Part shown: positions 1-64,000 of the stretch, one piece after another | How the letters are laid out: every line of letters starts with the position of its first letter | Position numbering within the stretch: the first letter of the stretch is position 1 | DNA from: Isoptericola luteus | GTDB taxonomy: Bacteria; Actinomycetota; Actinomycetes; Actinomycetales; Cellulomonadaceae | Reading direction: 5' to 3' | Length of the DNA stretch: 64,000 nucleotides | Assembly (NCBI RefSeq): GCF_020297055.1 | Contig: NZ_JAIXCQ010000002.1 | Coordinates: forward strand, 248,001-312,000 | Program-made: the position numbers and the translations under genes | Notes under the pieces: model-generated | The model's input: the letters and a program-made list of their open reading frames with translations, nothing else | What the model was told of the DNA's origin: nothing | Databases searched by the model: none

Positions 1-474
1 GCGCGCGATCGCGACCGCCTGGCGCTGCCCGGCGGAGAGGTGCCGCAGCGGCGTGCGCACCGACGGGATGCGCACGGTGAGGTGGTCGAGCAGCCGCCGT
101 GTCTCCGTCTCCATCTCGCCGTCGTGCAGCATCCCTCCGCGGCTGCGCAGCTCCTGGCCGAGGAACACGTTGGCCGTCACGTCGAGGTTCTCGCACACGG
201 CCAGGTCCTGGAAGACGCTCGCCACGCCCAGGTGGTTAGCCACCGACGGGCTCGACACGCTCACGGGCTCGCCGCCGATCTCCACCTGGCCGGTGCTGGG
301 CGCGAGCACGCCCGCGATCACCTTCGCCAGCGTCGACTTGCCGGCGCCGTTGTCGCCGACGAGCGCGACCACCTCGTGCGCGTGCACCTCGAGGTCGACG
401 TCGACCAGCGCCTCGACGGCGCCGAAGTACCGGCTCACCTCGCGCAGCGCGAGCAGCGGGATCCGTTCGTTCAC
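1..474 (-). CDS. Sugar ABC transporter ATP-binding protein, C-terminal part beyond the window
   Basis: N-terminal 158 codons of an ABC ATPase whose 3' end lies left of base 1. The Walker A motif GDNGAGKST is near residue 40, FQDLAVCENLDVTANVFLG gives the Q-loop region, and the signature LSAGQRQAVAIAR is at the window edge. This pattern fits carbohydrate-type ATPases (FrcA/RbsA/XylG group), which energise monosaccharide uptake at the inner face of the membrane. The GTG start overlaps the stop of the upstream ROK regulator (GTGA), so the two are translationally coupled. Whether it is a single-domain protein of about 260 residues or a double-domain one of about 500 cannot be seen. The sugar is unknown. 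Confidence 0.85.
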   Translation of the reverse strand, partial: MNERIPLLALREVSRYFGAVEALVDVDLEVHAHEVVALVGDNGAGKSTLAKVIAGVLAPSTGQVEIGGEPVSVSSPSVANHLGVASVFQDLAVCENLDVTANVFLGQELRSRGGMLHDGEMETETRRLLDHLTVRIPSVRTPLRHLSAGQRQAVAIAR

Positions 475-1682
475 TGGCCTTCCTCCCGCACCCTGGGCTG
501 GGCCACGGCATCGTCCTTGGGCTCGAACACGTCGGTGTGTGCGAGGGCGAGCGCCAGTGCCCCCTCGAGCTCGGAGCGCGTCCCGAGCCCGGCGGGCACC
601 ACGTCCAGCGGCGTGATGGCCGCCAGCAGCGTCCGTCGGCGCAACGCCTCGCGCAGCGGCGACAGGAAGACGTCACCGGTCTGGGCGAGCGCGCCGCCCA
701 CGACGACGATCTCCGGGTTGAACGCCGTCGCCAGGGAGGCGACGACGCCGCCGGTCACCCTACCCGCGTCGGCGACGATCTCGCGGCAGCCGGGGTCGTC
801 GTCGTTGGCCAGCCGTACGACGTCGCGCAGCGTGAGGTTCCCGTGGCTGCTGCGCAGCGGCTCGAGCAGCGCCCGGTCCCCCACGACCGTGTCCAGGCAG
901 CCGCGGCTGCCGCACGCGCAGATGTTGCCCGCCGGGTCCACCTGGACGTGGCCGATCTCGCCGGCCGTCCCGGCGACCCCGCGGTGCACGCGGCCGCCCA
1001 GCACGATCCCCGCGCCGACGCCGTGCCCGGCACGCACGTAGACAGCGTCGTGCGCCTCGCGCGCGGCACCCACCGTGCTCTCGGCGAGCGCGCCCAGGTT
1101 CGCGTCGTTGTCGACGAAGACCGGCCGCGCGAGACGCTTCGAGAGCACCTGTGCGACGGGGACGCCGTCCCAGCCGCGCAGGATCCCGCGCACCGTGACC
1201 TGCCCGGACGACGCGTCGACGGGCGCCGGGATGCCCACGCCGATGCCGAGCACCTCGTCGAGCCCGGCGCCGACGCGCTCCAGCAGGTCCACCAGGAGCA
1301 GGGCGGCCCGGTCCAGGCTGGTGTCGGCGCGGTGCTCGGCGGGCAGCGGCAGCACCTGCTCGGCGAGGACCTCGTGCGAGACGTCGGCGACCGCCACCGC
1401 CAGGTGCCGGACGCCGACGAGCACCCCGGCCACCAGGCCGACGCGGTGCGCGAGCGTGACGAGCTGGGCGCGCCGCCCGGAGCGGATCGTGTTGCGGACC
1501 TCGACGAGGCCACCGCCCACGAGCTCCTTGACGATGGTCGACACGGTCGCCGGGGAGAGCCCCGTCGCGCCGGTCAGCTCGACCTGGGTCAGCCCGCCGT
1601 GGCGCTTGACCGCGTCGACGACGCGGGCACGGTTCGCCTCGCGCAACGAGGACTGCGACCCCATCGGCAGCCGTCCTCTCAC
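471..1682 (-). CDS. ROK family transcriptional regulator
   Basis: A 403-residue repressor of the ROK family. An N-terminal winged helix (residues about 20-70, GGLTQVELTGATGLSPATVS) is followed by a sugar-kinase-like fold with VDNDANLGALAE, a glycine-rich GHGVGAGIVLGG loop and the zinc-type motif CACGSRGCLD near residue 265. Such proteins bind a sugar and control uptake genes. It follows mmsB at 126 bp and is coupled to the next ABC gene. A -10 hexamer TAGACT (1690-1695) lies 7 nt before GTG 1682, which favours a leaderless start there. An ATG at 1664 behind an AGAGGA site is the alternative and would give 397 residues. It is the likely local regulator of the sugar transporter genes, by position only. 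Confidence 0.88.
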   Translation of the reverse strand: MRGRLPMGSQSSLREANRARVVDAVKRHGGLTQVELTGATGLSPATVSTIVKELVGGGLVEVRNTIRSGRRAQLVTLAHRVGLVAGVLVGVRHLAVAVADVSHEVLAEQVLPLPAEHRADTSLDRAALLLVDLLERVGAGLDEVLGIGVGIPAPVDASSGQVTVRGILRGWDGVPVAQVLSKRLARPVFVDNDANLGALAESTVGAAREAHDAVYVRAGHGVGAGIVLGGRVHRGVAGTAGEIGHVQVDPAGNICACGSRGCLDTVVGDRALLEPLRSSHGNLTLRDVVRLANDDDPGCREIVADAGRVTGGVVASLATAFNPEIVVVGGALAQTGDVFLSPLREALRRRTLLAAITPLDVVPAGLGTRSELEGALALALAHTDVFEPKDDAVAQPRVREEGQ

Positions 1683-1703
1683 GCCCGGAAGTCTATGGTG
1701 CGA

Positions 1704-1743
1704 CGACGCGCGGGACGACGGTCCTTTGTCGCCCCGCGCGTCG
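1704..1743. terminator. Hairpin between mmsB and the ROK gene
   Basis: A 16-bp inverted repeat (1704-1719 with 1728-1743, one mismatch) has an 8-nt loop. On the minus strand it sits 48 nt past the mmsB stop and just before the ROK promoter. There is no T run, so it is either a weak terminator or a 3'-end stabiliser of the transporter mRNA. Confidence 0.5.
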
Positions 1744-1790
1744 TGACGCCGGTGGCCCGGCCGGGCGACGTCGCGCCCGGCCGATCCCGG

Positions 1791-2969
1791 TCAGCGGGCG
1801 ACGCTCGCGCGCCGCTTGTTGTAGATGTCGAACGCCACGGCCAGCAGCAGCACCAGGCCCTTGACGACCTGCTGCATCGACTGCGGCACGCCCATGAGCT
1901 GCATGCCGTTCGACATGACGGCCATGATCAGGCCACCGATCATCGCGCCGCCGACGCGGCCGACGCCGCCCGTCGTGGACGCGCCACCGATGAAGCAGGC
2001 GGCGATCGCGTCGAGCTCGAACATGTTGCCGGCGCCCGGCTGGGCGCCGTTCATGCGCGAGGAGTAGACGATGCCGGCCACCGAGGCGAGCACGCCCATG
2101 TTCACGAAGATCCAGAAGTTGATCTTCTTGACCTTGACGCCGGACAGCTCCGCGGCGTGGACGTTGCCGCCCACGGCGTACACGTGGCGACCGAACACGG
2201 ACTTCTGCGTGATGAGCGTGTACGCGATGATCAGCACGGCGAGGATGATCAGCACGACGGGCAGGCCGCGCGAGATCGAGAGCTGGTAGCCGAACCACAT
2301 GACCAGGGCCGCGACCGCCAGGAGCTTGACCACGAACAGCGGCATCGACTCGACGGTCTGCTGGTAGGCGATCTTGCCCTGCCGGGTGCGCCACTGGCCG
2401 ATCGCGTAGCCGACCACGCCGATCGCGAAGACGACCAGCGTGAAGACGTCGAACCCGTATCCGCCCAGCAGCCCGTTGAGGAACCCGTTGGCGATGTCCT
2501 GGTAGATGCCGCCGAACGGCGAGAGCGAGGCGTTGTCGAGCACGAGGAACGTCAGGCCGCGGAACAGCAGCATGCCCGCCAGCGTCACGATGAAGCCGGG
2601 GATCCCGACGTAGGCGACCCAGAAGCCCTGCCAGACACCGACCAGCGCCCCGACCACGAGCGCGGCGATGACGCCCACGTACCAGGGCATCCCGTTGCGG
2701 ACGACGACCACGGCACTGACGGCGCCGGTCAGGGCGACCACCGACCCGACGGACAGGTCGATCTGCCCGGCCACGATGATCATGACCATGCCGATCGCCA
2801 GGATCAGGATGTACGAGTACTGCAGGACGATGTTCGTGAGGTTCCCGGGAGACAGGAAGTTCGGGTTCAGCACGGCGAACAGCACGGAGATCGCGATGAA
2901 GGCGATGACGATGCCGCTCTGGCGCATGTTCCGGGTCAGGATGTCCCGGACCGAGTCGATGGCGTTCAT
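1791..2969 (-). CDS. mmsB: Multiple-monosaccharide ABC transporter permease
   Basis: A 392-residue integral membrane permease of the XylH/GguB/MmsB type, with about ten hydrophobic segments. The cytoplasmic-loop signature [17 protein letters not shown] (residues about 66-82) and [21 protein letters not shown] near residue 335 are typical of the BPD_transp_2 family (RbsC-like). It forms the channel for aldose uptake with the ATPase mmsA and the lipoprotein chvE. Its ATG overlaps the mmsA stop by 4 bp, so the two are coupled. In well-studied relatives the system takes up arabinose, galactose, xylose or glucose. The actual sugar here cannot be read from sequence. Confidence 0.93.
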
Positions 2970-4525
2970 GAGGCGGTTTCCTTCGTGGGCAGGGGCTGGT
3001 CCCGTTCGATCGTCATGAGCTCCATGAGGCGCTCCTGCGTCGCCTCGGCGACGGGGAGCTCACCGGTGATCCGACCGAAGGCGAGGGTGTACACGCGGTC
3101 GCAGATGCCGAGCAGCTCGGGCAGCTCCGAGGAGATGACGACGACCGCCTTCCCCGCGGCCACCATCTTGTTGATGATCGTGTAGATCTCGTACTTGGCG
3201 CCGACGTCGATGCCGCGGGTGGGCTCGTCGAGGATGAGCACGTCCGGGTCGGTGTACAGCCACTTGGACAGCACGACCTTCTGCTGGTTGCCGCCCGAGA
3301 GCTTGCCGACGCTGTCCAGGACGTTGGGGGTCTTGATGTTCAGGGAGTTGCGGTACTCCTCCGCGACCCGGAGCTCCTCGTTGCCGTTGACCCAGCCGCG
3401 CGGGGCGAGCTTGTCCAGGGCGGCCGCCGAGATGTTGTGCCGGATGTCGTCGATGAGGTTCAGGCCATAGTGCTTGCGGTCCTCGGTGGCGTAGGCCAGG
3501 TTGTGCGAGATCGCCTCGGCGACGTTGCGGACCTGGATCTTCTTCCCGTCCTTGTAGACGTCGCCGCGGATGTTGCGGCCGTAGGTGCGGCCGAAGATGC
3601 TCATGGCCAGCTCGGTGCGGCCCGCGCCCATGAGCCCCGCGAGGCCGATGACCTCGCCCGCCCGGACGTGGAACGACGCGTCGAGGATGATCTGACGGCC
3701 GAGCTGCGTCGGGTGGTCGACGCTCCAGTTCTCGACCCGCAGCACCTCGTCACCGACCACGGCGGTCCGCTCGGGGTAGCGGTGCTCGAGGTCACGGCCG
3801 ACCATCCCGCGGATGATGCGGTCCTGCGTCGAGCCGGGCTCCGACATGTCGATCGTCTCGATCGTCCTGCCGTCGCGGATGATCGTGGTGCGGTCGGCGA
3901 TCTCCTCGATCTCGTTGAGCTTGTGCGAGATGATGATCGAGGTGATCCCGTGCTCCTTCAGCGACCGCAGCAGCCCGAGCAGGTGCTCGGAGTCGGTGTC
4001 GTTGAGGGCCGCGGTCGGCTCGTCGAGGATGAGCAGCTTGACCTCCTTCGAGAGCGCCTTGGCGATCTCGATGAGCTGCTGCTTGCCGACGCCGAGCGTG
4101 CCGACGGGGGTGGTCGGGTTCTCGTCCAGGCCCACGCGCTTCAGCAGCGCGGCGGCCTTGTGGTTCGCGGCGTTCCAGTCGATCATCCCGAGACGGTTGC
4201 GCGTCTCGTTGCCGAGGAAGATGTTCTCGGCGACCGACAGGAACGGCACCAGGGCAAGCTCCTGGTGGATGATGACGACGCCGCGCCGCTCCGAGTCCGA
4301 GATGGACCCGAACTCGGCCGGGGCGCCGTCGAAGACGATCTCGCCGTCGTAGGTGCCGTGCGGGTAGACGCCCGAGAGCACCTTCATGAGCGTGGACTTC
4401 CCCGCGCCGTTCTCGCCGCAGATGGCGTGGATCTCGCCCTGCTCGACGGTGAGGGTAACGTCCGACAGCGCCTTGACGCCCGGGAACTCCTTGGTGATGG
4501 AGCGCATCTCCAGAATCGTGCTCAT
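2966..4525 (-). CDS. mmsA: Multiple-monosaccharide ABC transporter ATP-binding protein
   Basis: A 519-residue double ATPase. Domain 1 has Walker [10 protein letters not shown] at residues 37-45, signature [15 protein letters not shown] and Walker [12 protein letters not shown]. Domain 2 has a degenerate Walker A ([11 protein letters not shown]), an intact signature [15 protein letters not shown] and Walker [13 protein letters not shown]. This one-active, one-degenerate layout is normal for RbsA/XylG/MmsA proteins. It hydrolyses ATP to drive the mmsB permease. It lies 133 bp downstream of chvE, separated by a very strong hairpin, and overlaps mmsB by 4 bp. The length is typical of the family. 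Confidence 0.95.
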
Positions 4526-4592
4526 CTGCGCTCTCGTCCCTCCTTCAGTGGGGTGCGCCGTCGCGGAACGCGGCCGCGGCGAGCCCTGGGGA

Positions 4593-4630
4593 GGGCCCGC
4601 CCGTCGCCGCGGACGGCGACGGGCGGGCCC
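4593..4630. terminator. Strong 17-bp hairpin between chvE and mmsA
   Basis: A perfect 17-bp inverted repeat (4593-4609 with 4614-4630) has a 4-nt loop and is almost all G and C. It sits 28 nt past the chvE stop and 67 nt before the mmsA start, without a T run. In sugar ABC operons such a structure often stabilises the binding-protein mRNA or partly terminates, so that more binding protein than ATPase is made. That role is inference. Confidence 0.75.
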
Positions 4631-4658
4631 GTCCGTGATGAGGCCGAAGCCCCGAGGA

Positions 4659-5816
4659 TCAGTCCGCGGTCTGGCCGGACTCGACCTCTTCGGCCGTGTA
4701 GTACCCGGCGTCGATGAGCACCGGCGCGATGTCCTCGGCGAACACCGTCTGGACCTCCAGCAGGTACGACGGGACGACCTTGACGCCGTTGTCGTACGTC
4801 TCGGTGTCGTTCGCCTCAGGCTCCTCGCCGTTGACGAAGGACTCGGTGGCCTTCACGGCCTGCTCGGCGAGGAGGCGGGTGTCCTTGAAGATGGTCGAGG
4901 ACTGCACGCCGTCGTTGATGAGCTTGATGTTGGCGATCTCGGCGTCCTGCCCGGTGACGACCGGCAGGCCCTCCTCGAGCGTCGGGCCCATGCCCGCGCC
5001 CTGGAGCGCGTTGATGATGCCGCGGGAGAGCACGTCGGCCGGCGCGAGCACGCCGTCCAGCTCCTCGCCGCCGGAGTACGTGGAGGTCAGCAGGTCCTCC
5101 ATGCGGCTCTGGGCCGTCTCGAGCTCCCAGCGCAGCGTGGCGACCTGGTCGAACTCGGTCTGCTTCGACGGGACGCTGACGACGCCCGAGTCCATGTACG
5201 GCTTGAGCGTGTCCATCGCACCGTTGAAGAAGAAGTGCGAGTTGTTGTCGTCGGGCGAGCCGGCGAAGAGCTCGATGTTGAACGGGCCCTTCTCGTCGGT
5301 CTCGTTGCCGTCCGCGTCCAGGACGCCGAGGCCACGCAGCAGCGCGTTCGCCTGGGCGACGCCGACCGCGTAGTTGTCGAACGTCGTGTAGAAGTCGACG
5401 TTCTCGCTGTCACGGATGAGGCGGTCGTAGGCGATGACCGGGATGTTCGCCGCGGCGGCCGCGTCGAGCTGGCTGGTCAGGGCCGTGCCGTCGATCGAGG
5501 CGACGATCAGGGCGTCGACGCCCGCGGTGATCATGGCGTCGATCTGCTGGGTCTGGGTGGGGATGTCGTCGTTGGCGAACTGCAGGTCGACCGTGTAGCC
5601 GAGCCCCTCCAGACCCTCCTTGACGTTGTTGCCGTCCTGGATCCAGCGCTCGTAGGTCTGCGTCGGCATGGCGACGCCGACCTTGACCTCCTCGTCACCG
5701 TTGCCCGCGGCCCCGTCCCCGGAGCCGCTCCCGGCACCCTCTCCACCGCAGGCGGTCAGTGCCAGCGTCAGCGCCGCTCCGGCGGCCACCGCGCTCATGG
5801 TCCTGGCGAGTCGCAT
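4659..5816 (-). CDS. chvE: Multiple-sugar-binding lipoprotein (periplasmic-binding-protein type)
   Basis: A 385-residue solute-binding lipoprotein of the ChvE/XylF family. The signal peptide [20 protein letters not shown] ends in a lipobox LTAC with Cys about 23, followed by a Gly/Ser-rich linker. The mature part has [20 protein letters not shown] near residue 45 and [19 protein letters not shown], a binding-cleft region typical of ChvE. It is anchored outside the membrane, captures aldoses and delivers them to mmsB. A GAAGGAG ribosome site lies about 8 nt before the ATG. It is the first gene of chvE-mmsA-mmsB, and the preceding 312 bp hold a candidate operator. Confidence 0.93.
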
Positions 5817-5928
5817 CCTCGCGCTCCTTCTCGTCGTCGAGTGTCCCCCGGCGGCGAGGTTCGCCGCCGGCGCCCGTCCCGTCCAGGCGACCCTGGCCGG
5901 CGAACTGGTCCGCGTCCCAGCGTGATGT

Positions 5929-5943
5929 CTTCGAGTTCCGAAG
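5929..5943. promoter_or_regulatory. Candidate ROK-type operator in the chvE promoter region
   Basis: The inverted repeat CTTCG-N5-CGAAG directly abuts a -35-like TTGACT (minus strand, 5942-5947). A clear -10 is not visible. TTCG/CGAA half-sites are typical of some ROK repressors such as NagC, and a ROK gene lies in the same transcription unit. That makes this a plausible but unproven operator. The rest of 5817-6128 shows only the pullulanase terminator. Confidence 0.4.
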
Positions 5944-6036
5944 TCAAAGCCGCAGGCGTAACGATCTGGTCACAGGCGCGGCGACCAGCGGGTCAGCACC
6001 GTCCTGACCGGGTGAAATGCCCTGGGCCGCACGAAA

Positions 6037-6077
6037 CGAGCCGGGAGGGCGCCCGTGGCGGGCACCCTCCCGGCTCG
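6037..6077. terminator. Terminator hairpin after the amylopullulanase gene
   Basis: A 19-bp inverted repeat (6037-6055 with 6059-6077, one wobble position) has a 3-nt loop, 51 nt past the pullulanase stop on the minus strand. TTTCG follows the stem on that strand. The stem is strong and is probably an intrinsic terminator, though the T tract is short. Confidence 0.75.
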
Positions 6078-6128
6078 AACCGCTTCGTTCGCACCCCGAA
6101 CTCAAGGTGCGCCGGCGACCGCCACCCG

Positions 6129-12041
<5,913 letters not shown>

Positions 12042-12088
12042 GGGAAGACTCCTTCGTCGTCCGGGCGCGAGATCGCGACCACCCGGCG

Positions 12089-12118
12089 ACTGTACCCATT
12101 GCTGCAACCTTGCAGCAA
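12089..12118 (-). promoter_or_regulatory. Amylopullulanase promoter with LacI/MalR-type operator
   Basis: A perfect palindrome TTGCTGCAA-N2-TTGCAGCAA occupies 12099-12118. On the minus strand, TTGCTG (12113-12118) can serve as -35 and TACAGT (12089-12094) as -10, with an 18-bp spacer. The operator therefore covers the -35 and most of the spacer, as expected for repression. TTGCA-type palindromes are typical of LacI-family sugar repressors, including MalR of actinobacteria. No LacI-family gene lies in this window. Confidence 0.7.
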
Positions 12119-12149
12119 GAGCAACAGGAGCCTCTCCGGAACGCCGGAC

Positions 12150-12177
12150 GGCGCGGACCCCGGCAGGGGTCCACGCC
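12150..12177. terminator. Hairpin after the fused ABC exporter gene
   Basis: A 12-bp inverted repeat (12150-12161 with 12166-12177, one wobble pair) has a 4-nt loop, 21 nt past the ABC gene stop on the minus strand. It separates that gene from the pullulanase promoter. There is no strong T run. Confidence 0.55.
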
Positions 12178-12198
12178 GTCGTCGTCCGCGGCCGCGCG

Positions 12199-15100
12199 TC
12201 AGCCGGCCAGGTGACCCCAGCGCGGGGCGAGGTCGCTCCAGGGCCCCACGGCGACCACCTCGCCGTCGGTGAGCACGACCACGCGGTCCGCGCGCGCCAG
12301 CGCCGCACGCTTCGACGTCGACCCCACCACGGTGGTGCCGCGCGCCCGCAGGGACTCCCACAGCTCGATCTCGGTCGCCGCGTCGAGCGCGCTCGACACG
12401 TCGTCCGCGAGCAGCAGCTCCGCATCCGTCGCGAGCGCCCGGGCGAGCGCCAGGCGCTGCACCTGACCGCCGGAGAGCCGCACGCCCCGGTGCCCCACGA
12501 GGGAGTCCGGGCCACCGGCCTCGGCCACGTCCTGCTCCAGCCGGGCGGCCGCGACCGGACCGACGACCTCACGGTCGTGATCCAGGCGCACGTTCTCGGA
12601 GAACGTGCCCGAGAGCACCCTCGGCACCTGCGCGACGTGCGACACCTGGCCCGGCCGCAGGAACACCTGCGGGTCGGTCACGTCGGTGCCGTTCCAGCGG
12701 ATCCGGCCCGTGTGCTCCATGAGACCTGCCAGGGCGGACAGCAGGCTCGACTTGCCGGAGCCGACCTGCCCGAGCAGCAGCACCAGCTCGCCCCGGCGCA
12801 CCTCGAGGTCGACCCCCGACACGCCGATCGTGCCGTCGTCGTGCACGGCGGTCACTCCCGCCATCTCGAGGTGCCGCAGCTCGGTGCGCGGGCCCCGGCC
12901 CGGGTCCGGCGCGTCGCCCGTGAGCAGGTCCACGTCGTCCGGGACGTCCATCAGGTCGGCACCGCCCGCGAACCGGCTCGTGGCCAGCTGCCAGGAACGG
13001 GTGCCCGGCGCCTCCGTGACGACGGCACCCGCGACCACCCCGAACCAGCCGAAGCCGTTCACCGCGTTGAAGAGCAGCAGCGCGGTGGCCAGCCCCCACG
13101 TCTCCGTGAGGTAGCCCGCCCACGCGGCGACCGCGCCGAGCTGGACCATGATCAGCGGCACGCCGTCGAGCGTGGCCTGCACCCGGTGCTCGAAGATGGC
13201 GGCCCGCACGCGCCCGTCGTCGACGTCGCGCAGGTGGGCGTGCACCTGCGGCGTGCGCGCGGCGAGCTTGACGGAGCGCGCCGAGTCGAGGGCCGAGACC
13301 AGCGCGCGGCCGAACCCCGCGCGCGCCGCCGACGACCGGGTCGCGGAGCGCCCCGCGATGGGGCGGCCGATCGCCGACGCGCCCGCCGACACCACCATCA
13401 CCGCGAGCAGCACCGCGCCCGCCAGCCACGAGCGGCTCAGCAGCGCCGTCACCCCCGCGATGAGCAGGCCGTTGACGAAGTCCACCCAGCGGTCCGCGTA
13501 CCGCACGAACCGGTCCGCGTCCATCGCGCGGGCCACGATCTCGCCGGGCGGCGTGGCCGCGAGACGACGCTGGCGCGTCTGCCCCGCCATGACCGCCATC
13601 CGCACGCGCAGCAGCACCTCGACCCACCAGCGGGGGTAGACGTACAGCGCGCGGGCGAGGCACAGCGGAGCCACCACGAGCAGCACCGTGAGCAGCACCA
13701 GGAGCACCGTCGGGAACGCACCGGTCTGCAGGCTCTCGACCGCGTGGCCCCAGAGGAAGCCGGAGATCGCACCCTGTGCGGACACCAGGCTCGCGACCAG
13801 GAACAGCCCGGCGCCCACCAGGCCCCACCACGGGCGCACGAACAGCGCGTGCAGCACGCCGCGCGCCAGGCTCGGCCCGTCGCCCGGGTCGTCCAGCTCG
13901 GGTACGGCCCCGCGGCGGCGGCGTCCGCCGACCGCCTCGGAGCGCACCGCCTCGGAGCGCGCTGCCTCCGGGCCGTTGGACCCGGACGGGACGCCACCGG
14001 CCGCCTCCCGGGTCGCGTCGTCGGTCGCCTCGCCGCTGGCCTCCAGGAGCGTGCGGTAGCGCCCGGGCACCCGGGCGAGCTCGGCCCTCGCCCCGGCCTG
14101 CACGACGCGCCCGTGGTCCAGCACCGCCACGAGGTGCGCGCGTTCGATGGTCGTGAGCCGGTGCGCGACGAGCACCCCGGTGCGTCCCGCGAGCAGCCGC
14201 TCGGACGCCGCCACCACCCGGGCCTCGGTGAGGGGGTCCATGCGTGCCGTCGCCTCGTCCAGCACCACGACCTGGACGTCGCGGACCAGCAGCCGCGCGA
14301 ACGCCACGAGCTGCTCCTCCCCGGCGGACAGGGTGGTGCCGCCCGGGCCCAGCAGCGTGTCGAGCCCGTCCGTCAGCCCGGCCACCCAGGCGTCCAGCCG
14401 CAGCTCGCGCACGGCCGCCTCGACGTCGGTGCGCGGGACGTCGCCGAAGAGCGTGATGTTCTCCGCGAGGGTGCCGGCGATGATCTCGGTGCGCTGCGTC
14501 ACCACGCCCACCGCGGCGCGCAGCTTCTGTAGGTCCAGGTCGCGCACGTCGACGCCGCCCAGGTGCACCGAGCCGGGCTCCGGCTCGACGGCGCGCGACA
14601 GCAGCGACGCGAGGGTCGACTTGCCCGACCCGGTGCGCCCCACCAGGGCGACGGTCTGGCCGGCCGGCACGCGCAGGTTCACCCCCGCGAGCGCGAACGT
14701 GCCCTCGGCGTACGAGAAGTGCAGGTCGCGCAGCTCGATCGACAGCGGCCCCTCGGGGACGTCGAGACCGCCGTCAGGCTCCGGCTCGACCGCCAGCATC
14801 TGCCGGATCCTGGTGATCGCCCCCAGACCCTCCTGGATGTCCGGGAGGTGGTGGATGAGCTGGTCCACCTGGCCCACGAACATCGCCGTGACGAGGAACA
14901 GCGTGACGAGGTCGCCGACCGCCAGCCCGCCGCCGGCGGCGAGGGCGGCACCCACGACGGCGACGCCGCCCAGCAGCGCGGCCAGCACCACGCCGGCGCG
15001 GCGCAGCATCTTCGCCTCGACGATCACGACCGCCTCGAAGGTGCGGTGCACCTCCGCCGAGCGCGCGGCGAGGCGGCGGATCGCGAACGGCCGCCCCAGG

Positions 15101-15771
15101 CTGGTGCGCAGGTCGTTGCGCGCGGCCACGGACTCCTCGAAGGCGGCGGCGTGGTCGGTCCAGGCGGCCTCCTCGATCACCTTGCGCCGAGCGATCTCGC
15201 CCAGCATCGGCCGCGCGAGGAGCGCGGCGAGCAGACCGAGGGCCGGGAAGAGCAGCCACGCCGGCCACCAGGTGATGCCGGCCACGACCCACATGGGGAC
15301 CACGCCGACGACCGTGCGGCCCGCGCCCCAGAGCTGGCGACGCACCAGCGTGCCGACGGCGTGCGTGTCGTCGTCGACCCGGTCCAGCACCTCGCCGACG
15401 GCCTGCTCCGTGAGCGTGGCCAGCGGCTGGTGCAGTGCGGCGGTGAGCAGGTCGCCGCGGAGCCGGCCCTCGGCACGGTCGACCACGCCCGCCCACACCA
15501 CCTGGCCGGCGGTGTCGAACAGGGCGGCGCCCACGATGCTCGTGGCCAGCAGCGCCAGCAGCGCCGCCGTCGGGTCCTCGGCCAGGCGGCCGGCGATGAC
15601 CGTGCCCAGCGCCGCGCCGACCGCGCCGATGGTCAGCGCGAGCAGCGCGACGAAGGCCACCGGCCCGCGCAGCCGCCTCCAGTCGAGGCGGCGGGCGGGG
15701 TCGGTGGGCAGGCTCGCGCGCTGGGGCGACGTGGCGTCGTCCGTGCGGGCGGTGACGGGAGCTTCGATCAT
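12199..15771 (-). CDS. Fused (full-length) ABC exporter, TMD-NBD-TMD-NBD
   Basis: A 1190-residue protein joining two half-exporters. The first half has about six membrane segments and NBD1 with Walker A GRTGSGKST (about 380), a degenerate signature LSAGEEQ (about 485) and Walker B VVVLDEATARMD. After a charged linker the second half has membrane segments and NBD2 with GQVGSGKSS (about 1003), intact LSGGQVQRLALARAL (about 1100) and Walker B LLLADDVSSALD, with Asp in place of the catalytic Glu. One consensus and one degenerate ATP site follow, as in heterodimeric exporters. The substrate is unknown. A -10 TAGTCT lies 9 nt before the ATG. It is a stand-alone gene between mdh and pulA. Confidence 0.9.
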   Translation of the reverse strand: MIEAPVTARTDDATSPQRASLPTDPARRLDWRRLRGPVAFVALLALTIGAVGAALGTVIAGRLAEDPTAALLALLATSIVGAALFDTAGQVVWAGVVDRAEGRLRGDLLTAALHQPLATLTEQAVGEVLDRVDDDTHAVGTLVRRQLWGAGRTVVGVVPMWVVAGITWWPAWLLFPALGLLAALLARPMLGEIARRKVIEEAAWTDHAAAFEESVAARNDLRTSLGRPFAIRRLAARSAEVHRTFEAVVIVEAKMLRRAGVVLAALLGGVAVVGAALAAGGGLAVGDLVTLFLVTAMFVGQVDQLIHHLPDIQEGLGAITRIRQMLAVEPEPDGGLDVPEGPLSIELRDLHFSYAEGTFALAGVNLRVPAGQTVALVGRTGSGKSTLASLLSRAVEPEPGSVHLGGVDVRDLDLQKLRAAVGVVTQRTEIIAGTLAENITLFGDVPRTDVEAAVRELRLDAWVAGLTDGLDTLLGPGGTTLSAGEEQLVAFARLLVRDVQVVVLDEATARMDPLTEARVVAASERLLAGRTGVLVAHRLTTIERAHLVAVLDHGRVVQAGARAELARVPGRYRTLLEASGEATDDATREAAGGVPSGSNGPEAARSEAVRSEAVGGRRRRGAVPELDDPGDGPSLARGVLHALFVRPWWGLVGAGLFLVASLVSAQGAISGFLWGHAVESLQTGAFPTVLLVLLTVLLVVAPLCLARALYVYPRWWVEVLLRVRMAVMAGQTRQRRLAATPPGEIVARAMDADRFVRYADRWVDFVNGLLIAGVTALLSRSWLAGAVLLAVMVVSAGASAIGRPIAGRSATRSSAARAGFGRALVSALDSARSVKLAARTPQVHAHLRDVDDGRVRAAIFEHRVQATLDGVPLIMVQLGAVAAWAGYLTETWGLATALLLFNAVNGFGWFGVVAGAVVTEAPGTRSWQLATSRFAGGADLMDVPDDVDLLTGDAPDPGRGPRTELRHLEMAGVTAVHDDGTIGVSGVDLEVRRGELVLLLGQVGSGKSSLLSALAGLMEHTGRIRWNGTDVTDPQVFLRPGQVSHVAQVPRVLSGTFSENVRLDHDREVVGPVAAARLEQDVAEAGGPDSLVGHRGVRLSGGQVQRLALARALATDAELLLADDVSSALDAATEIELWESLRARGTTVVGSTSKRAALARADRVVVLTDGEVVAVGPWSDLAPRWGHLAG

Positions 15772-15834
15772 GGCCCGAGCAGACTACGTCGGCCCACCGA
15801 CGACGCACCGCTCTTTATCCCCCGCACCGAACCT

Positions 15835-15865
15835 GGTGCACCGGGTCACACCGACCCGGTGCACC
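15835..15865. terminator. mdh terminator hairpin
   Basis: A perfect 13-bp inverted repeat (15835-15847 with 15853-15865) has a 5-nt loop, 7 nt past the mdh stop on the minus strand and before the fused ABC gene. It is likely the mdh terminator. Confidence 0.7.
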
Positions 15866-15872
15866 GCTCCGG

Positions 15873-17109
<1,237 letters not shown>

Positions 17110-17148
17110 ACACCGAGACGCCCGTCTCCCGAGCAGAGAAGGACTTCC

Positions 17149-18231
17149 ATGTCCCAGGACCTCGCCGCCCAGAGCGGCACGCCTGCGGTCGCCGTCGAGA
17201 CGGCGGCCGGCACGCCCGAGCACGGCCTGTTCGCCAGGCTCGCCGCCGAGGCGTTCGGCACCTTCGTACTGGTGCTGGGGATCGTCGGCACCGCCACGTT
17301 CAACGCCGCCAACAACGGCCAGATCCTCCCGGTGGCGCTCGCTGCCGGCCTCCTGCTGATGGCTGCCTTCGCCGCCGTCGGCGGGGTCTCCGGCGGCCAC
17401 TTCAACCCGGCGGTCACCCTCGGCATGACGATCGCGGGCCGCGCGTCATGGGCCGACCTCGTCCCGTACTGGTTCGTCCAGACCGTCGGGGGCACCGCCG
17501 CCGCGGCGGTGATGTTCTCCGTCATCCCGACGACGCTGCCCGCGCTGCTCGGCCTGGAGGACAAGGCCGCCCTGTTCGCCACGACCGCCAACGGCTTCGG
17601 CTCGCACTCGCCGCTGGCGACCCTCACCCAGGGATCCGGCACGCCCGCCGAGTTCTCCCTGTGGGGTGCGCTCCTCGTCGAGGTGGTCGCCACCGCCGTG
17701 TTCGTCGGCGTCTTCCTCGCCGTGACCTCCAAGCGCTCCACCGCCACCGGCGCGGCGGCCGTGATCGGCCTCGCGCTGGGCGGCCTGCTCATCGTCACCT
17801 GGCCGGTGACGAACGGCTCGCTCAACCCGGTGCGCTCCTTCGCCTCCACCGTGTTCGCCTCGGGATGGACCTGGGACCAGCTGTGGCTGTTCGTCGTCGC
17901 CCCGCTGCTGGGTGGCGCGCTCGCCGCGCTCTTCTACCGCGCCTTCATGCCCGTCGTGATCGACGACGAGGTCTACTTCCCGTCGACCACGGAGCGCGTC
18001 GGCACCGAGCCCGCCGCCGGGCTCGTCGTCGAGCACGACGTCGTCGACGACGGCGCCCTCGCCTCCGACCCGGAGTCCACGTCCGTCGCGGACCGCGTGA
18101 CCGGCAAGGCGACGACGACCGACGCCACGTCGTCGGACGCCGGGACCGGCAAGGCTGACGCGACCGACAAGAGCGCGTCCGACGCCGGGGCCACGGACGG
18201 CGACGAGGACGGCAAGACCGCCCGGTCCTGA
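17149..18231 (+). CDS. MIP-family aquaporin with acidic C-terminal tail
   Basis: A 360-residue channel of the major intrinsic protein family, probably an AqpZ-type water channel. There are six hydrophobic segments. The first pore motif GGHFNPAVTLG has N86-P87-A88. The second is LNPVRS (N226-P227-V228-R229), so the usual NPA is NPV here while the selectivity-filter Arg is kept. About 85 residues after the last helix are rich in Asp, Thr, Ala and Lys and look disordered, which is longer than in most family members. The ATG has AGAAGGA about 7 nt upstream. It is a single gene, followed by a terminator. Confidence 0.9.
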   Translation: MSQDLAAQSGTPAVAVETAAGTPEHGLFARLAAEAFGTFVLVLGIVGTATFNAANNGQILPVALAAGLLLMAAFAAVGGVSGGHFNPAVTLGMTIAGRASWADLVPYWFVQTVGGTAAAAVMFSVIPTTLPALLGLEDKAALFATTANGFGSHSPLATLTQGSGTPAEFSLWGALLVEVVATAVFVGVFLAVTSKRSTATGAAAVIGLALGGLLIVTWPVTNGSLNPVRSFASTVFASGWTWDQLWLFVVAPLLGGALAALFYRAFMPVVIDDEVYFPSTTERVGTEPAAGLVVEHDVVDDGALASDPESTSVADRVTGKATTTDATSSDAGTGKADATDKSASDAGATDGDEDGKTARS

Positions 18232-18252
18232 CCCACAGGCCGCCACAGCAAG

Positions 18253-18302
18253 CGCCCCTCCGCCGTCGAGCGAGTCCACGCCCGACGGACGGAGGGGCGT
18301 TT
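18253..18302 (+). terminator. Aquaporin gene terminator
   Basis: Imperfect inverted repeat: CGCCCCTCCG from 18253 pairs with CGGAGGGGCG ending at 18299, with further pairing of CGTCG with CGACG inside. The stem is followed by TTTC. It lies 22 nt after the aquaporin stop. Confidence 0.7.
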
Positions 18303-18381
18303 CTGGTACACAAGGGGCAAATCCCCGGGACGCGCAGCCACGCACCGCCGCGCGGGCCGCCCCTGCCGAACGGAGCCGTCG

Positions 18382-19584
18382 TTGTCGACGCCGCACCCCC
18401 CGTCCCGTCCCTCACCGAGCGCGCCGCACCTGTCACCGTCGCAGCCGACGACGCCGCACCCGTCACCGCCGCACGGCGTGCTCGCCGATCCGAAGCGGTC
18501 CGCATGGGTCGCGCGCAGCGTCGCGTGGACCGTCGCCGCCGTGGTCCTCTTCTGGCCCCTGGCGATCGGCGCGGTGCTGGCGACCCGACGTGCCGCCCGA
18601 GCCGTCGAGGTCCACGACGAGGAGTCCGCCGCACGCGAGGCCCGTGACGTCCGGGCGCACGGCCTCGCCGCGATCGCCGTCTGCGGTGCCTGCGCGGTGG
18701 TCGCGACCGCTGTTGTCGTGGTGGGGGCCGGGCTCGTGACGCGCGCGGCACCCGCCGTCCAGTCGCTGCTCGCGGCCGGGGCGACGACGTCCACGCAGCG
18801 GCTCCCGGAACCCGCCGAGCCCTCGGTCGTCGCGGTGCCGGAGATCGACCTCGGCGAGGGCGTCTCCCTCACGACCGCGAAGCCCTGGTACCTTCTCGCC
18901 CCCGGCGACTGCTTCGGCACCGCCGATCTGAACATCTTCGTGCCGCTGGTGGCGTGCGGCTCGGCGAGTGCCCACCACGTGTTCGCCGCGGTTCCCGTCC
19001 CGGGACCCTGGCCCGGCGGGGAGCAAGGATCGGGCGCCGCGGAGCAGGCCTGCTCCGCGGCGCTCGCCGAGCTCGGGGGGCTGCCCCGGGACGCGCCCTA
19101 CACGTTGTGGCACGCCGCCGAGGAACCGTGGGGCCAGGGTCAGGACGTCGTCGTCTGCGCGGCGGACCCGGCGGTTCCAAGCGAGGGCGAGACCGCCGAG
19201 ACCTTCGAGGGCGACGTCCCGGCGGACTGGACGTCCGTCGAGTTCATCGCCCCACCCGGCTGCTTCGACGCTGCCCCTCTCACCGGCGCGGGCAGTCTCG
19301 ACGTCGCACCCGTCCACGACTGCGCCGAGCCGCACACCGGCCTGGTGTACGCCGCGAGGTGGGTCGACCTCACCACCGACGAACCGATGGCGCAGAGCTA
19401 CGCCGACGCCGGCACGTTCTGCGCCGAGGAGTTCCGCGGCCTGGCGGCCCGGGCTCCCGCCGGTCAGCGGCTCGAGATCTGGCCCGTGCTCCCGGCGGCC
19501 GACACCCCAGGCCCGATGACGTGCGCCGTGACGTCGGACGAGCCGCTCCCGGAGAGCCTGACCGACGCGGCCCGCCGACGGTGA
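18382..19584 (+). CDS. Membrane protein with two septum-formation-like extracellular domains
   Basis: A 400-residue protein with a Pro/Ser/His-rich cytoplasmic start, two membrane segments (about 43-65 and 93-118, resembling the CD225/dispanin pattern FWPLAIGAVLATRRA) and an outer part. The outer part holds two repeats of the type GDCF...C...H (residues about 174-205 and 292-325), typical of actinobacterial Septum_form-like domains. Paired cysteines suggest disulfides outside the cell. The start is a TTG at 18382 with ACGGAG six nt upstream; no better start precedes the hydrophobic part. The function is unknown. It converges on the DUF3017 gene with only 4 bp between stops. Confidence 0.75.
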   Translation: MSTPHPPSRPSPSAPHLSPSQPTTPHPSPPHGVLADPKRSAWVARSVAWTVAAVVLFWPLAIGAVLATRRAARAVEVHDEESAAREARDVRAHGLAAIAVCGACAVVATAVVVVGAGLVTRAAPAVQSLLAAGATTSTQRLPEPAEPSVVAVPEIDLGEGVSLTTAKPWYLLAPGDCFGTADLNIFVPLVACGSASAHHVFAAVPVPGPWPGGEQGSGAAEQACSAALAELGGLPRDAPYTLWHAAEEPWGQGQDVVVCAADPAVPSEGETAETFEGDVPADWTSVEFIAPPGCFDAAPLTGAGSLDVAPVHDCAEPHTGLVYAARWVDLTTDEPMAQSYADAGTFCAEEFRGLAARAPAGQRLEIWPVLPAADTPGPMTCAVTSDEPLPESLTDAARRR

Positions 19585-19588
19585 CCGG

Positions 19589-19939
19589 TCAGCCCAGCCC
19601 CGGCGCGGTGAGCGCCAGGACGCCGATCACGACGGCGGCCGACCAGCACGTGAACACGTCGAAGCCGCGGCTGCGCACCACGAGGCCCACGGGGCCGGTG
19701 CCCGACGTCGCGCGCCAGGTGCCCGCGACGGCGAGCGTGACCGCGATCGCGAGGGTGCCCAGCCGTGCGCCGACGACGATCCCCAGGAGCACGGCGAGCG
19801 CGATGCCCGCGAGCATGGTGACGATGGCGCGTTCGGGGCCGCGGGCGGGTACGGCGGTCGGCGCGGGGGCGGCCGCGCCGACGGCGTGCCACGCGGGCGA
19901 CCCCGCGTGCTCCGGGTCGGACAGTGCTCGGGGTTCCAC
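19589..19939 (-). CDS. DUF3017 small membrane protein
   Basis: A 116-residue protein with three hydrophobic segments (about 35-55, 57-75 and 92-112) and the pattern of the actinobacterial DUF3017 family, which is usually encoded near folD, purH and mdh. Its function is unknown. The GTG at 19939 is chosen because a -10 hexamer TAGGCT (19948-19953, minus strand) lies 8 nt upstream, implying a leaderless message. It is divergent from the ferredoxin-reductase-like gene with 24 bp between start codons. Confidence 0.8.
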   Translation of the reverse strand: MEPRALSDPEHAGSPAWHAVGAAAPAPTAVPARGPERAIVTMLAGIALAVLLGIVVGARLGTLAIAVTLAVAGTWRATSGTGPVGLVVRSRGFDVFTCWSAAVVIGVLALTAPGLG

Positions 19940-19947
19940 GACAGACG

Positions 19948-19957
19948 AGCCTACCCT
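19948..19957. promoter_or_regulatory. Overlapping divergent -10 elements
   Basis: AGCCTACCCT contains TAGGCT on the minus strand (19948-19953) and TACCCT on the plus strand (19952-19957), sharing the central TA. They stand 8 and 6 nt from the GTG starts of the DUF3017 and flavoprotein genes. Only 24 bp separate the two start codons, so both -35 regions fall inside the opposite coding sequence. Confidence 0.65.
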
Positions 19958-19963
19958 CGGAGG

Positions 19964-21310
19964 GTGAGCGCGAGCACCGAGCCGGACCCCCTGCCCACCA
20001 CGACGCCCGACGCACCCCCTGCGGTTCCGGCCACCCCGCCCCACCCCCGGTCCGTCGTCGTCGTCGGCGCCGGACTTGCGGGAGCGCAGACGGTGTCCGC
20101 GCTACGCACCCACGGGTTCGACGGGCGGATCACGCTGCTGGGCGCCGAGGGCGTGCCCCCGTACGACCGGCCGCCCCTGTCGAAGGAGCTGCTCACCCGC
20201 CCTGGGCCCGTCTGGCTGAGCGACGACCTCGGGGTGGACGTCGAGTCGATCGCCGACGACGTCCGCCTGGGCGACCCCGCCGTGGCCCTCGACGTCGCGC
20301 CGGACGGGGTCGCGGTGACCGCCGCCTCGGGCGAGCGGACCGCCGCGGACGCCGTCGTGCTCGCCGTCGGGTCGCGTCCTCTGCGCCCGGACGGCTGGGA
20401 GCACGCCGACGTGCTGCACACCGCCGCCGACGCCGATCGGCTCCGGACGGCGCTCCGCGAACGTCCCGGGCTGCGCCTCGTGCTCGTGGGCGCAGGGTGG
20501 ATCGGCGCCGAGCTCGCCGGGGTGGCCGCCGGCGCGGGCGCCGACGTGACGGTCCTGGAGGCGGCCGTGAGCCCGCTGTCCCGGCAGCTCGGACCGGAGG
20601 TCGGGGCGCACCTGGCGCCCTGGTACGCCGCCGCGGGCGTCCGGTTGCGCACCGGGGCGGCCGTCGCGGACGTCCGGCCCGACGGGGTGACGCTGGCGTC
20701 GGGCGAGGTGGTCCCCGCCGACCTGGTGCTCGCCGCCGTGGGCGCGCGGCCGGCGTCGGACCCGTTCGCCGGCGCGGTCGAGACCGACGCCCGCGGGCAC
20801 GTGGTGGTCGACGCCGACGGTCGGGTCCCGGGCCTCCCCCGGGTGTGGGCCGTGGGGGACGTCGCGGCGCGGGCGCACCCGGTCTTCGGAACGGTGCCGG
20901 GCGGGCACTGGTCGGCCGCGCTGCACGACCCGGACGCCACCGTCCGGGCGATGCTCGGCGTCACAGGTGGCACCGCGCACGCGCCGTACGTCTTCTCCCA
21001 GCAGCTCGGCCACGACCTGGCGCTGCTCGGGCTGCCGCCCGCGGCAGGGCCCGTCGTCTGGCGCGGCATCCCGGGCCAGGGGCCCTGGGCCGCGCTCTAC
21101 CTGGACCCGGCCGAGGACGTCGGACCCGGCGGCGCCGAGGCACCTCGCGACGGCGTCGCCACCGTGCGCGCCGTCCTGCTCGTGGACTCGCCCCGCGACG
21201 TCGGCGGCGTGCGGCGGCTCATGAACCGCGGCGTCCCCCTGCGGCTCGACCTCGCCCGGGCCACCGACCTCGCCGTCCCGCTCAAGTCCGCCCTCGCCCC
21301 GCCGAGATAG
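19964..21310 (+). CDS. NAD(P)/FAD-dependent ferredoxin-reductase-like oxidoreductase
   Basis: A 448-residue flavoprotein of the rubredoxin/ferredoxin reductase group. It has an FAD dinucleotide fold VVVGAGLAGAQT near residue 32, YDRPPLSKELL, an NAD(P) fold LVGAGWIGAELAGVAAGAG near 175, the second FAD motif WAVGDVA near 300 and a C-terminal Reductase_C-like domain. It probably passes electrons from NAD(P)H to a ferredoxin or oxygenase; no partner is nearby. The GTG at 19964 sits 6 nt after a TACCCT -10. The last codons, Pro-Arg-stop (CCG AGA TAG), lie inside the first unit of the 22-bp repeat array, so the repeat provides the stop codon. Confidence 0.87.
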   Translation: MSASTEPDPLPTTTPDAPPAVPATPPHPRSVVVVGAGLAGAQTVSALRTHGFDGRITLLGAEGVPPYDRPPLSKELLTRPGPVWLSDDLGVDVESIADDVRLGDPAVALDVAPDGVAVTAASGERTAADAVVLAVGSRPLRPDGWEHADVLHTAADADRLRTALRERPGLRLVLVGAGWIGAELAGVAAGAGADVTVLEAAVSPLSRQLGPEVGAHLAPWYAAAGVRLRTGAAVADVRPDGVTLASGEVVPADLVLAAVGARPASDPFAGAVETDARGHVVVDADGRVPGLPRVWAVGDVAARAHPVFGTVPGGHWSAALHDPDATVRAMLGVTGGTAHAPYVFSQQLGHDLALLGLPPAAGPVVWRGIPGQGPWAALYLDPAEDVGPGGAEAPRDGVATVRAVLLVDSPRDVGGVRRLMNRGVPLRLDLARATDLAVPLKSALAPPR

Positions 21311-21443
21311 AGAGCCCACCTCGCCGAGATAGAGAGCCCACCCGGCCGAGATAGAGAGCCGGGCTCGCCGAGATAGAGAGCCCACCGGCTCTCTATCTCG
21401 GCGAGGTGGGCTCTCTATCTCGGCGAGGTGGGCTCTCTATCTC
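21301..21443. repeat. 22-bp-periodic inverted repeat array (GAGATAG family), convergent junction
   Basis: Four forward cores GAGATAG begin at 21304, 21326, 21348 and 21370, exactly 22 bp apart. Three reverse cores CTATCTC begin at 21393, 21415 and 21437, again 22 bp apart. Each unit is close to GCCGAGATAGAGAGCCCACC. The centre forms a 13-bp hairpin with loop CACC, and the outer units can extend it. The array fills the whole gap between the flavoprotein and purH stops, starting inside the former gene. It probably acts as a two-way terminator; no T run is present. Confidence 0.9.
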
Positions 21444-21449
21444 GCGGGG

Positions 21450-23084
21450 TCAGTGGGCGAAGTGGCGCGTGCCCGTGAGGTACATCGTCACGCCGGCGGC
21501 CCGGGCCGCCTCGACCACCTCGGCGTCACGGATGGACCCGCCCGGCTGCACGACGGCGCGCACGCCGGCGTCGAGCAGCACCTGGAGCCCGTCGGCGAAC
21601 GGGAAGAACGCGTCGGACGCCGCGACGGCGCCTCGCGCCCGCTCGAGCGGACCCGCGTCGCCCTCGGCGAGCGTGTTGGCGCGCTCGACGGACAGCCGGC
21701 AGGAGTCGACCCGGTTGACCTGGCCCATGCCGATGCCCACCGCGGCGCCGCCGGAGGCGAGCAGGATCGCGTTGGACTTGGCCGCGCGCACGGCCCTCCA
21801 CGCGAACGCGAGGTCGGCGAGCGTCGCCTCGTCCGCGGCGTCGCCGGCGGCGAGGGTCCACGACGCCGGGTCGTCGCCCTCGGCCTGGAAGCGGTCGACC
21901 TCCTGGACGAGCATGCCGCCGGAGATCGGGCGGTTCTCGGCGGCGGCGTGCGGCGGGGCGTCGACCACGAGCAGGCGCACGTTCTTCTTGGCCTGCAGGA
22001 TCTCCAGCGCCTCAGGCTCGAACCCGGGTGCCACGACGACCTCCGTGAAGACCGGGGCGATCTGCTCGGCCGCGGCCTTCGTGACCACACGGTTCGCGGC
22101 GATGACGCCGCCGTACGCGGACACCGGGTCCGTGGCGTGCGCGCGGGCGTGGGCCTGCGCCACGTCGTCGCCGACGGCGATGCCGCACGGGTTGGCGTGC
22201 TTGATGATCGCGACGGCGGGTCCGTCGTGGTCGTGCGCGGCGCGCCAGGCGGCGTCGGCGTCCACGTAGTTGTTGTAGCTCATCGCCTTGCCGTGCAGCT
22301 GGGTGGCCTGGGCGAGCCCCGTCGCGCCGTCGGTCCGCGTGTACAGGGCGGCCTTCTGGTGGGGGTTCTCGCCGTAGCGCAGCACGCTGGCCCGCTCGAG
22401 GGCAGCACCGGTGACGTCGGGCAGCCCGGTCTCGAGCGCCGCCTCGTCGGGCGCGTAGGCGCTGGCGAACCAGGAGGCGACCGCGACGTCGTACTGCGCG
22501 GTGTGCGCGAAGGCCGCCGCAGCGAGGCGCTTGCGCTGCGCGAACGTGAACCCGCCGCCGGTGACGGCGGCCACGACGTCGTCGTACCGCGCCGGGTCGA
22601 CGACGACGGCCACGCTCGGGTGGTTCTTGGCGGCGGCACGCACCATGGACGGCCCGCCGATGTCGATCTGCTCGACGACCTCGTCCGGGCCGGCGCCCGA
22701 CGCGACCGTGGCGGCGAACGGGTACAGGTTGACGACGACGAGCTCGAACGCCTCGATGCCGAGGTCGGCGAGCTGGGCGAGGTGGTCTGCCTTGCGGGTG
22801 TCGGCGAGGATCCCGGCGTGCACGCGCGGGTGCAGCGTCTTGACACGCCCCTCGAGGCACTCGGGGAACCCGGTGAGCTCTTCGACGCGGGTCACGGGGA
22901 CGCCGGCGTCGGCGATCCTCGCCGCCGTGGACCCGGTGGACACGAGCTCGACCCCGGCGGCGTGCAGGGCAGTGGCGAGCTCGGTCAGGCCGGTCTTGTC
23001 GTAGACGCTGAGCAGCGCGCGCCGCACGGGGCGCTGGGCGTCGTCGGTGAGCTGGACGTCGGGGGCGGTGGGTGCGCCGGTCAT
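21450..23084 (-). CDS. purH: Bifunctional AICAR transformylase/IMP cyclohydrolase
   Basis: A 544-residue enzyme of the last two steps of purine synthesis: formylation of AICAR with 10-formyl-tetrahydrofolate, then ring closure to IMP. The cyclohydrolase domain carries SVYDKTGL (26-33) and [13 protein letters not shown] (81-93). The transformylase domain has [13 protein letters not shown], the catalytic KHANPCGIA and [14 protein letters not shown]. The ATG at 23084 has GAGGAG upstream. purH normally follows purN directly in this gene order, but here four unrelated genes separate them, so it needs its own promoter in 23085-23243. Confidence 0.97.
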
Positions 23085-23243
23085 GGGGATCTCCTCGGTG
23101 CGGGGTTCTCGCGGAAAGACCCTCGCACCCAGGCGGGCGGCGCGCATGGTGGCCGGTCGCACGACGCCGCGTGCTGCACGCCGACGACCGGGCGGCCGCT
23201 CCCCGGTGGTGACCCACCCTCGCCAGTCACGGCCGGTGCGAGT

Positions 23244-23825
23244 CTAGCGGCCCGCGGCGGACCGGTCCTCGTCCTGGACGTCGCGCACCCGGACGCCCAC
23301 GAGGGCCCACGCGCGGGTGGCGAGCTCCGCACGCTCGGGCACGGGACGCCGTGTGAGCGCACCGGACACCATCTCGATGCCGAGCATGAGGTCGGCGACC
23401 GTGGTCCCGGCCGGCACGTCGTCGGCCGCCAGCCCGTCGGCGAGGTGCGCGTCGAGCACGGCGGCGACCCGGTCGCGCAGCTCCAGCATGCGCCCCGGGC
23501 GGTCCTCGGCGAGCAGGTCGACGACGCCGACGGACTCGATGGCGTGGCGCGTCACGAGGCCGAGGAGCCCCACCAGGGTGGCGCCCTGGTCGATCGAGGC
23601 CTCTTCGAGCCGCTCGACGTTCTCCTCGACGACCGCGGCGACAAGCGTCAGGCGGTCCGGGAAGTGCCGGTAGAGGCTGCCCTGACCGACGCCCGCGCGG
23701 CGCGCGATCGAGCTCAGCGGCGCCTGGGCGCCGGACTCGGCGAAGACGGCGTGCGCCGAGGCGAGCAGGGCCGCACGATTGCCGGCTGCTGCGGCCGGGC
23801 CGAGGTTGCGTCGGGGAGGGGGCAC
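23244..23825 (-). CDS. TetR family transcriptional repressor
   Basis: A 193-residue regulator. The N-terminal helix-turn-helix PLSSIARRAGVGQGSLYRHF (about residues 37-56) is canonical TetR, and the C-terminal part is all-helical ligand-binding sequence with no close identity I can name. It is divergent from the SDR gene across 83 bp that hold a perfect palindrome, so it probably represses itself and the SDR gene. The GTG at 23825 lies 6 nt after a -10 TAGGTT (23832-23837), a leaderless arrangement. Confidence 0.87.
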   Translation of the reverse strand: MPPPRRNLGPAAAAGNRAALLASAHAVFAESGAQAPLSSIARRAGVGQGSLYRHFPDRLTLVAAVVEENVERLEEASIDQGATLVGLLGLVTRHAIESVGVVDLLAEDRPGRMLELRDRVAAVLDAHLADGLAADDVPAGTTVADLMLGIEMVSGALTRRPVPERAELATRAWALVGVRVRDVQDEDRSAAGR

Positions 23826-23838
23826 GGGCTTAACCTAG

Positions 23839-23860
23839 TACCGGACACTGTTGTCCGGTA
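23839..23860. promoter_or_regulatory. Palindromic TetR-type operator
   Basis: A perfect 9-4-9 palindrome TACCGGACA-N4-TGTCCGGTA lies between the divergent TetR and SDR genes. It adjoins the TetR -10 (23832-23837) upstream, where it would block polymerase, and it ends 48 bp before the SDR start. Confidence 0.8.
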
Positions 23861-23908
23861 GACCGCCGGGCAGCCCGCTCGTGCGGGACCGCCCACCAAG
23901 GAGGCACC

Positions 23909-24919
23909 ATGGCACTGTCCGCAACCTCGACCGTCGGCGAATGGCTCGACCACCCGGTGGGCGGCCGCATCCTCGGAGCGGTCCTCGAGCAGGCCGGCGC
24001 CTCGGCCGAGGCACTCGCCCCGGCGCGGACCCTCCCGCTCCAGCAGCTCGTGGCGATGTCGGACGGCACGTTCCCCGCCGAGATGGTGGACGGCCTCGTC
24101 GCCGCCTACCGCGCCGAGATCCCCGAGGGCACCGAGGACCCGGCCGCCACCGCACCCGCGGCCTGGGTCGAGGAGATCACGCCCGGCCGCTTCACCGGCC
24201 AGACCGTGATCGTCACCGGCGCAGCGTCCGGCATCGGCCGCGCCGTCGCCTCCCGCGTGGCGCGCGAGGGCGGCCGCGTCGTCGCCGTCGACCTCGCCAA
24301 GGAGAAGCTCGACGAGCTCGCCGCTTCCCTGCCCGGCACCGACGTGGTCGCCGTCGCGGGCGACATCGCGGACGCCGACGCCGTCGCCGAGATCGTGCGC
24401 ACGGCCGGCGAGCGGGTCGACGCGCTGGCGAACGTCGCCGGCATCATGGACGACATGAGCGCGGTGCACGAGATGGCCGACGCCACCTGGGAGCGCGTCA
24501 TGCGCGTCAACGTCGACGGGACCATGCGCCTCATGCGCGCGGTGGCCCCGGGGATGCTCGAGGCGAGGTCCGGGCGGATCGTCAACGTCGCCTCCGAGGC
24601 GGCCCTGCGCGGCTCCGCGGCGGGCGCCGCCTACACGGCGTCCAAGCACGCCGTGATCGGGCTGACCAAGTCGTCCGCGGTGATGTACTCCGGCACCGGG
24701 GTCACGGTGAACGCCGTCGCGCCGGGCGGCGTCGCCACCGGCATCACGCCGGGCCGGGCCGAGTTCGGCTCGGCGCGCCTCGGCCGGTACATGGGCAACA
24801 TCCCCGGCATCGCCCAGTCCGAGCACCTGGCGGCGTCGATCACGTTCCTGCTGTCGCGGGACTCCGTGAACCTCAACGGCGCGATCCTCGCCTCGGACGG
24901 CGGCTGGTCCGCCGTCTGA
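23909..24919 (+). CDS. Short-chain dehydrogenase/reductase with N-terminal helical extension
   Basis: A 336-residue protein. Residues about 95-336 form a classical SDR: cofactor loop TGAASGIGRAVA (about 101-112), NVAGIMDD, catalytic Ser in NVASEAA, YTASKHA with the Tyr-x3-Lys pair, and the C-terminal DGGWSAV. Residues 1-90, HPVGGRILGAVLEQAG to PLQQLVAMSDG..., are an extra helical domain resembling a segment seen at the ends of some glycosidases. Substrate unknown. The ATG follows AAGGAGG. It is controlled, presumably, by the divergent TetR gene. Its stop is followed by a tandem/inverted repeat shared with the converging MFS gene. Confidence 0.87.
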   Translation: MALSATSTVGEWLDHPVGGRILGAVLEQAGASAEALAPARTLPLQQLVAMSDGTFPAEMVDGLVAAYRAEIPEGTEDPAATAPAAWVEEITPGRFTGQTVIVTGAASGIGRAVASRVAREGGRVVAVDLAKEKLDELAASLPGTDVVAVAGDIADADAVAEIVRTAGERVDALANVAGIMDDMSAVHEMADATWERVMRVNVDGTMRLMRAVAPGMLEARSGRIVNVASEAALRGSAAGAAYTASKHAVIGLTKSSAVMYSGTGVTVNAVAPGGVATGITPGRAEFGSARLGRYMGNIPGIAQSEHLAASITFLLSRDSVNLNGAILASDGGWSAV

Positions 24920-24930
24920 CCTCCGCCGAG

Positions 24931-25030
24931 CTGTCAGGACCAGGTGCACGGATGCATGCACCTGGCCCTGACAACTCCCGGTCCTGACAACTCCCGGCCC
25001 TGACGACTCCCGGTCCTGACAGCTCGCGGC
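24931..25030. repeat. 16-bp tandem repeat (x4) inside an inverted repeat, convergent junction
   Basis: Four tandem units close to CCTGACAACTCCCGGT begin at 24967, 24983, 24999 and 25015. One reverse copy (AGCTGTCAGGACC, from about 24929) lies on the left, followed by a 9-bp hairpin CCAGGTGCA with TGCACCTGG. The reverse copy can pair with any of the four units, best with the last. The block fills the gap between the SDR and MFS stops and is probably a two-way terminator. Confidence 0.85.
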
Positions 25031-25037
25031 GGGGTGG

Positions 25038-26333
25038 TCACTCCCCCGGCATCGGGAGGGCGTCGTCCGCCCAGTCGTCCGGGCGGCCGACCCGCCACAG
25101 CGAGGGCACCAGGGCGAGCGCGACGACGGTCGCGCCGAGCAGCGCCACAAGCGTCCACAGCACGACGCCGATGCCGCCGGCGTCGAGCAGGCTGCCGCCC
25201 ACCAGCGGGGCGATCGGCATCGCCGCCACGCCGCTCAGCCCGAGCACCGAGGAGAGGCGGCCCTGCATCTGCGCGGGCGTGATCGCCGCGACATACCCGG
25301 CCATCGCCGAGTTCACGGCCGGGACGAGCAGGACACCGACGGCGATCCCGACGACGTAGCCGACGTAGGTCTGGATCATGGCCATCACGGCGAACGCCAC
25401 CACCAGCAGCCCCAGCGCGGGCACGACGACGGCGCCCAGGCGCAGCCGCCGGACGAGCACAGGCGCCAGGACGGCGCCGAGGAGCAGCGACGCCGCGGCC
25501 GCCATGTCGAAGACGCCGATGAGCACCGGGTCCGTCCCCGTCTGCGCGAGCTCGAGGTTGATGCCGATCATCATGCCGCTCAGGGCGATGTTGACGGTGA
25601 CGAACAGGCCGAGGCTGGCGCGGAACAGCGGCAACGACCACACGTAGGCCAGCCCTTCGCGCAGCGCCGCCACCGGACGCGTGACGCGCGCGGCCGTGAC
25701 GTCGTCGTTGAGGGGCACCCTGACGAAGAACGTGCAGAACGCCGTCGCCGCCTGGCCGACGACGGCGCCGATCACCGGCACGACGTGGCCGACGCCGTAG
25801 AGCACGCCGCCCAGCGGCCCCCCGAGCAGGCCTGCGACGGCGTCGCGGCCCTGCGCCGTGGCGTACGCAGTGGGGAGCTGCGGCGTGGGCACCACCGAGC
25901 GGAACGCACCGCTGATCGCCGGGTCGAGGAACGCCGTGGCGACCGCCGCCCCGAAGAGGACGGCAGCGAGGTGCCAGGCCGACAGCACCCCGAGCGCCCC
26001 GGCGACCAGGACCGTCGCCCACAGCACGGTGGCCGCGCCTGCCGCGAGCACGACGAGCCGGCGCCGGTCGGTGCGGTCGGCGACCACGCCGGCGGGCAGC
26101 GTCGCCGCGAGGGCTCCCGCGTGCCCGATCGCGGCGACGGCTCCCGCCGCGGTGGCGGATCCCGTGAGCTCGAGCGCCAGCAGCGGCACGGCGAACGTCG
26201 CCACCCCGACCCCGACGGACTGGGTGGTGAGCCCGGTCATGAGCAGCGTGAACGGGCGGTTCCGGCGCAGCGGAGGAATGTCGACGGCGGGCGCCGCACC
26301 CGAGGTCGTCGCTGCGGTCTGCGAGGTGGTCAT
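25038..26333 (-). CDS. MFS transporter, drug-efflux type
   Basis: A 431-residue major facilitator with about twelve membrane segments. The cytoplasmic loop-2 motif GVVADRTDRRRLV (about residue 87) is the family signature, and the overall pattern resembles enterobactin-exporter/MFS_3-like efflux proteins. It probably exports a drug or metabolite. It is divergent from the ArsR gene. The ATG at 26333 stands 7 nt after -10 TATCGT (26341-26346), with -35 TTGCGC (26364-26369) at a 17-bp spacing. That -35 lies inside a palindrome, so repression by ArsR is likely. The substrate cannot be read. Confidence 0.88.
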   Translation of the reverse strand: MTTSQTAATTSGAAPAVDIPPLRRNRPFTLLMTGLTTQSVGVGVATFAVPLLALELTGSATAAGAVAAIGHAGALAATLPAGVVADRTDRRRLVVLAAGAATVLWATVLVAGALGVLSAWHLAAVLFGAAVATAFLDPAISGAFRSVVPTPQLPTAYATAQGRDAVAGLLGGPLGGVLYGVGHVVPVIGAVVGQAATAFCTFFVRVPLNDDVTAARVTRPVAALREGLAYVWSLPLFRASLGLFVTVNIALSGMMIGINLELAQTGTDPVLIGVFDMAAAASLLLGAVLAPVLVRRLRLGAVVVPALGLLVVAFAVMAMIQTYVGYVVGIAVGVLLVPAVNSAMAGYVAAITPAQMQGRLSSVLGLSGVAAMPIAPLVGGSLLDAGGIGVVLWTLVALLGATVVALALVPSLWRVGRPDDWADDALPMPGE

Positions 26334-26363
26334 GAGAAGGACGATAGTTCCGCAATCAACCTT

Positions 26364-26381
26364 GCGCAATACTTATTGCGC
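26364..26381. promoter_or_regulatory. ArsR-type operator over the MFS promoter
   Basis: The perfect 18-bp palindrome GCGCAATACTTATTGCGC overlaps the MFS -35 (TTGCGC on the minus strand, 26364-26369). A TTGCGCAA element occurs at 26362-26369 and again at 26390-26397. The site lies between the divergent MFS and ArsR genes. Confidence 0.75.
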
Positions 26382-26429
26382 GCTAGTTCTTGCGCAACGC
26401 TCCGTGCGCGTCGTTGCTAGGCTCGATCC

Positions 26430-27020
26430 GTGCTCGAGACCATGGAGATCAGCGACCCGGACGCCCTGCGCGCCATCGCGAACCCCGTCCGCCAGCGGAT
26501 CCTGATGCAGCTTGCCGTGGTGGGGCACGCCAGGGCCGCCGACCTCGCCGCGGCGATCGGCCAGCCGGCCAACTCCGTCAGCTTCCACCTCCGGGTCCTC
26601 GCCAAGGCCGGGATGATCACGGAGGCGCCGGAGCACGCCCGCGACAAGCGCGACCGGGTGTGGACGAACGTCGCGGACACCTACAGCGTCAAGGGCGACA
26701 CCCCCGCAGCGGGCGAGGCTCTCCTGCGGCCGGCCCTCAGGTGGACGGCGGACGTCTTCGCGCACGGCGACCGGGACGACGCGTCCGCCCGCCGGCAGTT
26801 CGTCATGACGACGCTGCTGATGACCAAGGACGAGGCCGACGCGCTGGCCACGGAGATCGCCGAGGTGTTCGACCGCTGGTCCGAGCGGAGCCTCGCGGCG
26901 TCGCGCGAGACGCCCGACGTCCGCCGCGACGTCTACCAGATGCTCAGCGTCCTGGGCCCCCGCGACGACGCGAGCGACGGCACCGGCGACGGCCCGGCGA
27001 AGGGCGACACGTCCGGCTGA
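26430..27020 (+). CDS. ArsR/SmtB-type helix-turn-helix regulator
   Basis: A 196-residue regulator with an N-terminal winged helix: RAIANPVRQRILMQLAVVG, then recognition region QPANSVSFHLRVLAKAGMIT (about residues 47-66). No metal-binding cysteine motif is visible, so it probably senses another signal or acts constitutively; the 120-residue C-terminal part is helical and not identified. It is divergent from the MFS exporter, its likely target. The GTG at 26430 lies 6 nt after -10 TAGGCT (26418-26423), a leaderless start. Confidence 0.85.
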   Translation: MLETMEISDPDALRAIANPVRQRILMQLAVVGHARAADLAAAIGQPANSVSFHLRVLAKAGMITEAPEHARDKRDRVWTNVADTYSVKGDTPAAGEALLRPALRWTADVFAHGDRDDASARRQFVMTTLLMTKDEADALATEIAEVFDRWSERSLAASRETPDVRRDVYQMLSVLGPRDDASDGTGDGPAKGDTSG

Positions 27021-27092
27021 GGTCAACCACGCGGACGCCGGACGACGGACGACGGCACAGCGGCGCCAGGGTCCCGTCCGGCGCGCGGTGAC

Positions 27093-27749
27093 TCAGCCGA
27101 TGACGGCGTGGCGCCCGTCGACGCGCAGGCCCTCGCGCGCGACGCGGCCGACGGTCTCCACGAGCAGGGCACGCTCGGCGACCTTGATGCGCTCGTGCAG
27201 CGAGGCCTCGTCGTCGCCGTCCGCGACCGGGACCACGGCCTGCGCGAGGATCGGCCCGGTGTCGACGCCGGCGTCGACGACGTGGACGGTGCAGCCGGTC
27301 ACCCGGACCCCGTACGCGAGGGCGTCCCGCACGCCGTGCGCGCCGGGGAACGACGGGAGCAGCGCGGGGTGCGTGTTGACGATCCGCCCCGCGAACCGTT
27401 CGACGAACGACGGCGCGAGGATGCGCATGAACCCGGCCAGCACCACGTAGTCCGGCCGGAAGACGGCCACGGCCTCGGCGACGCCGGCGTTCCAGTCCGC
27501 CCGGTCGGCGAAGTCCGCCGGGGCGACGACGACCGACGCGACGCCGGCGCCGCGCGCCAGGTCCAGGGCGCCCGCGGCGGGCTTGTCCGAGACCACGCCG
27601 ACCACGCGCGCGCCGTAGGCGGCGTCGTCGTGGGCGGCGAGCAGCGCCGCGAGGTTGGAGCCACCTCCGGAGGCGAGGACGACGAGGCGCGCCTGAGCGG
27701 ACGCCTCCGCGGACGTCGAGGCGACGGGGTGGCCGGAGGGGGTCTGCAC
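27093..27749 (-). CDS. purN: Phosphoribosylglycinamide formyltransferase
   Basis: A 218-residue GAR transformylase (10-formyl-tetrahydrofolate dependent), step 3 of purine synthesis. VLASGGGSNLAALL (about 23-36) binds phosphate. VVLAGFMRIL and NTHPALLPSFPG carry the catalytic Asn and His, and GCTVHVVDAGVDTGPILAQ includes the active-site Asp. An extra 20 residues precede the usual start. The GTG at 27749 lies 7 nt after TAGGCT (27757-27762), whose TAG is also the stop codon of the perM-like gene upstream, so purN may be read from the operon mRNA or from its own leaderless promoter. Confidence 0.95.
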   Translation of the reverse strand: MQTPSGHPVASTSAEASAQARLVVLASGGGSNLAALLAAHDDAAYGARVVGVVSDKPAAGALDLARGAGVASVVVAPADFADRADWNAGVAEAVAVFRPDYVVLAGFMRILAPSFVERFAGRIVNTHPALLPSFPGAHGVRDALAYGVRVTGCTVHVVDAGVDTGPILAQAVVPVADGDDEASLHERIKVAERALLVETVGRVAREGLRVDGRHAVIG

Positions 27750-27759
27750 GCGCGTCAGC

Positions 27760-29010
27760 CTACCGGCGCCGCAGCCGCCCGGTGAGGCCCGCCCGCGCGG
27801 ACGCGAGCACGAGCGCCGCGCCCACGCCCACCTCCGCCGCGACCACCGCGGCGAGGCGCAGCGGATCGCCGCCCACCTCGGAGAGCCGCGCGGCGCCCAC
27901 CGCTCCCCCGGCCCACCACTGCAGCAGCGCGGTGGCCGCGCCGACCGCGAGCACCAGCCCGGCGAGCACCCACGCGACGTCGGCCCACCGCACCCGCCCC
28001 GGGTCCAGGCGCGTCCATGCGAACCAGCCGGCGACCGCGCCGCAGACGACCACCACGACCGGCCCGGCCACGACGGCGGCGGGGCTCACCCAGTCCGGGC
28101 CGGGCAGCGCGCCCAGCAGCGGTACCGCGGGCAGCGGGCCGGCGTCCGTGCCGCCCGCGGAGAACACGGTGCCCTGCCCCACGGCGAACCCCGGACCGGC
28201 CAGCCAGGCCGTGGCCCACAGCACGAGGTTCGGCAGCAGGGCGAGCTGCGCCACGGCGAGGACGAACCCGCCGATCCAGCCCGGGTCGAGCCCGGTGACG
28301 ATGTCGTCCGACGTGGCCCGGCCGGCGACGACCCACACGATCGTGACGACGCCCCCGGCTGCGACGAGCAGCGCGAGGGCAACGACGGCGGCGCGCACCC
28401 CCAGCCGCATCACGTCGGGCACGACCCGGTCCAGCCGGCCACCGGGCACGACGAACGTCGGCCGGTCCGGCGGCACGAGGATGCCCCCCGCCGCACCCAG
28501 GCCCCCGACGACGGCACCACCGAGCGCGGCGAGCGCCCACCGTCCGACCTCCCCGCCGACCTCGCCACCGGCCGCGGCGGCACCCGTCGCGACGGCGGTG
28601 AGCGTGCCGGTCGTCAGCGCGTAGGTCGCCGTCGCCGCCAGCCACGCGGCAAGAGTCGGCACGGTCGAGCGTTTCACCGCGACGTAGCAGGTGAACACGG
28701 CGAGGGCCCCGATGCCGAGCGGCACAAGCGTCACGACGGCGCCCCCCGCCTCGAGCGCCACCCCGTGCCCCAGCAGCCAGAGCACCGTGGCCGCGCCGAA
28801 CCCCGACGTCCAGGCCGCGCCGGTGGCCTGGGGCCCGCCGAGGACGGCGACGACGGACAGCAGCATGACGACGGCGTACGACAGCACGACGCCCTGGAGC
28901 GTCGCCCACACCCCGGACGTGACGGCGGCGAGCCGCTCCCCGGCGACGCCGGCGCGGGCTCCGCCGCCGTCCTCGACGGTGCGGGGGGTTCGGGTCGAGG
29001 TGGCACTCAC
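27760..29010 (-). CDS. perM: DUF6350/PerM-like multi-spanning membrane protein
   Basis: A 416-residue protein with about ten hydrophobic segments from residue 30 to 410 and very few soluble parts. Position between sucD and purN is the place of Mycobacterium tuberculosis Rv0955 (PerM), linked there to cell division and persistence, and of DUF6350 proteins in other actinobacteria. The function here is inferred from that synteny alone. The GTG at 29010 is the first usable start; no clear ribosome site or -10 is visible. Its TAG stop coincides with the purN -10 hexamer. Confidence 0.75.
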   Translation of the reverse strand: MSATSTRTPRTVEDGGGARAGVAGERLAAVTSGVWATLQGVVLSYAVVMLLSVVAVLGGPQATGAAWTSGFGAATVLWLLGHGVALEAGGAVVTLVPLGIGALAVFTCYVAVKRSTVPTLAAWLAATATYALTTGTLTAVATGAAAAGGEVGGEVGRWALAALGGAVVGGLGAAGGILVPPDRPTFVVPGGRLDRVVPDVMRLGVRAAVVALALLVAAGGVVTIVWVVAGRATSDDIVTGLDPGWIGGFVLAVAQLALLPNLVLWATAWLAGPGFAVGQGTVFSAGGTDAGPLPAVPLLGALPGPDWVSPAAVVAGPVVVVVCGAVAGWFAWTRLDPGRVRWADVAWVLAGLVLAVGAATALLQWWAGGAVGAARLSEVGGDPLRLAAVVAAEVGVGAALVLASARAGLTGRLRRR

Positions 29011-29052
29011 GCGCCCATGGTCACCCGGGCCGGCCCCGAAGTGGTGCAGACA

Positions 29053-29094
29053 CGACGACGGCGCCCTCCCCCGAGGGGGTGGGCGCCGTCGTCG
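29053..29094. terminator. sucCD terminator
   Basis: A perfect 14-bp stem (29053-29066 with 29081-29094) encloses a second 5-bp C/G stem with loop GA. It lies 12 nt past the sucD stop and before perM, and is one of the strongest hairpins in the window. Confidence 0.85.
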
Positions 29095-29106
29095 GGCGGT
29101 CCGGGG

Positions 29107-30003
29107 TCAGAGCCCCTGGAGGATCTCCCGCATGAGCGCGGCGGTCTCGGACGGCGTCTTGCCGACCTTGACGCCGACGGCCTCGAGGGCCTCCTTCTTC
29201 GCCTGCGCGGTGCCGGCGGAGCCGGACACGATGGCGCCGGCGTGGCCCATGGTCTTGCCCTCGGGGGCGGTGAAGCCCGCGACGTAACCGACGACCGGCT
29301 TGGTCACGTGCTCGGCGATGTACGCGGCCGCACGCTCCTCGGCGTCGCCGCCGATCTCGCCGATCATGACGATCGCCTTGGTCTCGGGGTCGTTCTCGAA
29401 CGCCTCGAGCGCGTCGATGTGCGTGGTGCCGACGATGGGGTCGCCGCCGATCCCGATGGCGGTGGAGAACCCGAGGTCCTTCAGCTCGTACATCATCTGG
29501 TAGGTCAGGGTGCCCGACTTCGACACGAGGCCGATGGGTCCCTTGCCCGTGATGGTGTGCGGGGTGATGCCGGCGAGCGACTCGCCCGGCGTGATGATGC
29601 CGGGGCAGTTCGGGCCGATCATCCGGGTCTTCTTGCCCTGCAGGTAGGCCCAGACCGCGGCCGAGTCCTGCACGGGGACACCCTCGGTGATGACGACGAT
29701 CAGCGGCATCTCGGCGTCGACGGCCTCGATCGCCGCGTCCTTGGTGAACGCCGGGGGCACGAAGAGCACCGAGACGTTCGCCCCGGTCTCCGCCATGGCC
29801 TCCTTGACGGTGCCGAAGACGGGCAGGACGACGTCGTTGCCGTCGTGGTCCTTGTGCGCCACGGTGGTGCCGGCCTTGCGGGCGTTGACACCGCCCACGA
29901 TCTGGGCGCCGGAGTCGAGCATCAGGGCGGTGTGCTTGGCACCCATGCCGCCGGTGATGCCCTGGACGATGATCTTGCTGTCCTTGTTCAGGTAGATGGA
30001 CAT
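29107..30003 (-). CDS. sucD: Succinate-CoA ligase (ADP-forming) alpha subunit
   Basis: A 298-residue subunit that makes succinate and ATP from succinyl-CoA in the TCA cycle. The CoA-binding fold [12 protein letters not shown] begins near residue 13, and the phosphorylated histidine is H254 in GHAGAIVSG. It carries the CoA site and partners the beta subunit sucC, 39 bp upstream in the same operon. Length and motifs are normal. A strong hairpin follows. Confidence 0.98.
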
Positions 30004-30042
30004 ATCAGTGAGGTCTCTGCTTTCCGCGTCTTCTCGGGGCGA

Positions 30043-31212
30043 TCAGGCGTTGGCCAGCTCGGCAGCCTTGTCGGCGCCGCCGTCCATGGTCTCGGCCAGG
30101 GTGACCAGCGGGTGGTTCGCGTCGGTGAGGATCTGGCGGCCCAGGTCGACGTTGTTGCCGTCGAGGCGCACGACCAGCGGCTTGCTGGCCTCGTCGCCGA
30201 GGATCTCCAGTGCGCCGACGATGCCCTTGGCGACCTCGTCGCAGGCGGTGATGCCGCCGAAGACGTTGACGAACACGCTCTTGACCTGCGGGTCGTTCAG
30301 GATGACGTCCAGGCCGTTGGCCATGACCTTCGCGTTGGCGCCGCCGCCGATGTCGAGGAAGTTGGCGGGCTTGACGCCGCCGTGGGCCTCGCCGGCGTAG
30401 GCGACGACGTCGAGCGTGCTCATGACGAGCCCCGCGCCGTTGCCGATGATGCCGACCTCGCCGTCGAGCTTGACGTAGTTGAGACCGTTGGCCTTGGCCT
30501 TGGCCTCGAGCGGGTCGGCCGCCTCCTTGTCCTCGAGCGCCTCGTGGTCCGGGTGCCGGACCTCGGAGGCGTTGTCGTCGAGGGTGACCTTGCCGTCGAG
30601 CGCGACGATGGCGCCGTCCTCGGTGCGGACGAGCGGGTTCACCTCGACCAGCGTGGCGTCCTCCGCCGTGAAGACGGTCCAGAGCTTGCGGATGACGTCT
30701 GCGACCGGGGCCTTGAGCTCCTCGGCGAAGCCGGCGACGTCCACGATCTCGGCGGCCTTGGCCTCGTCGATGCCCACGATCGGGTCGACGGCGACCTTGG
30801 CGAGCGCCTCGGGGCGCTCGACGGCGAGCTGCTCGATCTCCATGCCGCCCTCGACGGAGCACATGGCGAGGTAGTTGCGGTTCGAGCGGTCCAGGAGCAC
30901 GGAGAAGTAGAACTCCTCGGCGATCTTGGCGCCCTGGGCCACCATGACGCGGTGCACGGTGTGGCCCTTGATGTCCATCCCGAGGATCTCGCCGGCCTTC
31001 TCGGCGGCCTCCTCGGGCGAGTGCGCCAGCTTCACGCCGCCGGCCTTGCCGCGGCCGCCGGTCTTCACCTGGGCCTTGACGACGACGGTCCCGCCGCCGA
31101 GCTCCTGAGCACCCGCGCGAGCCTCTTCGGGCGTCGTCGCGACGACGCCGCCGAGCACGGGCACGCCGTGCTTCTCGAAGATGTCGCGAGCCTGGTATTC
31201 GAACAGGTCCAC
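30043..31212 (-). CDS. sucC: Succinate-CoA ligase (ADP-forming) beta subunit
   Basis: A 389-residue ATP-grasp subunit with [18 protein letters not shown] at the start, [18 protein letters not shown] (nucleotide loop, about 46-63), VEVNPLV and [15 protein letters not shown]. It binds ADP and works with sucD. The GTG at 31212 is chosen because DLFEYQA is the conserved N-terminus, GAAGGA lies 9 nt upstream, and 389 residues is the family length; an ATG 18 bp earlier is less likely. A palindrome lies at the presumed 5' end of the message. Confidence 0.97.
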
Positions 31213-31267
31213 CCTGCTGCGTCCTTCCATCGGTGGTGCCTCTGGGTCGGCAGAGGCCGGCACGAGC

Positions 31268-31302
31268 GATGTCTCGACATCAAGACATCTTCGCCAAGGG
31301 TA
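31268..31302 (-). promoter_or_regulatory. sucC promoter with 5'-end palindrome
   Basis: On the minus strand TACCCT (31297-31302) fits a -10. The perfect inverted repeat GATGTCT-N8-AGACATC (31268-31289) follows at about +1 to +22 of the message. It may be a repressor site or an mRNA 5' hairpin. The remainder of the 259-bp gap to the DUF6518 gene shows only that gene's -10. Confidence 0.5.
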
Positions 31303-31471
31303 GCCGCGTCATGAGCGGAACCCCACCCGCCCAGCGTCCCACAGCCCGTCGTCGCCTGTCGGGTTGCTCACTCGCGAGCGACCCGGCCGTCCGCCCACGG
31401 GTGGACCTCGGCACCGAAGACGGGCCCGGGGGTGGATCCCTCCGGGTAGGCCCGCCGCCTACGGTCGTCGC

Positions 31472-32173
31472 GTGACGTACCAGACCGCTACACCCACCCG
31501 ACCCGCGGGCCCTCGCCGCACGGGACCTCGCGAGACGACCCCGACCGCCGGGCCGGCCGCGATGACGTGGCGCCGCGCGGCGCTGCGCTCCGCGGCCGTG
31601 GCCGCCGCGAGCTTCGCCCTCGGCGGCCTCACCTCGTTCGCGCAGGGCGCCCTGCCGGAGGCGCTGGTGCCGTTCGCCAACTCGGCGAGCGGCTGGACCG
31701 TGCTCACGGCGGTCCTGATCGGCTGGTCGCGGGTCCGGACCGGCCTGGCCGCCGCACTGGGGGCGACGAGCTTCGTGCTGCTCGTGCTCGGGTACGCCGC
31801 CGTGTCGGCGGCGCGGGACCTGTACTACGACCCGATGCTCTTCGGCGTGGTGGGGCTCGCCGTCGGACCCTTCGTCGGGATCGCCGCGTCGTGGCTGCGC
31901 CGGGACCCGTGGCGCGCCGCGGTCGGCACCGCGCTCCTCGCGGGCATCGGCGCCGGGGAGTCCGTCTACGGCCTGACGACCGTCGTCGACACCACCGGTC
32001 CGACGTACTGGGTGATCGCCGGGGTGGGCGCCGTCGCCCTGGTGGTCGTCATGCTCGCGCGTCGCGTGCGCACGGCCGGACCGGTCCTGGTGGCCACGCT
32101 GGGCGCCTCCGCCGTCGCCGCCGCGTTCGTGTTTGCCTACACCTGGCTCGGCGGCGGCGTCAACGTGGGTTGA
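31472..32173 (+). CDS. DUF6518-like membrane protein
   Basis: A 233-residue protein with an Arg/Pro/Thr-rich cytoplasmic start and about six membrane segments. The stretch RDLYYDPMLFGVVGLAVGPF and the later GAGESVYGL recall the DUF6518 family, of unknown function. The GTG at 31472 lies 6 nt after -10 TACGGT (31460-31465), a leaderless start. Its TGA stop (32171-32173) lies inside the first palindrome of the following HTH gene. It is divergent from sucC. Confidence 0.7.
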   Translation: MTYQTATPTRPAGPRRTGPRETTPTAGPAAMTWRRAALRSAAVAAASFALGGLTSFAQGALPEALVPFANSASGWTVLTAVLIGWSRVRTGLAAALGATSFVLLVLGYAAVSAARDLYYDPMLFGVVGLAVGPFVGIAASWLRRDPWRAAVGTALLAGIGAGESVYGLTTVVDTTGPTYWVIAGVGAVALVVVMLARRVRTAGPVLVATLGASAVAAAFVFAYTWLGGGVNVG

Positions 32174-32203
32174 CAACCGGTGGCCCCGTCAACGAAGGTT
32201 GAC
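32159..32203. promoter_or_regulatory. Paired GTCAAC-N4-GTTGAC operators
   Basis: Two perfect palindromes GTCAAC-N4-GTTGAC occur at 32159-32174 and 32188-32203, 29 bp apart centre to centre. The second ends 2 bp before the ATG of the small HTH gene. The first overlaps the end of the DUF6518 gene and contains TTGACA, usable as a -35. A matching -10 is not obvious. Confidence 0.75.
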
Positions 32204-32205
32204 GC

Positions 32206-32412
32206 ATGACGGAGAACACTCTCGTCGCCGCCGCTGGTGACGACCCGACCGAAGGCCTCCGCGCGGTCGTCGCGCTCCGCGACCTCGCCGAGCGGCTGGA
32301 GACGCTGCAGGTCGAGCGTGCCCGGCAGCTCGGCTGGTCGTGGCAGCAGGTCGCCGACGCGCTCGGCGTCAGCAGGCAGGCGGTCCACAAGAAGCACGGC
32401 AGGAGGATCTGA
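32206..32412 (+). CDS. Small helix-turn-helix protein paired with ClpN protein
   Basis: A 68-residue protein: a helix (residues 20-40) leads into the HTH WSWQQVADALGVSRQAVHKK (about 45-64). There is no ligand domain. It is the first gene of a two-gene unit with the ClpN-domain protein, whose ATG overlaps its stop by 1 bp (TGATG). It is the natural candidate to bind the paired GTCAAC-N4-GTTGAC sites just upstream and so regulate itself. Similar HTH plus ClpN pairs occur in other actinobacteria; their role is not established to my knowledge. Confidence 0.8.
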   Translation: MTENTLVAAAGDDPTEGLRAVVALRDLAERLETLQVERARQLGWSWQQVADALGVSRQAVHKKHGRRI

Positions 32413-32966
32413 TGTTCGAGAGGTTCACGAAGGAAGCCCGGGCGGCGGTCGTCGACGCCCAGCTGGTCGCCCGCGAGCTGAGGTCGGCCCGGATCGACAG
32501 CCGCCACCTGCTCATCGCCCTCGTCGGCTCCCCCGGTCCGGCGTCGTCCGCCCTGCGCGACGTCGGCCTCGACCCGGACGCGCTCGTCGTCGCCGCACGG
32601 CGCGACATCTCCCAGGGCGAACCGCTCGACGCCGAGGCCCTGGCCGCCGTCGGCGTGGACCTCGACGAGATCCGGCGCCGCACCGACGAGGTCTTCGGCG
32701 CGGGAGCGCTCGACCGGGCAGGCGCCCCTGAGCACCGGCGGGGCAAGCACATCCCGTTCACGGCCGACGCCAAGAAGACGCTCGAGCTCGCCCTGCGCGA
32801 GTCGGTCCGGCTCAAGGACCGCGGCATCCACGGCGGACACCTGCTGCTCGGCCTCGTGCGGGCCGACTGCCCGGGCGGGCGGGTCCTCGAGACCGCGCTG
32901 CTCGCCGCCGGCACGGACGTGCCCGGGCTGCGCACCGCCGTCGAGCAGGCGCACAGCGCCGCCTGA
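32412..32966 (+). CDS. Clp N-terminal-domain protein without ATPase domains
   Basis: A 184-residue protein made of two Clp-N repeats: MFERFTKEARAAVVDAQLVAREL with RIDSRHLLIALV (about 30-41), then PFTADAKKTLELALRES with GIHGGHLLLGLVRAD (about 137-151). ClpC/ClpB use this domain to recognise substrates or adaptors, but the AAA+ modules are absent, so it may act as an adaptor, decoy or partner of the HTH protein. Translation is coupled to that gene by TGATG. It converges with pcrA across a large inverted repeat. Confidence 0.85.
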   Translation: MFERFTKEARAAVVDAQLVARELRSARIDSRHLLIALVGSPGPASSALRDVGLDPDALVVAARRDISQGEPLDAEALAAVGVDLDEIRRRTDEVFGAGALDRAGAPEHRRGKHIPFTADAKKTLELALRESVRLKDRGIHGGHLLLGLVRADCPGGRVLETALLAAGTDVPGLRTAVEQAHSAA

Positions 32967-32983
32967 CGTCCGCCCCCCATCAC

Positions 32984-33045
32984 GTTGTGAGCGGACGATT
33001 GGCCCCGTGGACTCTGTCCAAGTGGGCCAATCGCCCGCTCACAAC
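32984..33045. terminator. 22-bp inverted repeat at the ClpN/pcrA junction
   Basis: Arms 32984-33005 and 33024-33045 match over 22 bp with one wobble position; the 18-nt loop itself contains GGAC/GTCC. It lies 17 bp past the ClpN stop and 87 bp before the pcrA stop, and is probably a two-way terminator. Nothing else is visible to 33132. Confidence 0.8.
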
Positions 33046-33132
33046 GGGGACCCCGCGCAGCGTCCTGGCGTCGAGCAGCACACGATCACCCTGCCAGCGC
33101 GAACGAACCGCCGCCCGGTGACCGCTCGCGCC

Positions 33133-35823
33133 TCAGAGCTTCGTGACCGGCGAGTAGCGCAGCAGCAGCCGCTTGGTGCCGTCGGCACCGAAGTCGATCT
33201 TCGCCACGGTGTTCGGGCCCGATCCCTCGAGCGACACGACCGTGCCCAGCCCGTACGCGTCATGGGTGACCTTGTCCCCCAGGCCCAGCGACGGGATCTG
33301 GCTGTCCGTGCGGGGCGTGGCGGAGCCGAACGTCGCGCCGGTCGACTCCTTGGGCCGGCCGATGCGCCCGCCCTCGGGCTTCGACGGGGCCGACCGGCGG
33401 GCGGGGTCGGCCGCACGGCGCTCCGACGACCAGGTGCTGCCGCCGCGCCCCGACCGGTCGCCCCACGCCGAGCCCCCGCGACGCAGCACCTGCGTGGAGG
33501 ACTCGCGCCGGCGCCAGTCCCACAGCTCCTCGGGGACCTCACCCAGGAACCGGCTGGGCGGGAACTCGTTCGCCATGCCCCACGCCGACCGGGTGGCCGA
33601 CCGGGAGATGTACAGGCGCTGCCGCGCCCGGGTGATGCCGACGTACGCCAGCCGCCGTTCCTCGGCCAGCTCGGAGTCGTCGTGCAGCGAGCGCATGTGC
33701 GGGAACGTGCCGTCCTCCATGCCCGTGAGGAACACGACCGGGAACTCCAGACCCTTGGCCGTGTGCAGGGTCATCAGCGTGACGACGCCCTGGTCCTGGA
33801 TCGGCTCCTCCTCTGCGGCGCCGTCGGCGACGTCCTCGTCGGGGATCTGGTCGGCGTCCGCGACGAGGGACACCCGCTCGAGGAAGTCGGCCAGGTCTCC
33901 CTCCGGGTCCAGCTCGCTGAACTCCGCCGCGACGGCGTGCAGCTCGGCGAGGTTCTCCACGCGCGAGGCGTCCTGGGGGTCGTCGCTCGCGCGCAGCTCC
34001 GCCAGGTAACCGGTGCGGTCCAGGACCGCGCCGAGGATCGTGGCCGGCGCGTCGCCGTCGTCCACCAGCGCGCGCAGGTCGCGCATCATGTCGCGGAACG
34101 CGAACAGCGGCTTGGTGGTGCGGGTGGTGAGCCCGGGGATCTCGTCAGCCCGTTCGAGGGCGGCGCCGAACGAGATGCGCTCGCGGTCCGCGAAGCCCGC
34201 GACCATCGACTCGGCCTTGTCGCCCAGCCCACGCTTGGGCACGTTGAGCACGCGGCGCAGGTTGACGTCGTCGTCGGGGTTGGCGAGCGCGCGCAGGTAC
34301 GCGACGGCGTCCTTGACCTCCCGGCGCTCGTAGAACCGCGTGCCGCCCACCACCTTGTACGGCAGCCCGACCCGGATCAGCACCTCCTCCAGCGCCCGCG
34401 ACTGGGCGTTGGTGCGGTAGAAGACCGCGACGTCGCCCGGCCGCACGCCCTCCGTGTCGCCGAGCCGGTCGATCTCCTCCGCGACGAACCGGGCCTCTGC
34501 GTGCTCGTCGTCGGCCACGTAGCCGACGATCTTGGCGCCCTCCCCGGCGTCCGTCCACAGCCGCTTGGGCTTGCGGTCGACGTTGCGCGAGATGACGGCG
34601 TTCGCGGCGGTGAGGATGTTCTGCGTCGAGCGGTAGTTCTGCTCGAGCAGGATGGTCGTGGCGTCCGGGTAGTCCTCCTCGAACTCCACGATGTTGCGGA
34701 TCGTGGCGCCACGGAAGGCGTAGATGGACTGGTCCGCGTCGCCCACGACGGTCAACTCGGCCGGGTCGAGACCGTCCACGCCGCCCGCACCGCCTGCGCC
34801 GGACGCCGCGTCGGCCGTGGCGCCCGCCAGCTCGCGCACCAGCATGTACTGCGCGTGGTTCGTGTCCTGGTACTCGTCGACGAGGATGTGCCGGAACCGG
34901 CGCCGGTAGTGCTCGGCGACGTTCGGGAACGCCTGCAGCAGGTTCACCGTCGTCATGATGATGTCGTCGAAGTCGAGGGCGTTCGCCTGCGCCAGCCGTG
35001 CCTGGTAGCGCCGGTAGACGTCGGCCAGGACGGCGTCGAACTCCGGCACCTGCGAGGGCAGGGTGCCTGCCTCGGCACGGGCCGCCCGCTCCCGCCAGCC
35101 CTCCGGCGTCGCGTCCGCGCCCGAGCTGCGCGCGTACGACTCGGGGTCGATCAGCTCGTTCTTGAGGTCGCTGATCTTGTGCGCGAGCCCGCGCGCCGGG
35201 TACTTCTTCGGGTCCAGGTCGAGCTCGCGCACCACGAGGGACACCAGCCGCTGGGAGTCGGCGGCGTCATAGATGGAGAAGCTGCTGCGCAGGCCGAGCG
35301 TCTTGGCCTCCTTGCGCAGGATCCGCACGCAGGCGGAGTGGAACGTCGAGACCCACATGCGGCCCCCGGCGGGCCCGACCAGGCCCGTGACGCGCTCACG
35401 CATCTCGGCCGCGGCCTTGTTGGTGAACGTGATCGCGAGGATCTCCCCGGTCCGCGCCCGGCCCGTCGCCAGCAGGTGCGCGATGCGGTGCGTGAGCACC
35501 CGCGTCTTGCCCGAGCCGGCCCCCGCGACGATGAGCAGCGGCGAGCCGTGGTGCACGACGGCGGCCCGCTGCTGCGGGTTGAGGCCGTCGAGCAGCGCGT
35601 CCGGGTCGAGGTGGGAGAACGCACCGCCCGCGCGCGACGCCGGGGCGTGCGGCGCGCCCTCGTGCGCCTCGGCCGCGACGTCGCGCACCCAGTCGGGGGC
35701 GCCGGCCGCGGGGTCGGCGGCGTCGTCGTCCCAGCGCGGGGCGGTGGAAGGCAGGCGCGCGGTGTCGTCCTTGGCGGTGGTCGTGAACCCGGGGAGCGAG
35801 AGGCTGTCGAACAGGGATGTCAT
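33133..35823 (-). CDS. pcrA: ATP-dependent 3'-5' DNA helicase PcrA/UvrD1
   Basis: An 896-residue SF1A helicase for repair and replication restart. The Q motif LNPQQRAAV (81-89), Walker A AGAGSGKT (100-107), ITFTNKAAAEMRER, VDEYQDTNHAQY (motif II), GDADQSIYAFRGA (III), LEQNYRSTQNIL, and VVFLTGMEDGTFPH near the end are all present. The last 55 residues (LGDKVTHDAYGLGTVVSLEG) form the Tudor-like domain that binds RNA polymerase in relatives. The first 70 residues are a low-complexity extension. The ATG at 35823 lies 9 nt after TAGGCT. Synteny with sucCD matches Streptomyces and Mycobacterium. Confidence 0.97.
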   Translation of the reverse strand: MTSLFDSLSLPGFTTTAKDDTARLPSTAPRWDDDAADPAAGAPDWVRDVAAEAHEGAPHAPASRAGGAFSHLDPDALLDGLNPQQRAAVVHHGSPLLIVAGAGSGKTRVLTHRIAHLLATGRARTGEILAITFTNKAAAEMRERVTGLVGPAGGRMWVSTFHSACVRILRKEAKTLGLRSSFSIYDAADSQRLVSLVVRELDLDPKKYPARGLAHKISDLKNELIDPESYARSSGADATPEGWRERAARAEAGTLPSQVPEFDAVLADVYRRYQARLAQANALDFDDIIMTTVNLLQAFPNVAEHYRRRFRHILVDEYQDTNHAQYMLVRELAGATADAASGAGGAGGVDGLDPAELTVVGDADQSIYAFRGATIRNIVEFEEDYPDATTILLEQNYRSTQNILTAANAVISRNVDRKPKRLWTDAGEGAKIVGYVADDEHAEARFVAEEIDRLGDTEGVRPGDVAVFYRTNAQSRALEEVLIRVGLPYKVVGGTRFYERREVKDAVAYLRALANPDDDVNLRRVLNVPKRGLGDKAESMVAGFADRERISFGAALERADEIPGLTTRTTKPLFAFRDMMRDLRALVDDGDAPATILGAVLDRTGYLAELRASDDPQDASRVENLAELHAVAAEFSELDPEGDLADFLERVSLVADADQIPDEDVADGAAEEEPIQDQGVVTLMTLHTAKGLEFPVVFLTGMEDGTFPHMRSLHDDSELAEERRLAYVGITRARQRLYISRSATRSAWGMANEFPPSRFLGEVPEELWDWRRRESSTQVLRRGGSAWGDRSGRGGSTWSSERRAADPARRSAPSKPEGGRIGRPKESTGATFGSATPRTDSQIPSLGLGDKVTHDAYGLGTVVSLEGSGPNTVAKIDFGADGTKRLLLRYSPVTKL

Positions 35824-36025
35824 CGTGGACCAAGCCTAGGCTCCGCAGCCGACATCCCGGTGCCGCCGTAGCGCTCGATCCGCCTACTCGCGGCGGACAG
35901 CTCTCTCCGTGGTGCACTCAGACGCGGGCCTGGCTACTCTCTTCCGGGCGGGAGACCGACATCTTCTTCATCAAGGGCAGCTCGAGCCCGAGCGTCGTCC
36001 CCGCCACCCCAAGACGGACCTCGTG

Positions 36026-36282
36026 ATGACCCTGCCCACACCGCAGAACCTCGAAGACGCTCCGCTGTGGGAGAACTACGTCGTCGCCCAGCTGACGCAG
36101 GCTGCGCTCGGGCTCGTCCCCGAGAGCACGCTGGCGTTCGGCGTCGAGGTCAACGAGTTCGACCTCGTCGTCGTGTGCCAGGTGCCGGAGGCAGCCCCCA
36201 CCCTGACGACGACGTCGATGAGATCGCGCAGGAGCTGGTGTTCCTGCTGGGCGAAGCCGCACGAGACCCGGAATCCAGCTGA
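36026..36282 (+). pseudogene. Frameshifted small conserved protein of unknown function
   Basis: Frame one reads MTLPTPQNLEDAPLWENY and then ALGLVPESTLAFGVEVNEFD and VVVCQVPEA up to about 36195. The sense continues one base out of frame as HPDDDVDEIAQELVFLLGEA, ending at TGA 36280-36282. A single C lost from the run at 36195-36199 would explain it and restore a protein of about 85 residues, resembling a small actinobacterial family I recall but cannot name. It may be a true mutation, a sequencing error in a C run, or rarely a programmed shift. The 200 bp upstream (35824-36025) show no other gene. Confidence 0.7.
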
Positions 36283-36371
36283 CCACGACCCGGAACCGAC
36301 GCCACGCCGTCCCGTGGCCGGGCGTCGTCCCGCTCCAGTGGACGTGACGACGGAGGAAATGCCCACACAGC

Positions 36372-37136
36372 CTAGGCCGGATTCTCCCAGACCGACACGT
36401 GCGACCGGCTCTCGGCGGTGAACGGCGACCGGTCCCAGTCCGCCCAGCGGTGCACCAGCCGCAGGCCCGCGATCCGGGCCATGAGGTCCAGCTCGGACGG
36501 CCAGACGTAGCGGAAGGGGATCGAGCGGAACCGGCCGTGCCCGCCCTCGACGGTCACGTGGTTCGACGTGAACTCCTGCGTCACCGTGTCGTAGCGGTCG
36601 AAGCCGACGTAGCCGCCGCCCTCCCACGGCTCGATGCCGAAGGGCACGGTGTCCTGACCGGGCGGCAGTCGGCGCAGGTTCGGCACACCCACCTCGACCA
36701 CGAACCGCCCACCCGGGCGCAGGTGCGCCGCGGCGTTCACGAAGCAGGCCACCTGGGCGTCCTGGGTCGTGACGTTGCCGATCGTGTTGAAGACGAGGTA
36801 GGCGAGCAAGAACTCACCCGGTACGCGGGTGCTCGTCATGTCGCCGATCGTGACCTCGACACGGTCGCCGCCCGGCTTGGCCGCGATCCGCGCTGCCATG
36901 GCCCGGCTCAGCTCGATGCCGTGCACCCGCACGCCCCGGGCGGCCAGGGGCGCGGCGATCCGCCCGGTGCCGACGGCGAGCTCGAGCGCCGCACCGTCGC
37001 CGGCGAGCTCGGCGAGCACGTCGACCGTCCGGGTGATCGCGGCCGGGTCGTTGGAGGGTCCGCCGACGTCGTACCTGGCCGCGACGCTCTCCGGGAACCA
37101 GCCGTCGGCCGGGTCGTCGTGCTCTTCGCTCGTCAT
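36372..37136 (-). CDS. Class I SAM-dependent methyltransferase
   Basis: A 254-residue protein. The SAM loop ALELAVGTGRIAAPLAARG (about residues 49-67), acidic HGIELSRAMAARI, IGDMTSTR and HLRPGGRFVVEVGVP give a complete Rossmann-type methyltransferase. The substrate is unknown; the C-terminal FRYVWPSELDLMARIAGLRLV is typical of small-molecule enzymes. The ATG at 37136 lies 7 nt after -10 TACCGT (37144-37149), a leaderless start. An in-frame start 36 bp upstream would run through that hexamer. Confidence 0.88.
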   Translation of the reverse strand: MTSEEHDDPADGWFPESVAARYDVGGPSNDPAAITRTVDVLAELAGDGAALELAVGTGRIAAPLAARGVRVHGIELSRAMAARIAAKPGGDRVEVTIGDMTSTRVPGEFLLAYLVFNTIGNVTTQDAQVACFVNAAAHLRPGGRFVVEVGVPNLRRLPPGQDTVPFGIEPWEGGGYVGFDRYDTVTQEFTSNHVTVEGGHGRFRSIPFRYVWPSELDLMARIAGLRLVHRWADWDRSPFTAESRSHVSVWENPA

Positions 37137-37188
37137 GTCCTCGACGGTAGTGAGCCGGGTGACGGAGGTCACCCGATTTCCCGTGCGG

Positions 37189-37683
37189 CTACCGGCGGTG
37201 CAGCCGCATCGGCGTGTGCGGGATGTCGTCCTCGAGGTACTCCGGGCCGTCGGGCACGAACCCGAACGTCCCGTACCAGCGGGTCAACGGCGACTGCGCT
37301 CCGAGCACCACGTCGGCCCGTGGCGCCGCCGTCGTCGCGGCGTCCAGCGCCGCCTGCATCAGCGCGGCCGAGGCGCCCGTCCCCCGCGCGTCCGGGTGGC
37401 AGGCGACGCGCCCGATCCGCTGGACGTCCCCGTCGTCGAGCACCCGGGCGACGCCGACGACGCGCCGCCCGCCGTCCCCGTCGTCGAGCAGCACGACGTG
37501 GCGGGTGCCCGGCTCGAGGTCGCGGCCGTCCAGGTCCCGGTAGGCGCAGTCCTGCTCGACGACGAACACGTCCTGCCGCAGCGCCCATGCCTGGTACGCG
37601 GTCCGCGCGTCCAGCTCGTCCAGCGTCGCGACGCGCACCACCCACCGGTCGTCGCGCTGCTGCCGCGGGTCGTGCTGGTTCAT
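37189..37683 (-). CDS. ElaA-like GNAT acetyltransferase
   Basis: A 164-residue acyl-CoA N-acyltransferase. LRQDVFVVEQDCAYRDLDG (about 35-53) is the hallmark of the ElaA subgroup. IGRVACHPDARGTGASAALM is the acetyl-CoA pyrophosphate loop, and YGTFGFVPDGPEYLEDDIPH completes the fold. The physiological substrate of ElaA proteins is unsettled. The ATG has GGAGGAGA 2 nt upstream, unusually close, with GAGG a little further, so this gene, unlike its neighbours, is translated with a leader. It is divergent from the lipoprotein gene. Confidence 0.88.
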   Translation of the reverse strand: MNQHDPRQQRDDRWVVRVATLDELDARTAYQAWALRQDVFVVEQDCAYRDLDGRDLEPGTRHVVLLDDGDGGRRVVGVARVLDDGDVQRIGRVACHPDARGTGASAALMQAALDAATTAAPRADVVLGAQSPLTRWYGTFGFVPDGPEYLEDDIPHTPMRLHRR

Positions 37684-37744
37684 GGTCTCCTCCGAGGTGC
37701 CGTACCTGCCGCAGACACCCTAGGCCCGGCGCTAGTCTTCGGCC

Positions 37745-38209
37745 GTGACGATCCCCGCGCGCATCGGCGCGCTCCTGCTGTGCGGCGTGGCCGCGCTCAC
37801 CCTGTCCGCCTGCACGACGGACGCCCCCGCCCGTGAGGCGGGCGAGGGCACCGACCTCGTCGGGGCGGTGTCCATCTCCTGCTCCACGCCCGACGGGCTG
37901 ACCGTCGCCGTCTACTCGGTCACCCGGCCCGCGGAGGGCACACCCGACTTCGGCCCGGTGTGGGAGCTCTCGGCCCACTACCCGACGTGCGAGGCCACGA
38001 CCGAGGCGCCCGCCACGAGCGAGGCGGAGGTCGCCGCCGTAGGCGACGGGGCCGAGAGCGGTCACGTGTACTCGAGGTGCGCGTCCAACGAACCCACGGC
38101 ACCGGACGTCGTCGGGCCGGTCGTGCTCGCCCCCGGCCAGGAGCTCACCGCGGCCGCGCTGCTGGCACTGTGCCCCGACCACCCGCAGGCGTCGTCGTGG
38201 CAGGGATGA
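37745..38209 (+). CDS. Small predicted lipoprotein
   Basis: A 154-residue protein with a signal peptide MTIPARIGALLLCGVAAL and lipobox LSAC (Cys near 22). The mature part is acidic, with paired cysteines (SISCSTPDG, YPTCEATT, YSRCASN, LCPDH). I do not recognise the family; it is probably surface-exposed. The GTG at 37745 lies 6 nt after -10 TAGTCT (37733-37738), a leaderless start. It converges on the DUF456 gene 42 bp away, with no large repeat between. Confidence 0.75.
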   Translation: MTIPARIGALLLCGVAALTLSACTTDAPAREAGEGTDLVGAVSISCSTPDGLTVAVYSVTRPAEGTPDFGPVWELSAHYPTCEATTEAPATSEAEVAAVGDGAESGHVYSRCASNEPTAPDVVGPVVLAPGQELTAAALLALCPDHPQASSWQG

Positions 38210-38251
38210 TGCCCCGCCACGTGCCGTGCCCCCGAACGGACCTCGGCGACG

Positions 38252-38734
38252 TCAGGTGAGGATCAGCCCCGCGACCCAGGCGAGGGTCGCGACGAGGCCG
38301 CCGGCGAGCTGGACGCCGATGGTGATGGCGGTCGCCTGGAGGGCGGCGACGGTCGCCCGCCATGCCGCACGCCCGTCGCGCCGGCGCGACAGCTCGACGA
38401 GGTAGACCGCGCCCGCGAAGAAGAGGAACAGGCCGACGACCGGCACGACGAAGAACCCGACCAGGCCCGCCACCCCGGCGAGCGCCAGCGTCGACCAGGG
38501 GACGTCGGCCCGCCGCATGTGCTTGCCCGCGAGGAGCCACTGGCCGAGCTCGGCCAGCACGATCGCGACCGCGGCGACGGCGAAGCACGTCCACGCCGTC
38601 GGGCCGCCCGTGACCCAGGCCCACACGAGCACCGAGCCCAGCACGAGGACGTTGCCCGGCAGCACCTGGACGACGATCCCCACCAGCCCGACGGCGATGC
38701 CCAGGCCGACGAGGACCTCGCCGAGGAGGCTCAT
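38252..38734 (-). CDS. DUF456 family membrane protein
   Basis: A 160-residue protein with five or six hydrophobic segments. VGLVGIVVQVLPGNVLVLGSVLVWA at the start and AGLVGFFVVPVVGLFLFFAGAVYLVEL in the middle fit the DUF456 family, small glycine-rich membrane proteins of unknown function. The next minus-strand gene lies 40 bp upstream, so they may form one unit. Confidence 0.78.
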   Translation of the reverse strand: MSLLGEVLVGLGIAVGLVGIVVQVLPGNVLVLGSVLVWAWVTGGPTAWTCFAVAAVAIVLAELGQWLLAGKHMRRADVPWSTLALAGVAGLVGFFVVPVVGLFLFFAGAVYLVELSRRRDGRAAWRATVAALQATAITIGVQLAGGLVATLAWVAGLILT

Positions 38735-38774
38735 CCGCGCGCCCGCCGCACGGCACGCGAGGGCGAGCCGGTCG

Positions 38775-39146
38775 TCACCAGAAGACGGCGATCAGGATGT
38801 TGACCAGCGTCAGGGCGCCGATCGAGTGCTTGAGCCCGGGCGCGACGGCACCTGTCCCGTTGTCACCCTTGGAGCCCTGGCGCTTGGCCACGAACGCGAG
38901 CACGGTGATGATCAGCGCGATCGTCAGCTTGACGCCGATCTTGGCCATGCTCGGGCCGCCGTCGCCCCACAGGTCGCTCATCTCCGCGACGCCCACCATG
39001 AGCACGCCGGCCACCAGGGCCGTCGCCGCGCCGTGGAACACCCCGCGGTACAGCCCAGGGCTGGTGATCGACGCGATGTACCCGCCCAGGACGATCGCCC
39101 AGCCGAGGAAGTGCAGCACGAGCAGGGCGTTGTAGAGGATCTCCAT
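38775..39146 (-). CDS. Small four-helix membrane protein
   Basis: A 123-residue protein with four hydrophobic segments (about 5-28, 37-55, 68-86 and 101-121). No catalytic motif is visible; LLVLHFLGWAIVLGGYIAS recalls actinobacterial integral membrane proteins of unknown role. The ATG at 39146 is preferred over the GTG at 39152 because -10 TAGGCT (39153-39158) lies exactly 6 nt before it. It is divergent from the cysteine-assimilation operon. Confidence 0.78.
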   Translation of the reverse strand: MEILYNALLVLHFLGWAIVLGGYIASITSPGLYRGVFHGAATALVAGVLMVGVAEMSDLWGDGGPSMAKIGVKLTIALIITVLAFVAKRQGSKGDNGTGAVAPGLKHSIGALTLVNILIAVFW

Positions 39147-39173
39147 GCGCACAGCCTAGCCGCGCACCGGGAA

Positions 39174-39197
39174 GGTTACCGACAGGCGTCGGCAACC
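39174..39197. promoter_or_regulatory. Imperfect palindrome upstream of the sulfite reductase operon
   Basis: GGTTACCGA-N6-TCGGCAACC (9-bp arms, one mismatch) sits in the divergent region, 100 bp before the leader peptide promoter. It may be an operator for a sulfur regulator; no regulator gene is adjacent. Confidence 0.35.
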
Positions 39198-39295
39198 TGG
39201 GCCGGGCCGGGGCGCCCGCGCCGCCTCGCCGACGCGCGTCCATATGCTGGTCCCACGATGTGGACCTGCCCTCGCGCACCTGCGAGGACGTCGGC

Positions 39296-39398
39296 TACGG
39301 TCAACGCCATGACCACGGCCGCGCACCAGGACCTCGTGACACGTCACGAGACGTCGGCGTGCGCCCACACGTGCAGCTGTCTGTGCCGCTGTCGCTGA
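39296..39398 (+). CDS. Leaderless cysteine-rich leader peptide (cysteine attenuator)
   Basis: A 29-codon frame from ATG 39309 to TGA 39398 encodes MTTAAHQDLVTRHE and then a tail SACAHTCSCLCRCR with five cysteines in twelve residues. A -10 TACGGT (39296-39301) lies 7 nt before the ATG, so translation starts at the mRNA 5' end. Leaderless poly-Cys small ORFs in mycobacteria stall ribosomes when charged Cys-tRNA is scarce and so switch on cysteine-synthesis genes. Position just ahead of sulfite and APS reductase fits that role. The span listed includes the -10. Confidence 0.85.
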
Positions 39399-39457
39399 TC
39401 GCGCCCCACCTCAGCCCGTCCGCCTGACCGCGGAGCTGAGCACCGGCGCGCGCCGTC

Positions 39458-39524
39458 GGTCCTCGGCCCCTTCCTGCTGAGCTGCTCGTCGTCGCGCGTC
39501 CCCGCCCCCGAGGACCACGAGGAA
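39458..39524 (+). promoter_or_regulatory. Candidate attenuator hairpin before the sulfite reductase start
   Basis: GGTCCTCGG (39458-39466) is exactly complementary to CCGAGGACC (39508-39516), next to the ribosome site GAGGAA (39519-39524). The CCTTCCT run at 39469-39475 could also mask it. Stalled ribosomes on the upstream Cys codons could change this fold. The alternative partner was not resolved by eye. Confidence 0.5.
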
Positions 39525-39531
39525 CTCCCAG

Positions 39532-41265
39532 ATGACCACGCAGACCACCGCACCTGCCGCCACCGACACGGGCGCCGCCCCGTCCCGAGTGCGCCCCTCC
39601 CGTGCCGGCAAGCCGAACGGGCAGTGGAAGGTGGACGGCACCACCCCGCTGAACCGCAACGAGGAGGTCAAGCAGGAGGGGCCGCCGCTGGCCGTCCGTG
39701 AGCGCATCGAGACGATCTACGCCCACCAGGGCTTCGACTCCATCGCCGACGACGACCTCCACGGCCGCTTCCGCTGGTGGGGCCTGTACACCCAGCGCAA
39801 GCAGGGCATCGACGGCGGCCGCACGGCGACGCTCGAGCCGCACGAGCTCGAGGACCGATACTTCATGCTCCGGGTGCGCTCCGACGGGCAGGCGCTGACG
39901 CCCGCGGCCCTGCGCGTGCTCGGCGGCATCTCCACCGACTTCGCCCGCGGGTCGGCCGACATCACCGACCGGCAGAACATCCAGTACCACTGGGTCGAGA
40001 TCGAGGACGTGCCCGAGATCTGGCGCCGCCTGGAGAGCGTCGGCCTGGAGACGACCACCGCCTGCGGCGACTCCCCGCGCGGGTTCCTGGGCAGCCCGGT
40101 GGCCGGCATCGCCGCCGACGAGATCATCGACCCCACCCCCGTCCTCCTGCGGATCAAGCAGCGCTTCCTCGGTGACCCGGACCTCGCCGACCTCCCCCGC
40201 AAGTTCAAGACCGCCGTCACCGGCCACCCCAGCCTCGACGTCGTCCACGAGATCAACGACATCTCGCTCGTCGGCGTCGTCCACCCGGAGCTCGGCCCCG
40301 GCTACGACCTGTGGGTGGGCGGTGCGCTCTCGACGACCCCGCGCCTCGGCGAGCGTCTCGGGGCGTTCGTCACCGCGGAGCAGGCGCCCGACGTCTGGCA
40401 CGGCGTCATCCGCATCTTCCGCGACTACGGCTACCGCCGGCTGCGCAACAAGGCGCGCCTGAAGTTCCTCCTGGCCGACTGGGGCACCGAGAAGTTCCGC
40501 GACGTCCTCGAGACGGAGTACCTCGGGTACCGCCTGCCCGACGGCCCGCCGCCCGCGCCGGCGACCCGGCCCGGCGACCACGTCGGCGTCCACGAGCAGA
40601 AGGACGGCCGGTTCTACGTCGGTGCCGCGCCCGTCGTCGGCCGGGTCGGCGGGGGCACCCTCACCGGGCTGGCCGACCTCATCGAGCGCGTCGGCGCGGA
40701 CTCCGCCCGGCTCACCGCCCACCAGAAGATCGTGGTCCTCGGCGTACCGGCGGACCGCGTGGACGAGCTCGTCGCCGGCCTGGAGCCGCTCGGCCTCACG
40801 GCCCGCCCCAGCCTGTTCCGTCGCTCGACGATCGCCTGCACCGGCGTCGAGTTCTGCAAGCTCGCCATCGTGGACACCAAGGACACCGCCGCCGGGGTCA
40901 TCGCCGAGCTGGAGCAGCGGCTCGGCGGCCTGACCGACCGCCTGGAGCGGCCGATCGAGCTCAACGTCAACGGCTGCCCCAACTCCTGCGCGCGCATCCA
41001 GACCGCCGACATCGGCCTCAAGGGACAGATCATCACCGTCGACGGCGAGCAGATGCCCGGTTTCCAGGTGCACCTGGGCGGCGGGCTCGTCGGCGAGGGC
41101 CGTGACGCCGGTGGCCTCGGGCGCACGGTGCGCGGCCTGAAGGTCCCCGCCGACGAGGTCGCGGACTACGTCGAGCGGCTGGTCCGGCGGTACGAGGCGG
41201 ACCGCGACGGCGACGAGACGTTCGCCCAGTGGGCGCACCGGTCCGACGAGGACGTGCTGCGGTGA
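39532..41265 (+). CDS. sir: Ferredoxin-dependent assimilatory sulfite reductase
   Basis: A 577-residue siroheme/4Fe-4S enzyme reducing sulfite to sulfide with six electrons (NirA/SirA type). Cluster cysteines are C436 and C442 in CTGVEFC and C482 and C486 in NGCPNSCARI. RFRWWGLYTQRKQG near 83 and TTTACGDSPRG near 177 match the sulfite rather than nitrite branch as known from M. tuberculosis NirA. The first 40 residues are a Thr/Ala-rich extension. GAGGAA lies 7 nt before the ATG. It heads the operon with cysH, siroheme synthase and ferrochelatase, all overlapping or close. Neither ATP sulfurylase nor a sulfate permease is in the window. Confidence 0.95.
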   Translation: MTTQTTAPAATDTGAAPSRVRPSRAGKPNGQWKVDGTTPLNRNEEVKQEGPPLAVRERIETIYAHQGFDSIADDDLHGRFRWWGLYTQRKQGIDGGRTATLEPHELEDRYFMLRVRSDGQALTPAALRVLGGISTDFARGSADITDRQNIQYHWVEIEDVPEIWRRLESVGLETTTACGDSPRGFLGSPVAGIAADEIIDPTPVLLRIKQRFLGDPDLADLPRKFKTAVTGHPSLDVVHEINDISLVGVVHPELGPGYDLWVGGALSTTPRLGERLGAFVTAEQAPDVWHGVIRIFRDYGYRRLRNKARLKFLLADWGTEKFRDVLETEYLGYRLPDGPPPAPATRPGDHVGVHEQKDGRFYVGAAPVVGRVGGGTLTGLADLIERVGADSARLTAHQKIVVLGVPADRVDELVAGLEPLGLTARPSLFRRSTIACTGVEFCKLAIVDTKDTAAGVIAELEQRLGGLTDRLERPIELNVNGCPNSCARIQTADIGLKGQIITVDGEQMPGFQVHLGGGLVGEGRDAGGLGRTVRGLKVPADEVADYVERLVRRYEADRDGDETFAQWAHRSDEDVLR

Positions 41266-42119
41266 GCGCCATCCAGCTCGCCGACCCCGTGACCCTCGGC
41301 GCCACCACCTCCGTGACCGGCGGCGAGCGCCTCGCCCGGGTCCGGGAACGTGCGGCCACGCGCGAGCGCACCCGCATCGAGCGCCGCGCCGCCCGCGCGT
41401 CCCGGCAGCGCCGCAGCCTCACCGACCTGCGGCACGTCGTCGAGCGCGGGCAGGCACAGCTCCACGCCGACGGCGACCGCCCCGAGGCCACGGCGCAGGA
41501 GGTCATCGCGTGGGCCGTCCGCGAGTTCGGCCCCTGGCTCGCGGTGGCGTCCTCCATGCAGGACACCGTGCTGTCCCACCTGGTCTCCCGCCAGCTGCCG
41601 TTCGTCGACGTCCTCTTCGGCGACACCGGCTACCACTTCGCCGAGACGCTCGGCACCCGGGGCGCCGTCGAGATCGAGATGGACGTCGACGTCGTGGACG
41701 TGCTCCCCGAGCTGACGGTGGCCCAGCAGGACGCCGAGCACGGCCCGCGCCTGCACGAGCGCGACCCCGAGGCCTGCTGCGCGATGCGCAAGGTCGCCCC
41801 CATGCGGCAGGCGCTGCAGGGGTACGAGGCGTGGGCCACCGGCGTACGTCGTCGCGAGACCGCGGCGCGCGCGAACGCCCCGCTCGTCTCCTTCGACGAG
41901 CGCAACGGCGTCGTGAAGATCAACCCCCTGGCCGCGTGGACCGACGAGCAGGTGGCCGAGTACTCGCGGCGGCACGGCCTGGTCGTCAACCCGCTGCTGG
42001 ACGACGGCTACCCGTCGGTCGGCTGCGAGCCGTGCACCCAGCGCGTCGAGGCCGGCCAGGACTCCCGGGCGGGACGCTGGGCCGGGCTGGACAAGTCCGA
42101 GTGCGGGCTGCACGGATGA
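41262..42119 (+). CDS. cysH: 4Fe-4S adenylylsulfate (APS) reductase
   Basis: A 285-residue assimilatory reductase that turns activated sulfate into sulfite. PP-loop region WLAVASSMQDTVLSHL, then cluster cysteines C172-C173 in CCAMRK and C255/C258 in CEPCTQ; the C-terminal ECGLHG carries the catalytic C281. The four-cysteine set indicates the iron-sulfur APS-preferring type rather than the cluster-free PAPS enzyme. About 45 Arg-rich residues precede the conserved part. The GTG overlaps the sir stop (GTGA). Confidence 0.94.
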   Translation: MSAIQLADPVTLGATTSVTGGERLARVRERAATRERTRIERRAARASRQRRSLTDLRHVVERGQAQLHADGDRPEATAQEVIAWAVREFGPWLAVASSMQDTVLSHLVSRQLPFVDVLFGDTGYHFAETLGTRGAVEIEMDVDVVDVLPELTVAQQDAEHGPRLHERDPEACCAMRKVAPMRQALQGYEAWATGVRRRETAARANAPLVSFDERNGVVKINPLAAWTDEQVAEYSRRHGLVVNPLLDDGYPSVGCEPCTQRVEAGQDSRAGRWAGLDKSECGLHG

Positions 42120-42136
42120 GCCGGAAGGTGTCCACC

Positions 42137-43417
42137 ATGCACGAGACCTACCCCCTGGGGCTGCGGGTCGCCGGCCGCCTCGTCATCGTGGTCGGCGGCG
42201 GCCCCGTCGCGCTGCGCCGCGTGCGCGGCCTCCTCGCGGCCGGAGCGCGGGTGCGGGTCGTCGCGCCCGACGTCGTCCCCGAGCTCGCCGCGCTGGTTGC
42301 CGCGGGCGTCGTCGAACGCGCGACGCGCGGCTACTGCGACGGCGACCTGGACGACGCGTGGCTCGTGCACACCGCCACCGGCGACCCTGTCGTCGACGCG
42401 CGCGTGGCCGCCGACGCCGAGCAGCTGCGCACGTTCTGCATCACGGCCTCGTCCGCGGGGCTCGGCAGCGCGTGGGTGCCCGCGGTCGCCCGCACGCGGG
42501 TGGACGACGACGGACCGGCGCGCACCGCGGGCGAGGTGACCGTCGCGGTCACCGCGCACCGGGACCCCCGGCGTGCCCAGCGGGTGCGCGACGCCGTGGC
42601 GGCTGGCCTGGACGACGGCACCCTGCCGTTGCGGCGCGTCCGGCCGGACGTGGAGCCGCGCGCGGGGCGCGTCGCCCTCGTCGGCGGCGGCCCCGGGTCC
42701 GCGGGGCTGCTCACCACGCGCGGACGCCGCCTGCTCGCGACGGCCGACGTCGTCGTCGTGGACCGGCTCGCCCCCCGCTCGCTCCTGGCCCGGCTCGGCA
42801 GCGACGTCGAGGTGATCGACGTCGGCAAGTCCGCCGGCCACCACCCGGTGCCGCAGGAGCGGATCTCGGAGCTGCTCGTCGAGCACGCCCTCGCCGGGCG
42901 GGACGTCGTGCGCCTCAAGGGCGGCGACCCGTACGTCTTCGGGCGGGGCGGCGAGGAGCTCGAGGCGTGCCGCGCGCACGGGATCGAGGTCGAGGTGGTG
43001 CCGGGCGTCACCTCGGCCGTGTCGGTGCCCGCCGCGGCCGGGATCCCCGTGACGCACCGCGGCGTCGCCCACGGCTTCAGCGTGCTCACGGGGCACGACG
43101 GGATCGGGGAGGTGCCCGGGGGGACGGACCACACCGTGGTGCTGCTCATGGGTGTCACCCGCCTCGCGGACACCGCCCGTGCGCTCGTCGCGGCCGGACG
43201 CCCGACCACGACGCCGGTCGCCGTGGTGGAGGACGGCTTCGGGCCGCGCCAGCGCACCACCGTGGGCACGCTCGCGGACATCGCCGCGCGGGCGGCCGCG
43301 GTGGGCGTGCGCGCCCCCGCCGTGACGGTCGTCGGCGACGTCGTCCGCCTCAGTCCGGCATGGCCGGGGCAGGACGACGCGCACAGGGCGGCCGCGCCCG
43401 CCGTGAGGACCTCGTGA
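42137..43417 (+). CDS. cysG: Siroheme synthase: precorrin-2 dehydrogenase fused to uroporphyrinogen-III C-methyltransferase
   Basis: A 426-residue fusion supplying siroheme for the sulfite reductase. The N-terminal NAD-binding part LVIVVGGGPVALRRVRGLLA (residues about 14-33) is the SirC-like dehydrogenase. VALVGGGPGSAGLLTTRG (about 178) and VRLKGGDPYVFGRGGEE (about 258) mark the SAM-dependent methyltransferase. The start at 42137 has GGAAGG 8 nt upstream; ATG 42116, overlapping the cysH stop as ATGA, is the alternative and would add 7 residues. The ferrochelatase step is done by the next gene. Confidence 0.92.
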   Translation: MHETYPLGLRVAGRLVIVVGGGPVALRRVRGLLAAGARVRVVAPDVVPELAALVAAGVVERATRGYCDGDLDDAWLVHTATGDPVVDARVAADAEQLRTFCITASSAGLGSAWVPAVARTRVDDDGPARTAGEVTVAVTAHRDPRRAQRVRDAVAAGLDDGTLPLRRVRPDVEPRAGRVALVGGGPGSAGLLTTRGRRLLATADVVVVDRLAPRSLLARLGSDVEVIDVGKSAGHHPVPQERISELLVEHALAGRDVVRLKGGDPYVFGRGGEELEACRAHGIEVEVVPGVTSAVSVPAAAGIPVTHRGVAHGFSVLTGHDGIGEVPGGTDHTVVLLMGVTRLADTARALVAAGRPTTTPVAVVEDGFGPRQRTTVGTLADIAARAAAVGVRAPAVTVVGDVVRLSPAWPGQDDAHRAAAPAVRTS

Positions 43418-43473
43418 CAGGGGTTCACCTCCGCGCAACCGTCCCGGCCGACCCGTCCCCTAGCGTGGTGCGC

Positions 43474-44241
43474 ATGGACGTCGCACCCGCTCTGCTCGCC
43501 GTCTCGCACGGCACGTCGTCGGACGCCGGAGCCGAGGCCGTCGCCACCCTGGTGGAGGCGGTGGCCGCCCGGCTGGCCCCGGCTGCCGGCGCGGGGGTGC
43601 CCGTCGAGGTGCACGCCGGCTTCGTCGACGTCCAGCAGCCTGACGTGCCCACGTGCCTGACGGGGCTCGTCGGCCGGGCCACCGTCGTCGTGCCCCTGCT
43701 CCTGTCGGCCGGTTTCCACGTGCACGTCGACCTGCGGGACGACGTCGACGCCGCGCTCGCGCGGGGCATGGACGTCACGCTCGGCGGCGCCCTGGGACCG
43801 GACGACCGGCTCGTGGACCTGCTCGCACGGCGCCTGGACGAGGCCGGCCTCACGGACGACGACGTCGTCGTGCTCGCCGCGGCCGGGTCGAGCGACCCGC
43901 GGGCCGTCGCCGACTGCGAGGCGACCGCGGCTCGGCTCGCGGAACGCCTGCGCCGCGACGTGCCCGTCGGGTACATCGCCAACGCGGACCCCCGGGTGCA
44001 CGAGGTGGTCGGCGCGGCCCGGGCCGCCCACCCCGGGCGGCGCGTCGTCGTGGCGTCCTACCTGCTGGCGCCCGGGTTCTTCGCCGACCTCGCCGCGAGG
44101 GCGGGGGGCGACGTGACGACCCCCGCGCTGCTCGTGGCGGACGACGACGCGCCCGCCGAGCTCGTCGACGTGGTGCTGGACCGCTACCGCGCGGCGGCTC
44201 AGAGCAGGCGGCGCGCCGCCGCCCAGCGGGTGAGCTCGTAG
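43474..44241 (+). CDS. Sirohydrochlorin ferrochelatase, CbiX/SirB type
   Basis: A 255-residue chelatase inserting iron into sirohydrochlorin to complete siroheme. LLAVSHGTSSDAGAEAV gives the first metal His, and VPLLLSAGFHVHVDL the second conserved segment; the C-terminal half, ANADPRVHEVVGAAR to VASYLLAPGFFADL, repeats the fold. The ATG at 43474 lies 7 nt after -10 TAGCGT (43461-43466), so it may also have its own leaderless promoter. A GTG at 43414 overlapping the previous stop is the alternative. The last 43 bp overlap the LuxR-type gene on the other strand. Confidence 0.88.
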   Translation: MDVAPALLAVSHGTSSDAGAEAVATLVEAVAARLAPAAGAGVPVEVHAGFVDVQQPDVPTCLTGLVGRATVVVPLLLSAGFHVHVDLRDDVDAALARGMDVTLGGALGPDDRLVDLLARRLDEAGLTDDDVVVLAAAGSSDPRAVADCEATAARLAERLRRDVPVGYIANADPRVHEVVGAARAAHPGRRVVVASYLLAPGFFADLAARAGGDVTTPALLVADDDAPAELVDVVLDRYRAAAQSRRRAAAQRVSS

Positions 44242-44888
44242 CGGCTGGAGAGCTGCAGCTTGCGCAGCACCGCGGAGACGTGGGTCTCGACCGTCTTGAT
44301 GGAGATGAACAGCTCGCTCGCGACCTCGCGGTAGGAGTAGCCGCGGGCGATGAGCCGCATCACCTCCTGCTCGCGCTTGGAGAGTCGGTCGAGCTCGTCG
44401 TCCGCCACCGCGACGTCGCCCGCCGCTGTGCCGAACGCGTCCAGCACGAACCCGGCGAGCCGCGGCGAGAACACCGCGTCACCGCTCGCGACCCGCACCA
44501 CGGCGCCCGACAGGTCCGACGCAGAGATGTTCTTGGTGACGTATCCGCGCGCACCCGCCCGGATGACCGCGACGACGTCCTCCGCCGCGTCCGAGACCGA
44601 CAGGGCGAGGAAGCGGGTGCCCCCCAGCAGGTCGGCGCAGCGCTGCACCACCTCGGCCCCGCCACCGCCGTTGCCTCCGGGCAGGTGCACGTCGAGCAGC
44701 ACGACGGGCGGCCGGTGCTCGTGGACGACGGCGACCGCCTGGTCGACGTCCGCGGCCTCCCCCACGACGCGCACGCGCTCGTCGAGGCTCGCGCGCACGC
44801 CCGTGCGGAACATGTGGTGGTCGTCGACGAGGACGACCGGCACGGGGCCGGACGCGGGGGCGGGGGTGGCGGTGTCCGGGGTGGTCAC
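44199..44888 (-). CDS. NarL/LuxR-type response regulator
   Basis: A 229-residue two-component regulator. The receiver has VDDHHMFRTG (21-30), phospho-acceptor D66 in VVLLDVHLPGG and the switch Lys in RGYVTKNIS. The output HTH is LSKREQEVMRLIARGYSYREVA and ISIKTVETHVSAVLRKL (about 165-215). Its GTG overlaps the kinase stop as GTGA. The pair probably senses envelope stress, as PspC-linked kinases do, and the divergent PspC-family genes are its likely targets. Its 3' end overlaps the ferrochelatase gene by 43 bp, tail to tail. Confidence 0.93.
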   Translation of the reverse strand: MTTPDTATPAPASGPVPVVLVDDHHMFRTGVRASLDERVRVVGEAADVDQAVAVVHEHRPPVVLLDVHLPGGNGGGGAEVVQRCADLLGGTRFLALSVSDAAEDVVAVIRAGARGYVTKNISASDLSGAVVRVASGDAVFSPRLAGFVLDAFGTAAGDVAVADDELDRLSKREQEVMRLIARGYSYREVASELFISIKTVETHVSAVLRKLQLSSRYELTRWAAARRLL

Positions 44889-46201
44889 GGGCGGGCTCCT
44901 TCGGGGCTGTCGGCGGGTACGGCGGTCGGGGAGGTCCCAGGGGTCGAGGGGGCTTCCGGCGGCGGCTCGGTCGCCGCCCGGGGCATGCGCAGGCGCACCT
45001 CGGTGCCCCACCCCGGCCGGCTGGTCACGCCGGCGGTACCACCCCGGCGCCGGACCCGGCCGAGGATGGACTCCCGCACGCCGAACCGGTCGGGGGCGAT
45101 GTCCTCCATGTCGAAGCCCTCGCCGCGGTCCCGCACGAAGACCTCCACGGCGTCGTCGGCCACCTCCAGGTAGACCGTGACGGGCGGGCTGCCGTGCACC
45201 ACCGCGTTGACCAGCGCCTCGCGCGCCGCCTGCAGCAGCGCCTGCGTCTCCTCGGTGGGCACGCAGTCGCCCACGACGACGGTCTCGATCTCGACGGCGC
45301 GGCCGTCCTCCACCTCGCCCACGAGGTCGCGCAGCTCGGCCGCCAGCGACGTGCCCGGGGCGGTGCGGTCCGTGTAGAGCCACTCACGCAGCTCCCGCTC
45401 CTGGGCGCGGGCCATGCGGGCGACCTCTTCGGGGTCGTCCGCGCGGGCGCGGATGAGGGCGAGGGTCTGCAGCACGGAGTCGTGCAGGTGGGCCGCGATG
45501 TCGGCCCGCTCCGCCTCACGGGCGCGCGCCGCGCGCTCGTCGCCGAGCTCGCGCACGAGCCGCAGCCACCACGGCGCGAGCATCAGGGCCGCACCGGCCA
45601 GCACCGCCAGCGACGCTGCCGCCGCCTGCAGCAGCACCGGCAGCGGCGCGTCCTGCCCGATGAGGAGGAGCACGCCGACCATGACGAGGATGACGCCGCC
45701 GGCCAGCCGGAGGACCAGCGCCGAACGCCGTCCGCCGCCCCGCCCCAGGTCCCGCTGGGCCGCATCGAGCTGGCTCCAGGCCAGCGCGAGCCCGCCCACG
45801 GCGACGAGCACCGGGAGCACCCACGACGCGCCCAGCTCCCAGCCGAGCCGCACCGCCACCAGGAGGAAGGCTCCCGCGATGAGGGCCACGCCGATCGCGA
45901 TGTCGCGGATCGGCAGGGACGACACGGAACCCTGCAGCCGCAGCCGGGGCGCCAGCCGCTGCAGCGACGACTGGCCCGCGTCCGCCGCGGCCGTCCGCGG
46001 GTCGCCCGCGGGGACCGTCACCCACCAGAACACGTACGCGAACCCGCCGGCGCCGCCCGCGAGCACGAGCACGAGGAAGCAGATCCGGACCAGCACGACG
46101 GGTAGCCCCAGGTGCGCGGCGAGGCCCGCGGCGACGCCACCGAGCAGCCGGCCCTGGGGGGGCCGGCGCAGCGGGAGCCGGGGCGCACGATCGGTGGTCA
46201 C
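44885..46201 (-). CDS. PspC-domain sensor histidine kinase
   Basis: A 438-residue membrane kinase. A PspC motif GRLLGGVAAGLAAHLGLP (about 18-35) and its hydrophobic helix start the protein; four more membrane segments follow (about 100-215). The HisKA_3 box AHLHDSVLQTLALI has the phospho-His near 237. AREALVNAVVHG is the N box, and VRDRGEGFDMED and RRRGGTAGVTS form the ATP lid. It phosphorylates the coupled regulator downstream. The Pro-rich tail is unusual. It starts at GTG 46201, divergent from the PspC gene across 137 bp with direct repeats. Confidence 0.92.
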   Translation of the reverse strand: MTTDRAPRLPLRRPPQGRLLGGVAAGLAAHLGLPVVLVRICFLVLVLAGGAGGFAYVFWWVTVPAGDPRTAAADAGQSSLQRLAPRLRLQGSVSSLPIRDIAIGVALIAGAFLLVAVRLGWELGASWVLPVLVAVGGLALAWSQLDAAQRDLGRGGGRRSALVLRLAGGVILVMVGVLLLIGQDAPLPVLLQAAAASLAVLAGAALMLAPWWLRLVRELGDERAARAREAERADIAAHLHDSVLQTLALIRARADDPEEVARMARAQERELREWLYTDRTAPGTSLAAELRDLVGEVEDGRAVEIETVVVGDCVPTEETQALLQAAREALVNAVVHGSPPVTVYLEVADDAVEVFVRDRGEGFDMEDIAPDRFGVRESILGRVRRRGGTAGVTSRPGWGTEVRLRMPRAATEPPPEAPSTPGTSPTAVPADSPEGARP

Positions 46202-46246
46202 GGCATCGATCCTGACACGCCGGGAACACCCTCGGGGGCGTATCGC

Positions 46247-46284
46247 CAGGGATTCAGGGTCCGCTCCCCCAGGGTTTCAGGGTC
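46247..46284. promoter_or_regulatory. 23-bp-spaced direct repeats in the kinase/PspC divergent region
   Basis: CAGGGATTCAGGGTC (46247-46261) and CAGGGTTTCAGGGTC (46270-46284) differ by one base and are 23 bp apart, about two helical turns. A further TCAGGG follows at 46288. Such spacing suits a dimeric LuxR-type regulator bound on one face. It is likely the site for the adjacent response regulator, by inference. Confidence 0.6.
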
Positions 46285-46338
46285 GGCTCAGGGCAGCACC
46301 CGATGCCGAGCGGGCGCCGTTCTTGCCAGCATGGAGCC

Positions 46339-47829
46339 ATGACCACCGACGACCACAACCCCCCGACCGGGGGCGACGCGCCGCCCACCGGCGGCCCCAC
46401 GCCCCCGCCCCAGCGCAGCGGTGACGGCTTCTTCGACTCCGTCCGCCGCCTCGGCCTCTACCGCTCCGACGACCGCTGGGTCGGCGGTGTCGCCGGAGGC
46501 CTGGCGCAACGCTTCGGCCTCGACCCCCTCCTGGTGCGGGGCCTGCTCGTGCTGAGCTTCTTCCTCACCGGCGCCGGGATCGTCGTGTACGCCATCGCCT
46601 GGGCGCTCCTGCCCGAGCAGCGTGACGGCCGGATCCACCTCCAGCAGGCGGTCCGCGGCGACTTCGACGTGGCTCTCCTGGGCGCCGTCGTCGCGCTCGT
46701 CGTCGGGATCGCCTGGAACGGCGGGGTCGGCTGGTGGTCGGGCTACTTCGACTGGGTCGACGGACTGATCTGGATCGCCGTCTGGGTCGCGATCGTCTGG
46801 GTGATCGTCAAGCTCGTCCGCAGCCGCCGGCCGCGCACGACGCCGCCCGCCCGCCCGGGCTACGGCCCCGTGCCGCCGCAGCCCGGCCCCTGGCAGACCG
46901 GGCCCTCGCAGACCGGACCGTCGCCGGCAGCGCCCGGCGACCCGCACTTCGTGCCCGCACCGCCCGCGCCGTACCTCTCGACGCCGGCGACGCCCGCACC
47001 GTACCCGACGACGTACCCGGCGACGCCGCCCCGGGGTGCGGCGACGGCCTCCGCGCCGTATCTCTCGGCGCCCGTGGCGTCACGGCCCACGCCGCTGCCC
47101 GCGCCGGCAGCTCCGCCGCTGCCCCCGATGCCCGTGCGCCGCGGCCCCGGTGCCACAACCGTCGGAGTCGTGCTCGGTCTCGTCCTGCTCGGCGGGGCGC
47201 TGCTCCTCGTGGCCGACCGCATGGGCGAGCTCGACCTGCCGCTGTGGCCCACCTGGCTGGGCGTCTCGATCGTCGTCCTGGGCCTCGGGATCGTCGTGTG
47301 CGGTCTGCGCAGCCGCAAAGGTGGCGGCCTGACGTTCCTCGCCGTCGTCGCGGTCATCGCGGGAATCCTCACCTGGCCCCTCGCCGGCGGACCGGACCCG
47401 TGGGACTGGTGGGACGTGTCGGACGACACGGACGCGCCGGGCACCACCATCAGCAACGGCACGGTGGTCCCGCGGACGATCGAGCAGGCCGAGGACGGCG
47501 TGCAGGTGTCCTTCGGCAGTGCGGTCGTCGACCTCACCGAGCTCGACCTCGACGGTGTGTCCCCGGGGGATCCGGTCGTCGTCCCGATCTCGATGACCGC
47601 AGGCAGCACGACCGTGCTCATTCCCGACGGCGAGGCCGTCGCCGCGGACGTGAACGTCCGGGCCGGCAACGCGAACTGGCGGGTGGACGACCAGGAGCAG
47701 TCCGTCAACACGTTTACCGACGCCCCCGCGCGGTTCACGACCCAGGAGGTCAGCGGTGCGGACACCATCGTGCTGCTGCTCGACCTCGACGTCCGCGCCG
47801 GCGACCTGACCATCAAGGAGACCCGATGA
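46339..47829 (+). CDS. PspC-domain multi-spanning membrane protein
   Basis: A 496-residue protein. A Pro/Thr-rich start leads to a PspC motif DRWVGGVAGGLAQRFGLDP (about 46-64) and helix, two more membrane segments, a long Pro/Ala/Tyr-rich linker (about 165-260), then three segments (about 270-350). A C-terminal soluble domain (about 370-496) has a LiaF/YvqF-like beta repeat pattern (VQVSFGSAVVDLTEL, GSTTVLIPDG, VRAGNANWRV). This matches envelope-stress partners of LiaRS-type systems. It is divergent from the kinase and overlaps the next gene by ATGA. A three-codon ATG frame at 46331 ends on its start codon. Confidence 0.87.
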   Translation: MTTDDHNPPTGGDAPPTGGPTPPPQRSGDGFFDSVRRLGLYRSDDRWVGGVAGGLAQRFGLDPLLVRGLLVLSFFLTGAGIVVYAIAWALLPEQRDGRIHLQQAVRGDFDVALLGAVVALVVGIAWNGGVGWWSGYFDWVDGLIWIAVWVAIVWVIVKLVRSRRPRTTPPARPGYGPVPPQPGPWQTGPSQTGPSPAAPGDPHFVPAPPAPYLSTPATPAPYPTTYPATPPRGAATASAPYLSAPVASRPTPLPAPAAPPLPPMPVRRGPGATTVGVVLGLVLLGGALLLVADRMGELDLPLWPTWLGVSIVVLGLGIVVCGLRSRKGGGLTFLAVVAVIAGILTWPLAGGPDPWDWWDVSDDTDAPGTTISNGTVVPRTIEQAEDGVQVSFGSAVVDLTELDLDGVSPGDPVVVPISMTAGSTTVLIPDGEAVAADVNVRAGNANWRVDDQEQSVNTFTDAPARFTTQEVSGADTIVLLLDLDVRAGDLTIKETR

Positions 47830-48425
47830 GCGACGACAAGCCCACGACGCCCCTGCACCGCGACGGGTCGGAGGAGGTCGACGAGACGCAGGCCCTCCCC
47901 GCGGCCGACGAGACGCAGGCCCTCCCCGCGGCCGACGAGACGCAGGCCCTCCCCGCGGCCGACGAGACGCAGGCCCTCCCCGCGGCCGACGAGACGCGGG
48001 CGCTCCCCGTCGCCGGGCCCGACGACCCGCTGTCGGTCTTCGACCGGCCCGATCCCCGACCGTCCGGCGAGCCCGCGCCGTCGGTCGGCGCTCCGCCCTT
48101 CGACCCGGGCCGGTCCACCGAGCGGTCCTCCGCCCCTGCCTCACCGCTCGACCGGGCACCGGCACCGGCTTCGGCCCGCTCGGACGAGCCGGCCCGCACC
48201 GCTCCGGTCAAGCCCCCGGTGTCCTCGGGACCGCGGTCCAGCACGATCGTCTGGGGTTTCCTCGTCGTCGCGTTCGGCGTCGGGCTGCTCGCCAACGCCG
48301 CGGGCGCACGGATCGACATCGAGCTGGCCGCGATCGTGCTGCTCGCGGCGGCGGGCGTGCTGCTCGTCGTCGGTTCGGCGGTCAGCGCGCTCCGGCGGCG
48401 TCGCCAGGGGGCGCCCACCCCCTGA
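47826..48425 (+). CDS. Membrane protein with DETQALPAA tandem repeats
   Basis: A 199-residue protein. Residues 19-63 are five tandem 9-residue repeats, DETQALPAA with a final variant DETRALPVA. A Pro/Ser/Ala-rich disordered stretch follows, then two membrane helices (about 140-160 and 165-185) and a basic tail. TQ in an acidic context is a typical phosphothreonine/FHA motif in actinobacteria, so the repeats may be kinase targets. It is coupled to the PspC protein by ATGA. I know no named family. Confidence 0.8.
   Translation: MSDDKPTTPLHRDGSEEVDETQALPAADETQALPAADETQALPAADETQALPAADETRALPVAGPDDPLSVFDRPDPRPSGEPAPSVGAPPFDPGRSTERSSAPASPLDRAPAPASARSDEPARTAPVKPPVSSGPRSSTIVWGFLVVAFGVGLLANAAGARIDIELAAIVLLAAAGVLLVVGSAVSALRRRRQGAPTP
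47880..48014 (+). repeat. In-frame 27-bp tandem repeat, five units
   Basis: Units begin at 47880, 47907, 47934, 47961 and 47988. The first four are identical at the DNA level and the fifth has several changes. Identity at DNA level implies recent expansion, so copy number may vary among strains. Confidence 0.95.
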
Positions 48426-48454
48426 GCGCGGTCGGGTCGGCGACCTGACTCCCC

Positions 48455-49207
48455 TCAGGCCGTCGGCCCGGTCTCCGGGCTGCGCGTGGACCCCGGCGCC
48501 GAGGCGTCGGGGTCCGCCTGCGTCGGCTGCTCCGGTGCCGGGGTCCGTGTCGTGGGCGTGTCCGTCGTCCGGGCCGGCATCGCCGTCGTGCTTGGCGTCC
48601 GCGTCTCCGGTGCCGGCGCTTCCGCCGTGCGGTACGACGTCCGCGAGGGCGGCGGCGGGGTCGGCTCGGCGGGGCCGTTCGGCGTCGCGGTGGTGTCGGC
48701 ATGACGCGGGGCGGTCGAGAGGTCGCCCTGCGAGCTCAGTCCCGGCCCTTCGACCGAGACCTGCGGCCCCCCGGCCAGCTTGCGCAGGGCCACGCCGACC
48801 AGGATGAACAGGAGGCCGATGCCGACGACCAGAGCACACACCCCGAACGCGACGACCGACGTGAACAGGGACGCCCGCAGGAACGACGCGTTCATGACGC
48901 TCGCGCGGAGCGGGTCGTCCTGCGGCAGCTCCGCGTACGTCTGGCCGCCCGCCATCTCCTTGGCGTGCATGTCGATGACGTCGGCCTGCGCGTAGGCGGT
49001 CAGCGGGCCGGTGACGGACTGGCCCGCGAACATCCCGCCCAGGAGTGTGGAGTCGTCCGCCACCGTGATGTTCTCGTTGGAGAGGGTCATGGCCACGACG
49101 GCCCAGACCACGACCCCCGCGATGATCAGCACGATCCCGGCGATGATGGAGAACAGACCGATCCCTCGGACGCCCCTGGTGGGCTGGATCGTGACCGTGC
49201 TTGACAT
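48455..49207 (-). CDS. Conserved actinobacterial two-helix membrane protein
   Basis: A 250-residue protein with two membrane segments (about 17-40 and 115-143) around an outer loop containing ENITVADDSTLLGG and YAELPQDDPLRASVMNASFL, then a cytoplasmic tail of about 100 residues rich in Pro and Thr. Proteins of this pattern are often labelled aromatic ring-opening dioxygenase LigA in databases, which nothing in the sequence supports. The function is unknown. The ATG has GGAAGG about 8 nt upstream, and a -10 TACCGT lies about 50 nt upstream. Confidence 0.8.
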   Translation of the reverse strand: MSSTVTIQPTRGVRGIGLFSIIAGIVLIIAGVVVWAVVAMTLSNENITVADDSTLLGGMFAGQSVTGPLTAYAQADVIDMHAKEMAGGQTYAELPQDDPLRASVMNASFLRASLFTSVVAFGVCALVVGIGLLFILVGVALRKLAGGPQVSVEGPGLSSQGDLSTAPRHADTTATPNGPAEPTPPPPSRTSYRTAEAPAPETRTPSTTAMPARTTDTPTTRTPAPEQPTQADPDASAPGSTRSPETGPTA

Positions 49208-49340
49208 GGGAGGCACCTTCCGTGGACGCGGGACGAGCGGACCAGGCACTTCTGAGGCTCACGGTAGTCCGATCGCTACGGCGAGTCGCGGCGAACGTGC
49301 AGGCTGCGGATACCTGGCCCGCAGGTGGAAGGATGTCCCG

Positions 49341-50516
49341 GTGCGCATCACCCACGTGTCGGACTCCTACCTGCCCCTGCTCGGCGGCATCGAGACACAG
49401 GTCGCCCGGCTCGCCCGCCGGCAGGCGGACGCCGGTCACGACGTCGAGGTGATCACGACGACGCCCGCCCGGCCCGGCGCGCACGGCATCACGACCGGCC
49501 GCGGCGACGACGGCGTCACCGTGCACCGCGTCGCCGCGCGGGTCCCTGGCGGCTACCCGGTCCACCCCCGCTCCACCCGCCACGTCCGGGGCCGGCTGCG
49601 CGCCGCCGACGCCGAGGGCCGACGCCCCGACGTCGTCCACCTGCACATGGGCGTCCTCGCGCCGACGACACAGGCAGCCCTGCGGCCGGTCACCCGCCTG
49701 GGGCTCCCCGCCCTGCTCACCGTCCACTCGGTCTGGGACGGCTGGGAGCGCGCGTTCGCCGCGCTCGACGGCGCCGCACGCTGGTCGGCCTGGCCGGTGC
49801 AGTGGTCCGCGGTGAGCGAGCTGACCGCGGCGCCGCTGCGCCGGATCGTGGGGCGCCGGCTCGGTGCCGCCGAGGCCGACGCCCGGGTGTCCGTGCTCGG
49901 CAACGGCATCGACGTCGACGCCTGGCGCCTGCCGCGCACGGAGCGCGGCGACCGGGCGGAAGGCCACGAGGTGCACGTCGTGTCGGCCACCCGGTTCGCC
50001 CCCCGCAAGCGGGTGCTGCCGATGCTCGAGGCGATCGCGGCCGCGGCCGGGCGCGCCCCCGGCGCCCTGGTCGCGACGATCGGCGGTGACGGACCCCAGC
50101 TCGCCGAGGCCCGGGCGTGGGTGCGCGACAAGGGGCTGTCCGACGTCGTCCGCCTGGTCGGCCGGCTGAGCCCGACGGAGCTCAAGCGCCTCTACGTGCG
50201 GGCCGACGTGTTCGTCGCGCCCGCCGTCCAGGACGCGTTCGGCATCGCAGCGCTGGAGGCGCAGGCGGCCGGGCTCGCCGTCGTCAGCCGGTCACAGTCC
50301 GGGGTCGCGGAGCGGCTGGTCGACGGCCGTGACGCCCTGCTGGTGGACGACGACGACGCGATGGCCGACGCCCTCGTCCGCCTCGCCCGGCAGCCGGACC
50401 TGCTCGACGCGATCATCGCCCACAACCGGACGGCAGACCTCGCGACGTCCTGGCCGCGCGTCCTCGCGGACACCGAGGCCGCCTACCGCCGCGCGGCAAC
50501 CCTCACCCAGCGCTGA
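49341..50516 (+). CDS. GT4-family glycosyltransferase
   Basis: A 391-residue GT-B enzyme. ITHVSDSYLPLLGGIETQVA at the start is the acceptor-side glycine loop, and VSATRFAPRKRVLPMLEAI, IGGDGPQLAEARA and AVQDAFGIAALEAQAAGLAVV (with the donor Glu in the E-x7-E type motif) form the nucleotide-sugar domain. It probably builds a cell-surface glycan or glycolipid; the donor is unknown. The GTG at 49341 has GGAAGGA about 8 nt upstream. It converges with guaA over a 22-bp inverted repeat. Confidence 0.9.
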   Translation: MRITHVSDSYLPLLGGIETQVARLARRQADAGHDVEVITTTPARPGAHGITTGRGDDGVTVHRVAARVPGGYPVHPRSTRHVRGRLRAADAEGRRPDVVHLHMGVLAPTTQAALRPVTRLGLPALLTVHSVWDGWERAFAALDGAARWSAWPVQWSAVSELTAAPLRRIVGRRLGAAEADARVSVLGNGIDVDAWRLPRTERGDRAEGHEVHVVSATRFAPRKRVLPMLEAIAAAAGRAPGALVATIGGDGPQLAEARAWVRDKGLSDVVRLVGRLSPTELKRLYVRADVFVAPAVQDAFGIAALEAQAAGLAVVSRSQSGVAERLVDGRDALLVDDDDAMADALVRLARQPDLLDAIIAHNRTADLATSWPRVLADTEAAYRRAATLTQR

Positions 50517-50520
50517 GCGA

Positions 50521-50620
50521 GTCCCACCTCACCCACGAGGCAGGGTGGGACGGGGCGTCGTTCGTGAGAGCCGAGCGAGGAACGAGCGATTCATTCGAAC
50601 GAACGACGCCCCGTCCCACC
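50521..50620. terminator. 22-bp perfect inverted repeat with alternative arm, GT/guaA junction
   Basis: Arms 50544-50565 and 50599-50620 are perfectly complementary over 22 bp. GTCCCACC at 50521-50528 repeats the end of the right arm and can pair instead with 50544-50551. The loop contains smaller repeats (GAGCGAGGAACGAGCGA). It is probably a bidirectional terminator with two exclusive folds. Confidence 0.85.
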
Positions 50621-50634
50621 CGAGAACCCCAGAC

Positions 50635-52215
50635 TCACTCCCACTCGATCGTGCCCGGCGGCTTGCTCGTCACGTCGAGCACCACGCGGTTGACCTCGGA
50701 GACCTCGTTGGTGATACGGGTGGAGATCACCGACAGCACGTCGTAGGGCAGGCGCGTCCAGTCGGCGGTCATGGCGTCCTCGGAGGAGACCGGCCGCAGC
50801 ACGACGGGGTGCCCGTAGGTGCGGCCGTCGCCCTGGACCCCGACGGAGCGGACGTCGGCGAGCAGCACCACCGGGCACTGCCAGATCTCACCGTCGAGGC
50901 CGGCCTTCGTCAGCTCCTCGCGGGCGATGGCGTCGGCCTTGCGGAGGGTCTCCAGGCGCTCGGCGGTGACCTCGCCGACGATCCGGATGCCGAGGCCCGG
51001 GCCGGGGAACGGCTGGCGCGAGACGATCTCCTCCGGCACGCCCAGCTCGCGGCCCACGGCGCGGACCTCGTCCTTGAACAGGGTGCGCAGGGGTTCGACG
51101 AGCTCGAACGTGAGGTCGTCGGGCAGGCCGCCCACGTTGTGGTGGCTCTTGATGTTGGCAGCGCCCTCGCCGCCGCCGGACTCGACGACGTCGGGGTACA
51201 GGGTGCCCTGCACGAGGAAGCGGACCTCTTCGCCGTGCGCGCCGGCCTCGGCGACGATGTCGCGCTGGGCGTCCTCGAAGACACGGATGAACTCGCGCCC
51301 GATGATCTTGCGCTTGGTCTCCGGGTCGCTGACGCCCGCGAGCGCCGTCAGGAAGCGCTCCTTCTCGTCGCGCACGATCAGGCGCACGCCAGTGGAGGCG
51401 ACGAAGTCGTTCTCGATCTGCTCGACCTCGCCGGCGCGCATCAGGCCGTGGTCGACGTGCACGCAGGTGAGCTGGTCGCCGACGGCCTTCTGGACGAGGG
51501 CGGCGGCCACGGCGGAGTCGACGCCACCGGACAGGGCGCAGATGACGCGCGCGTCGCCGATCTGGGCACGGATCGCGGCGACCTGGTCGGCGATGACGTT
51601 GCCGGCGGTCCAGTCGGGCGCGAGCCCCGCGCCCTCGTACAGGAAGTGCTCCAGCACCGTCTGCCCGTGCGCGGAGTGCTTGACCTCGGGGTGCCACTGC
51701 ACGCCGTAGAGGCGACGGCCGGAGTCCTCGAAGGCGGCGACCGGCGAGCCGGAGGACGTCGCGAGCACCTCGAAGCCCTCGGGTGCCGCGTGCACGGCGT
51801 CGCCGTGGCTCATCCAGGTGGTCTGGTTCGCGGGCGTGCCCGCGAGCAGCACGCCGGCCGAGCAGACCTCCACCTCGGTGCCGCCGTACTCGCGCGAGCC
51901 GGTCTGCGCGACCGTGCCGCCGAGCGCGCGGGCCATCGCCTGGAAGCCGTAGCAGATGCCGAGCACGGGCACGCCCGCCTCGAACAGCGCCGGGTCCACG
52001 AACGGGGCGCCCGCGGCGTACACCGACGACGGCCCCCCGGACAGGATGATCGCGGCCGGGTTCTTCGCGAGCATCTGCTCGGTCGTGAACGTGTGCGGCA
52101 CGATCTCGGAGTAGACCTTGGCCTCGCGCACGCGGCGCGCGATGAGCTGCGCGTACTGCGCGCCGAAGTCGACGACGAGAACCGGGCGGGGCTGGGTGGT
52201 GGCGGGGGACGTCAC
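50635..52215 (-). CDS. guaA: GMP synthase (glutamine-hydrolysing)
   Basis: A 526-residue enzyme converting XMP to GMP. The class I amidotransferase domain has catalytic Cys in GICYGFQ (about 84-90) and GVQWHPEV (His/Glu). The ATP pyrophosphatase loop [14 protein letters not shown] is near 236, and the C-terminal dimer domain ends PPGTIEWE, as is standard. The start GTG 52215 is preferred because -10 TAGGAT (52222-52227) lies 6 nt before it; an in-frame GTG at 52221 directly abuts that hexamer. Confidence 0.96.
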
Positions 52216-52266
52216 CGGCACATCCTAGCCGCCGCGCCCTGCCGCCCTTTCGCGCCCCGAGGCCCG

Positions 52267-52989
52267 CTACCCGGTGGGGTAGGTCACCTCGACGCGCCGG
52301 TTGAGGGCTCGTCCGGCAGGGTTGTCGTCGCCCTCCACCTCGTTCGCCGCGACGGGGTCGGACTCGCCGTGACCCTCGACCTCGAGCGTGAGGTCGGGGC
52401 GCGCGTCCGACAGCACGTCGGCGACGGCGTGCGCGCGCTTCTTCGACAGGGTGAGGTTGCGGGCGTCCGAGCCGATCGCGTCCGTGTGCCCGTCCACCCG
52501 GACCGTCGCGTCCTGCGGGACGTCCCCGGCGAGGTCGGCGACGGCGGCCTCCGCCTCAGCAGTCAGGGTCGCCTCGCCGAAGTCGAACAGCAGGTCGGAG
52601 GTGAGCGTCACGACCGTGTCGTCCTCCTCCTGGCGCTCGGTCTCGAGCACCGTGGTGGAGTCCTCGGCACGCAGCACGAACGTCGAGTCGTCGGTACGCA
52701 GGTCGTGCGTCGCGTCGTCGGCGGCGAGGTCGATGACGGCGGCCGCGCGCATGGTGTCCGTGATCGTCGTGTCCTCGATGCGTGCGCGGTCGGCGGCGAG
52801 GTCCTCCGCCGCGTCCTCGACGAGCGTCGGGTCCGGCGTCCGGTCGCCCGGCGACGACGTCACGCTCGGGTCCGCCCCGCTCACGACAGGTCCGGCCGCG
52901 CCTGCCGCCCCTGCAGGACCGGCGGCACCGGCGACGAGGAGGACGGCGACGGCGACGGCGGCCGCGCCCCGGTGACGACGCACCGTCAC
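52267..52989 (-). CDS. OmpA-family peptidoglycan-binding protein, secreted
   Basis: A 240-residue protein with an Ala-rich signal peptide (residues 1-30), a central repetitive acidic region (about 60-130) and an OmpA/MotB C-terminal domain: SDLLFDFGEATLTAEA, VDGHTDAIGSDARNLTLSKKRA (shown in parts, conserved Asp and Arg present) and GRALNRRVEV. It probably anchors in the cell wall by binding diaminopimelate-type peptidoglycan. The GTG overlaps the stop of the upstream lipoprotein gene (GTGA), so they act as a pair. Confidence 0.88.
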   Translation of the reverse strand: MTVRRHRGAAAVAVAVLLVAGAAGPAGAAGAAGPVVSGADPSVTSSPGDRTPDPTLVEDAAEDLAADRARIEDTTITDTMRAAAVIDLAADDATHDLRTDDSTFVLRAEDSTTVLETERQEEDDTVVTLTSDLLFDFGEATLTAEAEAAVADLAGDVPQDATVRVDGHTDAIGSDARNLTLSKKRAHAVADVLSDARPDLTLEVEGHGESDPVAANEVEGDDNPAGRALNRRVEVTYPTG

Positions 52990-53669
52990 TTCTGGGCCCC
53001 GTCGAGGTAGGTCACCGTGGCGTCGGTGAACAGCGGCAGGCCCTCCCCCGGCGCGACGTCGACCGTGGCGGGCTCGCCCTCCGGCGCCGGCAGGATCGCC
53101 CAGGCCTCGATCGTGCCGTGGTTGGGGAACTGGAAGCCGATGTTCTCGAGCGGCGAGACCAGCATCGACTTGGAGCACTTCAGCCGCTCCAGGCCCGCGT
53201 CGCCGGCGCTCGCCGTGTCCGGCTGCCAGGCGCCGTCCGTGCAGTACGGCTTGTAGGCCTTCAGCGCGCTGCGGTCGGTGACGGTCGTCGCGGGGACGAC
53301 GCCCAGGTCGTAGTAGCTGGCCCCGGCGTCGGCCGGGGCCTCGTCGTCGTCCCAGCGCAGCGCCCAGCGCACGGTCATGTTCTCGCTGCCCACCTCCACG
53401 GAGCGCAGGGTGACGGTGACCTCGCCGCCCCAGGAGTCCCCGCTGCCGTGCGGCGTGGCCATCGTCTGCTCGCCCATGACCTGGTCCGCGACCGACGCCG
53501 TGCCGGGGTCGGCCGCGCCACCGCCGGCCTGGTTCGTGGAGGTGCCGCTGCCCTTCCCGCCGTCGTCGGCGGTGTCCTCGCCGCCGCCGGTGCAGCCGGC
53601 GAGGAGGAGCGTGCCCGCGAGGGCGATAGCGGCGGCGCTACGGGCGCGCGTGGTCCACGTGGACGTCAT
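52986..53669 (-). CDS. Predicted lipoprotein paired with the OmpA-like protein
   Basis: A 227-residue protein with a signal peptide and lipobox LLAGC (Cys near 23), a Gly/Asp-rich linker, then a beta-rich domain with [20 protein letters not shown] and two cysteines (YKPYCTD, LKCSKS). I do not recognise the fold by name. It is exported, and its gene is coupled to the OmpA-like gene, which suggests a joint cell-wall role. The ATG has GGAG 5 nt upstream. The 219-bp gap to thiE shows only a short direct repeat (CGGCGGCAGCTC at about 53816 and 53837). Confidence 0.78.
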
Positions 53670-53888
53670 GGGGTCTCCGGGATCTGGGAACGGGCGTGAC
53701 GGCCCGGTGCACGGGCCGGCCCCAGCGTGGCACACCCCACCGACGGCGCACAGCCTGCGCACATGGGGAGGACTGCCCGTCTCAGGCGGCGACCGCACAG
53801 CGATCCGGTCGCAGTTCGGCGGCAGCTCAGGCAACTCGGCGGCAGCTCGTCGGCGCCCAGCCGGCGACCTGGCGGCCGCCGCACGGAC

Positions 53889-54539
53889 TCAGCCCAGCCG
53901 TTCGCGCAGCTCCCGCGCCGCCCGCTGCGGGTCCGCGGCCTGCGTGATGGCCCGCACCACGACCACGCGCGTCGCCCCGGCGGCGAGCACCTCGTCCAGG
54001 CGCCCGCCGTCGACGCCGCCGATGGCGAACCACGGGGTGGCGGGCCGGCTCGCGGCGACCTCGCGGAGCAGGTCGAGGCCGACCGCAGCCCGCCCGGGCT
54101 TGGTGGGCGTCGCCCACAGCGGGCCGACGCAGAAGTAGTCGACGTCCGGGTCCGCCTCGGCGGCGGCCGCCTGCGCGGCGGAGTGCGTCGAGCGGCCCAG
54201 CACCGGGTCCGTGCCCAGCAGCGAGCGCACCGCGGCCACGGGCAGGTCGCCCTGGCCCATGTGCACCGCGGGCGCGCCGACCAGGCTCGCGACGTCGGCC
54301 CGGTCGTTGACCGCCCACAGCGCGCCGTGCTCGTCGGCGACGCGCGCGACGAGGTCCTGCAGCTCGAGCTCGCGGGCCACGTCGAGCGTCTTGTCGCGGA
54401 GTTGGACGACGTCGACGCCGCCCGCGAGCGCCGCGTGCAGGAAGTCCGCCAGGTCGCCGCGCTCCTCGCGGGCGTCGGTGCACAGGTACAGGCGCGCGGC
54501 GGCGAGCCGGGCGCGCGGGTCGGGGCCAGGGGTGCTCAC
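53889..54539 (-). CDS. thiE: Thiamine phosphate synthase
   Basis: A 216-residue TIM barrel joining HMP-PP and thiazole phosphate to thiamine phosphate. [18 protein letters not shown] begins the conserved part; [10 protein letters not shown] (pyrophosphate contacts), [46 protein letters not shown] and FAIGGVDG all match. The GTG at 54539 lies 7 nt after -10 TACGCT (54547-54552), so the message is leaderless and, unlike thiOSG opposite, cannot carry the riboswitch. Confidence 0.95.
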
Positions 54540-54577
54540 CTGCCGGAGCGTACCCACCCGCTCGGTCATCGGCGGCG

Positions 54578-54672
54578 TAGGGTGACCGCAGCACGGGAGC
54601 CCACACCGGGGCTGAGAGGGCGAGGGACGCCGACCGTCGAACCTGATCTGGGTCATGCCAGCGAAGGGAGCA
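54578..54672 (+). ncRNA. TPP riboswitch (THI element) before thiO
   Basis: -10 TAGGGT at 54578-54583 places the RNA start near 54590. The aptamer holds CGGGGCTGAGAGG (pyrimidine-sensing arm, about 54607-54619) and ACCTGATCTGGGTCATGCCA with GCGAAGGGA (54641-54669), the canonical THI-box core. It ends 4 nt before the thiO start, and GAAGGGAG doubles as the ribosome site, so TPP binding probably blocks translation. Confidence 0.95.
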
Positions 54673-54676
54673 CATC

Positions 54677-57017
<2,341 letters not shown>

Positions 57018-57032
57018 CCCGCCCTCCCCGCC

Positions 57033-57186
57033 GAGACAGGGAGCACCCTCGCCGAGATAGAGAGCACCAGGGCGCGAGATAGAGAGGGCACCGGGCCGAG
57101 ATAGAGACCCCCGACCGACGAGATAGTGCGAAGAGCTATCTCGTCGGCCGGGGGTCTCTATCTCGTCGGTCCCGGGTCTCTATCTC
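57033..57186. repeat. 22-bp-periodic inverted repeat array (GAGATAG family), second copy
   Basis: Forward cores start at 57033 (variant GAGACAG), 57054, 57076, 57098 and 57120; reverse cores CTATCTC at 57136, 57158 and 57180. All steps are 22 bp except the first, 21 bp. The central hairpin has 29-bp arms (57098-57126 with 57136-57164, one wobble) and a 9-nt loop. The right end gives the TAG stop of the MoeB/ThiF gene. Spacer sequences between cores differ from those of the array at 21301 but mirror each other within this array. Confidence 0.9.
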
Positions 57187-58379
57187 GCGGCGATGAGGGC
57201 AGGCGCTCCGCCGTCCACGGAGCGCGCGTCGATGCCGACGGCCCGCACCACGTCCGCCACGCGGGCCGACCGCGCGCCCGCGGCGCACACCAGGAGCACG
57301 GGCCGGTCCGCGGGCAGCTCGGCCCGCGCGGCGTCCGCGCCGTCCGGCCCCAGGAACACGCCGCTCGGCACCAGGTGCGACCCGGCCAGCGGGAGCAGCC
57401 GCGCCTCCCACTCCTCCCGCACGTCGACCAGCGCGACCGTGGGGTCGCCGGCGAGCAGGTCGGCGGCGTCCCGGGCGGACACCGCTGCGGGGCCCAGCCC
57501 CGACGACGACGGCACGGGCAGCCCGCAGAACGCGGCGTACGCGGCGTCGTCCGGCAGCAGGGCGACGACCGGCTCCCGCGTCGGGTCCGGGCGCACGGTG
57601 AGCTGGCGCCACGTGAGGTCGAGGGCGTCGTAGACGGCGATGCGGCCCAGCAAGGTGGTGCCCGCGCCGGTGATCAGCTTGATCGCCTCGGTGGCCATGA
57701 CCGACCCGACGGTGCCGCACAGGGCACCGAGCACGCCGCCCGTCGCGCAGTCGGGCACGGTGCCCGCGGGCGGGGGCACCGGGAAGACGTCGCGGTAGGT
57801 GGCGCCGCGCTCCCGGGAGCCGTCGGCCAGCCGCGGCGCGCCCCAGAAGACGCTCACCTGGCCGTCGAACTGGTGGATGGCGCCCCACACGACCGGGACG
57901 CCGAGGATCTCCGCCGCGTCGGAGACGAGGTAGCGCGTGGGAAAGTTGTCCGCGCCGTCCAGCACGACGTCGTACCCGCCCACGACGTCGAGCACGTTCT
58001 CGGGGGTGAGCCGCACCGGGTGCGGCACGACGTGCACGTCGGGAGCCAGGTCCGCGAGCCGGTCCCGGGCGGACTCCACCTTGGGCCGGCCGAGGTCCGC
58101 GGTGCCGTGCACCACCTGGCGCTGCAGGTTGGTGACGTCGACGACGTCGTCGTCCACGACGCCGAGGGTGCCGACCCCCGCGGCCGCGAGATACTGCAGC
58201 GCGGGGCTGCCGAGCCCGCCCGCCCCGACGACGAGGACGCGCGCCGCACCCAGCCGCCGCTGTCCCTCGACGCCGACGCCCGGCAGCGGCAGGTGCCGGG
58301 CGTACCGGGCCAGGCGCGCGGCGTCGAGCTCGGCGCCCGGAGCGACGAGGGGGGCGAGGGCCGGGCCGTCGGTCGTCAT
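57180..58379 (-). CDS. moeB: MoeB/ThiF-type adenylyltransferase with C-terminal rhodanese domain
   Basis: A 399-residue E1-like enzyme that adenylates the C-terminal Gly-Gly of ThiS- or MoaD-type carriers. VLVVGAGGLGSPALQYLAAAG (nucleotide loop, near 40-59, quoted in part), RQVVHGTADLGRPK, GADNFPTRYL and PDCATGGVLGALCG are typical. Residues about 290-399 form a rhodanese domain with active-site Cys in LVCAAGARSARV, supplying sulfur. A classical pair of CxxC zinc motifs is not visible. It is coupled by ATGA to the DUF3817 gene. Its last codons, GCG AGA TAG, lie within the repeat array. Confidence 0.92.
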   Translation of the reverse strand: MTTDGPALAPLVAPGAELDAARLARYARHLPLPGVGVEGQRRLGAARVLVVGAGGLGSPALQYLAAAGVGTLGVVDDDVVDVTNLQRQVVHGTADLGRPKVESARDRLADLAPDVHVVPHPVRLTPENVLDVVGGYDVVLDGADNFPTRYLVSDAAEILGVPVVWGAIHQFDGQVSVFWGAPRLADGSRERGATYRDVFPVPPPAGTVPDCATGGVLGALCGTVGSVMATEAIKLITGAGTTLLGRIAVYDALDLTWRQLTVRPDPTREPVVALLPDDAAYAAFCGLPVPSSSGLGPAAVSARDAADLLAGDPTVALVDVREEWEARLLPLAGSHLVPSGVFLGPDGADAARAELPADRPVLLVCAAGARSARVADVVRAVGIDARSVDGGAPALIAAR

Positions 58380-58786
58380 GCCGCGTACCGCTGCTCCAGC
58401 GCGCGGAGCTTGGCCTCGGCGTCGGCGTGCACGCGCTTCTCCAGGACGAACGACATGACGGGGACCACGCCCGCGAAGACCATGGTGGCGAGGCGGCCGA
58501 AGCGCCAGCGCATCTTGGACCACAGGTCGAACACGGTGACGAGGTACACGACGTAGATCCAGCCGTGCGCGTACGGGACCCAGCCCAGGTAGTCGATGAC
58601 CGGCTGCACCTCGACGACGTACTTGAAGAAGAGCTCCAGGCACAGGATCAGCAGCATCACACCGGTGAGGATCGCCATGAAGCGGTAGCGCGACATCGCT
58701 CCGCGGGCCTTGCGGATCGCGGTGGCGGCCTGCTCGGAGGTGGCCTGGCCCTCGGCCGGCACGGGGTTCTGCTGTGGCGTGGTCAC
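58376..58786 (-). CDS. DUF3817 family membrane protein
   Basis: A 136-residue protein with three membrane segments (about 34-55, 66-85 and 95-115). SRYRFMAILTGVMLLILCLE, VPYAHGWIYVVYLVTVFDL and VVPVMSFVLEKRVHADAEA match the DUF3817 family, of unknown function. The GTG at 58786 lies 6 nt after -10 TACGAT (58793-58798), a leaderless start. It heads a two-gene unit with moeB. Confidence 0.85.
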   Translation of the reverse strand: MTTPQQNPVPAEGQATSEQAATAIRKARGAMSRYRFMAILTGVMLLILCLELFFKYVVEVQPVIDYLGWVPYAHGWIYVVYLVTVFDLWSKMRWRFGRLATMVFAGVVPVMSFVLEKRVHADAEAKLRALEQRYAA

Positions 58787-58850
58787 CTTGGCATCGTAGT
58801 GAGAAAAATCCGGTGCCCGGTGTCGGTAGGCGTGCCTAGGCTTGACGACC

Positions 58851-60629
58851 GTGCGCCCCCTCCCCCCGCCCGACCCGGGCACCCCTCCGCTGACGTCGCC
58901 CGCCCGGCTCCTGGCCTGGCAGGCCTGGCGTCAGCGCGACGTGCTGGCGAAGTCGCTGGTGGTGGGCGTGGTCGTGATGCTCGCCCAGGCCGCGTCGCCG
59001 CTGCTCCTCGGGCGCGCGATCGACGACGGGCTGAGCCACGGCTTCGGTCCCGAGCTCTTCGCCTGGTGCGGCGCGATGCTGCTCGCGGCGGCGGTGATCG
59101 TCGGCGGCGGCGTCTACAACCACGTCTGGGACGTCGAGAACTGGGTGCGCGCGTCGCTCGCCTTCTCTCAGCTCATCGGCCACAAGTCCTCCCGTGCGGG
59201 GCACGCCCTGACCCGCAAGCTGCCCACCGGCGAGGTCGTGGCCGCGGTCGCGAACGACGCGCTGCGCGTGGGCGACATGTTCTCCATGGCCGGCCGCTTC
59301 ACCGGCGCCGTGCTCGCGTACGTCGCCGTCGTCGTCGTCATGCTGTCCCAGCACGTGCAGCTCGGCCTCGTGCTGGCGCTCGGCGTGCCCGTCGTGGCGG
59401 CGGCGCTCGGGCTGCTGGTCAAGCCCCTGCAGTCGCGTCAGCTCACGCAGCGGGAGGCGACCGGCCGCCTGACCTCGCTCGGCTCGGACACCGTCTCGGG
59501 TCTGCGCATCCTGCGCGGCATCGGCGGCGAGGAGGTCTTCGCCGGGCGGTACGCGCGCCAGTCGCAGGAGGTGAGGCGCCAGGGCGTGCGGGTCGCGGGG
59601 CTGCAGTCCGTCCTGGACGGTTTGCAGGTGCTGCTCCCCGGCCTGCTGGCCGCGCTCGTGCTGTGGCTCGGCGCCCGGGCGACCGTGCGCGGCGAGATCA
59701 CCGCCGGGCAGATGGTGACCTTCTACGGCTACGCGGCGTTCCTCGCGTGGCCCGTGCAGATGGCCACGCAGATGCTGCAGATGGTGATCCGCGCGGTGAT
59801 CTCGTCCCGCAAGGTCCTCGACGTGCTGCGCGTCACCGAGGCGACGCCGTCGCCGGCCGTCCCGGTGCCCGCGCCGCCCGCGGAGGCCGAGCTGGTCGAC
59901 GAGACCAGCGGGCTCGTGCTGCGCCCGGGCCGGGTCGTGGGACTGGTGTGCGCCGACCCCGACGTCTCGGCCGCCGTCGCGACCCGCCTCGGCAGGCTCG
60001 ACGACGACGCCGAGGCCGGCACGCCGGTGCGCCTCGGCGGCGTGCTGCTCGCCGACCTCGACAAGGAGGAGCTGCGTCGTCGGGTCGTCGTCTCGGAGGC
60101 GACGCCGCACCTCTTCTCGGGCGTGCTGGGCACCGAGCTCGACGCCCGCGGCCGCGCCACCGAGGCGGAGCTGCTCGCCGCGATGCTCACCGCCGACGCG
60201 CAGGACGTCCTCGACAGCGTGCCCGGCGGCCTGAGCGGCGAGCTGCCCGAGAAGGGCCGGTCGCTCTCGGGCGGCCAGCGGCAGCGGCTCGCGCTCGCCC
60301 GCGCGCTGCTCACCGAGCCGGAGATCCTCGTGCTGGTCGAGCCGACCAGCGCGGTCGACGCCCACACCGAGGCCCGCATCGCCGAGCGGGTGTCCCTCGC
60401 GCGCCGCGGCCGCACGACGCTCGTCGTCACGGCCAGCCCGCTCGTGCTCGACCACCTCGACGAGGTCGTGCTGCTCGACGGCGACGGCCGCGTCGCGACC
60501 TCCAGCACGCACGCCGCGCTGCTCCGGCGCACCGACGCCGACGGCGCCGCGTACCGGGACGTCGTGGGCCGCAGCATGGCCGAGGACGACGCCGCACCCG
60601 ACGAGAGCATGGAAGGGGCCGCACGATGA
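58851..60629 (+). CDS. ABC exporter subunit A with ablated Walker A
   Basis: A 592-residue half-exporter with six membrane segments (about 30-290). Its nucleotide domain is strongly degenerate. At the Walker A place (about 363-378) it reads VGLVCADPDVSAAVATRL, with no GKS/T. Walker B is ILVLVEPT, lacking the magnesium Asp, and the H-loop is LVVTASPL, lacking His. The signature LSGGQRQRLALARAL (about 472) is intact. It should supply only the signature half of an ATP site to the next gene's product. The GTG lies 8 nt after TAGGCT (58837-58842). The substrate is unknown. Confidence 0.9.
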   Translation: MRPLPPPDPGTPPLTSPARLLAWQAWRQRDVLAKSLVVGVVVMLAQAASPLLLGRAIDDGLSHGFGPELFAWCGAMLLAAAVIVGGGVYNHVWDVENWVRASLAFSQLIGHKSSRAGHALTRKLPTGEVVAAVANDALRVGDMFSMAGRFTGAVLAYVAVVVVMLSQHVQLGLVLALGVPVVAAALGLLVKPLQSRQLTQREATGRLTSLGSDTVSGLRILRGIGGEEVFAGRYARQSQEVRRQGVRVAGLQSVLDGLQVLLPGLLAALVLWLGARATVRGEITAGQMVTFYGYAAFLAWPVQMATQMLQMVIRAVISSRKVLDVLRVTEATPSPAVPVPAPPAEAELVDETSGLVLRPGRVVGLVCADPDVSAAVATRLGRLDDDAEAGTPVRLGGVLLADLDKEELRRRVVVSEATPHLFSGVLGTELDARGRATEAELLAAMLTADAQDVLDSVPGGLSGELPEKGRSLSGGQRQRLALARALLTEPEILVLVEPTSAVDAHTEARIAERVSLARRGRTTLVVTASPLVLDHLDEVVLLDGDGRVATSSTHAALLRRTDADGAAYRDVVGRSMAEDDAAPDESMEGAAR

Positions 60630-62374
60630 GCACGCCGTCGAACCAGCTGCCGATCGCCGGGCGCCCCGAGGTCAACCGCACGGTGGGCCGGCTCTTCCGC
60701 CGCCACCGCGGCCAGCTCGGCGGCGTCGCGACGCTGCACACGCTCGCGGCCCTGGCGGGCCTGGTCGGGCCGTTCGTGCTCGGCCGCATCATCGACGAGG
60801 TGGCGGGCGGCACCACGATCGGCGCCGTCGACCAGCTCGCGCTGATCCTGCTGGGCGCCGTCGTCGCGCAGGCAGTCGTGACGCGGTACGCGCAGCGGCT
60901 GTCCATGGTGTTCGGCGAGCGGGTGTTCGCCGAGCTCCGCGAGGAGTTCATGGACGCCGTCACCCGGCTGCCGCTGTCCACCGTGGAGAAGGCCGGCACG
61001 GGCGACCTCGTGGCCCGCACCACGAACGACGTGAACAAGCTGCAGCACGCGGTCCGCTTCGGCGTCCCACGGGTGCTCGTGTGCGTCGTGACCATCACGC
61101 TGACGCTGGTGGCGTCGTTCCTCACCTCCCCGCTCGTCGCGCTCGGGCTCGTCACCGGGGTGCCGCTGATCGTCGTCGCGACCCGCTGGTACCTGCGGCG
61201 GGCCACCCCCGGCTACCTGCGCGAGTCCGCCGCCTACGCCGCGATCAACGGCTCCATCACGGAGGCCGTCGAGGGCGCCCGCACGACGGACGCCCTGCAC
61301 CTGGGCGCCCGGGTCCGCCGCCGCGTCGACCGCGACCTGCGCGAGGCGTTCGACGCCGAGGCGTACACGCTCGGCCTCCGGCTGCGGCTCATCCCGTCGC
61401 TCGACGCCGCTGTCGCGGTCGCGCCGATCGTCGTCGTGCTGTGGGGCGGCTGGCTCGCGTCGCAGGGCACGGTGAGCATCGGCGCCGTGACGACCATCGC
61501 GATGTACGGGTACCAGATGGGCGGGACGGTGTTCGATCTCGTCTTCTGGCTGGACGAGATGCAGGTCGCCGCGGTCGCGCTGGCCCGGGTCGTCGGCGTC
61601 GGGCTGGTAGGCCCGGACCGCGTCACCGGTACCGCCGTCCCGGCGTCGGAGGAGGTGCGTGCCCACACCGTGCGGTACGCCTACCGCGCGGGGCACGACG
61701 TGCTGCACGGCATCGACCTCGACCTCGCGCCCGGCGAGCGGCTTGCCGTCGTCGGGCCGTCCGGGGCGGGCAAGTCGACGCTCGGCCGCATGCTGGCCGG
61801 CATCCATCCGCCCACCGGCGGGTCGGTCACCGTGGGTGGTGTCCCCCTGGTCGAGCTGCCGCTGGAGGACCTGCGCACGCACGTCGCGCTGGTCACCCAG
61901 GAGCACCACGTGTTCGTCGGGACGCTGGCGGAGAACCTCCGGCTGGCCGACACGTCCGCCTCCGACGAGGCGCTGTGGAACGCGCTGGACGCCGTCGACG
62001 CCACCGGGTGGGTCGGGGCGCTCCCCGATCGGTTGGCCACCGAGGTCGGCTCGGGTGGGCACACGCTGACGCCCGCGCAGGCGCAGCAGGTGGCGCTCGC
62101 GCGGCTCGTGCTGCTCGACCCGCACACCCTCGTCCTCGACGAGGCGACGTCTCTGCTCGACCCCCGCGCGGCCCGGCACCTGGAGCGGTCGCTGGGCGCC
62201 GTGCTCACCGGGCGCACGGTGGTCGCCATCGCGCACCGGTTGCACACCGCGCACGACGCCGACCGCGTGGCCGTCGTCGACGGCGGGCGGATCACCGAGA
62301 TCGGCCCGCACGACGAGCTGGTGGCCGCCGGGGGCGACTACGCGAAGCTCTGGCAGAGCTGGCAGCACGAGTAG
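60626..62374 (+). CDS. ABC exporter subunit B with intact ATP site
   Basis: A 582-residue half-exporter, coupled to subunit A by ATGA. Six membrane segments (about 30-300), Walker A VVGPSGAGKST (about 375), Q-loop VTQEHHVF, Walker B TLVLDEAT (about 505) and H-loop AHRLHT are intact, but the signature is LTPAQAQQVALARL instead of LSGGQ. It complements subunit A exactly: the dimer would have one complete ATP site and one lacking everything. It ends at a hairpin of the GAGATCG type. Confidence 0.93.
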   Translation: MSTPSNQLPIAGRPEVNRTVGRLFRRHRGQLGGVATLHTLAALAGLVGPFVLGRIIDEVAGGTTIGAVDQLALILLGAVVAQAVVTRYAQRLSMVFGERVFAELREEFMDAVTRLPLSTVEKAGTGDLVARTTNDVNKLQHAVRFGVPRVLVCVVTITLTLVASFLTSPLVALGLVTGVPLIVVATRWYLRRATPGYLRESAAYAAINGSITEAVEGARTTDALHLGARVRRRVDRDLREAFDAEAYTLGLRLRLIPSLDAAVAVAPIVVVLWGGWLASQGTVSIGAVTTIAMYGYQMGGTVFDLVFWLDEMQVAAVALARVVGVGLVGPDRVTGTAVPASEEVRAHTVRYAYRAGHDVLHGIDLDLAPGERLAVVGPSGAGKSTLGRMLAGIHPPTGGSVTVGGVPLVELPLEDLRTHVALVTQEHHVFVGTLAENLRLADTSASDEALWNALDAVDATGWVGALPDRLATEVGSGGHTLTPAQAQQVALARLVLLDPHTLVLDEATSLLDPRAARHLERSLGAVLTGRTVVAIAHRLHTAHDADRVAVVDGGRITEIGPHDELVAAGGDYAKLWQSWQHE

Positions 62375-62377
62375 CCC

Positions 62378-62396
62378 CGCGAGATCGAGGTATCTC
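62378..62396. terminator. Short GAGATCG-type hairpin after the ABC pair
   Basis: CGCGAGAT pairs with ATCTCGCG around a short loop CGAGGT (62379-62400 region), 4 nt past the ABC stop. The core GAGATCGAGGTAT is the same as in the array at 63397. Confidence 0.7.
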
Positions 62397-62401
62397 GCGA
62401 G

Positions 62402-62410
62402 TTGTCCACA
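62402..62410. promoter_or_regulatory. Perfect DnaA-box-like TTGTCCACA
   Basis: TTGTCCACA matches the DnaA-box consensus of high-GC actinobacteria exactly. It stands alone, 43 bp before the AbiEi/DUF559 gene, so it is unlikely to be an origin; it may titrate DnaA or regulate the gene. Confidence 0.5.
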
Positions 62411-62452
62411 GGGCCCCAGCGATGCGGCGAGGCGTTCTGCCAGCATCCCGGC

Positions 62453-63418
62453 ATGACGACGCACGCACCGCGGCCGGGCGACCGCCGGGACCTCGACGCC
62501 CCGACAGTGCCCCCTGCCACCCGGTTCAGCGAGAGCCGACGAGCCGAGATCGCACGGCGGACGGCGACCGGGGACCTCCAGCGCGTACGCAAGGGCGTCT
62601 ATCTGGCCCCTGTCGACGAGGACGGTCCGGCGCGGGCCAGGCGGGCCGAGGTGCTCCGACGCGTCCGCGCCGTGCAGCTACGGCTCACCACCGCCTACTG
62701 GTACTCGCACACCACCGCGGCGGTGCTGCACGGGTGCTGGACGTGGCGTCTCTCCGACGCCGTGCACGTGACGCAGCTGCGGGCCCCCAACGCGGAGCAG
62801 TCCCGGGAACGCGGCCTTCGCCGCCACTGGACGGCGCTGCCGCCGCGCGACCGGACGACGATCGACGGCCTCCCCGCCACGACGCTGGAGCGCACGGTGG
62901 TGGACTGCGCGCGAACCTTGCCACCCGACCAGGGGCTGGTCGTCACCGACTCGGCCCTGCGCGGGGGTGCCGACCTCGACGTGCTGTGCGCGATCCTGGA
63001 CGAATCGGCCGGGAGACGCGGGGTGCGCAGGGCCCGAGAGGTCGTCGACCTGGCCGATCCTCGATCCGAGTCGCCGGGCGAGTCGTTGCTGCGCTGGGTG
63101 GTGCACGACGCCGGGCTGCCGACGCCCGAGGCGGGCCACCGCACGATGACGCGACGCGGCGACGTCTGGCTCGACCTCGCCTGGCCCGAGCGCAAGGTCG
63201 CCCTCGAGTTCGACGGCGCGGTGAAGTACTCGGGCGGCGACTACGGCGACCCTGCGGGTCGTGTCTTCGCGGAGAAGCTCCGGCAGGACGCGCTGGAGGA
63301 GGCGGGCTGGCTGGTCGTGCGGGTCACGTGGGACGACCTGCACCAAGCGGAGGCGCTGGCGGCCCGCATCCGGGCTGCGCTCCGCACCCGTTCGCCGAGA
63401 TCGAGGTATCCGTCGTGA
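62453..63418 (+). CDS. AbiEi-antitoxin-like/DUF559 endonuclease-fold protein
   Basis: A 321-residue protein. The N-terminal part (FSESRRAEIARRTATGDLQRVRKGVY, here quoted only to mark residues 24-49) is AbiEi-type winged helix, and LPATTLERTVVDCAR is its conserved middle. The C-terminal DUF559 part DVWLDLAWPERKVALEFDG (about 243-261) with LEEAGWLVVRVTWDDL is a Vsr-like PD-(D/E)xK fold with Asp and Glu in place. These proteins are common in actinobacteria without a toxin partner; their role is unknown. Its last eight codons (SPRSRYPS) lie within the 20-bp-periodic repeat that follows. Confidence 0.82.
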   Translation: MTTHAPRPGDRRDLDAPTVPPATRFSESRRAEIARRTATGDLQRVRKGVYLAPVDEDGPARARRAEVLRRVRAVQLRLTTAYWYSHTTAAVLHGCWTWRLSDAVHVTQLRAPNAEQSRERGLRRHWTALPPRDRTTIDGLPATTLERTVVDCARTLPPDQGLVVTDSALRGGADLDVLCAILDESAGRRGVRRAREVVDLADPRSESPGESLLRWVVHDAGLPTPEAGHRTMTRRGDVWLDLAWPERKVALEFDGAVKYSGGDYGDPAGRVFAEKLRQDALEEAGWLVVRVTWDDLHQAEALAARIRAALRTRSPRSRYPS

Positions 63419-63464
63419 GATCGACCTTCAGTAGGTCGACCTCGCGACGGGTACCTCGATCTCG
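63397..63464. repeat. 20-bp-periodic inverted repeat (GAGATCG family), convergent junction
   Basis: Forward cores GAGATCG at 63397 and 63417, reverse cores at 63437 (CGACCTC) and 63457 (CGATCTC), each 20 bp apart. Arms of about 32 bp match with three differences, all G-T compatible. The tail of the DUF559 gene lies inside, and the GyrI-like gene ends 4 bp after. Confidence 0.85.
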
Positions 63465-63467
63465 CGC

Positions 63468-64000
63468 TCAGGCCGGCGCGACGGGCTGGCGGATGATGGT
63501 CCGCATCTTCTCCGGAGCGGCCCGGCGCGGGTCGGACAGGTAGATCTCGTGGTGCCGCCCGCTCAGCGCCAGCCCCTGCGCGGCGACGAAGGCGTGCAGC
63601 CCGTCGATGGTCGGCGGCTCGGTGGCGAACGGCCCGACGTGCAGCACCTGGGCCGCCAGGCCGTCTCCGAAGGGCTCGAGCCGCACGCGGTCGCCGGCGG
63701 GCAGGTCCTTGGCGCGCGCCGCGCGGGCGACGACGTCCTCCGCCTCCACCTGGGTGACGACGGCGGGAAGGCTGATCATCATCGTCCACCGCCACTCGTC
63801 CTTGGCATCGACGCTGAACCGGCTCATGTCGTCGGCCCACCACAGCCCCTCGAGCGGCATCACGGTGTAGGCGTCACCGGTCGCCTCCTTCACCGCAGCT
63901 CGCAGGGCGTACGCGAGCGGGTACAGCGTCTCGACGGCCTCGCGATAGGCGGGCACCAGGTTCGGGTCGCCCGCGCCGTCCACCATCAGGTGGGGGCGCG
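63468..64000 (-). CDS. GyrI-like small-molecule-binding protein, N-terminus beyond the window
   Basis: At least 177 residues, with the start lying past base 64000. LMVDGAGDPN opens the visible part, a typical strand-turn of GyrI-like/AraC effector-binding domains; VMPLEGLWWADDM, VRLEPFGDGLAAQVLHVGPF and HHEIYLSDPRRAAPEKMRTI match the family whose members bind or hydrolyse small aromatic compounds. An in-frame ATG at 63986 is internal to the conserved strand, so it is unlikely to be the true start. It converges with the DUF559 gene. Confidence 0.85.
   Translation of the reverse strand, partial: RPHLMVDGAGDPNLVPAYREAVETLYPLAYALRAAVKEATGDAYTVMPLEGLWWADDMSRFSVDAKDEWRWTMMISLPAVVTQVEAEDVVARAARAKDLPAGDRVRLEPFGDGLAAQVLHVGPFATEPPTIDGLHAFVAAQGLALSGRHHEIYLSDPRRAAPEKMRTIIRQPVAPA

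Follow-up and report, generated by a model that had tools for sequence, protein, structure and literature searches.

What is a palindromic array of exactly spaced short units doing between two convergent genes, and does a protein of its own go with it? We addressed this question in a 64,000-nucleotide stretch of the Isoptericola luteus genome (the window). A preliminary description of this DNA had claimed four forward copies of GAGATAG and three reverse copies, in 22-bp steps within each orientation, and we recovered exactly these (forward at 21304, 21326, 21348 and 21370; reverse at 21393, 21415 and 21437). They lie in a forward half of four CGAGATAGAGA units (21300..21386, + strand) and a reverse half of three units (21387..21444, - strand), both with a 22-bp period. 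The flanking genes also proved to be convergent, as described: a pyridine nucleotide-disulphide oxidoreductase gene (19964..21310, + strand; start estimated by script), whose stop TAG (21308-21310) falls within the first array unit, and purH (AICARFT/IMPCHase; 21450..23162, - strand), about 6 bp from the array. The window contained 14 copies of GAGATAG, where 1.06 were expected; 0 of 100 shuffles reached this count, and the remaining seven copies formed a second array of the CGAGATAGAGA spelling, with four forward and three reverse units, between thiG and a thiF-like gene (about 57029..57191).

The two arms of the first array (21298-21362 and 21385-21449) were 94% complementary, and the RNA fold of 21296-21451 had an energy of -152.1 kcal/mol, compared with -68.2 +/- 4.6 in shuffles. 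Of the two parts of an intrinsic terminator, the stable hairpin was present and the U-run was absent: no T-run followed the hairpin on either strand. An Rfam scan of the window returned a TPP riboswitch only, with no match at the arrays. Such an array could be bound by protein along one face of the DNA or could form the multi-hairpin end of an RNA; a TRAP-like GAG/UAG reader was considered as well.

The array was not restricted to the two loci of the window, since a search of the whole source genome (G000) gave about 33. We counted 57+41 matches to GAGATAGAGAG (0+0 for the reversed-pattern control), with paired units nearly always 21 or 22 bp apart, and fetched 36 stretches, corresponding to 33 non-redundant loci once two duplicates and the two halves of one contig-end locus were considered. 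All of them had in common an 11-bp core, CGAGATAGAGA, that was near-invariant, a 21/22-bp period, and unconserved, C-rich spacers that were free to vary. Unit-to-unit distances were 21 or 22 bp in 269 of 272 cases (distances of 15-30 bp at 87 loci, 34 from the source genome and 53 from genome_contigs), and in 95 of 96 cases where the adjacent spacers were less than 60% identical; the period that had drawn attention to the locus is thus meaningful. Several of contigs C6, C7, C8, C15 and C26 ended inside arrays or next to them, a behaviour that long hairpins would lead one to expect. Identical sequence was also observed in C1:35-54 kb and C3:62-82 kb (L009/L017 and L010/L018; runs of 4001 bp and 2065 bp), which is either an assembly duplication or a real repeat.

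According to a simple gene-calling script, 26 of the 36 stretches were between convergent genes, three were reverse-reverse, one was forward-forward and six lacked a side at contig ends. Among the 59 clusters of L045-L098, 35 were convergent and 1 was divergent, 9 were reverse-reverse and 6 were forward-forward, with 8 unclear cases. Arrays at tandem genes could have a single orientation. In the source genome, arrays of convergent genes mostly began at or shortly past the stop codons, and at 19 gene ends the TAG of the outermost unit was itself the stop codon (gap -7). This placement, the very stable hairpin and the lack of any reverse unit ahead of a forward one in the own loci and the 59 clusters would all suit terminators that act in both directions, or elements that stabilise the 3' ends of convergent genes, the array then being an expanded hairpin with no protein dedicated to it. 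We consider that explanation quite unlikely, given the missing T-run, the few junctions occupied (4 array loci against 62 convergent junctions in 400 kb) and the arrays of genome G012 that lie between divergent genes; alone, it would also leave unexplained the rigid two-turn period, the spellings that track one protein family and the flank-based predictions reported below. Unit orientation set by transcription does not hold as a universal rule: reverse units preceded forward ones in 5 of 26 clusters of G012, where 3 of 27 runs were between divergent genes, and 7 of 27 runs of G001 departed from it (5 reverse runs between forward genes, 2 forward runs between reverse genes; rough gene calls in both genomes).

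Arrays of the CGAGATAGAGA spelling were patchy, with matches in 9 of 221 genomes of the taxonomic family, 6 of them with ten or more, and in the source genome only of an order-wide sample (n=396) that held no other strong carriers. Related genomes had arrays spelled otherwise, with periods of 19-22 bp, so the phasing, which the preliminary description had made contingent on relatives, was kept there. The leading words at convergent ends were CGAGATAGAGA in G000, CGAGGTAGCGC in G001 and CGAGTCAGCGC in G012 (400 kb surveyed in each). A general pattern made from these three words matched 36 of 221 genomes and 11 of 25 genera, some genomes with a single match; controls gave 0-3 matches, except in G239 (70 against 149) and G004 (5 against 9). 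The arrays recurred at orthologous junctions across genera with altered unit numbers and spacers, and the purH junction was one of these. At this junction G001 held three forward and three reverse units of another word, CGARGTAGCGC, with a 20-bp period. The purH junctions of G002, G008, G009, G012, G016 and G017 (L110, L112-L116) had single hairpins with arms ACGAGCGTGC or ATCGAGCGTGC, another recurrent word at these junctions. We also considered DNA uptake sequences, which the clustering into arrays disfavours, and Tn7/Mu-type transposon ends, which are disfavoured by the single-orientation arrays at tandem genes and the variable unit numbers at orthologous loci.

Spacers indicated how arrays may have grown. 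An identical spacer was found in both arms of 30 of 56 loci, compared with 0.2% of between-locus comparisons. Identical spacers linked eleven pairs of own loci, where 0.45 were expected (at most 5 in 500 shuffles); six of these pairs came from one C-rich spacer, which was also present in the array flanking the nuclease gene described below, and four involved contig ends. Units have therefore been copied within loci and, it appears, sometimes between them. The spacers shared by both arms point to local inverted copying, as would be expected if the arrays were neutral minisatellites without a cognate protein, growing through slippage and inverted template switching. Such an origin is very improbable, because the core is near-invariant while spacers vary, the period is held where spacers differ, and the arrays are associated with a protein.

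This protein is encoded in the source genome at C21:274743-275714, with an M1 peptidase gene and malQ as neighbours on either side, and CGAGATAGAGA arrays bracket its gene, in forward orientation at one flank and in reverse at the other. Its predicted layout combines an AbiEi-like N-terminal half with a C-terminal Vsr-like PD-(D/E)XK nuclease domain. PADLOC models of AbiEi matched 8 of 8 members of the family at E values up to 0.1 (best 6.5e-20), Pfam weakly identified AbiEi_4 in 5 of 8 and AbiEi_1 in 3 of 8, and the Vsr-like assignment agreed with both the fold and the conserved catalytic-type residues, which were nearly invariant in the family. A PDB sequence search gave weak matches only, and three members had no match in NCBIfam. 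Five of the six strong carriers of CGAGATAGAGA (G000, G005, G010, G020 and G223) had a close ortholog of the gene, while the sixth, G004, had a broken copy; the carriers are kin, which inflates Fisher tests, and we place no weight on these.

In several genomes this gene was placed between the forward and the reverse array. Runs of at least three repeats were present on both flanks at 19 of 58 family loci, 18 of them within a convergent pair, and the other loci frequently had hairpins of one or two units, spelled in the word of the locus. An inverted word of at least 12 bp was common to both flanks at 45 of 57 family loci, compared with 33 of 397 control genes, and contained CGAR at 17 of 19 array-flanked loci, 22 of 38 other loci and 11 of 397 controls. 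Direct words shared by the flanks likewise exceeded those of controls in length (median 13 against 10), as expected from hairpins on both sides. Family genes tend to be bracketed by a spelling that is also dispersed in their own genome. On a tree of 56 proteins, the nine spellings assigned to 20 rows required 8 changes, the minimum possible; the two GTAGAAC rows did not form one clade, and in one synteny group related proteins were bracketed by five different spellings. Within this tree, array spelling was shown to follow the protein clade.

We then merged the words beside L226, L234 and L230 in one pattern and searched it in 18 genomes of the genus. The predicted genomes matched, namely G007 (88+65; control 1), G005 (75+41) and G002 (18+11), and so did an unpredicted one, G011 (15+15); G010 had 1+1, G014 had 0+1 and the other twelve genomes had 0. 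The matched letters were inspected for G007, G005 and G014 only. In G011 a CGAGNYAGKRS word formed 30 array pairs, and no source of these arrays was found in two of its three family members. The word beside L212 and L227 occurred, within the 18 genomes, only in G016 (7+8, two of the copies being the flanks of its own gene) and G017 (1+3, all away from its gene). Gene-flank spellings were in this way shown to predict, at the level of pattern matches, the genomes that hold matching arrays, with G011 as the one unpredicted exception.

The window itself contains a second predicted gene of the AbiEi-like/Vsr-like nuclease family (62453..63418, + strand), 47-49% identical to the C21 member. Its own spelling, CGAGATCGAGGTA, lies directly upstream (62380..62392, + strand), and an array of two forward and two reverse units of this spelling with a 20-bp period (63396..63464) overlaps its end, so that the stop TGA (63416-63418) is the beginning of the second array unit. 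The CGAGATCGAGGTA word was found at five places of the source genome (its own flank, C1:261625, C1:313368, C1:568763 and C22:119983), and a wider pattern of it also matched seven other genomes of the genus.

We propose, with a probability of roughly two in three, that the arrays are dispersed cognate sites of the AbiEi/Vsr-like nuclease gene at C21, which is itself bracketed by them. What comparison showed in support is the 21/22-bp phasing, the near-invariant core, the bracketing, the clade-linked spelling, the genome-wide arrays and the shared units. From this we conclude that the arrays have probably spread, or been maintained, together with the nuclease family; binding, cutting, copying and mobility by the protein are steps that we infer. 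The N-terminal half would read the core, and several protein copies would bind along the two-turn-phased units. The array would then be attacked by the nuclease, perhaps in the form of extruded hairpins or single strands, since the genome that encodes the enzyme tolerates intact duplex copies. Repair would copy, expand and re-pair the units, and arrays would thereby spread to gene ends, where harm is least. The long array hairpins may also separate convergent transcripts and may end transcription as well. Instead of mobility, a domesticated protein could use the arrays as anchor or boundary sites that serve the host (supercoiling, chromosome structure or road-block termination), and the persistence of arrays at orthologous junctions across genera, with core and period kept while spacers diverge, would be in line with that. 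We regard this as unlikely, since the distribution is patchy, with some of the 36 matching genomes matching once, the nuclease residues are nearly invariant, different spellings occur in the same synteny group and some units are common to separate loci.

Bacteria commonly carry palindromic repeats at the ends of their genes. The nearest known layout to that of dispersed nuclease sites is the REPtron, a tnpA-REP (RAYT) gene with GTAG-tagged REP repeats (PMC3733652, PMC6006769, PMC8266576). There too, a gene is bracketed by repeats dispersed in its own genome, the repeats are mainly downstream of genes and frequently oppositely oriented, and family-specific spellings co-evolve with the enzyme. 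The enzyme differs, with an HUH tyrosine transposase there and an AbiEi-like plus Vsr-like nuclease domain here, and so do the repeats, which are 20-40-bp palindromes there and an 11-bp core with a 19-22-bp phase and free spacers here. The core is non-palindromic and the array palindrome arises from the forward and reverse arms, unlike a REP with its own 20-40-bp palindrome and unpaired GTAG/CGTC tag. A classical REP/RAYT system would account for the bracketed gene, the dispersed 3'-end repeats and the inverted pairs (as outlined in PMC3733652 and PMC6006769), but we give it almost no credence: Y1_Tnp (PF01797) was found in 0 of 18 genomes, G000 included, with a control positive in 5 of 14 well-known genomes, and the bracketed gene has another fold. 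Type IV toxin-antitoxin AbiEi resembles the N-terminal half in all eight members; in contrast, our family carries a nuclease domain, and the neighbours at the C21 locus are M1 peptidase and MalQ, with no AbiEii toxin (nucleotidyltransferase) beside the gene. The closest known nucleases are the catalytic domain of I-Bth0305I (3r3p), the endonuclease-like 3hrl and Vsr (1cw0, 1vsr), known under the labels EDxHD and DUF559-type; the family differs from them as a free-standing gene at gene junctions, with many candidate cognate sites intact in the same genome. The TAACTGA direct repeats of Beggiatoaceae are likewise a short fixed word in many intergenic sets with a patchy distribution, but in the genome studied most of them closely precede start codons, and the abstract mentions no bracketed gene (PMC4679880).

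The simplest reading would be a nuclease with dispersed cognate sites, in a REPtron-like layout with another enzyme class. Among the open-access papers listed in our searches we found no prior report of such a nuclease-array system, and the pairing of a nuclease with its own dispersed DNA repeats suggests an undescribed system. More tentatively, at somewhat short of even odds, it may be a separate class of intragenomic selfish system, in which AbiEi/Vsr-fold nucleases nest in phased arrays of their own word and disperse them across the genome to the 3' ends of genes. Word and protein would change jointly at one and the same locus, leaving related genomes with different dialects, and the role of RAYT/REP would have a second, independently evolved solution. 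Some repeat families have no known enzyme, as has been stated for CGTC repeats (PMC3733652). A family recognised only through weak matches to AbiEi and to restriction-nuclease-like proteins gains candidate DNA targets that can be read from the sequence, its natural members using nine spellings or more, and protein-DNA co-evolution, array spread and transcript-end effects become directly testable. Some solo 'AbiEi antitoxins' may, as a caution, belong to a repeat system.

Two low-GC contigs, a MAG labelled Shewanella (L082, 1230-1380) and a viral contig (L098, 1400-1540), contained CTCTATCTCGA repeats spaced by about 21-22 bp, which are probably due to chance with no link to the array family; the latter was the single low-GC repeat match in viral_contigs, where no protein relatives were confirmed. 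Finally, the TPP riboswitch of the window (54583-54686, + strand) lies about 1.6 kb ahead of thiG, and a 27-bp tandem repeat, with a period that is a multiple of three, was present at 47879-48009 (4.9 copies, 98% matches).
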